NCBI RefSeq assembly: GCF_013426895.1
Contig: NZ_AP023174.1
Coordinates: 3,162,001 to 3,226,000, forward strand
Direction of reading: 5' to 3'
From: Paraburkholderia largidicola
GTDB lineage: Bacteria > Pseudomonadota > Gammaproteobacteria > Burkholderiales > Burkholderiaceae
Length of the DNA: 64,000 nt
Shown piece by piece: positions 1-64,000 of this stretch (the first letter of the stretch is position 1; the number at the start of each line of letters is the position of its first letter). The translations under genes were made by a program, and so were the position numbers. Below the pieces are notes generated by a model, which worked only from the letters and a program-made list of their open reading frames with translations, ran no database searches and was not told where the DNA came from.

Positions 1-1491
1 ACTCTTCGGCAGCGCGAGGTTCAGCACCGATTGCTCGGTCGCGGCGCTGCGCGACAGTTCGCCGGAGATGCGCCCCTGGCGCATCACGAGGATCCGGTCG
101 GACACGCCCAGCACTTCCGGCAGTTCCGACGAAATCATCACGATCGCGCAGCCGCGCTGGGCCAGCTCGTAAATCACGTTGTAAATCTCGTGCTTCGCGC
201 CGACGTCGATGCCGCGCGTCGGCTCGTCGAGAATCACGACGCGCAGATCCGGCTCGGCCAGCCAGCGCGACAGAATCGCCTTCTGCTGGTTGCCGCCCGA
301 CAGAAAACGGATCTTCTGCCGGCGGCTCGGCGTCTTGATCTTCAGCAGCTTGATGAAACGGTCCGCCGTTTCGGCTTCCTTCTTGCGATCGAGGAACAGC
401 CCCGCCTTCAGATAGTGACGGCGGCAGCTGATATTGATGTTCTCCGACACCGACGCAATCGCGACGATGCCTTCTTCCTTGCGGTCTTCCGGGCACAGCA
501 CGATGCCCTGGCGGATCGCTTCACCGGCGCTCTTCACCTTGATCGGCTTGCCGTCGAGCACCAGTTCGCCGCCCTTCTTCGGATCGTCGCCGTAGATCAG
601 GTGCATCAGTTCGCTGCGGCCCGCGCCCACGAGACCAAAGAAGCCGACGATCTCGCCGCGGCGCACTTCGAAGCTCGCCGGTTCCGCGAGCGGGCCGCCT
701 TCGATGTTCTTCACCGAGAAGCGCACTTCGCCGAGTTCGCGCGGCCGGTAGCCATAGATATCCGAGATCTCGCGGCCGACCATTTCGGCCACGATCGTGT
801 CGCGGCTCACGCCTTCGAGCGTCGGATGCGACGCGACCTTGCGGCCGTCGCGGAAAATCGTGCACGCGTCGCACAGCTGATAGATCTCGTCCATCCGGTG
901 TGAGATGTAGATCAGCGCGCGGTTGTCGGCGCGCAGATCGCGCACCAGCTTGAACAGCACTTCCGTTTCGCGGTGCGACAGCGAGCTGGTCGGCTCGTCG
1001 AGCGCGATCACGCGGGCGTTGCGCATCAGCGCCTTGCAGATTTCGACCATCTGGCGTTGCGCGATGGAGAGCTTGCGCAGCTTCGCGTTCGGATCGAGAT
1101 CCACGCCCATCGCTGCGAGCTGCTCGCGCACGTACCGCTTCGCGTCGCCCTTCTTCACGAAGCCGATCGTGTTCGGCAAGCGGCCGAGCAGCAGGTTTTC
1201 CGATACCGTCAGATCGGGCACGTACTGCAGTTCCTGGTGAATCACCGCGATGCCCGAGGCAATCGATGCGCCTGCGCTTGCAAAACGCACTTCGTTGCCG
1301 TCGATCATCACGCGGCCGGAATCCGGCTGATATTCACCGCCGAGAATCTTGAGCAGGGTCGATTTCCCTGCGCCGTTTTCGCCCATCAGGCCGTGCACCT
1401 GGCCGGCGTGCACGTCGAAAGAGATGCCGTCGAGCGCACGCACGCCTGGAAACACCTTGCCGATATTGTCAAAACGCAGCGTCGCTGACAC
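1..1491 (-). CDS. araG: L-arabinose/D-galactose ABC transporter ATP-binding protein AraG (C-terminus cut by window edge)
   Basis: Cytoplasmic ATPase that powers sugar import through an AraH-type permease, which should lie just off the left edge. The 497 visible residues hold two ABC domains. The first has Walker [10 protein letters not shown] at residues 37-45, signature LSIAQRQ and Walker [10 protein letters not shown]. The second has the degenerate Walker [10 protein letters not shown] typical of sugar-type duplicated ATPases, signature LSGGNQQK and [10 protein letters not shown]. The start is GTG at 1491, chosen because GGAGG lies 4 bases upstream and the residues after it match the family start. 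E. coli AraG is about 504 residues, so only the last few are missing. It lies 146 bases downstream of araF in the same direction. The family call is firm; the exact sugar is inferred from AraF and the operon. Confidence 0.93.
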
Positions 1492-1595
1492 TTTGCCTCC
1501 TGTTACTTCGATTGAACCTTCGTGCATGCCGAAGCGCGTTTGTATGGCGCGGCGATCACGATGGCTGGTCCCTCTGCTTCTGATCCGTTCCGTCT

Positions 1596-1628
1596 CGCGC
1601 GTGAATGCCAGCCTGGCACTCACGCGCG
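1596..1628 (-). promoter_or_regulatory. intercistronic stem-loop after araF
   Basis: A 15-bp stem with one mismatch (arms 1596-1610 and 1614-1628, 3-base loop) begins 10 bases after the araF stop codon. No U-tract follows in the minus direction, so it is unlikely to be a simple terminator. In other binding-protein transport operons such structures stabilise the binding-protein mRNA and keep it more abundant than the membrane components. That role is inferred here. Confidence 0.6.
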
Positions 1629-1637
1629 TATTCCCGC

Positions 1638-2636
1638 TTACTTCGATGCGAGACCCATCTTTTCACGCACTTCGCCGACGTTGTCGCGCGTGGCCAGCAT
1701 GCCCGTCGTCAGCGTGAGCTTCGGCGGTTCCTTGCCTTGCGTGATCCAGGCGTACATCAGGTCCGACGTCTCTTCGCCGTGGCGCTTCGGGCTGATGATG
1801 ACCGTGCCGAAGAAGCCCGTCGGGTTCGGCTTCTTGAACTCGTTCAACGCCGAGTCCGAGCCGCCAATGCCGATGCCGATCATGTTGTCGGCCTTGAAGC
1901 CGCGGCCTTCCGCTGCGCGCACGGCGCCGAGCACGGCTTCGTCGTTCAGGCCGTAGGCAACCCAGTGCTTGAAGTTCGGATTCTTCGTCAGCGCGATGTT
2001 CGCTGCGTTGAACGCGTTTTCCGTGTCGGTCTTCGATTGCGGCGCGGCGATGATATTGGCCTTCGGGAAACCGGCGGCGATCAGCGCGTCGGTGGCGCCT
2101 GCCGTGCGGTCATGAGCCGTCGGCAGCTGTTCGTAGGTCACGTCGATCGCGCCGACGTCCTTCATGTCCCAGCCGCGCTTCTTGATTTCAGCCGCGATGC
2201 CTTCGCCAACCTGCTTGCCGATGTTGTAAGCCGAGATGCCCATGTGCGGCACCGATTCGATCGGCTTGCCTGCGCCGTCGACGAGACGGTCGTCCACCGT
2301 CATCATCTTCAGGTTGTCAGCCTTCGCCTTCGCGACGATGCCCGGTCCGAGCTTCACGTCCGGCGTGCAGATCACGAAACCTTGTGCCTTTTGCGCTGCG
2401 AGGTTGTCGATCGCGCTCATGACCTTCTCGCCCGACGGCGCGCCGATCTTCACCAGCGTGAAGCCCTTTTCTTTGGCAGCGGCTTCGGCGAACTTCCACT
2501 CGTCCTGGAACCACGGTTCTTCCGGCTGCTTCACGAGGAAGCCGATCTTGACCGGGTCGGCGGCTTGCGCGACGGGTGCGTTGAACAGCACCGCCGTCGC
2601 CGCTGCTGCCAGCGTGAGGAAAATTCTGCGTTTCAT
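1638..2636 (-). CDS. araF: periplasmic L-arabinose-type sugar-binding protein AraF
   Basis: Soluble periplasmic receptor that delivers sugar to the AraGH importer. The 332-residue product starts with a Sec signal peptide (KRR, hydrophobic AAAATAVLF core, likely cleavage after APVAQA). A periplasmic-binding-protein type I fold follows, with the family start [18 protein letters not shown]. Length agrees with E. coli AraF (about 329). I chose ATG at 2636, which is preceded by AGGAG; a longer frame to 2708 would bury the signal peptide. In E. coli this receptor also binds D-galactose and D-fucose, which fits the galactose-pathway genes upstream. A 177-base gap with a hairpin separates it from the SDR gene, and a second hairpin follows it. 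Confidence 0.93.
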
Positions 2637-2738
2637 AATGCGTGTCTCCTGACTAATGAGTAACGAGAAGGTTATCGGCCGCGTCTTCTTGTACCGCCAC
2701 CGACACACGCGGCCAGCGCGTCAGGCGGTTCACACCGT

Positions 2739-2756
2739 CGCCCCGTTTGCGGGGCG
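2739..2756 (-). promoter_or_regulatory. hairpin between SDR gene and araF
   Basis: Perfect 7-bp GC stem (CGCCCCG / CGGGGCG) with a 4-base loop in the 177-base gap between the SDR stop and the araF start. In the minus (operon) direction no T-run follows. It may be a processing or mRNA-stabilising element, or a pause site that sets the ratio of araF to the catabolic genes. Confidence 0.4.
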
Positions 2757-2813
2757 GCTTTGCTGCTTTTTCTGTTCCTTCGCTACTGCTTTGTTCTTTG
2801 CTTGTTCAGTCTT

Positions 2814-3590
2814 TCAGTCGTGGTAAAGCGCAGAGCGCCCGCCGTCGACGGTGATGCAACTCGCGTTGATGAAAGGCGCTTCATCCGACGCGAGAAATAC
2901 GGCTGTCATCGCGACTTCTTCCGGCTTGCCGATGCGCTTCATCGGCTGCAGATCGAGCGTCGCCTGCTTCGCGGCGGCGGGGTCCGTCTGACCGTCCCAC
3001 CAGTCGCGCGTCAGTTGCGTTTCGATGTAGCCCGGCGCGATCGCATTCACGCGCACGTTGCGCGGCGCGTATTCGATGCCGAGCGCGCGCGTGAGGCCGA
3101 TCACGCCGTGCTTCGCGACGGGATACGGGAAGCAGCCCGGAATGATCTTGAACGAGTGTGTCGACGCGATGTTCACGATGCTGCCCGCGCCGCGCTCGAC
3201 CATTCCCGGGAGCACCGCGCGGCAACCGTTCCACACGCCGTCCAGATCGACGGCGAAACAGCGGCGCCAGTCGTCGTCGGTCATCGTCAGCGGATCGCAG
3301 AACACGTTGATGCCTGCGTTGTTCACCAGCACGTCGATCGCACCGAACGCTTTTTCGCCTTCGCTCACCGCGCGCTGCACCGACGCCGACTGCGTGACGT
3401 CCGTCTGCACGGCAAGCGTCTTGCCGCCCGTTTGCGCGGCAATGTCGGCGGCCGTGCGCTGTGCGGTTTCGATATCGAGTTCCGCGAGCACGACAGCCGC
3501 GCCCTCGCGCGCGAACGCCGTCGCGATCGCCGCGCCGATGCCGCGTCCCGCACCCGTCACCAGCGCGACCTTGCCTTGCAGCCGTTTCAT
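2814..3590 (-). CDS. SDR-family sugar 1-dehydrogenase (probable D-galactose / L-arabinose 1-dehydrogenase)
   Basis: NAD(P)-dependent short-chain dehydrogenase of 258 residues. Seen: cofactor motif TGAGRGIG at residues 12-19, NNAG motif, catalytic Ser in NIAST and the YxxxK pair in YPVAK, and a C-terminal DGG typical of classical SDRs. Its neighbours are a 2-keto-3-deoxygalactonate kinase, the matching aldolase and an arabinose-type importer. The likely reaction is therefore oxidation of D-galactose (and perhaps L-arabinose) to the lactone, the first step of the De Ley-Doudoroff route. Substrate is inferred from context. The start ATG overlaps the dgoA stop by 4 bases (ATGA), which suggests translational coupling. 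No lactonase or galactonate dehydratase gene is in the window. Confidence 0.85.
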   Translation of the reverse strand: MKRLQGKVALVTGAGRGIGAAIATAFAREGAAVVLAELDIETAQRTAADIAAQTGGKTLAVQTDVTQSASVQRAVSEGEKAFGAIDVLVNNAGINVFCDPLTMTDDDWRRCFAVDLDGVWNGCRAVLPGMVERGAGSIVNIASTHSFKIIPGCFPYPVAKHGVIGLTRALGIEYAPRNVRVNAIAPGYIETQLTRDWWDGQTDPAAAKQATLDLQPMKRIGKPEEVAMTAVFLASDEAPFINASCITVDGGRSALYHD

Positions 3591-4267
3591 TTCTTCACGC
3601 CCGCGCGCGCAATGCGCAGGCCGTTGATGAACGCCTTCGCATGCGAAGCCGTCGTCGTCGCCGGCTGGCCGGGTTTGTAGAGCGCCGAGCCGAGGCCGAA
3701 ACCATTCGCGCCAGCGGACAGGAACGGTCCCATGTTGTCCGGCAAGATCCCGCCGACGGGCAGCAGCGGCACGTCCTTGTGAATCACTGCGCGCCACGCC
3801 TTCACGACCTGGCAGCCGAGTTGCTCGGCGGGGAACATCTTCAGCACGTCCGCGCCGTTCTTCAGCGCGATAAAGGCTTCCGTCGGCGTCGCGACGCCGG
3901 GCGCGCACGCCATCGCGAGCGACTTCGCCGTCGTCACGACTTCGGGGTCGCTGTGCGGCATCACGATCAGCTCGCCGCCCGCCGCCTTCACGTCGTGCAC
4001 GAGTTCGCCGCGCAGCACCGTGCCCGCGCCGATGATGGCATCGACGGGCAACGCCTGGCGGATCGCCGCGATGCTGTCGAACGGGTTCGGCGAATTGAGC
4101 GGCACTTCGATGATGCGAAAGCCCGCTTCGTAGAGTGCGCGGCCGTGATCGGCGGCATCGGCGGGCGTGATGCCGCGCAGAATCGCGACCAGCGGGCACG
4201 CTTCGAATGCGGCCATCAGGCCGGCGTGCGGCTGGTACGGTGCGGGCAGATTCAGATCGAGTGACAT
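3587..4267 (-). CDS. dgoA: 2-dehydro-3-deoxy-6-phosphogalactonate aldolase
   Basis: Class I aldolase that splits KDPGal into pyruvate and glyceraldehyde 3-phosphate, the last step of galactonate catabolism. The 226 residues form the KDPG/KDPGal aldolase barrel. Seen: LVAILRG near the N-terminus, the acidic residue in IIEVPLNS, the phosphate-binding GAGTV, the Schiff-base lysine in VLKMFPAE, and LPVGGI. The start is ATG at 4267, preceded by AAAGGAAC. It is separated from dgoK by 53 bases and overlaps the SDR start by 4. KDPG aldolase (eda) is the alternative, but the dgoK neighbour favours KDPGal. Confidence 0.9.
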   Translation of the reverse strand: MSLDLNLPAPYQPHAGLMAAFEACPLVAILRGITPADAADHGRALYEAGFRIIEVPLNSPNPFDSIAAIRQALPVDAIIGAGTVLRGELVHDVKAAGGELIVMPHSDPEVVTTAKSLAMACAPGVATPTEAFIALKNGADVLKMFPAEQLGCQVVKAWRAVIHKDVPLLPVGGILPDNMGPFLSAGANGFGLGSALYKPGQPATTTASHAKAFINGLRIARAGVKK

Positions 4268-4320
4268 GACGGTTCCTTTGATTCGTTGTGCGCCGGCGCA
4301 GGTCGGGTTCAGGCCGCGCT

Positions 4321-5370
4321 TCAGGTCGCCTGCGCGGCGCCCGACGCCTCGCTGACGAGACCCGCTTGCGCCGCGATGCGCCACAAGCCGCGCTCGGTCG
4401 CCTGCTTCACGAGGTCCGCCTGATGACAGCCGAATTGCGCGAGCGCGAGCCGGTAGCGTTCGCAGAGCGCCTCGTTGCCGATCAGTTGCAGCGCGCTGCC
4501 GGCGAGCGTCGATTGCTGTTGCGCGAGTGCTGCTTCGAGGCCGCTCAGTTCGTGGCCGATCAGCAGGCCGGACAGGTAATCGGGTTGTTGCTCGCGCGCA
4601 AGCTGGCCCGTCAGGCCCAGCGTGCGCGTGCTGAATATCGTTGCGAGCACGCCGGCCTTGCCCTTGTCGCGCGCGACGCGCACGCCGCGCAGGAAGGCCT
4701 CGGTGTCGGGCTGGTCGGGCGTGAGCATCGTGCGGCCGAGAATGGTGTGCTCGGAAAGCGCCGCGAAGACTTCACCCGTCATGAACGTGTCGAAGCGCTC
4801 GATCTTCGCGTCGCGCACCATCACCCATTTCGCGTGCGTGCCGGGCAGGCCGATCAGCAGGCCCTTGCCCGCCGCCGACGGTTCCGCGCAGGCCAGCGCG
4901 CCGAAAATCTGCGTTTCCTCGCCGCGCATCACGTTCGGCAGTTCGCCGTTCTGCAGCACGCCGGGGACGATATTCAGCGTCACGCCGCGCGCCGTCTGCA
5001 CGCGCACGATGCCGTCGACGAGCGCATCGGCGCTGGCGGGCGCATTCACGTACGGCGCTTCCTTCCAGCCTTGCGCGCTGCCGACCATGCCGGCAGCGAT
5101 CACGGGCAGCTCAGGCGTGCGGTCCAGCCAGGCGCCGACGACGGCATCGAACGCCGCGTCGAAGCCGCCTTCCGCCGCCGGGCGCGGCAAATTCATGATG
5201 CCCGCCGTCGACGCGCGCGTTTCCAGCACGGCGCCGTTAGCGTCGTACAGATACGCACGCAGCGACGTCGTGCCCCAGTCGAGCGCGATCAGCGCGGCAT
5301 GACCCGCTGCTGCCGCCGTCTGCGCCGGCTGGGCTTGTTCCGTGGACAGGGTCGAGCCCGTCTGAGTCAT
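4321..5370 (-). CDS. dgoK: 2-dehydro-3-deoxygalactonokinase
   Basis: Phosphorylates 2-keto-3-deoxygalactonate at C6 using ATP, supplying the substrate of DgoA. The 349 residues show the DGOK-family N-terminus (IALDWGTTSLRAYLYD, an ASKHA-type phosphate-1 motif), PVIAAGMVGSAQGW, and the family motif LIGLPGTHAKWV. Its ATG overlaps the TGA of the upstream iclR-type gene by 4 bases, so regulator and kinase are probably translationally coupled. The first 25 or so residues (Thr/Gln/Ala-rich) look like a variable extension before the conserved core. Confidence 0.92.
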   Translation of the reverse strand: MTQTGSTLSTEQAQPAQTAAAAGHAALIALDWGTTSLRAYLYDANGAVLETRASTAGIMNLPRPAAEGGFDAAFDAVVGAWLDRTPELPVIAAGMVGSAQGWKEAPYVNAPASADALVDGIVRVQTARGVTLNIVPGVLQNGELPNVMRGEETQIFGALACAEPSAAGKGLLIGLPGTHAKWVMVRDAKIERFDTFMTGEVFAALSEHTILGRTMLTPDQPDTEAFLRGVRVARDKGKAGVLATIFSTRTLGLTGQLAREQQPDYLSGLLIGHELSGLEAALAQQQSTLAGSALQLIGNEALCERYRLALAQFGCHQADLVKQATERGLWRIAAQAGLVSEASGAAQAT

Positions 5371-6320
5371 CGTTTGATCCTGCGGGTAGTCGGTTGCGGA
5401 ACACGCCAGCCCAGTTCTTCCGAAATCGCGCGCGCCTCGCGCTGCACGACGGGAATCAGCTCGTCCATGCGTTCGAGCGACATGTACGGAATCGTGCTCG
5501 CGACCGACAGCGCCGCGACGATCGAACCCGACGCGTCGCGCACGGGCGCGGCCACGCAGCGGATCGACGCTTCGTTTTCCTCGAGGTCGAACGTGAAGCC
5601 GCCCGCCGAGTAGTTCGTCATGCGCTGCATGAAGGTCTGCTGGTCCGGGCGGTTGTCGGGCTTGAAACTGACGCCGGCCAGCGCGCGGCGCGACGCGTCG
5701 AACAGCGACTGCCACTGGTCGGGACCGAGGTCGAGCATCATCGCCTTGCCGATACCCGTCGATGCGAGCGGCATCCGGTGGCCGACGCGCGAGCGCATTT
5801 CGAGGCCGCGCGTGCCGGGAATCTTGTCGATGTACAGCACGTCGTCGCCGTCGCGCACGCCGAGATGGATCGTGTCGTGCGTCAGTTCGGCGAGCGACGC
5901 CAGATGCGGACGCGCGACGGTCGTGAGCGGCATCTGCTCGAGCGCGATCGTGCCGAGTTCGATCAGCTTCGGACCGAGCAGGTAGCCGCCCTGCACCTGG
6001 CGCAGATAGCGCGCCTGCACGAGGCTGCTGACGAGCCGGTGCGTGGTGCTGCGCGTCGTGCCGAGCGCGGCGCCGAAGGTGCGCAGATCGCGCACGCCCG
6101 CGGCGGCGGCTTCGAGAATCGCGAGGCCGCGCAGCAGCGTCTGCGTGCCGGCTTGCTGCGGCGTGATGTCGAGCAGCGTGCTCGGCAGGCCGATCGTGTC
6201 GGCAGGCGGCGTCGGCACGACCGCGCCGTTGGCGGGACGCGCGGCGGGCTTGCGCACGGTTTCGACTTCAAGCGCCTCGGGCGCTTCGGACTCGACGTGA
6301 GAGGTCATCGCTTTGTTCAT
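5367..6320 (-). CDS. IclR-family transcriptional regulator, first gene of the sugar operon
   Basis: DNA-binding regulator of 317 residues. A disordered Pro/Ala-rich leader of about 55 residues precedes an N-terminal winged helix (from QTLLRGLAILEAA, with recognition region TTRSTTHRLVSSLV). The IclR effector-binding domain follows (GYLLGPKLIELG, RSRVGHRMPLASTGIGKAM, and SIRCVAAPVRD with its conserved Cys). It is the 5' gene of an operon carrying dgoK, dgoA, the SDR, araF and araG, so it most likely senses galactose, galactonate or a relative and controls its own operon. I used ATG at 6320. ATG at 6308 is also possible, and neither has a clear Shine-Dalgarno; a longer reading to 6332 would need a TTG. 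Confidence 0.88.
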   Translation of the reverse strand: MNKAMTSHVESEAPEALEVETVRKPAARPANGAVVPTPPADTIGLPSTLLDITPQQAGTQTLLRGLAILEAAAAGVRDLRTFGAALGTTRSTTHRLVSSLVQARYLRQVQGGYLLGPKLIELGTIALEQMPLTTVARPHLASLAELTHDTIHLGVRDGDDVLYIDKIPGTRGLEMRSRVGHRMPLASTGIGKAMMLDLGPDQWQSLFDASRRALAGVSFKPDNRPDQQTFMQRMTNYSAGGFTFDLEENEASIRCVAAPVRDASGSIVAALSVASTIPYMSLERMDELIPVVQREARAISEELGWRVPQPTTRRIKR

Positions 6321-6553
6321 GGCGACTGGCAACAGACAAAAGGTGAGTTACCGCGAAATGCCGGCGTGACGGTGCGCGTCGGGCGTGGTTCGAAGCTGAG
6401 CGTGATTCGCGCGGTTTGGCGCGAGCGAGCTGTGCAGCAAGGTGCTGGAAGGCATGGCGTGGTGTCTCCGATTTTCGTCCCGCTGCGCGCACCGCGCGGT
6501 TTTGCGCTGGCGACGAGGCGGTGTTTCTGGCCGGTGTCGGCTCGTTGAACCGG

Positions 6554-6583
6554 ATTGTAGGGCGCTTTTTTGAGATTCACCAA
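6554..6583 (-). promoter_or_regulatory. putative sigma-70 promoter of the sugar operon, with a possible operator upstream
   Basis: On the minus strand TTGGTG (6583-6578) and TACAAT (6559-6554) are separated by 18 bases. Just upstream, 6599-6612 reads TCCATATTTTGGGA on the plus strand, an imperfect dyad (TCC / GGA arms) that could bind the IclR-type regulator. This implies a leader of about 220 bases before the regulator start. The remaining bases between 6321 and 6651 show no other feature. Consensus matching only, so moderate to low confidence. Confidence 0.4.
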
Positions 6584-6651
6584 CATATGAACGTGACGTC
6601 CATATTTTGGGAATTACGTGAAATCGGATGGCGTGTGCCCAAGCAGAAAGC

Positions 6652-6686
6652 AAAACGGCGGGTCCCGTTACGGGATCCGCCGTTTT
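6652..6686 (-). terminator. intrinsic terminator downstream of mtgA
   Basis: A 16-position stem (6652-6667 with 6671-6686, loop TTA), rich in GC at its centre and flanked by an A-run and a T-run. It lies 24 bases past the mtgA stop codon on the minus strand. One position is a G-U pair in plus-strand RNA and a mismatch in minus-strand RNA. It separates the mtgA operon from the sugar operon. Confidence 0.8.
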
Positions 6687-6709
6687 TGTGGCCATTCGGT
6701 GTGCGGAAC

Positions 6710-7456
6710 TCAGTCCGGCAGTTCCGCCGCGCCCATCCGGCGCGCGATCACCCGCGCGCGTTGCGTGAGATAGCTGGAAGTACGATGCTCGTCGAAGTAT
6801 TTCGGTCTCGGCAGCATGACTGCGAGCCGCGCAGATTGCCCGGCCGTCAGCTTCGCGGCCGATGTCTTGAAGTAATAACGCGCCGCCGCTTCCGCGCCAT
6901 ACACGCCATTGCCCCATTCGACCGAATTCAGATAGATCTCGAAGATGCGCTCCTTGTCCATCAGCGTCTCGAGCATCCACGTGATGATCAGTTCCTGGCC
7001 CTTGCGGATATAGCTCTTTTCACGCGACAAGAACAGATTGCGCGCCAGCTGCTGCGTGATCGTGGAGCCGCCCGCGACGATCTTGCCGCGCGCCTTGTTC
7101 TTCTCCCATGCCTGCAGAATCGCGTCCGTCTCGTAGCCGTTGTTACTGGCGAAGTTCGCATCTTCCGAAGCGATGATCGCGCGCTTCAGATTGCGCGAGA
7201 TCTGATCGTAGGGCACCCACGTATGCTGGAGCGACAGATCGGGACGCTCTTGAGAAAGACGCCAGGCATCGGAACGCATGAAGGCCGTCGATTGCGGATT
7301 CACGGTGTTCCACACGGCGATCTGCGCGAAATAGAAAAGCTGCGTGGCGACCCACGCGACGACGAACACCGCGCCGGCATACAGCACCCAGCGTGCGGGA
7401 CTCGCGCCGGCCCGCTGCCCCTTCGCGCGCCTCGTCTTCGTCATTGTCGTCGCCAT
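6710..7456 (-). CDS. mtgA: monofunctional biosynthetic peptidoglycan glycosyltransferase
   Basis: Inner-membrane enzyme that polymerises lipid II into glycan strands. The 248 residues start with a basic cytoplasmic tail and one transmembrane segment at about 24-45, followed by a GT51 domain. Seen: the catalytic-Glu motif [42 protein letters not shown] and [10 protein letters not shown], the motifs of this family in order. There is no transpeptidase domain, so this is MtgA rather than a class A PBP. It ends the operon that descends from the RNase gene through aroE; the gap to aroE is 47 bases. Confidence 0.95.
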
Positions 7457-7503
7457 GTCGTGGAATCTGGAGGCGCGTCGCTTGCGTTGATCGGCTCAGC
7501 CGC

Positions 7504-8376
7504 TCACGCGCTTTGCGGCGCGCGCAGCATCTCGCGCAGCGCGGCGAGCACGGGCGCGCCGTCGGGGCGCACGCCGCGCCACACGAAGAACGATTCCGCC
7601 GCCTGCTCGACCAGCATGCCGAGGCCGTCCGCCGCGCGCGCGCCGAGCTGGCTGGCGTGCTGCATGAAAACGGTCGGCTGCGCGCCGTACATCATGTCGT
7701 ACGCGAGCGTGCCCGCGCCGAACGCGCCGTCGTCGCACTCGGGCAACGACGCATCGAGGCTGCTCGCCGTCGCGTTGACGATCACGTCGTAGGCGCCTGT
7801 TTCGATCGCTTGCGCACTGCCGCCCGTCAGACGGCATGCGGCGTCGCTGGCCGCGCCGGCGAATTGTGCAACCAGCGCCTCGGCCTTCGATGCCGTGCGA
7901 TTCACGATGGTGAGCGATTGCGGCTTGCGCTCGAGCATCGGCAGCACGACGCCGCGCGCCGCGCCGCCCGCGCCGAGCAGCAGCACGCGCGCGCCTTTCA
8001 GCGACACGCCCAGGTTCACTTCGATATCGCGCACGAGGCCGAAGCCATCCGTGTTGTCGCCGTAGACGCCGCCGTCCTTCTCGAAGCGCAACGTATTCAC
8101 CGCGCCCGCCGCGGCCGCGCGCGGCGACAGCGTGGTCGCAAACGCGTGCGCGTCGAGCTTGAACGGCACGGTGACGTTCATGCCGCGCCCACCTTCGGCG
8201 ATGAAGGCACGCACGTGCGACACGAACTGATCGACGGGCGCGAGCAGGCGGCCATATTCGACGGGTTCGCCCGTCTGCTCGGCAAAGCGCGCATGGATGA
8301 GCGGCGACTTGCTGTGCGCGATCGGATTGCCGATCACCGCGTAGCGGTCGCGCTGGGTGGTCGTGTCGGTCGTCAT
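7504..8376 (-). CDS. aroE: shikimate dehydrogenase
   Basis: NADPH-dependent reduction of 3-dehydroshikimate to shikimate in aromatic amino acid synthesis. Seen in 290 residues: N-terminal YAVIGNPIAHSKSP, catalytic lysine in NVTVPFK, aspartate in NTDGFGL, the nucleotide-binding GAGGAARGV, the NADPH-selecting NRT, and DMMYGAQPT. Its ATG overlaps the stop of the upstream exoribonuclease gene by 4 bases. The 3-dehydroquinase that feeds this pathway (aroQ) is also in the window at 14.3 kb but in a separate unit. Confidence 0.95.
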   Translation of the reverse strand: MTTDTTTQRDRYAVIGNPIAHSKSPLIHARFAEQTGEPVEYGRLLAPVDQFVSHVRAFIAEGGRGMNVTVPFKLDAHAFATTLSPRAAAAGAVNTLRFEKDGGVYGDNTDGFGLVRDIEVNLGVSLKGARVLLLGAGGAARGVVLPMLERKPQSLTIVNRTASKAEALVAQFAGAASDAACRLTGGSAQAIETGAYDVIVNATASSLDASLPECDDGAFGAGTLAYDMMYGAQPTVFMQHASQLGARAADGLGMLVEQAAESFFVWRGVRPDGAPVLAALREMLRAPQSA

Positions 8377-10454
8377 TGGCCCTGCTCCGTCGCGTGTTGC
8401 GTTGAATCGTTCGAGTCGGCGGGCTGCTCGCCTTCCGCTGCGGCCGTATCGGCTTCGGCTTGCGCTTCGGCTTCGCTTTCGGCGGATTCGTCGGCGGCGT
8501 CGATGATTTCTTCTTCGGTCTCTTCCTCTTCTTCCGCGCCGCTCGTCACGGTCGGCGCGTCGAGTACGTGCAACGGCCGCACCGATGCCTCGACCGTCAG
8601 TTCATCCACCGACATCACTTCGAGCATCAGCCGCGTGCCGCGCGCATGCACGCCGAGACCCGGCACGTGCAGCAACAGCGGCACCTCTTCGAGCCGCACG
8701 AGATCGCCCTTCACGACGGAAGCGACCACCTGTTTCTTGCCTTCCTGCGTGAGCCAGCGCAGACACCAGAAATACTCCATGCGACGCTGATGATCGGCGT
8801 ACGCGGTGTAGGTGTCGTCGAAGCCTTGCACGACGGCGAACAGGTCGGCGTCCTTCGGCTTGAACGGCGCGGCGAGCTTGGCCGTCACGCCGTGCTGCAC
8901 GCACGCAATCAGCTGCCACTGGTTGACGAGGTCGACATAGCGGCGCAGCGGCGACGTGCTCCACGCGTACTGCGACACGCCGAGACCTTCATGCGGTGCG
9001 GCCGTCGTCTGCATGCGGGTGCGCTTCGGTCCCGTCGGCGCGCCGAACGCGCGCTGCGACCGATAGATGCCGGGCACGCCGTGATCGTGCAGGAATGCGC
9101 CCCACGTCGAATTCGCGAGAATCGCCAGTTCGGCGACGATGGTGTCGAGCGGCGAACCGCGGCGGCGCGGCGTGATCGACACGTGCTCGCCTTCGACGTA
9201 AAAGTTGAAGTCCGTATTGCGCTGCACTTCGCGCTTGAGGCCGAAACCGGCGCGCGCAAGCTGGCGCTTCTCGAAGAGCGCCTGTGCAAACGGCCACAGT
9301 ACCGCGATGTCTTCCTTGTGCGGATAGTCGCCCGTGCCGTTGGCGAGCGCTTCTTCAGTGACGAGTTCGTCGAGCGTGTTGTGGCGCAGATTGTTCTTCA
9401 CGTAGACGAGTTCGGCCCGCGTTTCGCTCACCACGATTTCCTGCGTCTCGCGGTTCACGATGCTGTACAGCGACAGCGCCGGACGCAAACCGCCCTCGGC
9501 CAGCGTGAATTTCTCCACGACGGAATCGGGCAGCATCGTGATCTTGTCGCCCGGCATGTAGACGGTCGACAGACGGCCACGCGCGATGGCATCGACAGCG
9601 TCGCCGCGTTCGATGCCCAGCGCCGGCGCCGCGATGTGAATGCCGATCCGCACGCGCCCATCGGACAGATGCTCGACGGAGAACGCGTCGTCGATTTCCG
9701 TCGTGGTCACGTCGTCGATCGAGAACGCTTCGACGTCGGCTTGCGGCAGATCGTCCGGCAGCGCGCCGACCGTCACGGGCGGAAAACCCGTGCCGTGCGG
9801 GAAGAATTCCGACAGGAAGCGCGCCTCGTGCAGCGCGCGCGCCGACGGAATGCCGCCGCATTCGAGCATCAGACGCGCCATCGAAATACCGCGCGCCGCC
9901 GCTGCCGCTTCGAGCGCCTTATATTCGATCGAATTCTTGTCGGGCTTCGTCAACAGGCCGAGCGCCTTGCTCTGGAAGCCGTCCGGCAGACGGCCCGCCT
10001 TCAGTTCTTCTTCGTAGCCCTGCTGCACGAGCGCCTGCTGGCGCTTGCGCTCCAGCGAAGCGAGCGCCATCTTCAGTTGCTCTTCCGGCGCGCGCTGATA
10101 CTGGCCGCGCCCCTTGCGGCGGAAATAGATGGGCGAGCCGTGCATGCGCAAAATCAGCGCGGCACGCTCGACGGGTCCGAACGACTCGCCGAAGTATTCG
10201 GCGCCGAGCGTGGCAAACGGAAATTCGTCTTCCGGCGCGCATTCCCACAGGAAGTCCAGATCGATCTCCTGTGCGGCAGCATCGGCCTGTTCCATCAGTT
10301 CGCCCGCCGACGGCTTTTCGAATTCCATCAGCACGTCTTTTGCGCGAACTTTCGCGCGGCGTCCGCCCGGCAGCTCGACCTGAAACGCGTCGCCTTGACG
10401 CGACATCACGCTGCCGGCCTTGAAACTACCCGATTCCTCGAAGAAAACGTTCAC
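8373..10454 (-). CDS. RNase II/RNase R-family exoribonuclease with acidic C-terminal tail
   Basis: Processive 3'-5' exoribonuclease (RNB domain). The 693 residues hold an N-terminal small-barrel-like region, then the RNB catalytic block. Its Mg-binding aspartates lie in IDDVTTTEIDDAFSVE at about residue 245, followed by GRLSTVYMPGDKITMLP and the TSPLRRYVDLVNQWQL motif. The last 60 or so residues are an acidic, low-complexity tail (EEEEETEEE, then Ala/Glu/Ser repeats). The start is GTG at 10454. RNase II is the closest description, and RNase R is less likely because no long basic tail is present. It is the upstream gene of an operon with aroE and mtgA. Confidence 0.88.
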   Translation of the reverse strand: MNVFFEESGSFKAGSVMSRQGDAFQVELPGGRRAKVRAKDVLMEFEKPSAGELMEQADAAAQEIDLDFLWECAPEDEFPFATLGAEYFGESFGPVERAALILRMHGSPIYFRRKGRGQYQRAPEEQLKMALASLERKRQQALVQQGYEEELKAGRLPDGFQSKALGLLTKPDKNSIEYKALEAAAAARGISMARLMLECGGIPSARALHEARFLSEFFPHGTGFPPVTVGALPDDLPQADVEAFSIDDVTTTEIDDAFSVEHLSDGRVRIGIHIAAPALGIERGDAVDAIARGRLSTVYMPGDKITMLPDSVVEKFTLAEGGLRPALSLYSIVNRETQEIVVSETRAELVYVKNNLRHNTLDELVTEEALANGTGDYPHKEDIAVLWPFAQALFEKRQLARAGFGLKREVQRNTDFNFYVEGEHVSITPRRRGSPLDTIVAELAILANSTWGAFLHDHGVPGIYRSQRAFGAPTGPKRTRMQTTAAPHEGLGVSQYAWSTSPLRRYVDLVNQWQLIACVQHGVTAKLAAPFKPKDADLFAVVQGFDDTYTAYADHQRRMEYFWCLRWLTQEGKKQVVASVVKGDLVRLEEVPLLLHVPGLGVHARGTRLMLEVMSVDELTVEASVRPLHVLDAPTVTSGAEEEEETEEEIIDAADESAESEAEAQAEADTAAAEGEQPADSNDSTQHATEQGQ

Positions 10455-10589
10455 TCAATACTCTCGTTCTGGCTTGCGTCGGCCGGCGCGCAGTGCGGTT
10501 GCTTCGCGCGTCGGCGTCGTGTTCGGTGTGGTGTTCCGCAACGCGCGTGCCTCAACCGTCAGCGTGCGCGGCGTATGCGGATCATCGGA

Positions 10590-11198
10590 TCATGCCGCCT
10601 CGCGCGGTGCGGGCGGCTCAGTGTCGGCGTCGGCGGCATCGCAAAACGCGAGCACGTCGTCGACATAGTCGGGAAACTCGCTGATCGCGTGGTCGCTGCC
10701 TTCGATCAGTCTGGTCTGCACACCGGGATAATGCGCGAGCATTTCGCGGTAATCGAGCACTTCGTCGCCGGTGGCGGCAAACAGATAATAGCGTTCAGGG
10801 CGGGTGATTCGCGCGACGCCTAGCGCACGCAACTCATCAAGATGATGCGGCTCGACCACGATGCTGCCGCCGCCATGCCACAGCGGCTGCTCGCCGAGAT
10901 AGTGGCTAAGATCGCGCTGCGGTACGACCGCGGGATTCAGCAGCACGGCGCGCCAGCCGTGCTTTTCGGCGAGATGCGTCGCGAAATAGCCGCCCAGCGA
11001 GCTGCCGATCACCGTCACCTGCGCCGGCTTCGCCGCCGCGACCCGTTCTTCGACGAGCGCCACGGTGTCCAGCGGCGACACGGGCAGCATCGGACAGCAC
11101 CATTCGGCGCTGCGGCCAAGCGCCGCAAGACGCTCGGCCATCACGCGCGCCTTGAACGAATTCGGCGACGAGCGGAAGCCGTGCAGATAGAGGATCAC
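10590..11198 (-). CDS. YqiA/YcfP-family alpha/beta-hydrolase (esterase)
   Basis: Small cytoplasmic alpha/beta-hydrolase of 202 residues. Seen: N-terminal ILYLHGFRSSPNSFKA, the nucleophile elbow GSSLGGYFA (Ser at about 67), the acid in AATGDEVLDY and the histidine in EGSDHAISEF, which give a full catalytic triad. The natural substrate of this family is not well settled. The start ATG overlaps the mpl stop by 4 bases, so it is co-translated with the peptidoglycan-recycling ligase. The last dozen residues are Pro/Ala/Glu-rich and variable. A 135-base gap with no visible feature separates it from the RNase gene. Confidence 0.88.
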   Translation of the reverse strand: MILYLHGFRSSPNSFKARVMAERLAALGRSAEWCCPMLPVSPLDTVALVEERVAAAKPAQVTVIGSSLGGYFATHLAEKHGWRAVLLNPAVVPQRDLSHYLGEQPLWHGGGSIVVEPHHLDELRALGVARITRPERYYLFAATGDEVLDYREMLAHYPGVQTRLIEGSDHAISEFPDYVDDVLAFCDAADADTEPPAPREAA

Positions 11199-12616
11199 GC
11201 GACGCCCCGCGCCTGCGCCGTCGGACGCGCCGACAGCGCGTCGAGCAGTTTCTGGTGCACGCCGCCAAAGCCGCCATTGCTCATCACGAGCACCTGATCG
11301 CCCGGGCGCGCGGCCGCGACCACGGATTTGACGAGCGTGTCGATGTCGTTGAAGGCTTGCGCCTTGTCGCCCATCGGCGCGAGCGCTTCGGCCAGATTCC
11401 AGCCGAGCGCGTCTTTGCCCGTGGGCGCGCCATAGCCGAATACCAGATCGGCGTCGACGAGGCTCGCCGGCAATTGCGCCTTCATCACGCCGAGCTTCAT
11501 CGTGTTCGAGCGCGGCTCGAGCACGGCGAGAATGCGCGCGCGCTTGCCGTTCTCGTCGCGGCCGATGCGCGTGCGCAAACCGGCGACCGTCGTCTGGATG
11601 GCGGTGGGGTGATGCGCGAAATCGTCATAGACAGTCACGCCGTCGACGCTGCCGCGCACTTCCATGCGCCGCTTCACGTTACGGAAGGTCGACAGCGACT
11701 TCGCGGCCTGCGCTGGCGGCACGCCGATGTGGCGCGCGGCCGCAATCGCGGCGATCGCGTTCATGCGGTTGTGCTCGCCCTGCACCTGCCAGTCGACCAC
11801 GCCGACGCGCTCGCCGTTGTGATAGACGGCGAAGCGCTCGTCGATGGCGACGCCGTCTTCAGCGGGCAACGCCTGCCAGCCGCCGTCGACGCCGAACCGC
11901 TCCACTTCGCTCCAGCAGCCGCGCGTGAGCACGCGGTCCAGCGCGTCTTCCCGACCGTTCGAAATGACGCGGCCAATGCCCGGCACCGTGCGCACGAGGT
12001 GATGAAATTGCGTTTCGATCGCGGCGAGATCGGCGAAGATGTCCGCGTGATCGAATTCGAGGTTGTTCAGGACCGCGGTACGCGGCCGATAGTGGACAAA
12101 CTTCGAGCGCTTGTCGAAGAACGCCGTGTCGTATTCGTCAGCTTCGATCACGAAGAAGCTCGAATCCGTCAGGCGGGCCGACACGCCGAAGTTCAGCGGC
12201 ACGCCGCCGATCAGAAAGCCGGGGTTCATGCCGGCGTCTTCCAGCAGCCACGTCAGCATCGAGGTCGTCGTGGTCTTGCCGTGCGTGCCCGCCACGGCCA
12301 GCACCCACTTGCCGTTCAGCACGTGGTCGCCGAGCCATTGCGGGCCGGACGTGTACGGCAGGCTGCGGTTGAGGATTTCTTCCATCAGCGGATTGCCGCG
12401 CGTCACGACGTTGCCGACCACGAACAGGTCCGGCTTCAGGTCGAGCTGCTCGACACCCCAGCCTTCGATCAACCTGATGCCTTGCGCCTCGAGCTGCGTG
12501 CTCATTGGCGGGTAGACGCCGGCGTCGCAGCCCGTCACCGTGTGACCGGCGTTGCGCGCGAGAACCGCGAGACCACCCATGAACGTACCGCAGATGCCGA
12601 GGATGTGAATGTGCAT
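11195..12616 (-). CDS. mpl: UDP-N-acetylmuramate:L-alanyl-gamma-D-glutamyl-meso-diaminopimelate ligase
   Basis: Peptidoglycan-recycling ligase that joins recovered murein tripeptide to UDP-MurNAc. Seen in 473 residues: MurC-type N-terminus HIHILGICGTFMGGLAVLAR, the ATP loop AVAGTHGKTTTTSML, EADEYDTAFFDKRSKF, the middle-domain HNRMNAIAAIAAARHIG and VYDDFAHHPTAIQ, and the C-terminal domain. GICGTFMGG and the DEYDTAFFDKRSKF block distinguish Mpl from MurC. I chose ATG at 12616, where homology starts; an in-frame ATG at 12661 would add 15 unconserved residues. AmpD, which supplies the tripeptide, is also in the window. Confidence 0.93.
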   Translation of the reverse strand: MHIHILGICGTFMGGLAVLARNAGHTVTGCDAGVYPPMSTQLEAQGIRLIEGWGVEQLDLKPDLFVVGNVVTRGNPLMEEILNRSLPYTSGPQWLGDHVLNGKWVLAVAGTHGKTTTTSMLTWLLEDAGMNPGFLIGGVPLNFGVSARLTDSSFFVIEADEYDTAFFDKRSKFVHYRPRTAVLNNLEFDHADIFADLAAIETQFHHLVRTVPGIGRVISNGREDALDRVLTRGCWSEVERFGVDGGWQALPAEDGVAIDERFAVYHNGERVGVVDWQVQGEHNRMNAIAAIAAARHIGVPPAQAAKSLSTFRNVKRRMEVRGSVDGVTVYDDFAHHPTAIQTTVAGLRTRIGRDENGKRARILAVLEPRSNTMKLGVMKAQLPASLVDADLVFGYGAPTGKDALGWNLAEALAPMGDKAQAFNDIDTLVKSVVAAARPGDQVLVMSNGGFGGVHQKLLDALSARPTAQARGVA

Positions 12617-12711
12617 AAAGCTGTCGCGCCGCAAGGCGTGTTTTGCGTGGAAAGTGGACATGCGCCGGGGACCGGAAAGCCCTCGCGCGAAGGACGCCTA
12701 TTGTAACCGAC

Positions 12712-12743
12712 AGGCCCGCCCGATCTTGATCGGGCGTGCTTTT
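12712..12743. other. palindromic hairpin in the mpl / 12875-gene divergent intergenic region
   Basis: Perfect palindrome GCCCGATC-TT-GATCGGGC (12718-12735), followed on the plus strand by TTTT a few bases later. It looks like a terminator but sits upstream of both divergent genes, so it could be an operator or an attenuator of the short leader of the gene at 12875. A -10-like AGTATGAT lies shortly before that gene. Confidence 0.35.
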
Positions 12744-12874
12744 CCCGCCGATGTTTCGCGGCGGCCGGAAACCCGCCGCAGACCCGTCAGATAGCCGCCA
12801 GATAGCCGCCTGAGGCCCGCCGAGGCGACGGCGGCGTAAAAAGACCCTCGGGCTTTCTCTAGTATGATTGGCGG

Positions 12875-13528
12875 ATGGTTCGCAAATCACATTTCGATCC
12901 GCAGCGCGTGCGCGAGGAAATCGCCATCGCGGCTGCGCGGATGATCGCCGAGGACGGGCTCGACTACTCGACTGCGAAGCGCAAAGCTGCGCGGCAGGTG
13001 GTCGGGGAGACGCGCGTCGCCGGCGAATGGCTGCCGGATAACGACCAGATCGAGGAAGAAATCCGCGAATATCAGTCGCTGTTCCAGGGCGACAGTCAGC
13101 CGGCCGTCTTGCGTCGGCTGCGCGAAGTCGCGCTGGACTGGATGCAGCGGCTCGCGCCGTTCAATCCTTATCTGACGGGCGCGGTATTGGGTGGGACGGC
13201 GGGCGAACATTCCGATGTCCATCTGCAAGCCTTCTGCGACGACCCGAAGGAAGTTGCCATTTATCTGTTAAACGCGAATGTGCAGTACGACGTTTCCGAA
13301 ACGCGGCACTTTGCGGGTCGTGGCTACGTCGAAACATTGAGCTTTCTGTGGCGTCCGGCGAATGAAGGGCGTGACACTGAGCCCGTGGGCATTCACCTCG
13401 CGCTCTACAGCACCGACGACCTGCGCGGCGCAGTACGCGCCGACGCGCGCGGACGATTCGCGCGCGCCGACGTCCGCGCCGTCCAGGCGCTGATCGACGA
13501 AAGCGACGCCGCGCGTCCCACGAACTGA
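12875..13528 (+). CDS. conserved protein with degenerate nucleotidyltransferase-like motif, function unknown
   Basis: Protein of 217 residues that I do not recognise as a named enzyme. The N-terminus (about 1-45) is helical and basic, resembling a small helix-turn-helix (AAARMIAEDGLDYSTAKRKAAR). The middle holds NPYLTGAVLGGTAGEHSDVHLQ around residues 98-118. That has the outline of the minimal nucleotidyltransferase motif (GG/GS, a spacer, then SD-h-D), except that the second acidic position is His, so catalysis is doubtful. No signal peptide or membrane segment. It is divergent from mpl and 24 bases upstream of the TlpA-like gene. Such proteins have at times been misnamed after mpl/murC neighbours; the sequence does not support that. 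Confidence 0.8.
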   Translation: MVRKSHFDPQRVREEIAIAAARMIAEDGLDYSTAKRKAARQVVGETRVAGEWLPDNDQIEEEIREYQSLFQGDSQPAVLRRLREVALDWMQRLAPFNPYLTGAVLGGTAGEHSDVHLQAFCDDPKEVAIYLLNANVQYDVSETRHFAGRGYVETLSFLWRPANEGRDTEPVGIHLALYSTDDLRGAVRADARGRFARADVRAVQALIDESDAARPTN

Positions 13529-13552
13529 ACTCTTAACAGACACACTCTCTAT

Positions 13553-14101
13553 ATGAAGCGGATTCTGGCAATCGCGGCGGTGGCTGTCGTCGCGACAGCG
13601 GGCGGCGCGGTGGCAGGCCACTGGCTGCTCGGCAACAACGACCTCGCGGGTGTCGCGAATGCGGCGCCCGCCGACAGCAACAACGCCGTCAATCAGTTGT
13701 GGGCCGCGAAAGTGACCAATGCCGACGGCGCGCCGCAGTCGCTCGCCGGTTTCAAGGGACACCCGGTCGTGATCAACTTCTGGGCGTCGTGGTGCGGGCC
13801 GTGCGTCGAGGAAATGCCGTCCCTGTCGGCGCTGCACAAGGAATACTCGAAAAAGGGCATCGAGTTCGTCGGCCTGGGCGTCGATTCCGACAAAAACATC
13901 AAGGCTTTCCTGCAGAAAGTGCCCGTCAACTATCCGATCTATGTCGCCGGGTTCGGCGGCGCGGACCTCGCGCGCGCGTTCGGCAACAACGCAGGCGGTT
14001 TGCCGTACACGGTCGTAATTGACGCGAAAGGCGTCGTACGGTCGACAAAACTCGGCCAGATCAAGCCGGACGAGTTGAAACGCACGCTCGACGCGCTCTG
14101 A
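13553..14101 (+). CDS. TlpA/ResA-like periplasmic thioredoxin-fold protein
   Basis: Membrane-anchored or secreted thiol-disulfide oxidoreductase of 182 residues. N-terminal signal/anchor at about 4-22, then a thioredoxin fold with NFWASWCGPCVEEMPSL (Cys81 and Cys84), GLGVDSD, a cis-Pro region GLPYTVVID, and VRSTKLGQI near the end. Likely reduces periplasmic disulfides, for example during cytochrome c maturation or as an antioxidant; the partner cannot be told from the sequence. It follows the 217-residue unknown gene by 24 bases, which suggests a two-gene operon. The 194-base gap to aroQ is AT-rich for this genome and probably holds the aroQ promoter. Confidence 0.9.
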   Translation: MKRILAIAAVAVVATAGGAVAGHWLLGNNDLAGVANAAPADSNNAVNQLWAAKVTNADGAPQSLAGFKGHPVVINFWASWCGPCVEEMPSLSALHKEYSKKGIEFVGLGVDSDKNIKAFLQKVPVNYPIYVAGFGGADLARAFGNNAGGLPYTVVIDAKGVVRSTKLGQIKPDELKRTLDAL

Positions 14102-14295
14102 TTTCGACAACTTTTTGACATTTAGTTGAGAACTTTTTGCCTCAGATTGGGCGATATTCACAATAAGATGTCAGAAGTTCGTCGAGTTGCTGCTATCCCG
14201 GTAAGGCCGCGAGACACGCCACGCGTTCGAGAAACTAGACAAATTTCTCTAATCAGCGCTAAAGTGCGGCCAATTCCACGGAAAACGAACCGACC

Positions 14296-14760
14296 ATGAC
14301 GCGACTGCTGGTTCTGCACGGCCCCAACCTCAACCTTCTCGGTACCCGGGAACCTGAGGTCTATGGCCGCGTCACGCTCCCGCAGATCGATCAGGCGCTG
14401 GCGGACCGCGCAGCGGACGCCGGTGTCGAACTGGCCACCTTCCAGGGCAATCACGAAGGCGCGCTGGTCGATCGCATTCAGGCCGCTCGGACCGAGAAGA
14501 CCGATTTCATCGTGATCAATCCCGCTGCGTACACGCATACCAGCGTGGCGATCCGGGACGCACTGGCGGGCGTCGGCATCCCGTTCGTCGAGATTCATCT
14601 GTCGAACGTGCATCGTCGGGAACCGTTCAGGCATCACTCGTATTTCTCCGACCAGGCAGAGGGCGTCATTTGCGGCCTCGGCTGGAAGGGCTATCTGTAC
14701 GCACTCGAATATGTGCTCGACCGGTTGGCCGTTGGGACGGCCGGATCGTCGCGCGACTGA
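14296..14760 (+). CDS. aroQ: 3-dehydroquinate dehydratase, type II
   Basis: Converts 3-dehydroquinate to 3-dehydroshikimate by trans elimination. The 154 residues show the type II family's [20 protein letters not shown] (with the catalytic Tyr), [35 protein letters not shown] and [21 protein letters not shown] (with the catalytic His). Normal length for the dodecameric enzyme. It lies 68 bases upstream of accB in the same direction; aroQ-accB-accC is a common proteobacterial arrangement. Confidence 0.96.
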
Positions 14761-14828
14761 CAACCCAAAACACGAATTCGGCGCTGGCGGCAAACCGCCG
14801 GCGCTTCACGCATTGAAGGGGAAAGCCC

Positions 14829-15302
14829 ATGGATCTACGTAAACTGAAGACTCTGATCGACCTCGTCTCCGAGTCCGGCATTTCCGAACTCGAAGTGACC
14901 GAGGGCGAAGGCAAGGTGCGCATCGTCAAGAACGCGCCGCCGGTTTACGTCCAGCAGCCTGGCAACTACGCGCCGCAATACGCCGCGCCGGGCATGGCGC
15001 CCGCTGCACACGGCGGTGAAGCACCCGCCGTCGGCGCGCCGGCGACGCCCGCCGCCGCAGCGCCGCAAGGCCATGTCGTGACGTCGCCGATGGTCGGCAC
15101 GTTCTACCGCGCTCCGTCGCCCGGCGCCGATCCGTTCGTGCAGGTCGGCGACACGGTGAAGGAAGGCCAGACCATCTGCATCATCGAAGCGATGAAGTTG
15201 CTGAACGAGATCGAATCGGACGCGGCTGGCGTCATCAAGGAAATCCTCGTCGAGAACGGCCAGGCAGTCGAATACGGCCAGCCGCTCTTCGTGATCGGCT
15301 GA
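14829..15302 (+). CDS. accB: biotin carboxyl carrier protein of acetyl-CoA carboxylase
   Basis: Carries the biotin that shuttles carboxyl groups from AccC to the AccAD carboxyltransferase in malonyl-CoA synthesis. The 157 residues comprise an N-terminal helical region ([20 protein letters not shown]), an Ala/Pro/Gly-rich linker at about 36-82, and a biotinyl domain with [15 protein letters not shown] and the biotinylation site EAMKLLNEI (Lys123). The thumb is present, as in E. coli BCCP. AGGGGAAAGCCC precedes the ATG. A strong hairpin separates it from accC. Confidence 0.96.
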
Positions 15303-15330
15303 CGCGGCGCGCTGTAGCCGTTCGCCATCC

Positions 15331-15355
15331 GCGCGCCCGCCTTCTTCGGGCGCGC
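15331..15355 (+). promoter_or_regulatory. intercistronic hairpin between accB and accC
   Basis: Perfect 9-bp stem GCGCGCCCG / CGGGCGCGC (15331-15339 with 15347-15355), 7-base loop, 29 bases past the accB stop. No U-tract follows. It may cause partial termination or protect the accB 3' end, giving more carrier than carboxylase; carrier in excess over AccC is known for this enzyme. The role here is inferred. Confidence 0.5.
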
Positions 15356-15425
15356 CACCGATCCTCAGAGGCAGCCGCCCGTCCGAACCGGCCCGCGGTG
15401 CCCATTGATGAGTCGAATATCCGCT

Positions 15426-16793
15426 ATGTTTGAAAAAATCCTCATTGCCAATCGTGGTGAAATCGCGCTCCGTATCCAGCGCGCGTGCCGCGAACTCGGC
15501 GTCAAGACGGTCGTCGTCTATTCCGAAGCCGACAAGGAAGCCAAGTACGTGAAGCTCGCCGACGAGGCGGTCTGTATCGGACCGGCGCCGTCGAACCTCT
15601 CGTACCTGAACATGCCTGCGCTGATCAGCGCGGCGGAAGTCACGGACGCGGAAGCGATCCACCCCGGCTACGGCTTCCTGTCCGAAAACGCCGACTTCGC
15701 CGAGCGCGTCGAGCAATCGGGCTTCGTGTTCATCGGCCCGCGCCCGGACACGATCCGCATGATGGGCGACAAGGTCACCGCGAAGCAGACGATGATCAAA
15801 ACGGGCGTGCCGTGCGTGCCCGGTTCTGAAGGCGCGTTGCCGGAAGATCCGAAGGAGATCGTGAAGATTGCGCGCGCGGTCGGCTATCCGGTGATCATCA
15901 AGGCAGCGGGCGGCGGCGGTGGCCGCGGCATGCGCGTCGTGCACACGGAAGCCGCACTCGTGAACGCCGTCAACATGACGCGCGAAGAAGCAGGCCGCGC
16001 GTTCGGCAATCCGCAGGTCTACATGGAGAAATACCTGGAGAACCCGCGGCACATCGAAATTCAGGTGCTGGCCGACTCGTTCAAGAACGCACTGTGGCTG
16101 GGCGAGCGCGACTGCTCGATGCAGCGCCGTCACCAGAAGGTGATCGAAGAGGCGCCGGCGCCGGGCATCGCGCGCCGTCTGATCGAGCGTATCGGCGACC
16201 GCTGCGCGGACGCGTGCAAGAAGATGGGCTATCTCGGCGCGGGTACGTTCGAGTTCCTGTATGAAAACGGCGAGTTCTATTTCATCGAAATGAACACGCG
16301 CGTGCAGGTCGAACACCCGGTCACCGAACTGATCACGGGCATCGACATCGTTCAGGAACAGATCCGCATCGCGGCAGGCGAAAAACTCGCCATCCGCCAG
16401 CGCGACATCCAGTTCCGCGGACATGCGATCGAATGCCGTATCAACGCGGAAGATCCGTTCAAGTTCACGCCGTCGCCGGGTCGTCTTACGTCGTGGCATA
16501 TGCCGGGCGGCCCCGGTATTCGCGTCGATTCGCATGCATACAACGGCTATTTCGTCCCGCCGAACTATGATTCGATGATCGGCAAGCTGATCGCTTACGG
16601 CGCGACGCGCGAACAGGCGATCAAGCGGATGCGCATCGCGCTGTCGGAAATGGTGGTCGAAGGCATTCAGACCAACATTCCGCTGCATCGTGAGCTGATG
16701 CTCGACGCGAAGTTCGTCGAGGGCGGCACGAGCATCCATTACCTCGAAAACCGGCTGGCCGCGAAGCTGCAAGCCGCACCGGAAGAAGCGTAA
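15426..16793 (+). CDS. accC: biotin carboxylase subunit of acetyl-CoA carboxylase
   Basis: ATP-dependent carboxylation of BCCP-biotin. The 455 residues show the [17 protein letters not shown] start, the biotin carboxylase N-domain, and an ATP-grasp domain ([44 protein letters not shown]). A C-terminal domain follows with [13 protein letters not shown] use ATG at 15426, where homology begins; an in-frame ATG at 15405 would add seven residues. It is followed after only 3 bases by prmA, as in many betaproteobacteria. Confidence 0.96.
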
Positions 16794-16796
16794 GCA

Positions 16797-17699
16797 ATGA
16801 GCTACCGGGAACTGGTCGTCGAACTGGCGCGCGAGCACGCGGAAGCGTTGTCGGATGCGTTGCTCGAACTGGGCGCGCTGTCGGTGTCCGTCGAAGACGC
16901 GGATGCCGACACGCCCGACGAGCAGCCGCTGTTCGGCGAACCCGGTCTCACGCCGGACCGCACCGCGTGGACGCATTCGCGCGTGATCGCGTTGCTGGCG
17001 CCGGAACAGGAGCCGGCCGTGCTGCTGGCGGCCGCCGCAAATGAACTCGCCCTCGCCGATGCGCCGTCGTTCAGCGTGCGCGAGGTCGAAGAACAGGACT
17101 GGGTGCGCCTCACGCAATCCCAGTTCGATCCGATTCCGATTGGCGAGCGTATCTGGGTCGTGCCGTCATGGCACGACGCGCCCGATCCGACTGCGCTCGT
17201 GCTGGAACTCGATCCCGGCCTCGCGTTCGGCACGGGCAGCCATCCGACCACGCGTCTGTGCATGGAATGGCTCGAGCAGAACGTGAAGCAGGACCAATCC
17301 GTGCTCGACTACGGTTGTGGTTCGGGCATCCTTGCGATACTCGCGAAGAAATGCGGCGCGAATCCCGTGATCGGCATCGACATCGATCCGCAAGCGGTCG
17401 AATCCGCGCGCCACAATAGCGAGCGTAATCGCGCCGAAGTCACGTATGGTCTGCCCGACGATTGCCCCGCGGGGGAGTTCGATATCGTCGTCGCGAATAT
17501 TCTGTCGAACCCGCTGAAGCTGATGGCGTCGATGCTGTCGTCGAGGGTGAAGCCGGGTGGACGCATTGCGCTGTCAGGCATTCTCGCGCGACAGGCGGAT
17601 GAAGTAGCGCGTGTCTATCAGCAGTGGATCGACATTGCAGTGTGGCGCGAACACGAAGGTTGGGTATGCCTTGCGGGTACGCGACGCGAAAGCAATTAG
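16797..17699 (+). CDS. prmA: ribosomal protein L11 methyltransferase
   Basis: SAM-dependent trimethylation of L11. The 300 residues contain an N-terminal substrate-recognition domain and a class I methyltransferase domain, with the PrmA hallmark [19 protein letters not shown] motif [13 protein letters not shown], acidic loop GIDIDPQAV, and VANILSNPL. Starts 3 bases after accC. No membrane segment or extension. Confidence 0.95.
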
Positions 17700-17758
17700 A
17701 ATAACGCATATTTGTTTGCTTCCGGCCCCTTAACGGCTAACCGGTCTATCGGCTCAAT

Positions 17759-19606
17759 ATGCTTCTAGCGACACGCTGTCCCTTCTGCGAAACCGTTTTC
17801 AGGCTCCAGCCGGAGCAGCTCACGCTGCGCCGCGGACTCGTGCGTTGTGGTCACTGCAAAGAAGTGTTCGATGCGTCGAGCAGCCTGTTCGACGTGAGCG
17901 ACGGCGTGAGCGTCGACAAGGCGAAGCACGTCACAATCGACGACGTGACGGCGCATACGCTCGAAACACTCGCCAATGGCGGCATGGCGCCAGCGCAGGA
18001 AGCAACGCCTGCTGTCGATGTACCGCCCGCGCCCGTCGCGATGCCCGTTGTGACGCACGCGGAAGAAGCAGTCACGCCGCAGCCGGCAGAAGCGTCCGAC
18101 GCGCGCCTGGCTGAGCCGCATGTCGGCAGCAGTGAAACTGCACACACGGAATCGGCGTCCGCCGAACAACACGCCGAGCACACCGCTGCGCAAGTCGCGC
18201 CGCCGGACGTCGATGTCGAAGCGCGACACGAAGCTGCCGTCCAGGCTTCGCCCGTAGCGGAGCCGTCCGCGGAAGCCGGGTCGGCGCGTGTCGAACCATC
18301 GTTCCCTGCAGGCGAAACTCAACCCGCATCGTCGGCGGATAAGGCTGACTTCCGCGCCGAGGCGTGGAACCCGTGGGCGCCCGCGCCCGACGCATCGATC
18401 GATCGGCGCATCCGCCACAACGCGTCGACTATTCCGTTCAATCCGGTCACGATCCCGCGTTCCGCGCAACCGCCGCTCACGCTCGAACTCACCGAATCGC
18501 AACCGTTGCAGCTCGACAAGGCAATCGCGCGCGAGCCGGTCGGACCCGAGCCGCACAGCGAAGCGCCTGTCGAAGCGAAACCGGAAGCGCCCGTCGCCGC
18601 GCAAGCTGCGGCAAACGTCGAGCCGGCTGTCGAGGCGCAAGCTGAGCCCAGATTCGAACAAGCGGCTCAGAAAGCGGAACCGGTCTCCGGCGCAACGCCC
18701 GCACACGAAGCCGAGCCTGCCGTCCACGAGCCGTCGCACGCGTGGCACGTGCCCGAGTCTCTTCGCGAGCCTGCCGAGGCGCGCCTCGATCAGACCGCGA
18801 ACGAAACGAAGCGTGAGCCGGAAGCGCCGCTGCACGACGCATTCGACGACGCGTTGCACGAATCGCGTCGGGACGAGCGCGCCAAGCCCGTGTTCGAAGA
18901 CGAAGAGCGCACTGTCATCCCGTCCGCCGAGCATGCCGGCCATGCAGAACAGCACCGCGAACGGGAACGCGAACCCTACTTCGGCGCGCCGTCGGCGGAA
19001 CCCGATCTCGAGCCGCGCTTCGGCGCAGCCGCGCGCGAACCCTACGGCACCCCTTTCGCCGCTACACCCGAAAGCGGAGACGACGCATTCGCCGTCACGC
19101 GCGAACCGCGCCAGGCCGAGTCGAGCCGCATCGTGTGGCATATTCTGGGCGGTGTCGCGGCGGGTCTGCTTGGCTTTCTGCTGCTCGTGCAGCTTGCCTG
19201 GTGGCAGCGCGAAACCGTGATGGTCGCGTGGCCCGATACGCAGCCGCTGTTCGTGAAAGCCTGCTCGCATCTCGGATGCAAGGTCGAGCCGCCGCGCGAT
19301 ATCGACGGTTTGCTGGTCGAGCCGTCGGATCTGCGGCAGGTCGACGGTCCGCACAAGCTCGAACTGAAGATGCCGCTGCGCAACCGCTTCGATCTCGCGC
19401 TCGCGTATCCCGCCGTCGAACTGACGCTGCTCGACGAGAACAACAACATCGCCGTGCGGCGCGTGCTGTGGCCGCAAGACTATGTGAAACCCGGCACGCC
19501 GATCGCGGCGGGCCTGCCCGCCCGCACGACGCAGACGATGATCGTGCGCCTCGACACCGGCGACGCCGTCGCCTCGAATTTCCGCGTGCAGATCTTCTAT
19601 CCGTAA
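17759..19606 (+). CDS. zinc-ribbon / DUF3426 single-pass membrane protein with long disordered linker
   Basis: A 615-residue protein with three parts. Residues 1-45 are an MJ0042-type zinc ribbon with Cys7, Cys10, Cys30 and Cys33 (CPFC...CGHC) facing the cytoplasm. Residues about 60-455 are a low-complexity linker dominated by Glu, Ala, Pro, Arg and His. A transmembrane helix at about 458-480 (GGVAAGLLGFLLLVQLAWW) is followed by a C-terminal DUF3426 domain with an envelope-side fold, including a CxxxxC pair (KACSHLGCKVEPP). This zinc-ribbon plus DUF3426 architecture is widespread in betaproteobacteria with no settled function. It lies between prmA and tpx, probably with its own promoter in the 59-base gap. 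Confidence 0.9.
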   Translation: MLLATRCPFCETVFRLQPEQLTLRRGLVRCGHCKEVFDASSSLFDVSDGVSVDKAKHVTIDDVTAHTLETLANGGMAPAQEATPAVDVPPAPVAMPVVTHAEEAVTPQPAEASDARLAEPHVGSSETAHTESASAEQHAEHTAAQVAPPDVDVEARHEAAVQASPVAEPSAEAGSARVEPSFPAGETQPASSADKADFRAEAWNPWAPAPDASIDRRIRHNASTIPFNPVTIPRSAQPPLTLELTESQPLQLDKAIAREPVGPEPHSEAPVEAKPEAPVAAQAAANVEPAVEAQAEPRFEQAAQKAEPVSGATPAHEAEPAVHEPSHAWHVPESLREPAEARLDQTANETKREPEAPLHDAFDDALHESRRDERAKPVFEDEERTVIPSAEHAGHAEQHREREREPYFGAPSAEPDLEPRFGAAAREPYGTPFAATPESGDDAFAVTREPRQAESSRIVWHILGGVAAGLLGFLLLVQLAWWQRETVMVAWPDTQPLFVKACSHLGCKVEPPRDIDGLLVEPSDLRQVDGPHKLELKMPLRNRFDLALAYPAVELTLLDENNNIAVRRVLWPQDYVKPGTPIAAGLPARTTQTMIVRLDTGDAVASNFRVQIFYP

Positions 19607-19699
19607 CGGACCGATCTGCGGCGCGCGCAGGTTATCCGCGGGCCCGGCGAGAACCGGGCGCGCATCCCGTCAATCCCTGACGAATCTTCGGAGCACAAC

Positions 19700-20200
19700 A
19701 TGAGTCAAGTCACGCTGGGTGGCAACCCGATCGAAGTCGCTGGCACGTTCCCGTCCGTGGGCCAGGCCGCCCCCGCCTTCTCGCTGGTCGGCAAGGATCT
19801 CAAGCCGCTGACGCTCGCCGATTTCGCGGGCAAGCGCAAGGTGCTGAACATCGTCCCGAGCCTCGACACGCCGACCTGCGCCACCTCCACGCGCAAGTTC
19901 AACGAAGCCGCCGCCAAGCTGAGCAACACGGCTGTGATCGTCGTGTCGGGCGATCTGCCGTTCGCGGCTTCGCGCTTCTGCACGACGGAAGGCATCGAAA
20001 ACGTCGTGACGGCGTCGACCTTCCGCGGCCATGAGTTCGCGCAGGCGTACGGCGTCGACGTGACGAGCGGTCCGCTGACGGGCCTGACGGCGCGCGCCGT
20101 GGTGGTCGTCGACGAAAACGACAAGGTCGTCCACGCCGAACTCGTCAGCGAAATCAAGAACGAGCCGAACTACGACGCAGCGCTCGCCGCGCTGAAGTAA
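19700..20200 (+). CDS. tpx: thiol peroxidase (atypical 2-Cys peroxiredoxin)
   Basis: Reduces hydrogen peroxide and alkyl hydroperoxides. The 166 residues show the Tpx motifs [15 protein letters not shown] with peroxidatic Cys60 and SRFCTTEG with resolving Cys94, the spacing expected for the intramolecular disulfide of this family. Located after the DUF3426 gene, with a Shine-Dalgarno GGAG before the ATG. A very strong hairpin follows. Confidence 0.96.
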
Positions 20201-20219
20201 GCTTCATACTTGCGTCGAC

Positions 20220-20257
20220 ACAGCGCCGCGCCCGTTTCACTCCGGGCGCGGCGCTGT
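20220..20257 (+). terminator. strong hairpin downstream of tpx
   Basis: Perfect 15-bp GC-rich stem (20220-20234 with 20243-20257, 8-base loop), 20 bases past the tpx stop. The U-rich stretch (CCCTTTTTCC) is about 15 bases further on, so termination may be imperfect or the structure may mainly protect the mRNA end. Confidence 0.65.
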
Positions 20258-20309
20258 CACATCGTCGCACCCTTTTTCCATCCGACCGACACTTATAGGA
20301 ACGCTCGCC

Positions 20310-21254
20310 TTGGCTACGCTGATTTGCGGCTCGCTCGCCTACGACAACATCATGACCTTCGAAGGGCGCTTTCGGGAGCACATCCTGCCGGAGCAGGTCC
20401 ACATCCTGAACGTCAGCTTCCTGGTGCCGACGATGCGCCGCGAGTTTGGCGGCTGCGCGGGAAATATCGCCTACTCGCTGCATCTGCTCGGCGGTGACGC
20501 GCGCATCATGGCGACGCTCGGCGCCGTCGATGCGCAGGTGTACATCGACCGTCTCGACACGCTCGGCCTGTCGAAAGAGCACGTGCGCGTGCTGCCCGAC
20601 ACGTACTCGGCGCAGGCGATGATCACGACCGACCTCGAGAACAATCAGATCACGGCATTCCACCCGGGCGCGATGATGCAGTCGCATCTGAACCGCGCGG
20701 ACCAGCCTGGCGTGAAGCTCGGGATCGTCGCGCCGGACGGCTTCGACGGCATGATCCAGCACTCCGAACAGTTCGCAGCGGCGGGCATTCCGTTCATCTT
20801 CGATCCGGGCCAAGGGCTGCCCCTCTTCGACGGCGCGTCGCTGCGCCGCATGATTGAACTTGCCACCTACGTCGCAGTCAATGATTACGAAGCTGCGCTG
20901 GTGAGCAACAAGACGGGCTGGTCGATCGAAGAGATTGCGAGCCACGTCGATGCGCTGATCGTGACGCGCGGCGAGCACGGGGCGCAGATTCACCATGCAG
21001 ACGGCATCGAAGAGATTCCGGCCGTCAAGGCAAAGCAGGTACTGGACCCCACGGGTTGCGGCGATGCGTTCCGGGGTGGCCTGCTGTACGGCATCGAGAA
21101 GGGTCTGGGTTGGGCGACCACCGGCCGTCTCGCGAGCCTGATGGGCGCGCTCAAGATCGAGCATCAAGGGCCGCAGAACTATGCGCCTTCGCGCACGGAG
21201 ATCAACGAACGGTTCAAGCAGGCATTCGGTTACGAACTGCCGCAGGGCGCCTGA
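20310..21254 (+). CDS. PfkB-family nucleoside kinase (adenosine/ribokinase-like)
   Basis: ATP-dependent kinase of 314 residues in the ribokinase fold. Seen: N-terminal LICGSLAYDN, the PfkB signature 1 region EFGGCAGNIAYSLHLLGG, and signature 2 DPTGCGDAFRGGLLYG with the catalytic Asp and anion hole. Residues around RREFGGCAGN closely recall a Burkholderia thailandensis nucleoside kinase that phosphorylates adenosine, inosine and guanosine, so a purine nucleoside is the likeliest substrate. That recognition is from memory. The start codon is TTG at 20310, preceded by AGGA. Confidence 0.88.
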   Translation: MATLICGSLAYDNIMTFEGRFREHILPEQVHILNVSFLVPTMRREFGGCAGNIAYSLHLLGGDARIMATLGAVDAQVYIDRLDTLGLSKEHVRVLPDTYSAQAMITTDLENNQITAFHPGAMMQSHLNRADQPGVKLGIVAPDGFDGMIQHSEQFAAAGIPFIFDPGQGLPLFDGASLRRMIELATYVAVNDYEAALVSNKTGWSIEEIASHVDALIVTRGEHGAQIHHADGIEEIPAVKAKQVLDPTGCGDAFRGGLLYGIEKGLGWATTGRLASLMGALKIEHQGPQNYAPSRTEINERFKQAFGYELPQGA

Positions 21255-21341
21255 TGTAGTCGGGTGAGCCCGCTGCGCATACGCCGCGCCTGACCGCTCG
21301 GGTTTGAGGGGCTCGAAACGAGCCTGTTTGGAGTCAAGGGA

Positions 21342-21830
21342 ATGAAAACAACGAGTCGTATGTTGAGTCACCTGGTACTGGGCGCGGTGATCGCGAGTTC
21401 GCTCGCCATGACGGGCTGTGCGTACAACAGCAGTTCCGCTGATGTGTATACGTCGTCGCAGGCGCAGCGCGAAGAGACGGTGCGCATGGGCGTCGTCGAC
21501 AGCGTGCGGGCGGTGAAGATCAGCTCGAACAATGGCCAGCCTAGTGGCATTGGGGCGATTGGTGGCGGCGCGCTTGGCGCGGTGGCGGGCAGTGCGATAG
21601 GCGGCGGGCGCGGGTCGATCCTGACGGGTATCGTTGGCGGCCTGGCGGGCGCTGTCGCGGGTAATACGATCGAGAACAGCACGGCGATGCGAGATGGCGT
21701 CGAGATTACCGTGCGGCTCGACAATGGCGATATGCGCGCCATTACGCAAAGCGCCACGGGTGAGATTTTTCGCGCTGGCGAGAGGGTTCGGTTGCTGTCG
21801 AGTGGTGGTGTGACTCGCGTTACGCATTGA
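21342..21830 (+). CDS. glycine-zipper outer-membrane lipoprotein (SlyB/Pcp-like)
   Basis: Lipoprotein of 162 residues. The signal peptide ends in LAMTGC, with lipidated Cys26 and no Asp at +2, so outer-membrane sorting is expected. Residues about 65-105 form a glycine-zipper 2TM segment (repeated GxxxG: GGALGAVAGSAIGG, GIVGGLAGAVAGN). A small C-terminal beta domain with VEITVRLDNGDMRAI follows. Family members stabilise the outer membrane and some are under PhoP control; nothing in the sequence shows that here. It is followed by a clear terminator, then the accessory island. Confidence 0.9.
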   Translation: MKTTSRMLSHLVLGAVIASSLAMTGCAYNSSSADVYTSSQAQREETVRMGVVDSVRAVKISSNNGQPSGIGAIGGGALGAVAGSAIGGGRGSILTGIVGGLAGAVAGNTIENSTAMRDGVEITVRLDNGDMRAITQSATGEIFRAGERVRLLSSGGVTRVTH

Positions 21831-21883
21831 GCTTTTCTGGTTTCCCTGCCGGCGGCGTGGAAGCGCTGTGACGGCAACCTCAC

Positions 21884-21917
21884 ACGCATGTGCTCCCCTG
21901 TGCATGCGTTTTTTTTT
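21884..21917 (+). terminator. intrinsic terminator after the glycine-zipper lipoprotein gene
   Basis: Stem ACGCATG / CATGCGT (21884-21890 with 21903-21909), extendable with G-U pairs, followed by a run of nine T. It marks the end of the core operon and the start of the island flank. Confidence 0.85.
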
Positions 21918-22053
21918 GCCTTCTGGGGCGGCGGGCCCCTTCGTTGTGGTTGATTTTGTCTGTTTGTTGATCGGGTTTGTGGGTTTGGGGTGCTCGCGCG
22001 CGAGGCAGTGGTTTTGCGAGGTTTGCCTTTGCGGTAGTAGCACACGTGCTTTG

Positions 22054-22136
22054 CTTCTGCGCTGGCATCCGCGATTTGCCTTCGTGCTTCAAGCGTCGCC
22101 CCTGTGCGGGGCGGCACCTACTTTTCTTTGCCGCCG
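22054..22136 (-). repeat. palindromic repeat copy 1, outer half (split by the IS481-family element)
   Basis: Read on the minus strand, this segment starts CGGCGGCAAAGAAAAGTAGG, continues GTGCCGCCCCGCACAGGGGC and ends with GCGGATGCCAGCGCA. The same sequence occurs at 25308-25388. The matching inner half lies at 23415-23460 on the other side of the IS. The bases between 21918 and 22053 are T/G-rich and contain no gene that I can support. Confidence 0.8.
22131..22136. repeat. target site duplication CCGCCG, left of the IS481-family element
   Basis: CCGCCG lies directly outside both ends of the IS481-family element (22131-22136 and 23415-23420). The intact repeat at 25266-25388 has the motif only once at the equivalent place (TTTG-CCGCCG-CAAA on its minus strand), so this is a genuine 6-bp duplication. 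Confidence 0.85.
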
Positions 22137-23414
22137 TGTACAGACTGGAGACATCGCTGACAGGTGTACAGGGACATGACTGACACTTTCGGGTAATCAA
22201 ACGCCCGGATTCCAACCATGCCCTGGGATGTAAAAGACACCATGAATCGTCGCGAAGATTTCGTCTGCGAGGCCGCCACACAGGCGGTCCCGTTCAGCGA
22301 GCTATGCCGTAAATTCAAGATCACCCGCCAGACCGGCTACAAGTGGCTCGCCCGCCACAAGTCTGAGGGTAGCAAGGGGCTGGCCGACCGCTCCCGGCGC
22401 CCGCATCACAGCCCCACACGCTCACCGGAGCACATCGAGGCACTGGTGCTGGACCTGCGCCGCCAGCATGGCTGGGGCGGACGCAAGATCGCACGGCGCC
22501 TGCGCGATCTGGGCCAGATTGAGGTTCCCGCGCCCGCCACCATCACCGAGATCCTGCGACGCCACGGGCTCATTGATGAACAGGCGTCCCGCCAGCGCCA
22601 GCACTGGCAACGCTTCGAGCACGAGCATCCGAACTCGTTGTGGCAGATGGACTTCAAGGGCGACTTCCCGACCCTGGAGAGCGGGCGCTGCGCGCCGCTG
22701 ACGGTCATCGATGACCACTCGCGCTACAACATCGTGCTGAGCGCCTGCGCGCGCACCACCACCGGGATCGTGCAGGCAGAGCTTGAGCGGGCGTTTCGCT
22801 GCTACGGACTGCCATCGCGCATCAACACCGACAACGGCGCGCCGTGGGGCTCGCCCAGTGCGCCGGGGCAGCTCACCGAGCTCGCGGTCTGGCTGATCCG
22901 GCTGGGCATCCAGGTGAGCTACAGCCGCCCGTATCACCCGCAGACCAATGGCAAGGATGAACGGTTTCACCGCTCGCTGAAGGCCGAAGTGCTGGAGCGG
23001 CACACGTTCACCACGCACGCGCACGTGCAGCAGGTACTGGATCGCTGGCGGCAGGTGTACAACACCGAGCGTCCGCATGAGGCACTGGACATGGCGGTGC
23101 CGGTCACCCGCTACGCGTGCAGCCTGCGCAGGATGCCGGAGCGGCTGCCCGAGCCCGAATACGGTTGCGGCGATGAAGTGCTACAGGTCAATGCAAGCGG
23201 CGTGGTGCGCGTGCGAGGCGAGAAAGTGAAGCTCTCGATTGCGCTCAAGGGGCTGCAGGTGGCAGCCCGCCCGAGCGAAGAAGACGACGGGGTGATCGAG
23301 ATCTGGTTCGCCCATCAGCGAGTCGCAAAACTTGACCTGAAGACAGTAAAACCCTGACCATCATGTGTCAGCGATGTCTCTGTACATGTGTCAACCATGT
23401 CTCCAGTCTGTACA
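22137..23414 (+). mobile_element. IS481-family insertion sequence, complete, 1278 bp
   Basis: Bounded by inverted repeats beginning TGTACAGACTGGAGACAT (perfect for 18 bases, then imperfect to about 52). It carries one transposase gene and is flanked by a 6-bp duplication CCGCCG. Each terminus contains two related tandem sub-repeats of the form TGTACAG-n-GACAT-nnn-TGACA, probably paired transposase binding sites. The element sits in the centre of a palindromic dispersed repeat. The open reading frame is intact, so it may still be active. Confidence 0.92.
22218..23357 (+). CDS. IS481-family transposase
   Basis: DDE transposase of 379 residues. N-terminal helix-turn-helix (FSELCRKFKITRQTGYKWLARH) and a second HTH region (GGRKIARRLRD...PAPATITEILRRHG) precede an rve integrase core. 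The catalytic residues are Asp in WQMDFKGDF, Asp in INTDNGAPWG and Glu in NGKDERFHRSLK. The MPWDVKDTMNRREDF start is typical of IS481 transposases. No frameshift is needed and no internal stop is seen. The initiation site lacks a strong Shine-Dalgarno, common for transposases. Confidence 0.95.
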   Translation: MPWDVKDTMNRREDFVCEAATQAVPFSELCRKFKITRQTGYKWLARHKSEGSKGLADRSRRPHHSPTRSPEHIEALVLDLRRQHGWGGRKIARRLRDLGQIEVPAPATITEILRRHGLIDEQASRQRQHWQRFEHEHPNSLWQMDFKGDFPTLESGRCAPLTVIDDHSRYNIVLSACARTTTGIVQAELERAFRCYGLPSRINTDNGAPWGSPSAPGQLTELAVWLIRLGIQVSYSRPYHPQTNGKDERFHRSLKAEVLERHTFTTHAHVQQVLDRWRQVYNTERPHEALDMAVPVTRYACSLRRMPERLPEPEYGCGDEVLQVNASGVVRVRGEKVKLSIALKGLQVAARPSEEDDGVIEIWFAHQRVAKLDLKTVKP

Positions 23415-23420
23415 CCGCCG
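23415..23420. repeat. target site duplication CCGCCG, right of the IS481-family element
   Basis: Right-hand copy of the 6-bp duplication described at 22131-22136. Confidence 0.85.
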
Positions 23421-23460
23421 CAAAGAAAAGTAGGCAAAAGAAAGCGGCTCACACCGCCAG
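23415..23460 (-). repeat. palindromic repeat copy 1, inner half
   Basis: On the plus strand this reads CCGCCGCAAAGAAAAGTAGG, then CAAAAGAAAGCGGCTCACACCGCCAG. It is the exact reverse complement of 25266-25311 in the intact second copy. Joined to 22054-22130 it recreates one complete repeat. Confidence 0.82.
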
Positions 23461-23582
23461 CACGTGTTCTTATCCAGGGCTCCCCAACGTCCCCATTCTT
23501 CATGCGGCATTACCCTGGCCGGTGCTCGTTGCGAACGCTTTGAATGGACGCCTCACCGGCTCCAGACACCCGCACAAGGGCC

Positions 23583-23736
23583 AGCGGCAACGAATGGTTA
23601 TTGCCGCTCAGGTGGCAAACGGTGTGTAGGTTGTCGCACCGCACAGGTCAGTGCTCCTACCAGAAACACCAGCCTTGCTACCCAGCCCGGAGTGATGCGC
23701 GTATGGCGCGAAAGCCTAAACACCGTTTGCCACCTG
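23583..23736. repeat. large stem-loop structure in the core
   Basis: Two structures. First, AGCGGCAA / TTGCCGCT at about 23583-23608 with a 10-base loop. Second, 22-base arms at 23609-23630 (CAGGTGGCAAACGGTGTGTAGG begins here) and 23715-23736 matching at 21 of 22 positions, enclosing an 84-base loop. The single mismatch is a G/T transition-like change in the loop-proximal part. It could fold as RNA or as extruded single-stranded DNA. Confidence 0.65.
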
Positions 23737-23828
23737 GACGGCAGAGGACTGTCTGGCACGGCGTGCCGCGACGCGGGGGCATGAAGCGGGTGAGGCGTAC
23801 AGGGAGAACGTTGGCAACGGGCGCGGAC

Positions 23829-23836
23829 TGGCGCGT
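23829..23836. repeat. target site duplication TGGCGCGT, left of the IS256-family element
   Basis: TGGCGCGT is present exactly at 23829-23836 and 25208-25215, directly outside the inverted termini. An 8-bp duplication is the norm for the IS256 family. Confidence 0.92.
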
Positions 23837-25207
23837 GGGCCTATCCGTCATTTTGTGGGCGAGGCATATCATGAGAGGTAAAAGTCATGGATATGCCAAT
23901 GAAGAAGAAACGCACGGTGGCGTCTCAGGCAGCGGCCCGAGGGCCGCTGCCTGAACTGCCCAAGGCACTGCTGGACGAACTGGTCAAAGGGCCGATGACG
24001 CCAGGCGAGGTGCAGGATCTGATGCTGGCGTTTAACAAGGCGATTATCGAACGCGCGATGGGTGCGGAGATGAATCTGCATCTGGGGTATCCGCCGGGCG
24101 AATCCAAACCCGCTGGCCAGGCCAACGAGCGCAACGGCGCCAGCCGCAAGACGGTCATCACCGATCGTGGCGTCGTCCGGGTCGAGTTGCCGCGCGACCG
24201 CGACGGCAGCTTCGAGCCGATCCTGATCCCCAAACACGAACGCCGCTTCACCGGCTTTGACGAGCGCATCATCGCGATGTACGCGCGTGGCATGAGCGTG
24301 CGTGAGATCCAGGCCTTTCTGGCCGAGAGCTACGGCACCGAGGTGTCGCCCGATTTCATCAGTTCGGTCACCGACGAGGTGATGGCCGAAACGCTGGCCT
24401 GGCAGAACCGTCCGCTCGAGACGATGTACCCGGTGGTCTTCTTCGACGCGTTGCGGGTCAAGATCCGCGATGACGGTGTGGTCAGCAACAAGGCGGTGTA
24501 TCTGGCTCTGGGCATTCAGGCGGACGGCCAGCGCGATGTGCTGGGCCTGTGGATCGAGCAGACCGAGGGCGCGAAGTTCTGGCTCAAGGTGTTCAACGAA
24601 CTCAAGACCCGCGGCTGCCAGGACATCCTGATTGCGGTCGTTGACGGCCTGAAGGGGCTGACCGACGCGATCGGCGCGGCTTATCCGAAGACGGCGGTGC
24701 AAACCTGCATCGTGCATCTGATCCGCAACAGCCTGGAATACGCGGGCTGGAAGGACCGCAAGGCCGTCGCCCAGGCGCTGCGTCCGATCTACGCAGCGGC
24801 CAGCGAAGAGGCCGCGAAGCAGGCTCTGCAAGCCTTCGCTGATGGGCCATGGGGCGCGAAATACCCGAGCATCGTGCAGTCCTGGCAGCGCGCATGGGAG
24901 CACGTCACGCCGTTCTTCGTGTTTCCACCCGAGATCCGACGGGTCGTGTACACCACGAACGCCATTGAGAGTCTGAACATGCAGTTACGCAAGATCATCA
25001 AGACCCGCGGTCACTTCCCCAATGACGATGCTGCCATCAAGCTACTCTGGCTGGCATTGCGCAACGTCCTGGCCAAAAACGTGCGCTCAGCCTTCGACTG
25101 GAAGTCAGCCATGAACCAGTTTGCTATTCTGTTTGGCGATCGATTCACGCAGGCGCGCGGCTAACGATTCCTTTAACCGCCTCGCCCACAAAAATGCGGA
25201 CAGGCTC
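23837..25207 (+). mobile_element. IS256-family insertion sequence, complete, 1371 bp
   Basis: Inverted termini of 29 bases (23837-23865 and 25179-25207) match at 24 positions, the inner GTGGGCGAGGC part perfectly. The element has one intact mutator-type transposase gene and exact 8-bp target duplications. It interrupts the core between two inverted palindromic repeats, so it arrived after that structure formed. Confidence 0.95.
23887..25164 (+). CDS. IS256-family (mutator-type) transposase
   Basis: Transposase of 425 residues. Seen: the N-terminal region with MSVREIQAFLAESYGTEVSP (helix-turn-helix-like), then the catalytic core with Asp in PVVFFDALRVKI, Asp in AVVDGLKGLTDAI, the conserved TCIVHLIRNSL, and Glu in TTNAIESLNMQLRK. 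GAGAGG precedes the ATG at 23887. Intact and of full family length, hence possibly functional. Confidence 0.96.
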   Translation: MDMPMKKKRTVASQAAARGPLPELPKALLDELVKGPMTPGEVQDLMLAFNKAIIERAMGAEMNLHLGYPPGESKPAGQANERNGASRKTVITDRGVVRVELPRDRDGSFEPILIPKHERRFTGFDERIIAMYARGMSVREIQAFLAESYGTEVSPDFISSVTDEVMAETLAWQNRPLETMYPVVFFDALRVKIRDDGVVSNKAVYLALGIQADGQRDVLGLWIEQTEGAKFWLKVFNELKTRGCQDILIAVVDGLKGLTDAIGAAYPKTAVQTCIVHLIRNSLEYAGWKDRKAVAQALRPIYAAASEEAAKQALQAFADGPWGAKYPSIVQSWQRAWEHVTPFFVFPPEIRRVVYTTNAIESLNMQLRKIIKTRGHFPNDDAAIKLLWLALRNVLAKNVRSAFDWKSAMNQFAILFGDRFTQARG

Positions 25208-25215
25208 TGGCGCGT
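25208..25215. repeat. target site duplication TGGCGCGT, right of the IS256-family element
   Basis: Right-hand copy of the 8-bp duplication described at 23829-23836. Confidence 0.92.
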
Positions 25216-25265
25216 TGCCGTGTGAAGTGTAAGAGCCTTTGGGGGCCCTCAGGCAAACACAAGAA

Positions 25266-25388
25266 CTGGCGGTGTGAGCCGCTTTCTTTTGCCTACTTTT
25301 CTTTGCGGCGGCAAAGAAAAGTAGGTGCCGCCCCGCACAGGGGCAACACTCGCGAACCGATAACATCACGCGGATGCCAGCGCAAAAG
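25266..25388 (+). repeat. palindromic dispersed repeat, copy 2 (intact)
   Basis: Begins CTGGCGGTGTGAGCCGC and is centred on a perfect 15-bp palindrome (arms 25292-25306 and 25311-25325, loop GGCG). A small GCCCC-GCACA-GGGGC hairpin follows, and the repeat ends GCGGATGCCAGCGCAAAAG. Copy 1 lies in inverted orientation at 22054-22136 plus 23415-23460. The half facing the core is identical in both copies, while the outer half diverges after the GGGGC hairpin. The remaining bases up to 25467 are A/C-rich and show nothing I can name. Confidence 0.82.
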
Positions 25389-25467
25389 ACAAACCGCGAA
25401 CGCCAACGCAACCACAAGCCAACCACCCTGCTTGCGCAGCAAAACCAAAAACCCAATACCAAAAAGC

Positions 25468-25502
25468 AAAAAATCCCGCCACCAGTCACCCGGCGACGGG
25501 AT
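25468..25502 (-). terminator. intrinsic terminator of the histone H1-like gene
   Basis: On the minus strand an interrupted stem (GATCCCG...CGGGAT with inner GCC/GGC pairing) is followed by a TTTTTT run (25473-25468). It lies about 60 bases beyond the stop codon of the histone-like gene. Confidence 0.6.
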
Positions 25503-25539
25503 CAACGCTGATCGAGCGACAACCGCCACTCAATCAACC

Positions 25540-25557
25540 GACGCACTCACGTGCGTC
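25540..25557 (-). terminator. short hairpin directly after the histone H1-like gene
   Basis: Perfect 7-bp stem GACGCAC / GTGCGTC with loop TCAC, 5 bases past the stop codon in the minus direction. It lacks a T-tract, so it is perhaps a 3'-end protecting structure ahead of the true terminator. Confidence 0.45.
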
Positions 25558-25562
25558 ACTTC

Positions 25563-26168
25563 TTACGGACGGCTGCCCGTCGGGAACGGCCATGCTGCAG
25601 CCGGGTTCAGAGCCGTCTTCACCGTAGCAGCCGGCGCCGTCGAAGCAGCGGGCGCAGCCGGAGCAGGTGCTGCCTTCTTCGCAACAGCCTTCTTCGCAGG
25701 GGCAGCCTTCTTCGCAGGCGCAGCGGCCTTCTTCGCGGCAGCCTTCTTCGCAGGCGCAGCCTTTTTGGCGGCAGCCTTTTTCGCAGGCGCCTTCTTCGCA
25801 GCGGCCTTCTTCGCTGCAGCCTTCTTCGCCGGCGCTGCCTTCTTCGCAGCAACCTTCTTCACGGCGACTTTCTTCGCTGCAACCTTCTTCGCTGCAGCCT
25901 TCTTCGCCGGTGCTGCCTTCTTCGCAGCAACCTTCTTCACGGCGACTTTCTTCGCTGCAACCTTCTTCGTTGCGACCTTCTTCGCAGCTGCCTTCTTCGC
26001 CGGTGCTGCCTTCTTCGCAGCAACCTTCTTCACGGCGACCTTCTTCGCAGCGACCTTCTTCACGGCAACCTTCTTCACCGCTGCCTTCTTAGCCGGAGCA
26101 GCCTTCTTCGCAACGACCTTCTTCGCTGCAGCCTTCTTGGCTGCCGGTTTCTTCTTGGCGAGTGCCAT
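25563..26168 (-). CDS. histone H1-like Lys/Ala-rich DNA-binding protein
   Basis: Nucleoid-associated protein of 201 residues made almost only of Lys, Ala, Pro and Val, in [14 protein letters not shown] and PAKK units. There is no folded globular domain; it resembles the eukaryotic H1 tail and bacterial HctB/AlgP-like proteins common in Burkholderia. A longer module (about 26-29 residues from [10 protein letters not shown] to KKVAA) repeats about three times at both protein and DNA level, so copy number may vary between strains. The second of two adjacent ATG codons (26168) is preferred because GGAG then lies 7 bases upstream. Only about 18 C-terminal residues are non-repetitive (ending FPTGSRP). 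Confidence 0.9.
25640..26110. repeat. intragenic tandem repeat in the histone-like gene
   Basis: The coding strand repeats blocks based on GCNGCGAAGAAG. A long unit of about 80-90 bases containing GGTGCTGCCTTCTTCGCAGC (plus strand) recurs at about 25836, 25912 and 26002 with few changes. Such arrays are prone to slippage and to assembly error. Confidence 0.7.
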
Positions 26169-26323
26169 CATTTTCTCCTTCAGGTTTTCAGATGAGAGTC
26201 AGTTCAAACTACACCCTTCGTCAAAACCCGCTTCCCGCGGACGCTTCTCACGGCGGCCACTGCGAAGCGGGCTATTCATCGGCGTACGCAGCTCCAGCGC
26301 GCTTACGCTAATGAATACGGTAA

Positions 26324-26428
26324 GGCGCGCCGTGCCTTCGGGCACAGCGCGCCAAGTCCAGTCGGCGCCCAATCTCGACGCCGCGAATCGTTTGATCGAG
26401 CCGCTCGCTTTATGGCGAACGGCTTTTT
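26324..26428 (+). ncRNA. candidate small RNA (hairpin plus intrinsic terminator)
   Basis: Two structures lie in order on the plus strand. The first is a stem GGCGCGC-C-GTGCC / GGCAC-A-GCGCGCC closed by a UUCG tetraloop (26324-26353). The second is an intrinsic terminator (26399-26428) ending in UUUUU. The only flanking genes are on the minus strand, so the terminator has no known gene to serve. The 5' end and promoter are not clear; the start given is only the first hairpin. Confidence 0.35.
26399..26428 (+). terminator. orphan plus-strand intrinsic terminator
   Basis: A 10-position stem (AGCCGCTCGC with GCGAACGGCT, one mismatch, 6-base loop) followed by TTTTT. On the minus strand the same structure has no T-tract, so the direction is plus. 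No plus-strand gene precedes it. Confidence 0.65.
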
Positions 26429-26604
26429 CCGGGGGGAAGTTTGCCCATCCCACTGAAGGGTTCGCAAAGTGCCTGTGATCTTTATAGGCCGTGGTAATCC
26501 ACGGCACACCGGGCACGCTCTGCATCAGGCGGTCATGCTCCTCACCAAACTTGCCGCGGCACAGCCAGCGGCAACCCCATCAAATACATATGCGACGCGT
26601 TGGG

Positions 26605-27819
26605 TTATTCCCAGGACAGCGCGCCACCGGTCTGATATTCGATAACCCGAGTCTCGAAGAAGTTGCGCTCCTTCTTCAGGTCGATCATCTCGCTCATCCA
26701 CGGGAACGGGTTTTCCTCGTTCGGGAACAGCGGATCGAGACCGATCTGCTGGCAACGGCGGTTGCAGATGAAGCGCAGATAGCTCTTGAACATCGACGCA
26801 TTGAGGCCGAGCACCCCGCGCGGCATCGTGTCTTCTGCGTAGCGATATTCGAGGTCGACCGCAGCTTTGAAGATTTCGCGGATTTCCGCGCGGAACTCAG
26901 CCGTCCAGAGATGCGGGTTTTCGAGTTTGATCTGGTTGATCAGGTCGATGCCGAAGTTGCAGTGCATCGACTCGTCACGCAGGATGTATTGGTACTGTTC
27001 CGCCGCGCCCGTCATCTTGTTCTGGCGGCCGAGCGCCAGGATTTGCGTGAAGCCGACGTAGAAGAACAGCCCTTCCATCACGCACGCGAACACGATCAGC
27101 GACTTGAGCAGCTTCTGGTCTGCCTCGAGCGTACCCGTCTTGAAGGCCGGGTCGGTCAGCGTGTGGATGAACGGAATCAGGAATTCGTCTTTGGCGCGAA
27201 TCGACTCGACTTCGTGATACGCGTTGAAGATTTCGCCCTCGTCGAGACCGAGCGACTCGACGATGTACTGGTATGCGTGCGTGTGGATCGCCTCTTCGAA
27301 CGCCTGGCGCAGCAGGAACTGGCGGCATTCGGGCGCCGTGATGTGGCGGTACGTGCCGAGGACGATGTTGTTCGCGGCAAGCGAGTCGGCCGTCACGAAG
27401 AAACCGAGGTTGCGCTTGACGATGCGGCGCTCGTCTTCTGTCAGCCCGTTCGGGTCTTTCCAGAGAGCGATGTCGCGCGACATGTTGATTTCTTGCGGCA
27501 TCCAGTGGTTCGCGCAACCGGAGAGGTATTTCTCCCACGCCCACTTGTATTTGAACGGCACGAGCTGATTGACGTCAGTCTGGCCGTTGATGATGCGTTT
27601 GTCGGCGACATTCACGCGCGCTTCGGAAGCGACTGCCGGTTGAACCGGCGGAGCGACTGCGAAGTCGTTCGCGAAGATGTTTTGAGCCGAGGGAGCTTGA
27701 TGAGCGGAACGCGTTTCGACTTGCGAACCGACGGCCGTTCCCGCAGCGTTGCGCAACACGTTTTGTTGCGAAGCACTCGAGGGAGTTACGGCAGTGATCT
27801 CGTCATCCCAGTTGAGCAT
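26605..27819 (-). CDS. nrdB: ribonucleoside-diphosphate reductase class Ia, beta subunit
   Basis: Provides the diferric-tyrosyl radical for dNTP synthesis with NrdA. Product of 404 residues. The first 75 or so form a low-complexity extension before the ferritin-like core. Metal ligands and radical site are visible: Glu/His/Tyr in [13 protein letters not shown], Glu in [14 protein letters not shown], and Glu/His in [13 protein letters not shown]. The C-terminus ends [10 protein letters not shown], suitable for docking to the alpha subunit. I chose ATG at 27819 (MLNWDDE); upstream ATG codons would add up to five residues. A 570-base gap separates it from nrdA, so it may be expressed partly from its own promoter. 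Confidence 0.95.
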
Positions 27820-28389
27820 AAATGTCACCATCAATTTAGATCGGTTTGTACCATCTTTTCACGAGCGTTAAAAGGGTCCGCTCATGAAAAATCCTGTTTT
27901 CGAATCGCGTTGCGACCTACATACAACACTTTGTTCATTGGTATGTGAAGGTCACTCGTTGCGATTCGATCGAAACGTGTGTCGATGAAGCACGATGCAC
28001 GATCGAAAGCGCGTTGCTTCAGTGATGCGTATGCGTTGCTTCTGCGTTGTTCCGAACTCGAAACGTTGCTGCTTCGCTTGCGTTGCGCGTGTCGTGCGAA
28101 GCGTGTTGGGCGCGCGATGCGTCGGCACCTTGTCGCTCGCTCGTTGACTTCATCATGCGTGCGCCGTTCAGGGTTTTCTCGCACGTGTCGATGAGGTGTA
28201 GCACGTGATGTTCCTCGCTGCGTCGAGTGCTTCTGTTCCGACTGCAACGAGCGCCGCGCTGGCTTCGTGTCGCGATGAGCGGCGCGTTCGACTGGCTCCG
28301 CTCATCGCCTGCTACTTTGCTACTGCCTGTCTGCTACGTACCGCCGGCAAGCGTCGGCGGCTGACTCACTACTATATGAAGCGTCGCGC
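27820..28389. other. 570-base nrdA-nrdB intergenic region
   Basis: Unusually long for an nrdAB pair. It contains an 11-bp inverted repeat just upstream of nrdB (TTTCACGAGCG 27857-27867 and CGCTCATGAAA 27879-27889, mismatched at one position) and a perfect 11-bp stem at 28272-28308. No NrdR-box pair like that of nrdA is evident. Weak -35/-10-like elements for nrdB (TTCACA and TGTATG on the minus strand near 27945) are possible but not convincing. No protein gene is supported. Confidence 0.6.
28272..28308 (-). promoter_or_regulatory. perfect 11-bp hairpin downstream of nrdA
   Basis: Arms GCGATGAGCGG and CCGCTCATCGC with a 15-base loop, about 80 bases past the nrdA stop. No T-tract follows in the minus direction. 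It may attenuate read-through from nrdA into nrdB or stabilise the nrdA message. Confidence 0.45.
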
Positions 28390-31300
28390 TTACTGGCAGG
28401 CTTCGCACTCTTCGAAGCCAGGATCGCCCGGACGCATCATGCACACAGGACCATCCGCTTCCGGCGCTGCTTCGACAGCGGGCGCTGCAGATGCCGCCGA
28501 TGCCTGGAAGCCGCCCGTCACACCCGACGAACCCACACCGCCGCCGACGCCGAAACCACCCGCTGCACCACCGGCACCACCCGCGCCGCCGTCGCTCGAC
28601 GGCACTGCGTTCAGTGCGCCGTGCGCGACCGTCGACTTCTCGACGTGCGTCGCCGCCATCGTGCGGAGGTAGTACGTCGTCTTCAGACCGCGCAGCCATG
28701 CGAGCTTGTAGACCTCGTCGAGCTTCTTGCCTGACGCGCCTGCCATGTAGATGTTCAGCGACTGCGCCTGGTCGATCCACTTCTGACGGCGCGACGCCGC
28801 TTCGACCAGCCACGTTGCGTCGACTTCGAAGGCCGTCGCGTAGATCGCGCGGAGGTCGCCCGGCACGCGGTCGATGCGCGACAGCGAGCCGTCGAAGTAC
28901 TTCAGGTCGGCGACCATCACTTCGTCCCACAGGCCGCGCGCCTTCAGATCACGCACGAGGTAGTCGTTCACCACCGTGAACTCACCCGACAGGTTCGACT
29001 TCACGTACAGGTTCTGGAACGTCGGCTCGATACATGCAGACACGCCGATGATGTTCGAGATCGTCGCCGTCGGCGCGATCGCGACGCAGTTCGAGTTGCG
29101 CATGCCGTACGTCGAGATGCGCGAGCGCAGCGACGCCCAGTCCATCGATTCGCTCGAATCCACTTCGATGTAGCCGCCGCGCGCTTCCTCGAGCAGCTTC
29201 AGCGTGTCCTGCGGGAGGATGCCGCGATCCCACAGCGAGCCGCGGTAGGTCGCGTAACGGCCGCGCTCTTCCGCCAGTTCCGTCGACGCCCAGTATGCGT
29301 AGTAGCAGACGGCTTCCATCGAACGGTCGGCGAACTCGACGGCTTCCTGCGATGCGTACGGCGTGCGCAGCACGTGCAGGCAATCTTGGAAGCCCATGAT
29401 GCCCATGCCGACCGGACGGTGCTTCAGGTTCGAGTTACGCGCCTTGGCGACCGCGTAGTAGTTGATGTCGATCACGTTGTCGAGCATGCGCATCGCGACG
29501 CTGATGGTGCGCTTCAGCTTGTCGTGGTCGAGCACAACCGTGCCGTCCGCCTGTTCCTTCAGATGCGCGACGAGGTTCACCGAGCCGAGGTTGCAGACGG
29601 CGATTTCGGTGTCGCTCGTGTTCAGCGTGATTTCCGTGCACAGGTTCGACGAGTGGACGACGCCGACGTGCTGCTGCGGCGAGCGCACATTGCACGGATC
29701 CTTGAACGTGATCCACGGGTGGCCCGTTTCGAACAGCATACCGAGCATCTTGCGCCACAGTTGCGCCGCCGGGATCTTCTTGAACAGCTTGATCTCGCCG
29801 CGTGCCGCTTTCTCTTCGTAAGCCGTGTAGGCCTTCTCGAAGTCGGCGCCGAACAGATCGTGCAGGTCCGGGCAGGTGGACGGCGAGAACAGCGTCCAGT
29901 CGCCGCCTTCGTGAACGCGCTTCATGAACAGGTCGGGAATCCAGTTCGCCGTGTTCATGTCGTGCGTGCGGCGACGGTCGTCACCCGTGTTCTTGCGCAG
30001 CTCGAGGAATTCTTCGATGTCGAGGTGCCACGATTCCAGGTACGCGCACACCGCGCCCTTGCGCTTGCCGCCCTGGTTCACGGCGACGGCCGTGTCGTTG
30101 ACGACCTTCAGGAACGGCACGACGCCTTGCGACTTGCCGTTGGTGCCCTTGATGTGCGAGCCGAGCGCACGCACGCGCGTCCAGTCGTTGCCCAGACCGC
30201 CGGCGAACTTCGACAGCAGCGCGTTTTCCTTCAGCGCTTCGTAGATGCCGTCGAGGTCGTCGTCGACCGTCGTCAGGTAGCACGACGACAGTTGCGAGCG
30301 GCGCGTGCCCGAGTTGAACAAAGTAGGCGTGGACGACATGAAGTCGAACGACGACAGCACGTTGTAGAACTCGATCGCGCGCGCTTCGCGGTCGATCTCG
30401 TTCAGCGACAGACCCATCGCGACACGCATAAAGAATGCCTGCGGCATTTCGATGCGCGTACCGTCGGCGTGCAGGAAGTAGCGGTCATACAGCGTTTGCA
30501 GACCGAGGTAGCCGAACTGCAGGTCGCGGTTCGCGTCGAGCGCGGCGCCCAGACGCTTCAGGTCGAACTGCAGCAGCTTTTCGTCGAGCAGTTCGGCGTT
30601 CACGCCGCGCTTGATGAAGAGCGGGAAGTATTCGGCGTAACGCTCGCCCATTTCGGCTTGCGTGACTTCTTCTTCGAGGATCTCGCGGCGGATCGTGTGC
30701 AGCAGGATGCGAGCCGTGACCTGGCTGTACGCCGGGTCCTTCTCGATCATCGTGCGCGCAGCGAGGATGGCCGAGTCGTAGACCTGGCTCATCGGCACGC
30801 CGTCGTACAGGTTCTTGATCGTTTCCGTGACGATCGGCTCGGCGCTCACCGCGTCGCCCAGATTTGCGCAAGCGGATTCGATGATGCCGCGCAGCGCTGC
30901 CATGTCCAGCGGACGCGTGATGCCGTTGTCGGTCACGTTCAGGCCCGACGCGCCTGCTACGACTTCCGGCTCGTGGCTGCGTTCCTGGCTGCGCTTCTCG
31001 CGGTACAGCACGTAGGCGCGCGCAACGTTGTGCTCGCCCGTGCGCATCAGCGCGAGTTCGACCTGATCCTGGATGTCTTCGATATGGAACGTGCCGCCGT
31101 TCGGACGGCTGCGCACCAGCGCGCGCACGACGTTCTGCGTGAGTTGCTCGACCAGTTCGCGAACGCGTGCCGACGCCGCGCCCTGACCACCGTTGACGGC
31201 CAGAAACGCCTTCGTCACGGCGATGGCAATTTTCGACGGCTCGAACGACACCACGCTGCCATTGCGACGGATCACCTTGTAGTCGGCGTAGTTCGTCTGC

Positions 31301-31392
31301 GGCGCGAGCGCTGCTGCGCCCTGTGCGAGCGCTTCGGGGCGGCCAGCGGGTGCGCCTTCGAACCGGGTCGTCACGTTGTCGGTGGTTTGCAT
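28390..31392 (-). CDS. nrdA: ribonucleoside-diphosphate reductase class Ia, alpha subunit
   Basis: Catalytic subunit that reduces ribonucleotides to deoxyribonucleotides. Product of 1000 residues. An N-terminal ATP-cone (VIRRNGSVVSFEPSKIAIAV) is followed by a second ATP-cone-like region (RPLDMAALRGIIESACANL onward). The barrel shows active-site motifs NLCTEI, AVCNLGSVNL and the radical-path region NIIGVSACIEPTFQN. After the barrel comes a Gly-rich linker (GGAGGAGGAAGG and more), then a C-terminal redox pair in FEECEACQ. Start ATG at 31392, preceded by AGGAG at suitable spacing; TTG two codons upstream is too close to it. Preceded by a long leader and a tandem NrdR-box promoter. Confidence 0.96.
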   Translation of the reverse strand: MQTTDNVTTRFEGAPAGRPEALAQGAAALAPQTNYADYKVIRRNGSVVSFEPSKIAIAVTKAFLAVNGGQGAASARVRELVEQLTQNVVRALVRSRPNGGTFHIEDIQDQVELALMRTGEHNVARAYVLYREKRSQERSHEPEVVAGASGLNVTDNGITRPLDMAALRGIIESACANLGDAVSAEPIVTETIKNLYDGVPMSQVYDSAILAARTMIEKDPAYSQVTARILLHTIRREILEEEVTQAEMGERYAEYFPLFIKRGVNAELLDEKLLQFDLKRLGAALDANRDLQFGYLGLQTLYDRYFLHADGTRIEMPQAFFMRVAMGLSLNEIDREARAIEFYNVLSSFDFMSSTPTLFNSGTRRSQLSSCYLTTVDDDLDGIYEALKENALLSKFAGGLGNDWTRVRALGSHIKGTNGKSQGVVPFLKVVNDTAVAVNQGGKRKGAVCAYLESWHLDIEEFLELRKNTGDDRRRTHDMNTANWIPDLFMKRVHEGGDWTLFSPSTCPDLHDLFGADFEKAYTAYEEKAARGEIKLFKKIPAAQLWRKMLGMLFETGHPWITFKDPCNVRSPQQHVGVVHSSNLCTEITLNTSDTEIAVCNLGSVNLVAHLKEQADGTVVLDHDKLKRTISVAMRMLDNVIDINYYAVAKARNSNLKHRPVGMGIMGFQDCLHVLRTPYASQEAVEFADRSMEAVCYYAYWASTELAEERGRYATYRGSLWDRGILPQDTLKLLEEARGGYIEVDSSESMDWASLRSRISTYGMRNSNCVAIAPTATISNIIGVSACIEPTFQNLYVKSNLSGEFTVVNDYLVRDLKARGLWDEVMVADLKYFDGSLSRIDRVPGDLRAIYATAFEVDATWLVEAASRRQKWIDQAQSLNIYMAGASGKKLDEVYKLAWLRGLKTTYYLRTMAATHVEKSTVAHGALNAVPSSDGGAGGAGGAAGGFGVGGGVGSSGVTGGFQASAASAAPAVEAAPEADGPVCMMRPGDPGFEECEACQ

Positions 31393-31695
31393 GTGCAAAG
31401 CTCCTGGTCTTGGAATAGTGCGGAGTTACCGCGGATTAGTACAAACGCTGCGCCACCCCGGACGCATGCGATGAGGGTGAAGAAGAGAAACAGCGGGAAC
31501 CTTGAAACAGAGAGGCCGGATGCGACAGATCCGTCGGGACGTACTTCAACGTTGTGTGTGTCGCGATCACTTGGCTGTGCCTTTTCTTCGAATTTGCCGG
31601 CGCACCGGTCGTCGTAACTGGTTGCGCCGCATCAGATTTTTCAGTGCCGGTAATGCTGACGGCGCCATGCTCATGGAGCGGGCGCCGCCTGACAA

Positions 31696-31711
31696 ACACT
31701 ACATCTTGTGC
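31696..31711 (-). promoter_or_regulatory. NrdR box 2 (proximal)
   Basis: Plus strand ACACTACATCTTGTGC, a good match to the 16-bp palindromic NrdR consensus (ACAC-WATATATW-GTGT). It lies 31 bases from the second box, start to start. NrdR is the ATP/dATP-sensing repressor of ribonucleotide reductase genes. Confidence 0.8.
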
Positions 31712-31726
31712 AAAAACTGATTAACG

Positions 31727-31742
31727 GCACGAAGTATAGTGT
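31727..31742 (-). promoter_or_regulatory. NrdR box 1 (distal, overlaps the -10 element)
   Basis: Plus strand GCACGAAGTATAGTGT, matching the NrdR consensus at most positions. A 31-base start-to-start distance (three helical turns) is the arrangement known for paired NrdR boxes. It covers the -10 element of the nrdA promoter. Confidence 0.8.
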
Positions 31743-31760
31743 ACTGAACGGTCATCGCAA
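31733..31760 (-). promoter_or_regulatory. nrdA promoter
   Basis: On the minus strand TTGCGA (31760-31755) and TATACT (31738-31733) with a 16-base spacer. The -10 lies inside NrdR box 1 and the second box covers the expected start and initial transcribed region, so repressor binding would block polymerase. The predicted start near 31726 leaves a leader of about 330 bases before the nrdA ATG. Apart from these sites, the 31393-31889 gap holds no gene that I can support. Confidence 0.65.
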
Positions 31761-31889
31761 ATTCTTTTATTTGGTCTGACGATCTTGACTTTTGCGATGC
31801 CCGCGTCGGAAAAAGCTGTCGGGGACATGACACGCGCTCACAGCGCGCTGACGGTGTCTGTTGGGTTGCGCACAGAACGGCCAACCCGC

Positions 31890-32510
31890 TTACGACGTTA
31901 TCGGCGCGCGCGTCGACGGATGCAGATAGGGGAAGTACTGATCGGTCAGCGCGGTGTCGCGCTGCAGACGCGGCCAGTCGAAGTGCGGGCCGGGATCGGT
32001 CTTGCGGCCCGGCGCGATGTCCGAGTGACCCGCGAGCGCTTCGATCGCGTAGTGCCCAGCGAGTGCCTGCACGAGCGGCGCGAGCGTCTGGTATTGCGCC
32101 GCTTCGAACGCCGATGCGTCGCTGCCTTCGAGCTCGATGCCGATCGAAAAGTCGTTGCAGCGCTCGCGTCCGAAGAAGTTCGACGCACCCGCGTGCCATG
32201 CACGCTCGTCGCACGAGACGTACTGCTCGAGCGCGCCATCGCGATGGATCACGAAATGCGCGGACACCCGCACGTCGCGCAGATGCGCGTCGAAGTACGG
32301 ATGCGCGTCGCAATCGAGACGGTTGAGGAAGAGATCGGTGATGCCCGTGCCGCCGAATTCGTTCGGCGGCAGGCTGATGTTGTGAACGACGATCAGCGTC
32401 GGGCGCGCGCCGTTCGGGCGCACTTCGAAATTCGGCGACGGCAGCTTGCGCGCTTCGTTGATCCAGCCGTTTGCATCGACGGTGAAGCGCGCGGGGGCGT
32501 GTGCCGTCAT
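31890..32510 (-). CDS. ampD: 1,6-anhydro-N-acetylmuramyl-L-alanine amidase
   Basis: Cytoplasmic zinc amidase that removes the stem peptide from anhydromuropeptides; loss derepresses AmpC-type beta-lactamases in many species. The 206 residues show an amidase_2 domain with zinc and catalytic ligands in LIVVHNISLPP (His), WHAGASNFFGRERCNDFSIGIELEG (His, Glu), and GHSDIAPGRKTDPGPHFDW (His, Asp). The start ATG at 32510 overlaps the stop of the upstream small gene by 4 bases. Functionally linked to mpl in this window. Confidence 0.95.
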   Translation of the reverse strand: MTAHAPARFTVDANGWINEARKLPSPNFEVRPNGARPTLIVVHNISLPPNEFGGTGITDLFLNRLDCDAHPYFDAHLRDVRVSAHFVIHRDGALEQYVSCDERAWHAGASNFFGRERCNDFSIGIELEGSDASAFEAAQYQTLAPLVQALAGHYAIEALAGHSDIAPGRKTDPGPHFDWPRLQRDTALTDQYFPYLHPSTRAPITS

Positions 32511-32839
32511 CGTGCGTCGCGACCCGTCGGGCGGGTGGCGTAACGCTGCGCGTGATCGTGCGAGCAGAACGTCTGGCCCGCGACGAGCACGGAATCGCTC
32601 TTCGGCGCATGCACGCCGCATTGCGCACAACGGATCATCGGCTCGGCGAGCTGGGCAGGCTTGCCGTTCGCGCTACCGTTCGCGTGACCATTGGCTCGCG
32701 CGCCCGTGCGCGCGCCGGCGCCGGCGTCGCCGCCCGCACCTGTGCGCGCCGACGTGCGCGATGCGTCGGCACGGCGCAGCGCCTTCACCAGCCACTGGCC
32801 CACGATGAACAACAGAATCAGCAGAAAAATTTGTCGCAT
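32507..32839 (-). CDS. small PP0621-type membrane protein with Cys/His motif
   Basis: A 110-residue protein with one N-terminal membrane segment (about 3-20, IFLLILLFIVGQWLV), a low-complexity Gly/Ala/Asn/Arg linker and a C-terminal Cys/His motif (MIRCAQCGVHAPKSDSV...FCSHDHAQRY), suggesting a metal-binding knuckle. This small-protein type is regularly found upstream of ampD in betaproteobacteria; function unknown. The ATGA overlap with ampD suggests coupling, and the gene upstream (CcsA/YpjD-like) is only 5 bases away. Confidence 0.85.
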   Translation of the reverse strand: MRQIFLLILLFIVGQWLVKALRRADASRTSARTGAGGDAGAGARTGARANGHANGSANGKPAQLAEPMIRCAQCGVHAPKSDSVLVAGQTFCSHDHAQRYATRPTGRDAR

Positions 32840-32844
32840 GACAC

Positions 32845-33786
32845 TCAGACCACAGGACGGTGCAACAGCACCTCGAAGACAAAACGGCTACCGACATACG
32901 CGAGCAGCAGCGCGACGAACGACGCGAGCACCCAGCGCAATGCCGCGCGGCCGCGCCAACCCGAAACTTTGCGCGCTGTCAGCAGCGCGCCGAACATGAC
33001 CCACGACAGCAGCGCGAACACGGTCTTGTGATCGAGTTGCAGCGCGCGGTCGAGCAACTGTTCATTGAACAGCATGCCCGAGACCAGCGTCAGCGTGAGC
33101 AGCACGAAGCCCGCGCCGATCAGACGGAACAACAGCGTCTCCAGCGTGAGCAGCGGCGGCAGCGTGTCGAGCCAGCTCGACAGCCAGCCGTCGTTGCTCG
33201 CGGCACTCTGACGCGCGAGCCCGCCGCCGCGCATCGCGTGCAGACGCCGCTCGACGAGCAGCATCAGCACCGCATGCAGCGCGGCGATCACGAACAGACC
33301 ATAAGCGACGTTCGCGATCAGGAAGTGCAGCTTGAACAGCGGATCGGCTGCGTACGACAGCACGTGCACGCCGTTGAACACCAGCGGCAGCAGCGACGCG
33401 ATGCACGCGAGCGGCAGGACGAGCAGACGCAGGCCGTCGAGCGGAAAAAAGAAACTTTCGATCCAGTAAATGCCCGCGCCGAGCCAGAACATCGCCGACA
33501 GCGCGAATGCAAAGCCGAACACCATCGCGTCGTGCGGGAAGATAGTGGTATGCAGCAGCACGCCATGTGCCAGCAGCGCGACGAGCAGCACGACGCGCGT
33601 CGTCATCGACATGCCGGCGGATGCAGCCGCCAACCCTCGCCCGCCCACGGGCAGCGGCGCAGCGGGAGAAAGCGGCGACACGCTCTCGAGCGTCGGCGCG
33701 GCCGCCGCCTGCCGGTGCGCGCGCCAGCCCGCGACGGCTAGACCGCCGTACAGGAGCGCAGTGAGGGCATACAGTACAATATCCAT
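32845..33786 (-). CDS. CcsA/YpjD-family cytochrome c assembly-like inner-membrane protein
   Basis: Polytopic membrane protein of 313 residues with about eight hydrophobic segments. The family's conserved region includes LHFLIANVAYGLFVIAALHAVLML and a histidine-containing loop (LDHKTVFALLSWVMFG). Resembles the HemX/CcsA/YpjD group, possibly haem-related; YpjD itself lacks a clear biochemical role. The neighbouring ffh gene, divergent here and 80 bases away, is the classical partner (ypjD-ffh). Residues about 30-55 form a Pro/Ala/Ser loop. Confidence 0.85.
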   Translation of the reverse strand: MDIVLYALTALLYGGLAVAGWRAHRQAAAAPTLESVSPLSPAAPLPVGGRGLAAASAGMSMTTRVVLLVALLAHGVLLHTTIFPHDAMVFGFAFALSAMFWLGAGIYWIESFFFPLDGLRLLVLPLACIASLLPLVFNGVHVLSYAADPLFKLHFLIANVAYGLFVIAALHAVLMLLVERRLHAMRGGGLARQSAASNDGWLSSWLDTLPPLLTLETLLFRLIGAGFVLLTLTLVSGMLFNEQLLDRALQLDHKTVFALLSWVMFGALLTARKVSGWRGRAALRWVLASFVALLLAYVGSRFVFEVLLHRPVV

Positions 33787-33866
33787 ATTCGAAGTTTACA
33801 CCAGGCCCTCCAAAGTCCGCCGGTCTCGCGCGGTGACGGAACGGGCCGCACTGCTCATCGCCCCCC

Positions 33867-35234
33867 ATGCTCGACAACCTCACTCAACGGATGGCGCGCG
33901 TCGTCAAGACGCTGCGCGGCGAAGCCCGGCTCACCGAGGCGAATACCCAGGAGATGCTGCGCGAAGTGCGCCTCGCACTCCTCGAAGCGGACGTGGCGCT
34001 GCCCGTCGTGCGCGACTTCATCGCGAAGGTGAAGGAGAAGGCGCTCGGCGAGGAAGTGATCGCCAGCCTGTCGCCAGGTCAGGCGCTGGTTGGCGTCGTG
34101 CAGCGTGAGCTGACGGCCGTGATCGGCGGCGACTACGAAGGCAAGGCCGCCGAACTGGATCTCGCCGTCACGCCGCCCGCCATTATCCTGATGGCCGGCC
34201 TGCAGGGCGCGGGTAAAACCACCACGGTCGGCAAGCTCGCCAAGCTGCTGCGCGAGAAGTACAAGAAGAAAGTGCTGACGGTGTCGTGCGACGTGTACCG
34301 CCCCGCCGCTATCGCGCAGTTGAAGACGGTGACCGAACAGGTCGGCGCCGACTTCTTCCCGTCGCAGCCGGACCAGAAACCCGTCGATATCGCGCGCGCC
34401 GCCGTCGACTGGGCGAAGCGCCACTATCACGACGTGCTGCTCGTCGACACGGCCGGCCGTCTCGGCATCGACGAAGCGATGATGAACGAGATCACCGCGC
34501 TGCATAAGGAACTGAATCCGGCCGAAACGCTGTTCGTCGTCGACGCGATGCTCGGTCAGGACGCCGTGAACACCGCGAAGGCGTTCAACGACGCGCTGCC
34601 GCTCACGGGCGTCGTGCTGACCAAGCTCGACGGCGACTCGCGCGGTGGCGCGGCGCTGTCCGTGCGTCACGTGACGGGCAAGCCGATCAAGTTCGTCGGC
34701 GTCGCGGAAAAGCTCGACGGCCTCGAAATCTTCTACCCGGACCGCATGGCGAACCGGATCCTCGGCATGGGCGACATTCTCGCGCTCGTCGAGGAAGCGC
34801 AGCGCGGCGTCGATGTTCAGGCCGCGCAGAAGCTCGCCGACAAGGTCAAGAAAGGCGGCGACTTCGATCTGAACGATTTCCGTGCGCAGCTTTCACAGAT
34901 GAAGAAGATGGGCGGTCTGTCGTCGCTGATGGACAAGCTGCCCGCGCAGTTCCAGCAGGCCGCGTCGAATGCGGACATGGGCCAGGCCGAAAAGCAGATG
35001 CGCCGCATGGAAGGCATCATCAACTCGATGACTGCGCAGGAGCGCGCCAAGCCCGATCTGATCAAGGCGACGCGCAAGCGCCGCATCGCCGCGGGCGCGG
35101 GCGTGCAGGTGCAGGAAGTGAACCGCTTGCTGAACCAGTACGACCAGATGCGCACGATGATGAAAAAGCTCAAGGGCGGCAATCTGCAGAAGATGATGCG
35201 CGGCATGAAGGGCATGTTGCCGGGCATGCGCTGA
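33867..35234 (+). CDS. ffh: signal recognition particle protein Ffh (SRP54)
   Basis: GTPase that binds signal sequences and 4.5S RNA and targets ribosomes to FtsY. The 455 residues are in NG-M order: N domain, G1 GLQGAGKTTTVGKLA at about 107, DVYRPAAI, DTAGR, TKLDGD, then a Met-rich M domain (RKRRIAAGAGVQVQEVNRLL for RNA binding, and a C-terminal MMKKLKGG...MMRGMKGMLPGMR tail). Normal length. No SRP RNA gene is visible nearby. Confidence 0.97.
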   Translation: MLDNLTQRMARVVKTLRGEARLTEANTQEMLREVRLALLEADVALPVVRDFIAKVKEKALGEEVIASLSPGQALVGVVQRELTAVIGGDYEGKAAELDLAVTPPAIILMAGLQGAGKTTTVGKLAKLLREKYKKKVLTVSCDVYRPAAIAQLKTVTEQVGADFFPSQPDQKPVDIARAAVDWAKRHYHDVLLVDTAGRLGIDEAMMNEITALHKELNPAETLFVVDAMLGQDAVNTAKAFNDALPLTGVVLTKLDGDSRGGAALSVRHVTGKPIKFVGVAEKLDGLEIFYPDRMANRILGMGDILALVEEAQRGVDVQAAQKLADKVKKGGDFDLNDFRAQLSQMKKMGGLSSLMDKLPAQFQQAASNADMGQAEKQMRRMEGIINSMTAQERAKPDLIKATRKRRIAAGAGVQVQEVNRLLNQYDQMRTMMKKLKGGNLQKMMRGMKGMLPGMR

Positions 35235-35388
35235 TCCTTACCGGACGTTGTGCGCTCGCCGGCAAATGCGAGCGCGCGGCGGCCACCACGGCCCGGCGCG
35301 TATGCCGAACCAAGGCGCGGGTATATGCTGTAGCGCGCAGGGTCGTTGTCTTTCACACTATGTATACAGTTACCGCCCGTCAGACGTC

Positions 35389-35940
35389 ATGAATCGCGAA
35401 GAAGCTCTCCACATTTTCAGTCACTCCGAAGAAATCGTTTCGGCCAGCGACGTCAACGCCTCCATCAGCCACATGGCCGACGCGATCCGCGCCGAAATGG
35501 CCGAAGACTTTCCGCTCGTGCTGTCGGTGATGGGCGGCGCGGCGGTGTTCACAGGCATGCTGCTGCCGCACCTCGATTTCCCGCTCGAGTTCGACTACAT
35601 CCACCTCACCCGCTATCGCAACGCGATCAAGGGCAGCGCCGAGATGCAATGGCGCGTCGCGCCTTCGGGTTCGGTGAAGGACCGCGTCGTGCTGGTGCTC
35701 GACGATATCCTCGACGAAGGCGAGACGATGGCCGCGATCCGCGACCGCATCATGGATATGGGCGCGAAGCGCTTCATGAGCGCGGTGCTGTGCGAGAAGA
35801 TCCTGCAGAAGGCGAAGCCGCTGCACCCGGATTTCTGCGGCTTCGAAGTGCCCGACCGCTACGTGTTCGGCTGCGGGATGGACGCGAAGGGTTACTGGCG
35901 CAATCTGCCGACTATCCGCGCGCTGACGGAAGGCGCCTGA
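35389..35940 (+). CDS. hpt: hypoxanthine-guanine phosphoribosyltransferase
   Basis: Purine salvage enzyme forming IMP/GMP from the base and PRPP. The 183 residues contain the type I PRTase PRPP loop VVLVLDDILDEGETM, the VMGGAAVF segment and the flexible loop EFDYIHLTRYRN. ATG at 35389 is used; a longer open frame upstream to 35248 has no homology. A bidirectional terminator follows. It lies alone between ffh and the convergent marC. Confidence 0.92.
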   Translation: MNREEALHIFSHSEEIVSASDVNASISHMADAIRAEMAEDFPLVLSVMGGAAVFTGMLLPHLDFPLEFDYIHLTRYRNAIKGSAEMQWRVAPSGSVKDRVVLVLDDILDEGETMAAIRDRIMDMGAKRFMSAVLCEKILQKAKPLHPDFCGFEVPDRYVFGCGMDAKGYWRNLPTIRALTEGA

Positions 35941-35960
35941 CGCTTCCCTTTTTGCCGCGT

Positions 35961-35990
35961 AAAAAAGCGACCTCTCGAGGTCGCTTTTTT
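35961..35990. terminator. bidirectional terminator between hpt and marC
   Basis: AAAAAAGCGACCT / AGGTCGCTTTTTT, perfect 13-bp stem with a 4-base CTCG loop and A/T runs on both sides. Works for hpt (plus) and marC (minus). Confidence 0.92.
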
Positions 35991-36021
35991 GTTGCCTGAT
36001 TGATGTTGCTTCGATCAACCG

Positions 36022-36627
36022 CTATTTTTCGAGCTGATGCACGAAAGTGCGAATGCCGCCGAGCATCATCTCCACTGAAATCGCGACGAGCACGAGACCC
36101 ATCAGCCGCTCGAACGCCATCACCGTGCGCTCGCCGAGCCATTGCTGGATGCGCTCCGCAAGCACCAGCACGATCGCGCAGACGATCATCGTCACCGTCA
36201 GCGCCGCCACCCATTCGAACATCTTGTTCGGCGCCTGCGATGTCAACAGCATCACCGTCGCCAGTGCCGACGGACCGGCGAGCGCGGGAATCGCGAGCGG
36301 CACGATCATCGGCTCGGCGGCGCGCGTGTCGGCGCCGAACGGGCCGTCGGGATGCGGAAAGATCATCCGCAGCGCGATCAGGAACAGCACGATCCCGCCG
36401 CCGATGCGCAATGACAGATCCGTCAGGCTCATCATCCGCAGAAAGCGGTCGCCGACGAGCATGAAGACCAGCAGGATCACGAACGCGATGGCGACTTCGC
36501 GCAGAATCACGCGGATGCGCCGGTGAGGCGCAACACCCCGCAGGCAGTTGATGAAGAGCGGGATGTTGCCGAGTGGATCAGTGATGAGAATCAGCAGGAT
36601 GGTCGCGGACAGGAAGTTGTACTCCAC
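36022..36627 (-). CDS. MarC-family integral membrane protein
   Basis: A 201-residue membrane protein with about six hydrophobic segments and the family motifs LILITDPLGNIPLFI and PLAIPALAGPSALATVML. Once linked to multiple antibiotic resistance, now regarded as of unknown function (MarC/YhgN family). It lies 12 bases downstream of proS and is probably co-transcribed with it. Confidence 0.92.
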   Translation of the reverse strand: MEYNFLSATILLILITDPLGNIPLFINCLRGVAPHRRIRVILREVAIAFVILLVFMLVGDRFLRMMSLTDLSLRIGGGIVLFLIALRMIFPHPDGPFGADTRAAEPMIVPLAIPALAGPSALATVMLLTSQAPNKMFEWVAALTVTMIVCAIVLVLAERIQQWLGERTVMAFERLMGLVLVAISVEMMLGGIRTFVHQLEK

Positions 36628-36639
36628 CGTCCGCTCCCG

Positions 36640-38376
36640 TCAGCGCGCGAGCGCTGCGTTGATCTTGTCGATGACGGTCTGCGCCGCGCCTTCGACGGGC
36701 AACAGCGTGGCTTCCGCGTCGCGACGGCCCTGGTACTCGATCTTGCCGTCCTTCAGGCCACGATCGCCGATCACCAGACGATGCGGCACGCCGATCAGTT
36801 CCCAATCCGCGAACATCACGCCCGGACGCTCGCCGCGATCGTCGAGAATCACGTCGATGCCCGCTGCCGTCAGTTCGTCGTGCAGCTTGTCCGCCTGCTC
36901 GCGCACGGCGTCGCTGCGGTCGTAGCCCATCGGGCACAGCACGACTTCGAACGGTGCGATCGATTCCGGCCAGATGATGCCCTTGTCGTCGAAGTTCTGC
37001 TCGATCGCCGCGCCGAGAATACGCGTGACGCCGATGCCGTAGCAGCCCATCTGCATCGGCTGCGGCTTGCCGTTTTCGTCGAGGAACGTCGCGTTCATCG
37101 CTTCCGAATACTTCGTGCCGAGCTGGAACACGTGGCCCACTTCAATGCCGCGGCAGATGTCGATTACGCCCTTGCCGTCCGGCGACGGATCGCCCTTCTT
37201 CACGTTGCGGATGTCCGCGACGACGGGCTCGGGCAGATCGCGGCCCCAGTTCACGCCCGTCGTGTGGAAATCGACTTCGTTCGTGCCGACCACGAAGTCG
37301 CTCATGTTCGCGACCGTGCGGTCCGCGATCACCTTGATCGGCTTCTTCGTGTTCAGCGGCCCGAGGTAGCCCGGCGGCGTGCCGAACCACTCGACGATTT
37401 CTTCTTCCGTCGCGAAGCGGAACTCGGCGAGACCCGGCAGCTTGTTGACCTTGATCTCGTTCAGATCGTGGTCGCCGCGCAGCATCAGCAGCCAGATGGT
37501 CGGTTCGGCGCCTTCGTTTTCCGTGGCGAGGATGATCGACTTGATCGTCTTTTCGAGCGGAATTTCCAGATACTCGGCGACGGCTTCGCACTTCGCCTTG
37601 CCCGGCGTCGGCGTCTTCTTGAGCTCTTCCTTCGGCGCGGCGCGTTCGGCGATGAGCGGCAGCGCTTCGGCCGCTTCGACGTTGGACGCGAAGTCCGACG
37701 TCGGGCAGTAAGCGATGTCGTCCTCGCCCGTATCGGCGATCACGTGAAACTCGTGCGAGCCGCTGCCGCCGATCGAGCCGTTGTCCGCCGCAACCGCACG
37801 GAAATCGAGGCCGAGGCGCGTGAAGATGCGCACGTAAGCGTCGTACATCTTGCGATACGACTCTTTCAGGCCGTCCATGTCCTTATCGAAGGAATACGCG
37901 TCCTTCATGATGAATTCGCGGCCGCGCATCACACCGAAACGCGGACGGATTTCGTCGCGGAACTTCGTCTGGATCTGATAGAAGTTCACGGGCAACTGAC
38001 GGTAGCTCTTGATCTGGTTACGCGCGATGTCGGTCACGACTTCTTCGTGCGTCGGTCCGATCACGAAGTCAGTCTGCTTGCGGTCCTTGAAGCGCAGCAG
38101 TTCGGGACCATATTTTTCCCAGCGACCCGATTCCTGCCACAGCTCCGCCGGCTGGACAGCCGGCATCAGCAGTTCGATCGCGCCTGCCCGGTTCATTTCC
38201 TCGCGCACGATCGCTTCCACCTTGCGGATCGAACGCAGGCCAATTGGCAGATAGTTGTAGATGCCGCCAGCGACGCGCCGGATCATGCCGGCACGGACCA
38301 TGAGCTTGTGACTGACGATTTCCGCGTCGGCGGGCGCTTCCTTCAGGGTGCCAATAAAGAATCGGGAGGCTTTCAT
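36640..38376 (-). CDS. proS: prolyl-tRNA synthetase
   Basis: Class II synthetase charging tRNA-Pro. The 578 residues are of the bacterial type with an INS editing domain inserted between motifs 2 and 3 (about 225-400, including [15 protein letters not shown]). Motif 1 region [18 protein letters not shown], motif 2 [21 protein letters not shown], motif 3 [14 protein letters not shown], and a C-terminal anticodon domain. Divergent from rppH with a 289-base gap. The cognate tRNA-Pro(CGG) is also in this window. Confidence 0.97.
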
Positions 38377-38626
38377 TCAGAATTTTCCAAAAGCGGCGGA
38401 CCAAAGGGGCCGCCCGAAAGGGTAAGACGATGGGTTCGCGCGCCTGAGCGCCTGGACATGCCGGCGCACGCTGTGACAGGCCGAAAAGCGATTGTCGCAT
38501 GCGCGAGCACTTGTCCGACTACGCGCCAAAAGCGCCGGAATGCGGCTCTCGGGGCGCAGGACGAGGCTTGTTGCGGGCAATCGCGCCAATCTGGTGCGAG
38601 GCGGTGCGTCGGACCCGTTATCTGTT

Positions 38627-38632
38627 TATAAT
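38627..38632 (+). promoter_or_regulatory. -10 element of the rppH promoter
   Basis: TATAAT, 33 bases before the rppH start in an AT-rich stretch that stands out against the GC-rich background. No good -35 at 17 bases is seen. Confidence 0.45.
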
Positions 38633-38665
38633 CAAAGCAATTTTAAAGGATTCGAAGGTGGTTGT

Positions 38666-39364
38666 ATGCTGGATCGTGAAGGCTTTCGCCCGAACGTCGG
38701 CATCATCCTCTTGAACGCTCACAACGAGGTGTTTTGGGGCAAGCGTCTGCGTGAACATTCCTGGCAGTTTCCGCAAGGGGGCATCAAGTATGGTGAGACT
38801 CCCGTGCAGGCGATGTTCAGGGAATTGCACGAAGAAACGGGCCTGCTTCCGGAGCACGTCAAGGTTATCGGTCGCACGCGTGACTGGTTGCGTTATGAGG
38901 TGCCTGACAAGTTCATCAAGCGTGAGGTCCGCGGCCATTACCGCGGCCAGAAGCAGATCTGGTTCCTGCTCCGGATGGTTGGACGCGATTGCGACATTTG
39001 TTTGCGCGCGACCGATCACCCCGAGTTCGATGCCTGGCGCTGGAACGAGTACTGGGTGCCGCTCGACTGTGTGATCGAGTTCAAGCGGGATGTATATCAG
39101 CTGGCGTTAACGGAATTGTCCCGTTTCCTGCGGCGTCCTGCGCCGCGTACGGAACGGCCTGGTGGACATCATCACGGGCAGCGCTATCCACGGATGGCGT
39201 CGTCGGTGAATGCGCCGCCTGGGGCGTCGATGGAGTCCGCAGCGTCGGTGACGACCGTCACGACGACATTTGTAGTCGAGACTACGCTGCGTGCGACAAT
39301 CGGGTCTGACTGTTCGTCGACGGAAGACCCGGCGGCCGTTCAGGCTCCGGGGCTGCGCGACTGA
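38666..39364 (+). CDS. rppH: RNA pyrophosphohydrolase (Nudix), with long C-terminal extension
   Basis: Converts 5'-triphosphate mRNA ends to monophosphate and so triggers RNase E decay. The 232 residues show the RppH start [15 protein letters not shown], the Nudix box running from GGIKYGETP to RELHEETG, and [21 protein letters not shown]. Residues after about 160 are a low-complexity, Thr/Ser/Pro-rich tail with a HHH patch, absent from the 176-residue E. coli enzyme. I use ATG at 38666, where the family starts. Confidence 0.93.
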
Positions 39365-39439
39365 CGCTGAGCGGCTGTCCACGCCGCATCTGCCGGTGCG
39401 GCGTGTGACACGCTGCGCCGGCGTTTCGAGGAAATCACA

Positions 39440-40024
39440 TTGAAAGTATCTGCTTTCGCCGCGGCGTGTGTCGCCGCGGGCGTTCTGCTGGCTGGCTGTT
39501 CGAGCACCAAGACTTCCACTCCGTCTGACGCTTCCAAGTCCGATGGACCCAAGAGCGACTTTCAGTATCTGTTCGACCGGCCGTCGACGTGGACCGAAAA
39601 GAAAGTCGATACGCTCCCGGCCATGCCGGCGCCAGGCGATCTGCTGCCGTTCAACGTTTCGCAGAACACACCGCTGCAGTTCGCACTCGATGCGAAATCG
39701 CTGACGGTCGACAGCGACGGCGTCATCCGCTACACGGTGGTCATCACGAGCCCGAGCGGCGCGCGCAACGTGAACTACGAAGGGATTCGCTGCGAAGACT
39801 ACTCGTGGAAGCTGTACGCGGGACTCAACGCCGATCACGACGGCTGGGACCGCACGGTCGAAAACGACTGGACGCGCATCGAAAACGGCGATCTGAACGC
39901 GTATCACGCGGCGCTCTATCAGGATTATTTCTGCACGAGCAAGCTGCCCGTCGGCAAGGCAGATCTGATCCTGAACAACATCAGATACAAGCGCGTGAAC
40001 AGCACGCTGATTCGCGGAGGCTGA
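39440..40024 (+). CDS. CNP1-like lipoprotein
   Basis: A 194-residue predicted lipoprotein. The signal peptide ends LLAGC with Cys about 20, followed by a Ser/Thr/Lys linker and a conserved CNP1-like domain (WTEKKVDTLPAMP, SGARNVNYEGIRCEDYSWKLYA, YFCTSKLPVGKADLILNNIRY) with two Cys that may form a disulfide. Named after Neisseria proteins of unknown role. The start is TTG at 39440, preceded by GAGGAAATC. Its own terminator follows. Confidence 0.88.
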   Translation: MKVSAFAAACVAAGVLLAGCSSTKTSTPSDASKSDGPKSDFQYLFDRPSTWTEKKVDTLPAMPAPGDLLPFNVSQNTPLQFALDAKSLTVDSDGVIRYTVVITSPSGARNVNYEGIRCEDYSWKLYAGLNADHDGWDRTVENDWTRIENGDLNAYHAALYQDYFCTSKLPVGKADLILNNIRYKRVNSTLIRGG

Positions 40025-40082
40025 GGCGGGTCCAACGCATCTTCTGCGCGCGGAAGGTGTCGCGGCTCGATGCTGGCGCAAC

Positions 40083-40120
40083 AAAAAAGCCGTTCCATCT
40101 TGCGATGGAACGGCTTTTTT
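40083..40120. terminator. bidirectional terminator between the CNP1-like gene and proB
   Basis: Perfect 17-bp stem (40083-40099 with 40104-40120) with TTGC loop and A6/T6 ends. It serves the plus-strand lipoprotein gene and the minus-strand proB. Confidence 0.95.
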
Positions 40121-40148
40121 GATGAGCCTCTCCCGGACGGGAGCGCTT

Positions 40149-41267
40149 CTAGATGAGCACCAGATTGTCCCGATGGATGAGTTCGGGCTCGAGCATGTAG
40201 CCCAAAACGGATTCGATCTCGCCGCTCGGACGACGCTGGATCAGCTTCGTCTCAGCGCTGCTGTAGTTCGTCAGCCCGCGCGCGACCTCGCGCCCCGACG
40301 GGCTCAGACACGCGATCACCTCGCCGCGCGCGAACGCGCCCTGCACGCCGACTACGCCGATCGGCAGCAGACTCTTGCCGCCTTCGGTGAGCTTTTCGAC
40401 GGCGCCGTCGTCGATCACCACGTGCCCGCGCACTTGAAGATGGTCCGCCATCCACTGCTTTCGCGCGGCCATGCGAGCCGTGCGCGCGATCAGCTGCGTG
40501 CCAATCGCCTCGCCCGATGCGAGCCGCGCGAGCACGTCCGCCTCGCGACCGCTCGCGATCACCGTGTTCGCGCCGCTATGAGCCGCGCGCTTCGCCGCGA
40601 GAATCTTCGTCAACATGCCGCCGCGGCCGATGCTCGAACCCGCGCCGCCCGCCATCGCCTCGAGTTCCGGCAAGCCGGCATCGGCCTGCTGAACGAGCGT
40701 CGCGCTCGGATCCTTGCGCGGATCCGCGGTGAAGAGACCTTGCTGGTCGGTGAGGATGATCAGCGCATCGCCTTCGATCAGATTCGCGACCAGCGCACCG
40801 AGCGTATCGTTGTCGCCGAACTTGATTTCATCGGTGACGACGGTGTCGTTCTCGTTGATGATCGGCACCACGCCAAGACGCAGCAACGTCAGCAGCGTGG
40901 AGCGCGCGTTCAGATAGCGCTCACGATCGGCCAGATCGGCGTGCGTCAGCAGGATTTGCGCAGTGCGAATGGAGTGCTCGGCGAAGCGGCTTTCATAGAC
41001 CTGCGCCAGGCCCATCTGGCCGACGGCGGCCGCCGCCTGAAGCTCGTCGATTTCGCGCGGGCGCTTGGTCCAGCCGAGGCGCTGCATCCCCTCGGCGATC
41101 GCGCCCGAGCTGACGAGCACGACTTCCTTGCCCTGCTCGCGCAACGCGGCAATCTGTGCGGCCCAGCGGCCAATTGCCGCGTGATCGAGCCCGCGCCCGT
41201 CGTTCGTGACGAGACTCGAACCGACTTTCACTACCAATCGCCTGGAATCTGCGATAACGGAACGCAT
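40149..41267 (-). CDS. proB: glutamate 5-kinase
   Basis: First step of proline synthesis: ATP-dependent phosphorylation of glutamate, feedback-inhibited by proline. The 372 residues comprise an amino acid kinase domain ([54 protein letters not shown]) and a C-terminal PUA domain. I use ATG at 41267; the frame open to 41534 overlaps obgE. proA is not in the window. A hairpin lies in the 73-base gap to obgE. Confidence 0.96.
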
Positions 41268-41296
41268 TGTGCGCGGTCTCCAAGATGATTCGTAAG

Positions 41297-41323
41297 GCCG
41301 GCGCATGCTGGGAGTGCGCCGGC
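41297..41323 (-). promoter_or_regulatory. intercistronic GCCGGCG-type hairpin between obgE and proB
   Basis: Perfect 9-bp stem GCCGGCGCA / TGCGCCGGC with a 9-base loop, no T-tract. It resembles the hairpin at 54128-54149 between secA and argJ and the one at 61177-61201 between ftsA and ftsZ. Confidence 0.5.
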
Positions 41324-41340
41324 ATCCAGGGTACGGCTGC

Positions 41341-42459
<1,119 letters not shown>

Positions 42460-42614
42460 TTACTCCGTCCCGTAGGTATTGCTATTTTGCCGCGCGTGAC
42501 GCGCGCGCACCATTGGCCGAATGGCCAGATTGAGCCTGATTCTTGTCCCATCCCGACAACGACATGCCGCGACGGATGCAGGTTCGCGAACAGAAGCCCG
42601 AAAAGCCTGCAAAC

Positions 42615-42648
42615 AAAAAGGCCCCGCAAACTTCGCGGGGCCTTTTTT
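42615..42648 (-). terminator. intrinsic terminator after rpmA
   Basis: GGCCCCGC / GCGGGGCC stem extended by A5/T5 pairs, 7-base loop, in the 221-base rpmA-obgE gap. A T-run follows in the minus direction (and T6 on the plus strand). Confidence 0.9.
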
Positions 42649-42677
42649 CCGGTCCTGAAGCCCGTGCCTGACTAAGC

Positions 42678-42941
42678 TCAGACAGCAGCCGGGACGACGT
42701 TGACCAGATGCTTCTTGCCGGCGCCCTTCGTCGTGAACTTGACGTGGCCGTCCGTCAGCGCGAACAAGGTGTGGTCCTTGCCGATACCGACGTTTTCACC
42801 CGGGTGCATACGCGTGCCGCGTTGACGCACGATGATGCCGCCAGCCAGGATCGCCTGACCGCCGTACACTTTCACGCCAAGTCGTTTCGACTCGGAGTCG
42901 CGGCCGTTCCGGGACGATCCGCCTGCCTTTTTGTGTGCCAT
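42678..42941 (-). CDS. rpmA: 50S ribosomal protein L27
   Basis: The 87 residues match L27 throughout: [20 protein letters not shown] start, [37 protein letters not shown]. The N-terminus reaches the peptidyl transferase centre and is not of the cleaved firmicute type. Lies 24 bases after rplU. Confidence 0.98.
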
Positions 42942-42965
42942 TTGTTAGCTCCTTGCCCGATGCGC

Positions 42966-43277
42966 TTACGCGTTGATCGCGTCGATGCGCAGTTCGGTGT
43001 AGTTCTGGCGGTGGCCGCCATGCTTCTGGTAGTGCTTCCGGCGGCGCATCTTGAAGATGGTCACTTTCTTGTGACGACCTTGAGACACGACGGTAGCTTT
43101 GACGGAAGCCCCACTGACCAGCGGCGTACCGAACTTAATCGATTCGCCTTCGCCCACTGCGAGAACCTGGTCGAGCGTGATTTCAGCGTCAATGTCTGCC
43201 GGTATCTGTTCTACTTTAAGTTTTTCGCCGACAGCAACTTTATACTGCTTGCCGCCGGTTTTTATGACCGCGTACAT
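42966..43277 (-). CDS. rplU: 50S ribosomal protein L21
   Basis: The 103 residues match L21: [20 protein letters not shown] start, GAKV-like linker region, and the C-terminal [19 protein letters not shown] that contacts 23S rRNA. ATG at 43277 is used; the frame open to 43553 crosses the promoter. First gene of rplU-rpmA. Confidence 0.98.
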
Positions 43278-43331
43278 TGAAAACCTCACTCTGGATTCAT
43301 TTTCCCCACGCACCACGCGCGGAAACCCTCG

Positions 43332-43360
43332 ATTATACATAGAGTTAGCTGCGCGGTCAA
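43332..43360 (-). promoter_or_regulatory. strong sigma-70 promoter of rplU-rpmA
   Basis: On the minus strand TTGACC (43360-43355), a 17-base spacer and a perfect TATAAT (43337-43332). Transcription should begin near 43325, about 48 bases before the rplU ATG. Confidence 0.85.
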
Positions 43361-43484
43361 AATCAGTTGACAACGACCGCAACCACCCGTCCCGTGCGCG
43401 ACAAATGCAGGCAATCCCATCCGCAAACGGGTCAAAACGGCCATGAACAAATGGTGTCCGGCGCGGAAATGCCGCAGTTCGCCT

Positions 43485-43490
43485 TATAAT
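43485..43490 (+). promoter_or_regulatory. -10 element of the ispB promoter
   Basis: Perfect TATAAT, 26 bases upstream of the ispB ATG. No convincing -35. The leader would be very short. Confidence 0.45.
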
Positions 43491-43516
43491 TCGCGGCACT
43501 ACCCGAATTCGCCACC

Positions 43517-44509
43517 ATGTCGTCAACCGCCACCCCCACCCCCAACGCAGCAAATCTGCTCGCTCCGATCGCCGAAGACATGCAGCAGGTGAATCGCGTC
43601 ATCCGGCACCGTCTGGCGTCCGAGGTGATGCTGATCAACCAGATCTCCGAGTACATCATCAGTGCCGGAGGCAAGCGGCTGCGGCCCGCGCTGCTGTTGC
43701 TCGTGGCAGGCGCGCTAGGCGACAGGACGGGGTATCGGCACGAACTGGCGGCCGTCGTCGAGTTCATCCATACGGCCACGCTGCTGCACGACGACGTGGT
43801 CGACGAATCCGATCTGCGCCGCGGTCGCCAGACGGCGAATGCGCTGTTCGGCAACGCGGCGAGCGTGCTGGTTGGCGACTTCCTGTATTCCCGCTCGTTC
43901 CAGATGATGGTCGGCGTGGGCAAGATGCGCGTGATGGAGATTCTTTCGGAAGCGACCAACATCATTTCCGAAGGCGAAGTGCTGCAGTTGTTGAACATGC
44001 ACGACGCCGACGTCGACGAAGCGCGCTACATGCAGGTGATCCGCTACAAGACGGCGAAACTGTTCGAGGCAGCGGCCCAGTTGGGCGCGGTGCTGGCGGG
44101 CGCGGACGCGACCACGGAAGCGGCCGCAGCGGAATTCGGCCGACGCATCGGTACGGCATTCCAGATCATGGACGACTGGCTCGACTACACGGGCACGCCG
44201 GAATCGATGGGCAAGAACGCTGGCGACGACCTGCGCGAAGGCAAGCCGACGCTGCCGCTCATCTATCTGATCGAACGCGGCTCGCCCGAGCAGGCGGCGC
44301 TGGCGCGCGAGGCAATCGAGCAAGGCGGCACGGACCGCTTCGACGAGATTTTCGAGGCCATCACGCGTTCCGGCGCGCTGGATCACACGCTCGAATGCGC
44401 GAAGCACGAAGCGCAGGCCGCAGCTGCAGCAATTTCTTCGTTTCCCGATTCCATTTACAAAGAAAGCCTGCTAGAATTATGTTCTTACTCGACGACGAGG
44501 CAGTCTTAA
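43517..44509 (+). CDS. ispB: polyprenyl (octaprenyl-type) diphosphate synthase
   Basis: Makes the isoprenoid side chain of ubiquinone. The 330 residues hold the trans-prenyltransferase motifs GGKRLRPAL, first Asp-rich [13 protein letters not shown], and second Asp-rich [10 protein letters not shown] with [17 protein letters not shown]. Small residues upstream of the first DDxxD agree with a long-chain product; the exact length (C40) is inferred from the family. Divergent from rplU, followed by tRNA-Pro. Confidence 0.94.
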
Positions 44510-44561
44510 ACGAGACTGACACGCCGGATTAGTCCGGATCGAGTGAACTGCAGTACCAAAT

Positions 44562-44638
44562 CGGGGTGTAGCTTAGCCTGGTAGAGCGCTACGTTCGGGA
44601 CGTAGAGGCCGGAGGTTCGAATCCTCTCACCCCGACCA
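44562..44638 (+). tRNA. tRNA-Pro (anticodon CGG)
   Basis: A 77-base cloverleaf. The acceptor stem CGGGGTG pairs with CACCCCG, and the D arm is GCTTAGCCTGGTAGAGC. The anticodon stem CTACG/CGTAG closes loop TTCGGGA (anticodon CGG), the T arm is GGAGG-TTCGAAT-CCTCT with the extended variable pairings of tRNA-Pro, and CCA is encoded (44636-44638). The unusual C1-G72 first pair seen here is typical of bacterial tRNA-Pro. Confidence 0.97.
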
Positions 44639-44645
44639 GATTTTG

Positions 44646-44674
44646 AAAAAACCGCGCATTGCGCGGTTTTTTTT
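44646..44674 (+). terminator. intrinsic terminator after tRNA-Pro
   Basis: AAAAAACCGCGC / GCGCGGTTTTTT with a 3-base loop and eight T, 8 bases past the tRNA 3' end. Confidence 0.93.
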
Positions 44675-44819
44675 CGTCTGTCGTACGGACAAGAGGCAAT
44701 CGCGTGCTGCCGCGCGTCGAAAGGACGCACGCGTTTTCAAGCTGCCCGTCCGCCCACTGAGGGCTCCCGGCCCCTCTGCTATATTCTCCCCATCCCTCCC
44801 CTTCTCTTATTCACGTCGC

Positions 44820-46124
44820 GTGGAACAACTTCCCTTATGGGCGCAAATAGGCGCCGTCGTCCTGCTTCTCATCTGCTCCAGTTTCTTTTCCATTACCGAG
44901 ACAGCGATGATGGCGATCAACCGCCATCGCCTGAAACATCTCGCGACCAAGGGCGCGCTCGGCGCGAAGACCACCCAAGGCCTGCTCGCGCGCACCGATG
45001 AGCTGTTGAGCGCCGTCCTGATCGGCAACAACCTGTTCAACACGATCATCCCCGTGCTGACCACGTCGATCGCGTTGCACACATTCGGCAGCAACAACGT
45101 CGTGCTGTCGATCGCGACGGGTATCGTCGCGTTTCTCATCATCGTGTTCGCCGAAATCACGCCGAAAATTGTCGGCGCGACGTTCCCGGAAAAGATCGCG
45201 CTTCCCGCCAGTCTGCTGATCGCGCCGCTCATGCGCGTGTCGAAACCGCTGATCTGGTTCGTGAACCTCTTCGCGAACAGCATCCTGCGCGTGCTGCATA
45301 TCAACACCAAAGGCGCGCACGACCAGCGGCTGTCGACAGAGGAACTGCGCACTATCGTGCTCGAGTCCGGCAGTTTCATGCCGACCAAGCACCGCAGCAT
45401 TCTGCTCAACCTGTTCGACCTCGAAAACATTACCGTCGACGACGTGATGATCCCGCGCCGCCGTATCGAAGCCCTCGATTTCGACGCGCCATTCGAGCAG
45501 ATCCTGCATCAACTCGAGACCTGCTATCACAACAAGCTGGTCGTCTATCAGGGCGATTTCGACCGCGTGCTCGGCGTGCTCCACGTGCGCAAGACGCTGG
45601 CCGCCCTGCATAACCAGGAACTGGAGCGCGAGACGCTGCGCGAACTGCTCGCCGAGCCGTACTTCGTGCCGACGGGCACACCCGTCTTCCAGCAGCTTCA
45701 ATACTTCCAGGAAAGCCGCCACCGCATCGCACTCGTCGTCGATGAGTACGGCGAACTGCAGGGCCTCGTGACGCCCGAGGACATCATCGAGGAACTGATC
45801 GGTGAATTCACGACGTCCGTGCCGCGTAGCGCCAGTTCGCGCGGCGGCTGGAACGAGGAAGGCGAATGCATCGTCGCGGGCAGCATGCCGTTGCGCGAGT
45901 TGAACCGCTGGCTGCAACTGAAGTTACCGACGGACGGCCCGAAAACGCTGAACGGATTGATCCTGGAAGTTCTCGAAGAGATTCCTGAAGGTGATGTCTG
46001 CGTAAAGATTAACGACATCAAAATCGAAGTCATGCGCAGCGACGATCAGGCAATCAGAACGGTTAAGATTTTTCGCCCCGGCCCTGCGCCGGGATCGAAG
46101 ATCAAGCGGCTTGTTGGCCGCTGA
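44820..46124 (+). CDS. CNNM/CBS-pair/CorC_HlyC membrane transporter-like protein
   Basis: Putative magnesium or cobalt efflux-type protein of 434 residues. An N-terminal CNNM (DUF21) domain has four hydrophobic segments (SSFFSITETAMMAINRHRLK, NNLFNTIIPVLTTSIAL). Two CBS motifs (DDVMIPRRRIEALD, VVDEYGELQGLVTPEDIIEE) and a C-terminal CorC_HlyC domain follow. I take GTG at 44820 because the upstream frame would read through the tRNA terminator; no Shine-Dalgarno is seen. Gene is closest to the YfjD/CorB type. The 181-base upstream gap has little beyond that terminator. Confidence 0.9.
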   Translation: MEQLPLWAQIGAVVLLLICSSFFSITETAMMAINRHRLKHLATKGALGAKTTQGLLARTDELLSAVLIGNNLFNTIIPVLTTSIALHTFGSNNVVLSIATGIVAFLIIVFAEITPKIVGATFPEKIALPASLLIAPLMRVSKPLIWFVNLFANSILRVLHINTKGAHDQRLSTEELRTIVLESGSFMPTKHRSILLNLFDLENITVDDVMIPRRRIEALDFDAPFEQILHQLETCYHNKLVVYQGDFDRVLGVLHVRKTLAALHNQELERETLRELLAEPYFVPTGTPVFQQLQYFQESRHRIALVVDEYGELQGLVTPEDIIEELIGEFTTSVPRSASSRGGWNEEGECIVAGSMPLRELNRWLQLKLPTDGPKTLNGLILEVLEEIPEGDVCVKINDIKIEVMRSDDQAIRTVKIFRPGPAPGSKIKRLVGR

Positions 46125-46230
46125 TCGCGCACCTGGTTCGCACCTGGCCATTCGGCTGAATAGCCGCCCGATGCGCGTTACCGGATGATGAAGCCGTCAT
46201 GTTCTACAGGCGGCTCGCAGCCGGTTTTCG

Positions 46231-47484
46231 ATGCGCACTTCTTCTCTGACCGCAGCACCCGCGCCCCACGTCGCCACGACCCGGCCGGCGCTTCCAACCG
46301 CCACACCTGACGCGGACAGCCCGCCCGCCGTGCGCCTGCTCGCCGATACGCTGCAGGAAGCAGCGCGCCTGAACGCCTCCGATCTGCACATCGAACCGAT
46401 GGAACACGGCTGGCGGATGCGTCTGCGCGTCGACGGCGTGTTGCACGAACTCGTGCGGCCGCCCGCGCATCTGCGCGACGCGTTCATCACACGCGTGAAA
46501 GTGCTGGCGCGCATGGATATCGCGGAGCGGCGCGTGCCGCAGGACGGCCGCTTGCGCCTGCCAATCGCGGCGGGGCGCGTCGAAGACTATCGCGTGAACT
46601 CGTTGCCTACGCTGTTCGGCGAAAAGCTCGTACTTCGGCGGCTCGAAGCACTGCCGGCCGATCTCTCGCTCGATTCTCTCGGCCTCGCGCCCGGGCAGCG
46701 CGACATCGTGGACCGGTCGATCCGCGCGCCGCATGGGCTCGTGCTCGTCACGGGCCCGACAGGCAGCGGCAAGACGATGTCGCTGTACTGCTTCCTGCAA
46801 CTGCTGAATGCCGAGTCGCGCAATCTCTGTTCGGTCGAAGATCCCGCCGAGATCCAGCTTGCGGGCATCAACCAGGTCAGCGTGCGCGAAAAGGCCGGTT
46901 TGACGTTTGCCGTCGCGCTGCGCGCGTTCCTGCGCCAGGACCCGGACGTCATCATGGTCGGAGAAATCCGCGACGAAGAGACTGCCGACGTCGCCGTCAA
47001 GGCAGCGCAAACAGGACACCTGGTCCTGTCGACGCTGCACACGAACGACGCGCCCGCCGCCATCGCGCGTCTGATCGACATCGGCGTCGAGCCCTACAAC
47101 CTCGCGGCCGCGCTGCGACTCGTCACGGCGCAGCGGCTGGTGCGGCGTCTGTGCCCTGCATGCCGACGTGCGTCTTCGGAAACGTTCGCTTCGCTACGCG
47201 CGGCCGGCGTACCCGACGATCAGGTCACGGACTGGCGCCCCTACGTTCCACAGGGATGCCAGGCGTGTCATGGAATCGGCTTTCGCGGACGCGTCGGCAT
47301 TCACCAGACCATGCCGGTTTCGGACGCAATGCGTGAACTCATCGTCGCGCGTGCCGGGACGCATGAGATTGCGCGACAGGCACACATCGAGCACGTGCAG
47401 ACCTTGCGCGAAGCGGCGCTGGCCCGCGCTTTCGACGGCACGACGAGCCTCGCCGAAGCATTGAGCGCAACGGAGGTTGCATGA
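46231..47484 (+). CDS. pilB: type IV pilus / type II secretion assembly ATPase, short form (PilB-like)
   Basis: Cytoplasmic hexameric ATPase for pilus extension. The 417 residues contain the GspE/PilB core: DASDLHIE-like NASDLHIEPMEHGWRMRLRVD, Walker A GPTGSGKTM, the Asp box SVEDPAEIQL, Walker B VIMVGEIRDEETAD, the His box STLHTNDA, and the zinc tetracysteine CPAC...CQAC. The N-terminal N1/MshEN domain (about 150 residues) of canonical PilB is missing. Followed by pilC with a 4-base overlap and then pilD, the usual pilBCD order. Confidence 0.93.
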   Translation: MRTSSLTAAPAPHVATTRPALPTATPDADSPPAVRLLADTLQEAARLNASDLHIEPMEHGWRMRLRVDGVLHELVRPPAHLRDAFITRVKVLARMDIAERRVPQDGRLRLPIAAGRVEDYRVNSLPTLFGEKLVLRRLEALPADLSLDSLGLAPGQRDIVDRSIRAPHGLVLVTGPTGSGKTMSLYCFLQLLNAESRNLCSVEDPAEIQLAGINQVSVREKAGLTFAVALRAFLRQDPDVIMVGEIRDEETADVAVKAAQTGHLVLSTLHTNDAPAAIARLIDIGVEPYNLAAALRLVTAQRLVRRLCPACRRASSETFASLRAAGVPDDQVTDWRPYVPQGCQACHGIGFRGRVGIHQTMPVSDAMRELIVARAGTHEIARQAHIEHVQTLREAALARAFDGTTSLAEALSATEVA

Positions 47485-48704
47485 CGGCCGCTGCCATGCA
47501 GGAACAACGCTTCGAGTGGCGCGCGTTCGACGCGCAAGGCATACGCCGGCGGGGAACGGTGATCGCGCCGGACCTCTCGACGGCGCGCGCGTCGTTGAAA
47601 CAGGACGCGCTCTATGCGGTCGAATGGACAGCGCGCGGCACAGCGCCGCAACCGAAAGTACGCGCCGCCGACATCACGTTGTTCACGCGCCAGTTATCGA
47701 GTCTGCTACGCGCAGGCTTGCCGCTTGCGCCATCGCTCGAACTGTTGGCGCATGCCACAGCAAAAGACAACGCGCGAACCAAAGGCATGTCGCGCATCGT
47801 GCACGCCCTGGCGCGTGACATCACTGCGGGCTTGGGCTTTTCGTCGGCGCTCGCCCGTCGCCCGGCGCAGTTCGGCGCGCTGTACTGCCAGCTAGTCGAG
47901 GTCGGCGAGGCCTCGGGCGCGCTGCCGACCGTCCTCGCGCGGCTCGCCGACGACCGTGAGCGCGCCGCCGCCCAGCGCGCCAAAGCCCACGCCGCGCTCA
48001 CCTATCCCGTCGCGATCCTGCTGCTCGCGCTCGCGATCACAGCCGCTCTGCTGGTGTGGGTCGTCCCGACGTTCAAGCAGATCTTCGACGGCTTCGGCGC
48101 GAAACTGCCCGCACCGACGCAGTTCGTACTCGCGATGTCCGCCGCGGCGGGACGCTGGAGCGTGCCGCTCGCATCGTTAGCATGCGTGCTCATGTTCGCA
48201 ATGCGTCGCGTGCTGCGGCGCTCGGAAGCCGCTCGGCTGCAATTCGCCCGTATGACGCTGCGCCTGCCCGTCGCCGGTGCGCTGCTCACTACGTTGTGCG
48301 CGGCGCGCTGGAGCCGCGCGCTCGGCACGTTGCTGTCGGCAGGCACGCCGCTCGCCGACGCATTCGATTCGCTCACGCACGCAACGGGCAACGCCTGGTT
48401 CGATCGCGCGACCGTCGCGATCTCAGCGCAACTCAGACGCGGCGTGCGGCTCGCGCCCGCGATGCGCGAAGCACAATGTTTCCCCGAAGAAATCGTGCAG
48501 CCCGTCGCGATCGCCGAAGAGTCGGGCACGCTGGATACGATGCTGCTGGACGTGGCGTCGTTGAGCGATCGTCAGGTAGACGAAAAGATCGCGGGCCTCG
48601 CGAGCCTGTGCGAGCCGCTCGTGATCGTCGTGCTGGGCGGGCTGGTCGGCGGTCTCGTCGTCGCGATGTATCTTCCCATCATCCAACTTGGCAACGTGGT
48701 GTAG
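47481..48704 (+). CDS. pilC: type IV pilus inner-membrane platform protein
   Basis: The 407 residues hold two T2SSF domains (LFTRQLSSLLRAGLPLAPSLELL in the first; AARWSRALGTLLSAGTPLADAFDSL in the second) and three membrane segments (about 175-195, 225-245, 375-400). It is the polytopic platform that PilB works against. The start ATG overlaps the pilB stop (ATGA), so the two are translationally coupled. Confidence 0.95.
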   Translation: MTAAAMQEQRFEWRAFDAQGIRRRGTVIAPDLSTARASLKQDALYAVEWTARGTAPQPKVRAADITLFTRQLSSLLRAGLPLAPSLELLAHATAKDNARTKGMSRIVHALARDITAGLGFSSALARRPAQFGALYCQLVEVGEASGALPTVLARLADDRERAAAQRAKAHAALTYPVAILLLALAITAALLVWVVPTFKQIFDGFGAKLPAPTQFVLAMSAAAGRWSVPLASLACVLMFAMRRVLRRSEAARLQFARMTLRLPVAGALLTTLCAARWSRALGTLLSAGTPLADAFDSLTHATGNAWFDRATVAISAQLRRGVRLAPAMREAQCFPEEIVQPVAIAEESGTLDTMLLDVASLSDRQVDEKIAGLASLCEPLVIVVLGGLVGGLVVAMYLPIIQLGNVV

Positions 48705-48735
48705 TAGCATCGCAGCCGAATCCAGACAATCGATC

Positions 48736-49665
48736 ATGCCGACCACGCTCACGTCCGTGTCAGAACCTTCCTTCAGCGGCCCGCTCGCCCGTTTCGCGGA
48801 CAGTCTCGGCGCGGCCTTCGGCACGCTGCCGGCGGGCGCGCAGATCGCATTCGTGATTGCATTCGGCCTGGTGATCGGCAGCTTCCTGAACGTCGTCGTG
48901 CACCGCTTGCCCATCATGCTCGAACGCGCGTGGCGCGCCGAAGTGAGCGAAGCGACGGACCATGCATTCGATGACGACGGCCTGCCCGTGCGCTACAACC
49001 TCTGGTTGCCGCGCAGCGCATGCCCACATTGCGGCCACGTGCTGCGCGCGTGGGAGAACGTCCCGGTGCTTAGCTATCTGCTGTTGCGCGGCCGGTGCTC
49101 GCACTGCAAGACGCACGTGAGCTTTCGTTATCCGCTGCTCGAACTGTCGAGCGCAGCGCTGGCCCTGGGCGCGCTCATCTCGTTCGGCGCAACGGGCACG
49201 GCGCTCGCTGCGTTCGCTCTATGCGCGACACTGCTGGCAATGAGCGCGATCGATATCGACACGCACCTGTTGCCGGACTCGATGACCTTGCCGTTGCTGT
49301 GGGCCGGCCTCATCGTCAATTTCAATACCGTGTTCGCGAGCCTGCACGATGCCGTGATCGGCGCGATCGCAGGCTACCTCGCGCTGTGGTGCGTGCATTG
49401 GGTGTTCAAGATCGTGCGCGGCGTCGAAGGCATGGGTTATGGCGACTTCAAACTACTCGCCGCGCTCGGTGCGTGGCTCGGTTGGGCTGCGCTGCCGCAG
49501 ATCATCCTGATCGCTGCCGTGACGGGCGCCGTCGTCGGCCTGGTCGCGACGTGGATCGGCCGCATGCGCTTCGAGGAGCCGCTGCCCTTCGGTCCGTTCC
49601 TCGCGGCGGGCGGTGCCGTGACGCTGTTCGTCGGCACGCCGCTTTACATGGCTTTGGGAGGCTGA
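48736..49665 (+). CDS. pilD: type IV prepilin peptidase / N-methyltransferase
   Basis: Membrane aspartyl protease that cleaves and N-methylates prepilins. The 309 residues show VIGSFLNVVVHRLPIMLER, a tetracysteine zinc motif (CPHCGHVL and CSHCKTHVS), and the catalytic aspartates in IDIDTHLLPD and GYGDFKLLAALGAWLG. About 25 residues before the family start are an Ala/Ser-rich extension. ATG at 48736 is used. The next gene, coaE, begins 3 bases on. No pilin gene is in the window. Confidence 0.95.
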   Translation: MPTTLTSVSEPSFSGPLARFADSLGAAFGTLPAGAQIAFVIAFGLVIGSFLNVVVHRLPIMLERAWRAEVSEATDHAFDDDGLPVRYNLWLPRSACPHCGHVLRAWENVPVLSYLLLRGRCSHCKTHVSFRYPLLELSSAALALGALISFGATGTALAAFALCATLLAMSAIDIDTHLLPDSMTLPLLWAGLIVNFNTVFASLHDAVIGAIAGYLALWCVHWVFKIVRGVEGMGYGDFKLLAALGAWLGWAALPQIILIAAVTGAVVGLVATWIGRMRFEEPLPFGPFLAAGGAVTLFVGTPLYMALGG

Positions 49666-49668
49666 CGC

Positions 49669-50271
49669 ATGTTTGCTGTTGGATTGACAGGCGGCATCGG
49701 CAGCGGCAAGTCCACGGTCGCCGATCTGTTCGCAAAACGCGGCGTGACGCTCGTCGATACTGACGTGATCGCGCATCGCATCACCGCGCCGCAGGGTCTC
49801 GCCATGCCGTCCATTGCAACGGAGTTCGGCCCATCGTTCGTCGCCGAAGACGGCTCGCTCGATCGCGCCCGTATGCGCGCGCTCGTTTTCAGCGACGAGA
49901 ACGCGCGCAAGCGGCTCGAAGCCATCACCCATCCTTTGATCCGCGCAGAGACCGAGCGTCAGCGTCAACAGGCGCCGGGGCCTTATGTGATCGTCGTCGT
50001 GCCGCTGCTCGTCGAGTCGGGTAGCTGGAAAACGCGTGTGAATCGCGTGCTGGCCGTCGATTGCAGTGTCGAAACCCAGATCGCTCGCGTCATGCGTCGC
50101 AACGCTTTTACTCGCGAGCAGGTACTCGCGATCATTGCGCGCCAGGCCACGCGCGAAGCGCGCCTTGCCGCCGCCGACGACGTGATCGTCAACGACAACC
50201 GGTCGCTCGACGAACTCGAGGTTGATGTCGATCAGCTTCATCGCACGTATGTTTCGCTCGCGGGGGCCTAA
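49669..50271 (+). CDS. coaE: dephospho-CoA kinase
   Basis: Last step of coenzyme A synthesis: phosphorylates the 3'-OH of dephospho-CoA. The 200 residues have P-loop [28 protein letters not shown], the lid region HPLIRAET, and [12 protein letters not shown]. Normal length. In the conserved pilD-coaE-zapD-yacG neighbourhood. Confidence 0.96.
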
Positions 50272-50421
50272 GCCGTGAGCGATTCTCTTCATTGTCTGTA
50301 GCGTGCGCGCATGTTGTCGGGAACGGCATCTACACGCAACGAATGCGCGTAATAGTGCGCAAAAATTGACAGAAGCTCGCCAAAAAAGTGTGTGATTGCT
50401 AGGGTAGTCTCACGGCATTAG

Positions 50422-51225
<804 letters not shown>

Positions 51226-51284
51226 ACCGACGCAAACGGCCTCACTTAGCTGGCTTCATTGTTTGCGATTGAACGTTTGATCGA

Positions 51285-51479
51285 ATGGTCACTGTAGTCA
51301 AATGCCCAAGCTGCGGTAGAGATGTCCGCTGGACTCCCGAGAACCGCTTCCGTCCCTTCTGTTCCGAGCGCTGCAAGCAGATCGATCTCGGCGCGTGGGC
51401 TGCCGAGAAATACAAGATCGGCGGCACCGACGAAGAACCGCCAACCGACGACGCGCCCGGCGAGCACCGCTCGCACTGA
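51285..51479 (+). CDS. yacG: DNA gyrase inhibitor / zinc-binding protein YacG
   Basis: A 64-residue zinc protein with Cys7, Cys10, Cys26 and Cys30 (CPSCGRDV...[14 protein letters not shown]). E. coli YacG binds GyrB and blocks DNA binding. The acidic C-terminal tail is variable. Lies 59 bases after zapD, as in many proteobacteria. Confidence 0.95.
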
Positions 51480-51509
51480 CAGGCACAACACGCGTCGTCA
51501 TCCACAGCG

Positions 51510-51540
51510 AGGCGGAAGCCGCACAAGTGCGCTCCCGCCT
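51510..51540. terminator. hairpin between convergent yacG and mutT
   Basis: AGGCGG-A-AGC with GCT-C-CCGCCT, a long stem with one mismatch in the 66-base convergent gap. It has no T-tract, so termination would need another factor. Confidence 0.5.
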
Positions 51541-51545
51541 TCAGC

Positions 51546-51980
51546 TCACTCCGCCGCCAGCCACTCCAGCACGGGAATCGTCGCGGGCAAGAGCGGCGAC
51601 ACCTGAGCCGGCAGCGTCTGCCACGCGAACGCCTGACCCTCGCGCCCATGCGGCTCGCCGTCCCACGCCGTCACCTTGCAGAAATAGAGACGAACGTAGG
51701 CGTGCGGATAGTCGTGCTCGAGCACATGCCAGCGGTGGCTCGCCTGCACGTCGATGCCGAGTTCTTCGTGCAGCTCGCGCGCAAGCGCCGCTTCGACCGT
51801 TTCACCCGGCTCCAGCTTGCCGCCCGGAAATTCCCAATAGCCTTCGTATGGTTTTCCGGTGGGGCGTTGCGCCAGCAGATAGCGGCCATCGGGCTGCACG
51901 AGCACGCCGACGGCCACTTCCGTGACGGGACGGCCAGCTTCGTTCAACTCGCCCGCGTTGCCGTGTGCTGCGTCGCTCAT
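51546..51980 (-). CDS. mutT: Nudix hydrolase MutT (8-oxo-dGTP diphosphatase type)
   Basis: Sanitises oxidised dGTP. The 144 residues have TEVAVGVLVQPDGRYLLAQRP, a Nudix box from GGKLEPGETV to RELHEELG, and the C-terminal EWLAAE. The first 18 residues (Ala/Gly/Asn) are variable. Start at 51980 overlaps the DUF815 gene stop by 4 bases. Substrate assigned by family only. Confidence 0.9.
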   Translation of the reverse strand: MSDAAHGNAGELNEAGRPVTEVAVGVLVQPDGRYLLAQRPTGKPYEGYWEFPGGKLEPGETVEAALARELHEELGIDVQASHRWHVLEHDYPHAYVRLYFCKVTAWDGEPHGREGQAFAWQTLPAQVSPLLPATIPVLEWLAAE

Positions 51981-52846
51981 GCTTGCGCCCGCTTGCCGGA
52001 CCAGTCGCGCGCGAACTGCCACGCGACGCGACCCGAGCGCGAGCCGCGCTCCAGCGCCCAGATCAGCGCATCGCCGCGCGCCGCTTCGACGTCGGCATCG
52101 TTGCAGCCGAAGTGATGCAGCCAGTGCGCGACGATCGACAGATAGTCGTCCTGCTTGAACGGGTAGAAACTGACCCACAGGCCAAAGCGCTCGGACAGCG
52201 AGATCTTTTCTTCGACCACTTCGCCCGGATGAATTTCGCCATCGGACGTGTGCTTGTACGTCTCGTTGTCGCTCATGTACTCGGGCAGCAGATGGCGGCG
52301 GTTCGACGTCGCATAGATCAGCACGTTGTCCGACTGCGCGGCAACCGATCCATCGAGCGCTACCTTCAGCGCCTTGTAGCCCGACTCGCCCTCTTCGAAA
52401 GACAGATCGTCGCAGAACACGATGAAGCGCTCGGGCCGCGCCGAAATCAGATCGACGATATCGCCCAGATCGTGCAGATCGTCCTTGTCGACTTCGATCA
52501 GACGCAGACCGTCCTTCGAATACGCGTTCAGGCACGCCTTGATCAGCGACGACTTGCCCGTACCGCGTGCGCCCGTGAGCAGCACGTTGTTGGCGGGCTG
52601 CTTGCTGACGAACTGCTTCGTGTTCTGCTCGATCAGGTTTTTCTGTCGATCGATGTTCTGCAGATCGTCCAGCGAAATCAGCGAGATGGCGGGAACCGGC
52701 TGCAGGTAGCCGCGCCCCTGGCGCTTGCGCCAGCGGAATGCAACAGCCGCGGACCAGTCGATTTGCGGCGCAGCCGGCGGAAGCATCGCTTCGAGGCGCA
52801 CCAGCACGGCTTCGGCGCGGGTCAGGAATTGTTCGAGTTTATCCAT
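51977..52846 (-). CDS. DUF815 AAA-type ATPase
   Basis: A 289-residue predicted ATP-binding protein. Walker A GARGTGKSSLIKA at about 93-105, Walker B FIVFCDDLSFEE, sensor IYATSNRRHLLPEYM, and a C-terminal arginine-containing region (ERGSRSGRVAWQFARDW). The function of DUF815 is not established. Between argJ and mutT and overlapping mutT, so argJ-DUF815-mutT is probably one operon (17 bases after argJ). Confidence 0.9.
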   Translation of the reverse strand: MDKLEQFLTRAEAVLVRLEAMLPPAAPQIDWSAAVAFRWRKRQGRGYLQPVPAISLISLDDLQNIDRQKNLIEQNTKQFVSKQPANNVLLTGARGTGKSSLIKACLNAYSKDGLRLIEVDKDDLHDLGDIVDLISARPERFIVFCDDLSFEEGESGYKALKVALDGSVAAQSDNVLIYATSNRRHLLPEYMSDNETYKHTSDGEIHPGEVVEEKISLSERFGLWVSFYPFKQDDYLSIVAHWLHHFGCNDADVEAARGDALIWALERGSRSGRVAWQFARDWSGKRAQA

Positions 52847-52863
52847 GTCGTGATAGGCGCGAA

Positions 52864-54105
52864 TCAGGAACGGTAATCGGCGTTGATACTCACGTAATCA
52901 TGCGACAGGTCGCACGTCCAGATCGTCGCTTGCGCGTCGCCACGGCCCAACACGACGCGAATCAGGATCTCCGCCTTCTTCATCACGCGCTGCCCGTCTT
53001 CTTCCTTGTACTCCGGGTTGCGTCCGCCCGCTTTCGCGACGAGCACATCGTCGAGATACAGGTCGATCTTGCCCACGTCGAGGTCCGTCACGCCCGCATA
53101 GCCGATCGCCGCCAGAATGCGGCCGAGGTTCGGGTCCGATGCGTAAAACGCCGTCTTCACGAGCGGTGAATGGCCGATCGCGTAAGCAATCTGGCGGCAC
53201 TCGGCGACACTCGATCCGCCTTCGACCTGCACCGTCATGAACTTCGTCGCGCCCTCGCCGTCGCGCACGATCAGTTGCGAGAGCGTCTGCGCCGTTTCCG
53301 TCACGGCATCGCGCAGCGCCGCATAGGCGGGCGAATCCGTCGACGTGATCGCGGGCAGGCTCGACTTGCCCGATGCGATCAGGATGAACGAGTCATTGGT
53401 CGACGTATCGCCGTCGATCGTGACGCAGTTGAACGAGCGGTCCGCGACCTGCTTGACCAGTTCGTCGAGCACCGGCTGCGCGACGTTCGCGTCGAATGCG
53501 AGGAAGCCGAGCATGGTCGCCATGTTCGGTTTGATCATGCCTGCGCCCTTGCTGATGCCCGTCATCGTCACCGTGTGGCCGTCGATCTTGACCTGGCGCG
53601 ACACGGCTTTCGGCAGCGTGTCGGTGGTCATGATGGCTTGCGCAGCGTCGTACCAGTGCGCAGCCTGACGGTTCGCCAGCGCAGCGGGCAAGCCTGCCTT
53701 CAGACGGTCGACAGGCAGCGGCTCCAGAATCACACCCGTCGAGAACGGCAGCACCTGCTGCGGCTCGATACCCGCAAGGCGCGCGAGTTCGTCGCACGTT
53801 TCGCGCGCGGCCACCATGCCCGGCTCGCCCGTGCCCGCGTTCGCATTGCCCGTATTCACGACCAGCGCGCGAATGCCCTTGCCGCCCGCGCGTACCTTCT
53901 CGAGATGCTCGCGGCACACCGTCACAGCCGCTGCGCAGAAGCGGTTCAACGTGAACACGCCCGCGACCGTCGCGCCTTCGTCGACGGAAATGACGAGCAC
54001 GTCCTTGCGGTTCGGCTTGCGGATATTCGCCTCGGCCCAGCCTAGCGTGACGCCGGCGACGGGATGGAGTTTTGCGGGATCGATCGAGGGGAAATTGACA
54101 GCCAT
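52864..54105 (-). CDS. argJ: bifunctional glutamate N-acetyltransferase / amino-acid acetyltransferase
   Basis: Arginine pathway enzyme that transfers acetyl from N-acetylornithine to glutamate. The 413 residues include the autocleavage site in [14 protein letters not shown] (Thr becomes the nucleophile of the beta chain), [22 protein letters not shown], and [13 protein letters not shown]. Whether it also uses acetyl-CoA cannot be told from the sequence. Lies 149 bases after secA. Confidence 0.96.
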
Positions 54106-54127
54106 GTTTGCGACCTGTCGAGACTGA

Positions 54128-54149
54128 AATGCCGGCGTGCGCCGGCATT
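54128..54149 (-). promoter_or_regulatory. intercistronic GCCGGCG-type hairpin between secA and argJ
   Basis: Perfect 9-bp stem AATGCCGGC / GCCGGCATT with tetraloop GTGC, 22 bases upstream of argJ and about 105 bases after secA. No T-tract in the minus direction. Similar to 41297-41323. Confidence 0.5.
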
Positions 54150-54254
54150 GGGGATCAAAGGTGATGGCGCCAGATGGACCTGCGCCACCGCGAAATCACC
54201 AGCAATGCACGCTTCAAACGACGCGGCGCGCATGGTGCGCGCCGCCTTCGTGTG

Positions 54255-57068
<2,814 letters not shown>

Positions 57069-57377
57069 CGGATCGTGGTTGCGTCGCGGCTTCGGCGGGG
57101 TTGCAAGGCCGGTTTTTACACCCTTTCACCTTGTTGCAACTCGTTGACGGAGGGGCCTCGGCGGCTTAGGTCCAAGAGTAAATTCGAATCACGGATTTTA
57201 GCACGCGCCCCCGCGTACGCCTGTGTCAGCGGCAAGATGGTTGGCCATCCGACCAGGGCGCGAGCACTGCGAATGGGGCCGTCTCACATGTTGCGAGGGG
57301 AAGTTGCGCGCCAGTGCCGCACGGTACAATTCCGGCATCGAGCCCGCGCGACGCGCGGGCTGCTACCAGAATCCCAG
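57069..57377. other. 309-base secA / DUF721-gene divergent intergenic region
   Basis: Holds the promoters of both genes. A minus-strand extended -10-like TGCTAAAAT (57195-57200 as ATTTTA on the plus strand) may serve secA, and a plus-strand TACAAT at 57325-57330 may serve the DUF721 gene. No clear -35 elements, no secM-like open frame and no other feature. Confidence 0.5.
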
Positions 57378-57881
57378 ATGAGCCGTTTCTCACCGTTTTC
57401 AAGGCAGTCGCTCAAGCCCGGCCCGAAGCTGGGCTCGAAGTCGTTCAGCGTGCGCCGGCCGCAGGCGGTGGTCGAGGTCCTGAACCGCACCGACGCATTC
57501 GCCGCGCTGCGTGCGGGCGTCGAGCAGGTTGCCGCGCTGGAGCGCGATCTCACGGAGTTGCTGCCCGACTATCTGGCGACCAGCGTCGAGCCCGGCTTTA
57601 TCAAGGACGGCGTGCTGGCGCTGTTTGCCGCCCACAATGCGCTCGCCGCCCGGCTGCGGCATCTGGAGCCGCGTCTGCTGTCGGATTTGCAGCAGCGCGG
57701 CTGGCCCGTCAATGCGCTGAAGATTCGCGTGCGTCCGCAATCCGTGAAAGAGCCGCCGCGCGTCAAGCAGGCGCGCATGTCGCGTGCGGGTGCGGACGCG
57801 CTGCATGAACTGAGCGAATCGCTGGAACCGTCGCCGTTGCAGGAAGCGCTGGCCCGCATGGCGGCTCGTCATCGGAAGTGA
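57378..57881 (+). CDS. DUF721 / DciA-like protein
   Basis: A 167-residue protein with DUF721 features: an N-terminal basic region, a compact domain around residues 20-120 (AALRAGVEQVAALERDLTELLP, GFIKDGVLALFAAHNALAARLRHLEP, LLSDLQQRGWPVNALKIRVRP), and a charged helical tail. DUF721 proteins include DciA, which helps load or operate the replicative helicase DnaB in bacteria without DnaC. The fold and position next to secA fit that, but the role is inferred. ATG at 57378 is used; the frame upstream to 57075 has no homology. Confidence 0.82.
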   Translation: MSRFSPFSRQSLKPGPKLGSKSFSVRRPQAVVEVLNRTDAFAALRAGVEQVAALERDLTELLPDYLATSVEPGFIKDGVLALFAAHNALAARLRHLEPRLLSDLQQRGWPVNALKIRVRPQSVKEPPRVKQARMSRAGADALHELSESLEPSPLQEALARMAARHRK

Positions 57882-57906
57882 GTGCGTGCATCACGCGCTG
57901 AAAAGA

Positions 57907-57933
57907 AAAAAGCGACCGTTCAGGTCGCTTTTT
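57907..57933. terminator. bidirectional terminator between the DUF721 gene and lpxC
   Basis: AAAAAGCGACC / GGTCGCTTTTT with a 5-base loop, 25 bases after the DUF721 gene stop. Confidence 0.88.
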
Positions 57934-57940
57934 CGTTTTG

Positions 57941-57960
57941 GCCCCGGTTGTCACCGGGGC
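57941..57960 (-). terminator. second hairpin, directly after lpxC
   Basis: Perfect 8-bp stem GCCCCGGT / ACCGGGGC with TGTC loop, 12 bases past the lpxC stop. With the next hairpin it forms a tandem end structure. Confidence 0.6.
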
Positions 57961-57972
57961 GACAGACTGGCC

Positions 57973-58890
57973 TCAGGCGAACGCCGTTTGCGTGTCGTAC
58001 GCGAAACCGCGCGGCGCCTTCTGCGGATCGTCGAACGTGACGATCTCGTACGCGTCTTCGTGCGCCAGCAGTTCGCGCAGCAGTGCGTTGTTCAAACCGT
58101 GGCCCGACTTGTACGCGTCATACGCCGCGAGCAGCGGGTGACCGACCACGTACAGATCGCCGATCGCGTCCAGCATCTTGTGCTTCACGAACTCGTCGTC
58201 GTAGCGCAGACCGTCGTTGTTCAGAATGCGGTACTCGTCCAGCACGATCGCGTTGTCCATGCTGCCGCCGCGCGCCAGGCCCAGCTCGCGCATCATTTCG
58301 ACTTCATGCGCAAAGCCAAACGTACGGGCACGTGCGATTTCACGCACATACGACGTGTTCGCGAAGTCCACTTCGAGCGCCTGGCCCGTCTTGTCGACGG
58401 CCGGATGGCGGAAGTCGATCGTGAACTTCAGCTTGAAACCGAAGTACGGGTCGAGACGCGCAAACTTGTCGCCGTCGCGGATTTCGACCGGCTTGGTGAC
58501 CTTGATGAACTTCTTCGCCGCGTTCTGCTCTTCGATGCCCGCCGACTGGATCAGGAACACGAAGGACGCCGCGCTGCCGTCCATGATGGGAATTTCTTCA
58601 GCGGTGACGTCGACGTAAAGATTGTCGATCCCGAGGCCCGCACAGGCGGACATCAAGTGCTCGACCGTCGACACACGCGCACCGTCTTTCTGCAGCACCG
58701 ATGCGAGCCGCGTATCGCCAATCGCCATTGCGGACGCGGGAATGTCCACCGGCGTGGGCAAATCCACGCGGCAAAACACGATACCCGTGTCCGGCGCCGC
58801 CGGGCGGAGCGTCAGGTCGACTTTCCGGCCCGAATGCAGGCCGATGCCAACCGTCTTGACGATTTGTTTGATAGTGCGCTGCTTCAACAT
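57973..58890 (-). CDS. lpxC: UDP-3-O-acyl-N-acetylglucosamine deacetylase
   Basis: Committed, zinc-dependent step of lipid A synthesis. The 305 residues show [17 protein letters not shown], the zinc ligands in [17 protein letters not shown] and [15 protein letters not shown] with Asp in [12 protein letters not shown], and [11 protein letters not shown]. Normal length. The 270 bases to the peroxiredoxin gene contain the likely promoter but no clear consensus. Confidence 0.97.
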
Positions 58891-59160
58891 GGTGGTCTTC
58901 TATTCGATTGAAAATCCCAATCAGGATTTTTTAATTCATAGCACGAATTATACTCCAATCGTTTCCGGAGCGTCGTTGCGCTGGCGTTTCAATCTGTTTC
59001 TCTACGTTACCTAATCGGGAAGCGTGACGGGCCGATGCCCGGAACGGAGGCGTTTCCGGTCATCGGCCCGCGTTACGGCCTGTCACAACAGCGTCACGAA
59101 AAGCGTTGCCGCAGCGCAACAAGTCACTCTGCGCGGCTGCGACGAAGCTTCAAGGCCGCG

Positions 59161-59670
59161 TCATGCCTGGCTCAACGTCGCGAGAATGCTGGCCGCATCG
59201 CTCACTTCGAACTTGCCGGGTGCCTCGACGTGCAGCGTCTTGACCACGCCGTCGTCGACCACCATCGCGTAGCGCTGGGAACGGATTCCCATGCCGCGCG
59301 CCGACAAATCCTGCTCCAGACCGAGGGCTCGGGTGAAAGCCGCGCTGCCGTCCGCCATCATCCGCACCTTGCCCGAGGTGCGCTGATCGCGTGCCCACGC
59401 GCCCATCACGAACGCGTCGTTGACGGATACGCACCAGATCTCGTCGATACCAGCAGTACGCAACTTTTCTGCCTGCTCGACATAGCCTGGCACGTGCTTC
59501 GCCGAACAGGTGGGCGTGAACGCGCCCGGCAACCCGAAGATCACCACGCGCTTGCCCGCCGTCTGTTCGCGCACGTCGAAGCTGTTCGGCCCGATCGTGC
59601 AGCCCTCGCGTTCGTCTTCGATCAACTCGTAAACGGTCGCCTGGGGAAGCTTTTCACCTAACTGAATCAT
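59161..59670 (-). CDS. peroxiredoxin of the Prx5 / AhpE-like type
   Basis: Thiol peroxidase of 169 residues. Peroxidatic Cys in VVIFGLPGAFTPTCSAKHVPGY (Cys about 55), conserved Thr/Arg environment, and DEIWCVSVNDAFVMGAW with a second Cys. This form without a fused glutaredoxin is common in betaproteobacteria, often between ftsZ and lpxC. Reductant is not predictable from the sequence. Confidence 0.92.
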   Translation of the reverse strand: MIQLGEKLPQATVYELIEDEREGCTIGPNSFDVREQTAGKRVVIFGLPGAFTPTCSAKHVPGYVEQAEKLRTAGIDEIWCVSVNDAFVMGAWARDQRTSGKVRMMADGSAAFTRALGLEQDLSARGMGIRSQRYAMVVDDGVVKTLHVEAPGKFEVSDAASILATLSQA

Positions 59671-59909
59671 GCTCGTTCCTTCGCATCGATGCAGAGCACG
59701 CTCGCACGCTCTCGTGCCGCAGTGGAGTATTCATCCGGCGACAGTGACCCGATCCGCTTCACAACCGCGAAGAGGGCACTTGTCCATGCTGCGCGGGCAA
59801 CCCAACGCAGCCTTTTTGCCGTTCCACCCGCCACGCTCGTGCAGTTCTGCCGCGCGTAATCAGCACACAAGCAAGATTACGCCGCAGAAAGCCCGCTCCT
59901 GCGTGAACC

Positions 59910-61103
59910 TCAGTCCGCCTGCTTGCGCAGGAAGGCCGGGATGTCGTACGTGTCGACGCCCTTTTCCTGCAGCGCCTGCACGTGCGAAGCAGCCGTATCA
60001 CGCGAGGTGCGCCACACTGCCGGCGTATCCAGCGAACCGTAGTCCGCCGTCGCTGCGTGATGCGGCGTGTACGCATGTTGCATTGCGCCCACCGGCTGGT
60101 TGTCCGTGCCCGTGCGCAGCAGCGTCATCGGTGCCGATTGCTGCTTCTTCGCAGCGCGGCCCAGACCCGTCGCCACCACCGTCACGCGCAGCGCATCGCC
60201 CATTGCGTCGTCGTACACCGCGCCGAAAATCACGGTCGCGTCATCGGCAGCATAGCTCTTAATCGTGTTCATCACTTCGCGCGTTTCCGACAGACGCAGC
60301 GAACGGCTCGACGTGATGTTCACCAGCACGCCACGCGCGCCCGACAGATCGACGCCTTCCAGCAGCGGGCTGGCAACGGCCTGTTCCGCCGCGAGACGCG
60401 CGCGATCGACACCGGCTACCGTCGCCGTGCCCATCATCGCCTTGCCCTGCTCGCCCATCACCGTCTTCACGTCTTCGAAGTCGACGTTCACCAGACCATC
60501 GACGTTGATGATTTCCGCGATACCGGCAACTGCGTTGTTGAGCACGTCGTCAGCGCACTGGAAGCACTTGTCCATCTCGGCGTCATCGCCCATCACCTCG
60601 AACAGCTTGTCGTTCAGGACGACGATCAGCGAGTCGACGTGATCCTCCAGTTGCTGCGAACCGGCTTCAGCGACGCGCATGCGCTTGCCGCCTTCGAACT
60701 CGAAAGGCTTGCTGACGACACCAACCGTCAGAATGCCCATTTCCTTGGCGATCTGCGCGACCACGGGTGCTGCGCCCGTGCCCGTGCCGCCGCCCATGCC
60801 TGCCGTGATGAACACCATGTGCGCGCCACGCAGTGCGTCCGCGATGCGCTCACGTGCTTCTTCTGCTGCCGAGCGGCCCATTTCCGGCTTTGCGCCTGCG
60901 CCCAGACCCGTGTTGCCCAACTGGATGACGTTCGGCGCGCGCGAGCGCGACAGCGCCTGAGCGTCCGTGTTCATCACGATGAAGTCGACGCCTTGCACGC
61001 CGCGATTGATCATGTGCGTGACTGCATTGCCGCCCGCACCACCGACGCCCACCACCTTGATGATGGTGCCGTTGGTTTCCGTTTCCAGCATCTGGAATTC
61101 CAT
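59910..61103 (-). CDS. ftsZ: cell division protein FtsZ
   Basis: Tubulin-like GTPase that forms the Z-ring. The 397 residues have the N-terminal GVGGAGGNAVTHMI, T4 signature GGGTGTGAAPVVA at about 106-118, the T7 region, a variable linker (about 320-385) and the conserved C-terminal peptide DTYDIPAFLRKQAD that binds FtsA and ZipA. Start ATG at 61103, preceded by GGAGG; the longer frame to 61166 is not needed. The 239-base gap on its far side (59671-59909) shows nothing I can name. Confidence 0.98.
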   Translation of the reverse strand: MEFQMLETETNGTIIKVVGVGGAGGNAVTHMINRGVQGVDFIVMNTDAQALSRSRAPNVIQLGNTGLGAGAKPEMGRSAAEEARERIADALRGAHMVFITAGMGGGTGTGAAPVVAQIAKEMGILTVGVVSKPFEFEGGKRMRVAEAGSQQLEDHVDSLIVVLNDKLFEVMGDDAEMDKCFQCADDVLNNAVAGIAEIINVDGLVNVDFEDVKTVMGEQGKAMMGTATVAGVDRARLAAEQAVASPLLEGVDLSGARGVLVNITSSRSLRLSETREVMNTIKSYAADDATVIFGAVYDDAMGDALRVTVVATGLGRAAKKQQSAPMTLLRTGTDNQPVGAMQHAYTPHHAATADYGSLDTPAVWRTSRDTAASHVQALQEKGVDTYDIPAFLRKQAD

Positions 61104-61176
61104 GTTGCCTCCGTCAAGAAAAAAAGAACCACTTCCTCGGCCGTTATTCGGCAGGAGATCGGGCAACCTCCTGTCG

Positions 61177-61201
61177 CGCGCCGGCCGCCGTCACCGGCGC
61201 G
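61177..61201 (-). promoter_or_regulatory. intercistronic hairpin between ftsA and ftsZ
   Basis: Perfect 8-bp stem CGCGCCGG / CCGGCGCG, 9-base loop, in the 123-base gap. No T-tract. It may be involved in setting the FtsZ excess over FtsA, by processing or by pausing. Confidence 0.45.
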
Positions 61202-61226
61202 AATTTCCCTTTTACTTCGAATTCTT

Positions 61227-62459
61227 TTAGAAATTGCCGAGGAACCAGTCCTTCATCCTCGTGAACACCTGACCCATCGATCCCGACTGCACCGCGACCT
61301 TGCGGCCGCGCATGCGCTGCGAACGTCCTTCGACGAGCAAACCCATCGCCGTCGAATAACGCGGATTGCGCACCACGTCCGCGAGACCGCCTGCATATTC
61401 CGGCACGCCGATACGCACCGGCTTCAGGAAAATGTCCTCACCCAGTTCGACCATGCCTGGCATCATGGACGCGCCGCCCGTCAGCACGACGCCCGAACTG
61501 AGCAGTTCTTCGTAACCCGACTCGCGCACGACCTGCTGCACGAGCGAAAACAGTTCTTCGACGCGCGGCTCGATCACGGCCGCGAGTGCCTGGCGCGACA
61601 GCGTGCGCGGACCGCGCTCACCCAGGCCCGGCACTTCGATCATCTCGTCCGGATCGGCGAGCGCCTGCTTCGCGATGCCGTAGCTGACCTTGATGTCTTC
61701 GGCATCCGGCGTCGGCGTGCGAAGCGCCATCGCGATATCGCTGGTGATCTGGTCGCCGGCGATCGGAATCACAGCCGTATGGCGGATCGCGCCTTCGCTG
61801 AAGATCGCGATGTCCGTCGTGCCGCCGCCGATATCGACCAGCACCACGCCCAGTTCCTTCTCGTCTTCCGTCAGCACCGCGAGCGACGACGCCAGCGGCT
61901 GCAGGATCAGATCGTTCACTTCGAGCCCGCAGCGGCGCACGCACTTGACGATGTTCTGCGCCGCGCTCACCGCGCCCGTCACGATGTGCACCTTCACTTC
62001 GAGGCGGATGCCGCTCATGCCGATCGGCTCGCGCACATCTTCCTGACCGTCGATGATGAATTCCTGCGTCAGGATGTGCAGCACCTGCTGATCGGTCGGA
62101 ATGTTGATCGCCTTGGCCGTCTCGATCACACGCGCGACGTCCGTCTGCGTCACTTCCTTTTCCTTGATCGCGACCATCCCGCTCGAATTGAAGCTGCGGA
62201 TATGGCTGCCAGCGATCCCGGTGAACACGTTCGTGATCTTGCAGTCGGCCATCAGCTCGGCTTCTTCGAGCGCTCGCTGAATAGACTGCACCGTGGCCTC
62301 GATGTTCACCACGACGCCTTTCTTGAGCCCCTTCGATTCGCTCTGGCCGAGTCCGATCACCTCGTAATGACCTTCGCCCTTCAGCTCGGCGACGATGGCG
62401 ACCACTTTCGCCGTGCCGATGTCGAGGGCTACCAGCAGATCTTTATAGTCTTTACTCAT
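61227..62459 (-). CDS. ftsA: cell division protein FtsA
   Basis: Actin-like ATPase that tethers FtsZ to the membrane. The 410 residues show phosphate-1 LLVALDIGTAKVVAIVAEL, the 1C domain with SHIRSFNSSGMVAI, phosphate-2 VVLVDIGGGTTDIAIF, adenosine motif VLTGGASMMPGMVEL, and the C-terminal amphipathic helix (VFTRMKDWFLGNF). It lies 27 bases after ftsQ. Confidence 0.97.
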   Translation of the reverse strand: MSKDYKDLLVALDIGTAKVVAIVAELKGEGHYEVIGLGQSESKGLKKGVVVNIEATVQSIQRALEEAELMADCKITNVFTGIAGSHIRSFNSSGMVAIKEKEVTQTDVARVIETAKAINIPTDQQVLHILTQEFIIDGQEDVREPIGMSGIRLEVKVHIVTGAVSAAQNIVKCVRRCGLEVNDLILQPLASSLAVLTEDEKELGVVLVDIGGGTTDIAIFSEGAIRHTAVIPIAGDQITSDIAMALRTPTPDAEDIKVSYGIAKQALADPDEMIEVPGLGERGPRTLSRQALAAVIEPRVEELFSLVQQVVRESGYEELLSSGVVLTGGASMMPGMVELGEDIFLKPVRIGVPEYAGGLADVVRNPRYSTAMGLLVEGRSQRMRGRKVAVQSGSMGQVFTRMKDWFLGNF

Positions 62460-62486
62460 AGCGTGCTCATTGCGTGTGATGTCCTG

Positions 62487-63239
62487 TTACTTCTTGCCCT
62501 TGTCGGGTTCCGTAATGAAGCGCATGCCTGCTGCACGAATGGCGAAACCGTTCGGATAACGCAAGTCCGCATATTCGATGTCCTTCCCCCAACGTTGCGT
62601 CACCGCGCCCCATGCCGCGGTGAGCCGCTTGCAGCGGTCGTAGAGCGTGTCCTGATTACGCTCGCGTCCAATTTCGACCTGCATGCCGTTCGACAGCTTC
62701 ACCGTCCACGCAAAACGCGGCGACAGCGTCACTTCATCCGGCGTTGCGCCAACGGGCGCGAACCACTTCCTGAAGTCCTGATAACGCGCGACGACTTCCT
62801 TCGCCGACCCTTCCGGACCATCGAACGCGGGCAGTTCTTCTTCGAGTTCGCCCTGGTTCGCGGTGAACACCTCTCCGTCGGTGCTCACCAGTTGATCCGT
62901 GCCCCACGTGCCGAGCGGCTTGTACTCTTCGAGCGTCACCGCGAGCGCATTCGGCCACACGCGGCGCACGCTTGCATGACGCACCCACGGCATCTGCTCG
63001 AACGCCTGGCGCGCCGTGTCGAGATCGACGGTGAAGAAGTTGCCCTTCAACCGGCCGACCACGCCCGCACGCACCGTCGGCGAGTTGATGTGCTCGGTGT
63101 CGCCGTCGATGCGGATCTCGCGCAGCGTGAAGTTCGGGCGCTGGATCAGCCAGTACGCGCCCGCCGCCAGCAGCACGAGCAGCAACAACGCATGCAATGC
63201 GTTGGCGGCGAGATTGAGCTGGCGAACGTTGTTCCACAT
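62487..63239 (-). CDS. ftsQ: cell division protein FtsQ
   Basis: Bitopic divisome protein with a short cytoplasmic N-terminus, one membrane helix at about 13-32 (NALHALLLLVLLAAGAYWLI), a POTRA domain (LREIRIDGDTEHINSPTV onward) and a beta domain (PFAM FtsQ). 250 residues. Starts 18 bases after the ddlB stop, as in the canonical ddlB-ftsQAZ order. Confidence 0.95.
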   Translation of the reverse strand: MWNNVRQLNLAANALHALLLLVLLAAGAYWLIQRPNFTLREIRIDGDTEHINSPTVRAGVVGRLKGNFFTVDLDTARQAFEQMPWVRHASVRRVWPNALAVTLEEYKPLGTWGTDQLVSTDGEVFTANQGELEEELPAFDGPEGSAKEVVARYQDFRKWFAPVGATPDEVTLSPRFAWTVKLSNGMQVEIGRERNQDTLYDRCKRLTAAWGAVTQRWGKDIEYADLRYPNGFAIRAAGMRFITEPDKGKK

Positions 63240-63257
63240 GATCCGGGCGCGATCCTC

Positions 63258-64000
63258 TTAGTCCTTGAGCGTCAATGCAAGCACCTTCACCACCAGTTCC
63301 TGGTAGCTGATGCCGACAGCACGCGCAGCCTTCGGCGGCAGCGAGTGATCGGTCATGCCGGGCGCCGTGTTCACTTCCAGGAAATACGGATTGCCTTCGC
63401 CGTCCAGCATGAAGTCCGCGCGGCCCCAATCGGTGCAGCCGAGCACGTCGAACGCCTGACGTGCGATCTTCTTCAGGCGCTGCTCTTCTTCAGCGGCAAT
63501 GCCGCACGGAATCAGGTACTGCGTGTCGTTGGCGATGTACTTCGCGTGATAGTCGTAGAACTCGCCGGCGGGCACGATGCGGATGATGGGCAGATCGAGA
63601 TCGCCCGCGATGCACGCCGTGTACTCGCCGCCGCCTTCGATGCTCTTCTCGACCACGACGATCTTGTCGAACTTCACCGCTTCTTCAAGCGCGGGCACGA
63701 GTGCGTCAGCCGTCTTCACCTTGATGACAGCGACGCTCGAACCTTCGCTGGCCGGCTTCACGAACAGCGGCAAGCCGAGCTTCGCGACGATGTCCTTCGC
63801 ACGCGTGGCGTAGTCGTCGCCGCGCAGCACTGCTTCGAACGGCGGCGTCGGCACGCCCAGTTGCTGCCACACGAGCTTCGTGCGGAACTTGTCGAGACCG
63901 AGCGCCGAGCCGAGCACGCCGCTGCCCGTATAGCGGATGCCGTAAAAGTCCAGCGCACCCTGAATCTGACCGTTCTCACCGTAGCCGCCATGCAGCGCGT
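63258..64000 (-). CDS. ddlB: D-alanine--D-alanine ligase (N-terminus outside the window)
   Basis: Makes the D-Ala-D-Ala dipeptide of peptidoglycan precursors. The visible 247 C-terminal residues include [19 protein letters not shown], the ATP-grasp region [36 protein letters not shown], and the metal-binding [20 protein letters not shown] with [12 protein letters not shown]. The start is upstream of base 64000. Probably DdlB because it heads ftsQAZ. Confidence 0.95.

Follow-up and report, generated by a model that had tools for sequence, protein, structure and literature searches.

Stable intergenic addresses and exchanged contents in a family of large non-coding quasi-palindromes in Paraburkholderia

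What kind of element occupies the gene-free stretch between two convergent genes in the window (the whole 64,000-nucleotide stretch of DNA analysed here), and does it have relatives elsewhere? The original prediction described a pair of inverted palindromic repeats of about 120 bases around a core, which together would form a terminal-repeat-bounded non-coding unit. The features of the locus are as follows.

21342 to 21830, + strand: left neighbour, glycine-zipper protein gene, which served to locate orthologous sites
21884 to 21909, + strand: terminator-like hairpin with a T run, belonging to the left gene and not to the unit; present also in unit-less relatives
21910 to 22059, no strand: left flank, G/T-rich; A makes up 3-7% of the adjoining 60 bases in 70 units
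22060 to 25382, no strand: whole unit, from terminal repeat to terminal repeat, with two insertion sequences (IS) inside; 660 bp without them
22060 to 22136, no strand: left arm, outer part, with terminal repeat CGCTGGCATCCGCG, variable stretch, hairpin GCCCCTGTGCGGGGC and first half of hairpin CCTACTTTTCTTTGCCGCCG
22137 to 23414, + strand: IS481-family element interrupting the arm hairpin, with its transposase at 22218-23357 and the duplicated CCGCCG at 22131-22136 and 23415-23420
23415 to 23457, no strand: left arm, inner part, with the second half of the hairpin, then CAAAAGAAAGCGGCTCACACCGCC
23458 to 23836, no strand: left and central core, containing an inner stem (23602-23640 / 23705-23743) with an asymmetric loop
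23837 to 25206, + strand: IS256-family element interrupting the core, with its transposase at 23887-25164 and the duplicated CTGGCGCGT at 23828-23836 and 25207-25215
25216 to 25267, no strand: core, right remainder
25268 to 25382, no strand: right arm, mirror of the left, with intact hairpin and terminal repeat
25383 to 25471, no strand: right flank, C/A-rich; T makes up 3-5% of the adjoining 60 bases in 70 units
25472 to 25503, - strand: terminator-like hairpin belonging to the right gene and not to the unit; present also in unit-less relatives
25563 to 26171, - strand: convergent neighbour on the right, a histone H1-like HC2 gene

The transposases of the IS481-family and IS256-family elements scored 287 and 410 bits, respectively (NCBIfam). 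When both elements and one copy of each duplication were removed from positions 22060-25382, a gene-free quasi-palindrome of 660 bp was obtained, in agreement with the intact copies, whose consensus stretch is 659 bases long (23 units). The paired inverted arms were confirmed, with 82% complementarity between 22054-22136 and 25306-25388 and 84% between 23415-23487 and 25239-25311. The core, however, is not a unit of its own, since its halves extend the palindrome up to a loop of 79-85 bases (126 of 128 units). Also, the repeats had been described as identical in their inner parts and divergent in their outer parts; the divergence applies to the stretch between the outermost ends and the first hairpin, which is variable, but not to the outermost ends themselves (CGCTGGCATCCGCG), which are conserved. 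The folding of the repeat that had been called for gave, for one intact copy (L002) folded as DNA, a value 20 sd better than its shuffles (n = 20). The unit is non-autonomous, the only genes found within sampled units being those of passenger IS, and it fits the terminal-repeat-bounded, non-coding unit first proposed. It is best read as belonging to a family of large non-coding quasi-palindromes, in which the two arms contain strong local hairpins, the core prolongs the palindrome and the loop of 80-odd bases is asymmetric. These units serve IS elements as landing pads; for the IS481-family element, all 12 copies found lie in the unit's arm hairpin.

A 29-base arm sequence occurs in the genome in 176 forward and 175 reverse copies with at most 3 mismatches, and the same sequence read backwards as a control has 0 occurrences at this threshold. 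The arm copy number is thus far beyond chance. In 71 sampled loci of the host genome we found 79 intact pairs, so that the same core does lie between paired repeats at unrelated loci, as anticipated. For example, in loci L001-L020 each of the 23 forward arms is followed by an inverted partner at a distance of 471-479 bp, and 2 reverse arms stand alone. The core was matched at 77-100% identity in 40/40 scored places, the query among them (40 of 197 candidates scored); a core unique to this locus, the outcome that would have pointed to a chance pairing, was therefore not what we observed. The product of arm-copy count and unit length (about 170 units of 660 bp) would correspond to some 1% of the genome. 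An even spacing of the units along the chromosome was considered and rejected, the gaps having a CV of 0.98, as for random placement (70 contig-1 positions among the matches listed).

The comparison with relatives indicated how these units evolve. The window site is without a unit in 26 of the 29 genus orthologues fetched, which provides the empty sites that had been predicted. When 23 units of the host genome were tried, 16 were mapped into fetched loci of the related genome G344 and 9 into those of G337, the rest being unscored; a unit is retained at 24 of these 25 mapped sites, and gene order across the units is preserved. Core identity at orthologous sites was 80.8% versus 81.3% for random pairs in G344 (16 sites), and 81.2% versus 81.9% in G337 (8 sites). 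Whole-core identity is ambiguous for orientation because the core is palindromic, and orientation was scored by alignment to the central loop; it is flipped at 12 of the 24 orthologous units. At one site the orientation was ambiguous in P. caribensis MBA4, and inverted relative to the host genome in MWAP64 and 852011. A near-identical P. largidicola strain has one of two cores replaced in place. There, the left flank is shared at 97-100% identity up to and into a unit with a differing core, and identity is 97-100% outside about +180 to +660, bar one comparison window at 90%. The replaced tract extends about 80 bases beyond the right end of the unit and is therefore not cleanly arm-bounded; none of 118 units was identified as its donor, the best reaching 89.9%. 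Two 89-bp remnants, fused at GCCCC, were also detected. These data show that the units occupy old intergenic addresses where they mostly stay, and where their interiors are replaced and re-oriented.

The two arms of a unit gave complementary information. In a genus whose genomes apparently carry a single unit each, arms are 95.2% complementary within the unit, versus 89.7% for left-left comparisons of orthologous arms and a mean of 89.8% (maximum 91.6%) in 5000 partner permutations; this was obtained on 22 of 30 astC loci, 7 with one arm and 1 with none being left out. The two arms of apparently single-copy units thus homogenise each other. In the multi-copy clade, arms are 79.1% complementary within and 79.5% between units (100 of 104 units of the host genome and G344, filtered by length and orientation margin), as expected if every copy acts as a donor. 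Pairing of the inner stem is slightly better within units (1.36 mismatches, versus 1.46 between units).

Terminal inverted repeats, high copy number and presence or absence among relatives would also suit an active MITE- or REPIN-like transposon, the units being cut or copied by a transposase in trans and the apparent replacements being repeated insertions into preferred sites. We consider this unlikely. The partner transposase was not found; in the 71 sampled loci, no parent or autonomous IS with the unit's ends lies between the arms, where only passenger IS occur. Intact HUH/Y1 RAYT enzymes carry the histidine motif HxH. Two Y1_Tnp-like genes are present in the genome (26.6 and 22.6 bits, cut-off 23), HxH histidines are absent from the sequence of both, and the better one also occurs in three genomes in which the arm pattern went undetected (G138, G165 and G268). 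A RAYT partner is thus not supported, and the matching distribution suggested in the original prediction was not observed. Moreover, most sites are common to relatives, the comparisons reveal in-place rewriting of old sites, and the P. largidicola strain shares its left flank into a unit whose core differs, all of which argues against repeated insertion. Unit-less sites are too divergent for a target duplication to be read by eye. Very improbable, in our opinion, is an artefact in which short-read assemblies joined the wrong copies. The unit is longer than short reads and its arms are near-identical; however, the assemblies compared have few contigs (5 for the host genome, 4 each for G337 and G344), the P. 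largidicola record is titled as a complete genome, and misjoined copies ought to have disrupted gene order across the units, which is kept at mapped sites.

The genomic setting raises the possibility that units are selected two-way transcription insulators or terminators, kept between convergent genes to stop read-through. With genes called by a codon-usage script, 70 of the 71 units were placed; 33 of them lie between convergent genes, versus 67 of 342 intergenic stretches of at least 100 bp, this background being drawn from unit-bearing loci because the loci of the host genome had been chosen for holding units. Units are commoner in convergent gaps and at gene 3′ ends and rare upstream of divergent genes, and in co-directional settings 27 of 33 are nearer the 3′ end of the upstream gene. 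Terminator-like hairpins face inward and outward at each arm in the window, and the conservation of mapped sites would also agree with selection. Nevertheless, both window neighbours retain terminator-like hairpins of their own whether or not a unit is present, most genus orthologues lack it, and any harmless insertion is also expected at 3′ ends; a selected insulator therefore seems to us slightly less plausible even than a transposon. A family of structured non-coding RNA genes appears highly unlikely, although one arm of the unit resembles Rfam RF02421 (Bp1_684), a predicted Burkholderia sRNA. According to PMC3521395, its original copy is located between pdhB and lpdA, and it was among the candidates put to RT-PCR in B. 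pseudomallei. Locus L261 has the same pdhB-lpdA position. RF02421 matches both window arms at 42.6 and 33 bits (cut-off 44), and some other copies in the genome at 44-50 bits. In the multi-copy clade there is a mild strand bias, with an A.C excess in 62 units and a G.T excess in 29, which could arise from RNA selection on the other strand. Against an RNA, total G.T and A.C mismatches are close (94/84 in single units, 882/973 in the multi-copy clade), no compensatory change within units was found in the multi-copy clade (100 units of the host genome and G344), orientation relative to neighbours changes freely, and no sigma-70-like promoter was found in the window stretch. Single units combine strong co-variation with no wobble bias (22 loci). 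A G.U excess from an alignment-derived fold (1076 vs 149 A.C) was discarded, as the fold of the other strand reversed it (91 vs 1241) and it therefore reflects fitting. Signs of selection on an RNA fold were thus either not detected or weak.

We therefore favour, as the probable explanation, a resident, non-autonomous palindromic repeat that is rewritten by recombination between copies, with a hairpin break as the presumed trigger. During replication the inverted repeat would fold back as a hairpin or cruciform, which a nuclease of the SbcCD type could cut to start recombination; interrupted palindromes are handled by SbcCD/RecA in E. coli (PMC3315005). Homologous recombination between arms and copies would then act through gene conversion and inversion, and slippage across the hairpin may cause collapse to the 89-bp remnant. 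The unit would thus act as DNA and not as structured RNA. On the simplest view it would be a tolerated repeat in safe sites and a landing pad for IS. Few bacterial repeats would be expected to evolve in this manner, by swapping and flipping of contents between copies. More tentatively, the units could form a class of bacterial repeat of a new kind, whose addresses are fixed while the contents are exchangeable. The repeat's own fold would provoke breaks whose repair guards the palindrome against decay and distributes variants over well over a hundred sites, and the repeat would in this way perpetuate itself through host recombination with no enzyme of its own.

If rewriting by recombination is true, each genome offers many natural replicates of one long palindrome, with relatives at graded distances and genomes with apparently a single copy, so that ectopic conversion and inversion in bacteria could be measured for their rate, direction and tract length. 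It would also show by what means long palindromes, generally regarded as unstable, are able to persist, and the Rfam "sRNA" RF02421 would be reinterpreted as the arm of a DNA repeat. The units are also likely trouble spots in short-read assembly.

In the open-access literature searched, subscription journals being outside it, we found no description of the whole paired unit. RF02421 covers one arm, but the Rfam entry is a lone arm seen as RNA and the unit is a paired palindrome. On the primate Y chromosome, gene conversion from arm to arm is known in long palindromes, which have in common with the units that arms of the same palindrome are more alike than orthologous arms. Unlike in these and the SbcCD palindromes, exchange here would also involve numerous copies scattered through a single bacterial genome. 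With MITEs the units share terminal inverted repeats, no coding capacity and dispersion, but nearly their whole length is inverted repeat. REP/BIME units measure about 20-40 bases and are paired or arrayed. Like these and the RAYT-linked REPINs, the units are intergenic, palindromic, present in over 100 copies, organised in inverted pairs and targeted by IS. However, they are about 660 bp long with arms of over 100 bp and a long shared stem where REPs are short hairpins, their genome is one in which no working RAYT was found, and their contents are exchanged at conserved sites.

The window unit, a non-coding quasi-palindrome of two inverted arms and a core with an asymmetric loop, belongs to a dispersed family. 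With up to 3 mismatches allowed, the 29-base inner arm sequence gave 176 forward and 175 reverse matches in the 9.47-Mb genome, and its backward control gave 0 at the same threshold. In 71 loci of this genome (1.01 Mb), picked because most hold units, we detected 79 arm pairs and 8 unpaired arms; the window unit accounts for two of the latter and units that an IS30-family element has split for four, with the other two at loci L003 and L091. The consensus of 23 units showed terminal repeats (CGCTGGCATCCGCGT), a first hairpin (GCCCCTGTGCGGGGC) and a second hairpin (CCTACTTTTCTTTGCCGCCGCAAAGAAAAGTAGG). Complementarity between the core halves extends to a conserved 28-base inner stem, which encloses a 79-85-base loop. 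Folded as DNA, one intact unit reached -279.5 kcal/mol, with a z of -20 relative to 20 shuffles. No non-IS gene was met between arms in the sampled loci, save one 2-kb gene at the L091 edge, next to an unpaired arm.

Features of the window unit and its surroundings (window positions)
21342-21830, + strand: glycine-zipper protein gene, left neighbour
21910-22059: strand-asymmetric flank tract, G/T-rich, left
22060-25382: unit, both IS elements included, between two convergent genes
22137-23414: IS481-family element interrupting the unit
23837-25206: IS256-family element interrupting the unit
25383-25471: strand-asymmetric flank tract, C/A-rich, right
25563-26171, - strand: histone H1-like HC2 gene, right neighbour, convergent

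After removal of both IS elements, each with one of its two target-duplication copies, the window unit measured 660 bp, the size of intact copies. Each arm holds terminator-like hairpins pointing both inwards and outwards. Such hairpins also stand outside the unit at both neighbour genes, where, by eye, they are retained in 4 unit-free relatives (L170-L172, L174). The HC2-type protein is built of AAKK-type repeats, and its gene is itself repetitive.

Units of the source genome were found in 33 convergent, 33 co-directional and 4 divergent gaps (n = 70 with a called gene on both sides, of 71), the background intergenic stretches of at least 100 bp in the same loci being 67 convergent, 174 co-directional and 101 divergent. 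Among the co-directional units, 27 of 33 were closer to the 3' end of the upstream gene. The corresponding counts were 13/11/1 in relative G344, 4/5/0 in relative G309 and 26/14/4 in other Paraburkholderia loci. In every gene context (70 units), A content was 3-7% in the 60 bases left of units and T content 3-5% in the 60 bases on the right; flanks of these G/T and C/A types were not seen at the four unoccupied sites (L170-L172, L174). The flank tracts vary between relatives and contain decayed tandem copies of arm ends.

Units keep their sites, and their interiors are replaced and re-oriented. From 23 units tried, 16 were mapped into loci of G344 and 9 into loci of a further relative, G337, with gene flanks averaging 92.7 and 93.9% identity, respectively. 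A paired unit was present at 16/16 mapped G344 sites and 8/9 mapped G337 sites. Orthologous cores averaged 80.8% (G344) and 81.2% (G337) identity, and random cross-genome core pairs 81.3 and 81.9% (150 pairs), only 0/16 and 2/8 orthologous cores exceeding the random 95th percentile. Orientation, read from the asymmetric loop, was flipped at 10/16 G344 and 2/8 G337 sites. Across the 100 bases beyond each unit end, similarity was only slightly higher between orthologous than between random sites (left, 76.2 vs 73.7; right, 78.2 vs 74.5).

A near-identical P. largidicola strain, compared at two sites, was 98.7% identical to the source genome across 1,100 bases beside site 2, and its core at site 1 differed (83.4%). 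At site 1, identity in 60-base windows (final partial window ignored at both sites) dropped to 52-82% between about +180 and +660, counted from the left arm motif, with the exception of one window at 100%; beyond the changed stretch, which overruns the unit's right end by about 80 bases, it was 97-100% on both sides except for one 90% window. Site 2 remained at 97-100% throughout. The change at site 1 is thus a replacement in place, which argues against a fresh insertion. Among 118 units compared, the closest match to the replaced core reached 89.9%, and no donor was found.

The presence of units also differs between relatives. Of 73 genomes matching at the window site, 30 genus loci (source genome included) were retrieved; four of them, from the source genome, G337, G344 and G338, gave a unit match, and the remaining 26 gave none. 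G344 retains the outer left arm alone, followed by the same IS481-type sequence. Five G344 units had no positional counterpart in the source genome: two sites were unit-free there, two were collapsed 89-bp remnants with arm ends fused at GCCCC, and the left side of the fifth was unmappable. The window unit is missing from the more distant relatives; the other differences may be gains or losses.

The arm of the source type was present in 40/299 family genomes (27/41 in its own genus, 12 in genus g24, 1 in g14), a pattern that undercounts carriers because variant arms exist. Named records with an arm or core (67 stretches, and 8 plasmid or megareplicon records) were nearly all Paraburkholderia, the sole exception being one Burkholderia sp.; accordingly, the source genus is taken as Paraburkholderia. 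Comparison of 83 cores gave a family of 22 (source genome, G344, G309), a second of 60 and 1 unlinked core; on inspection, both families are quasi-palindromic. RF02421 (Bp1_684), the Rfam predicted sRNA that matches one arm, had matches in 34/120 family genomes, 27 above its cut-off. Genus g12 carries 2-4 such matches per genome (ten genomes listed), with an inverted arm pair, 0.7-4 kb apart, directly upstream of astC in the ast operon (nine loci read; palindrome loci L242-L250 and L262-L291). At L242, an AraC-type regulator gene precedes the palindrome upstream of this arginine succinyltransferase operon. Both arms were upstream in 22 of 30 g12 astC loci, one in 7 and none in 1; in the source genus, both were upstream in 3/30 (source genome, G309, G300). 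A lone RF02421 copy lies between pdhB- and lpdA-type genes in one genome read (L261:5068-5201 region). According to PMC3521395, Bp1_Cand684 of B. pseudomallei sits between pdhB and lpdA; from this shared place, g12 is probably Burkholderia. RF02421 is a single arm of the palindrome within the pdhB-lpdA gap, so the 'sRNA' may be a repeat relic.

In g12 units (n = 22), complementarity between the two arms over their outer 260 bases was 95.2% within a unit, against a mean of 89.8% and a maximum of 91.6% when partners were permuted (5000 tries); therefore the arms of one g12 locus evolve together. Left arms from different g12 genomes were 89.7% alike. In the multi-copy clade, complementarity was 79.1% within units vs 79.5% across them (n = 100 of 104), a loss of within-unit excess as expected if any copy can donate. 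Mismatch totals gave little sign of RNA (G.T 94 and A.C 84 in g12 single units; G.T 882 and A.C 973 in the multi-copy set). Counted by unit, 62 multi-copy units had an A.C excess and 29 a G.T excess, which departs from a clean null and would mean a mild excess of G.U on the other strand; we place little weight on this split because units are not independent. Inner stems had 1.36 mismatches within vs 1.46 between units (shuffle minimum 1.33, 2000 shuffles).

Features at other loci
L007:13770-14786: IS30-family copy
L093:5476-6492: IS30-family copy
L104:5955-6971: IS30-family copy
L150:5233-6249: IS30-family copy
L146:10465-11172: RAYT-like (Y1_Tnp) gene
L147:3899-4615: RAYT-like (Y1_Tnp) gene

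The IS481-family element has a highly specialised target choice: an end-pattern search of the whole genome placed 24/24 ends of 12 copies at one arm-hairpin position. In the 71 loci chosen for units, 4/4 IS30-family copies lay in units at the arm-hairpin base, the two hairpin sites then being 1,613-1,614 bp apart, and 2/2 IS256-family copies lay within units; one g12 unit (L247) likewise has a Mutator/IS256-type gene between its arms. REP targeting is known for the IS3, IS110, IS4, IS256 and IS5 families, IS481 being unnamed in the accessible text (PMC1525189). In both RAYT-like genes, the partner enzyme sought, the HxH histidines are replaced (MPGAVQ, MPDAVQ). A similar weak match to the L146 gene occurs in most same-genus genomes searched, and this recurrence suggests a kept, non-catalytic role.

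We infer that the agent rewriting the units would be homologous recombination, possibly triggered by a hairpin break for which an SbcCD-type nuclease is the candidate cutter. As a kind of element, dispersed palindromic repeats are already known, and no description of the paired unit was found in the open-access literature searched. Compared with REP, REPIN and MITE sequences, the present family differs by its size, by its long shared stem, and by the exchange of contents at kept sites.
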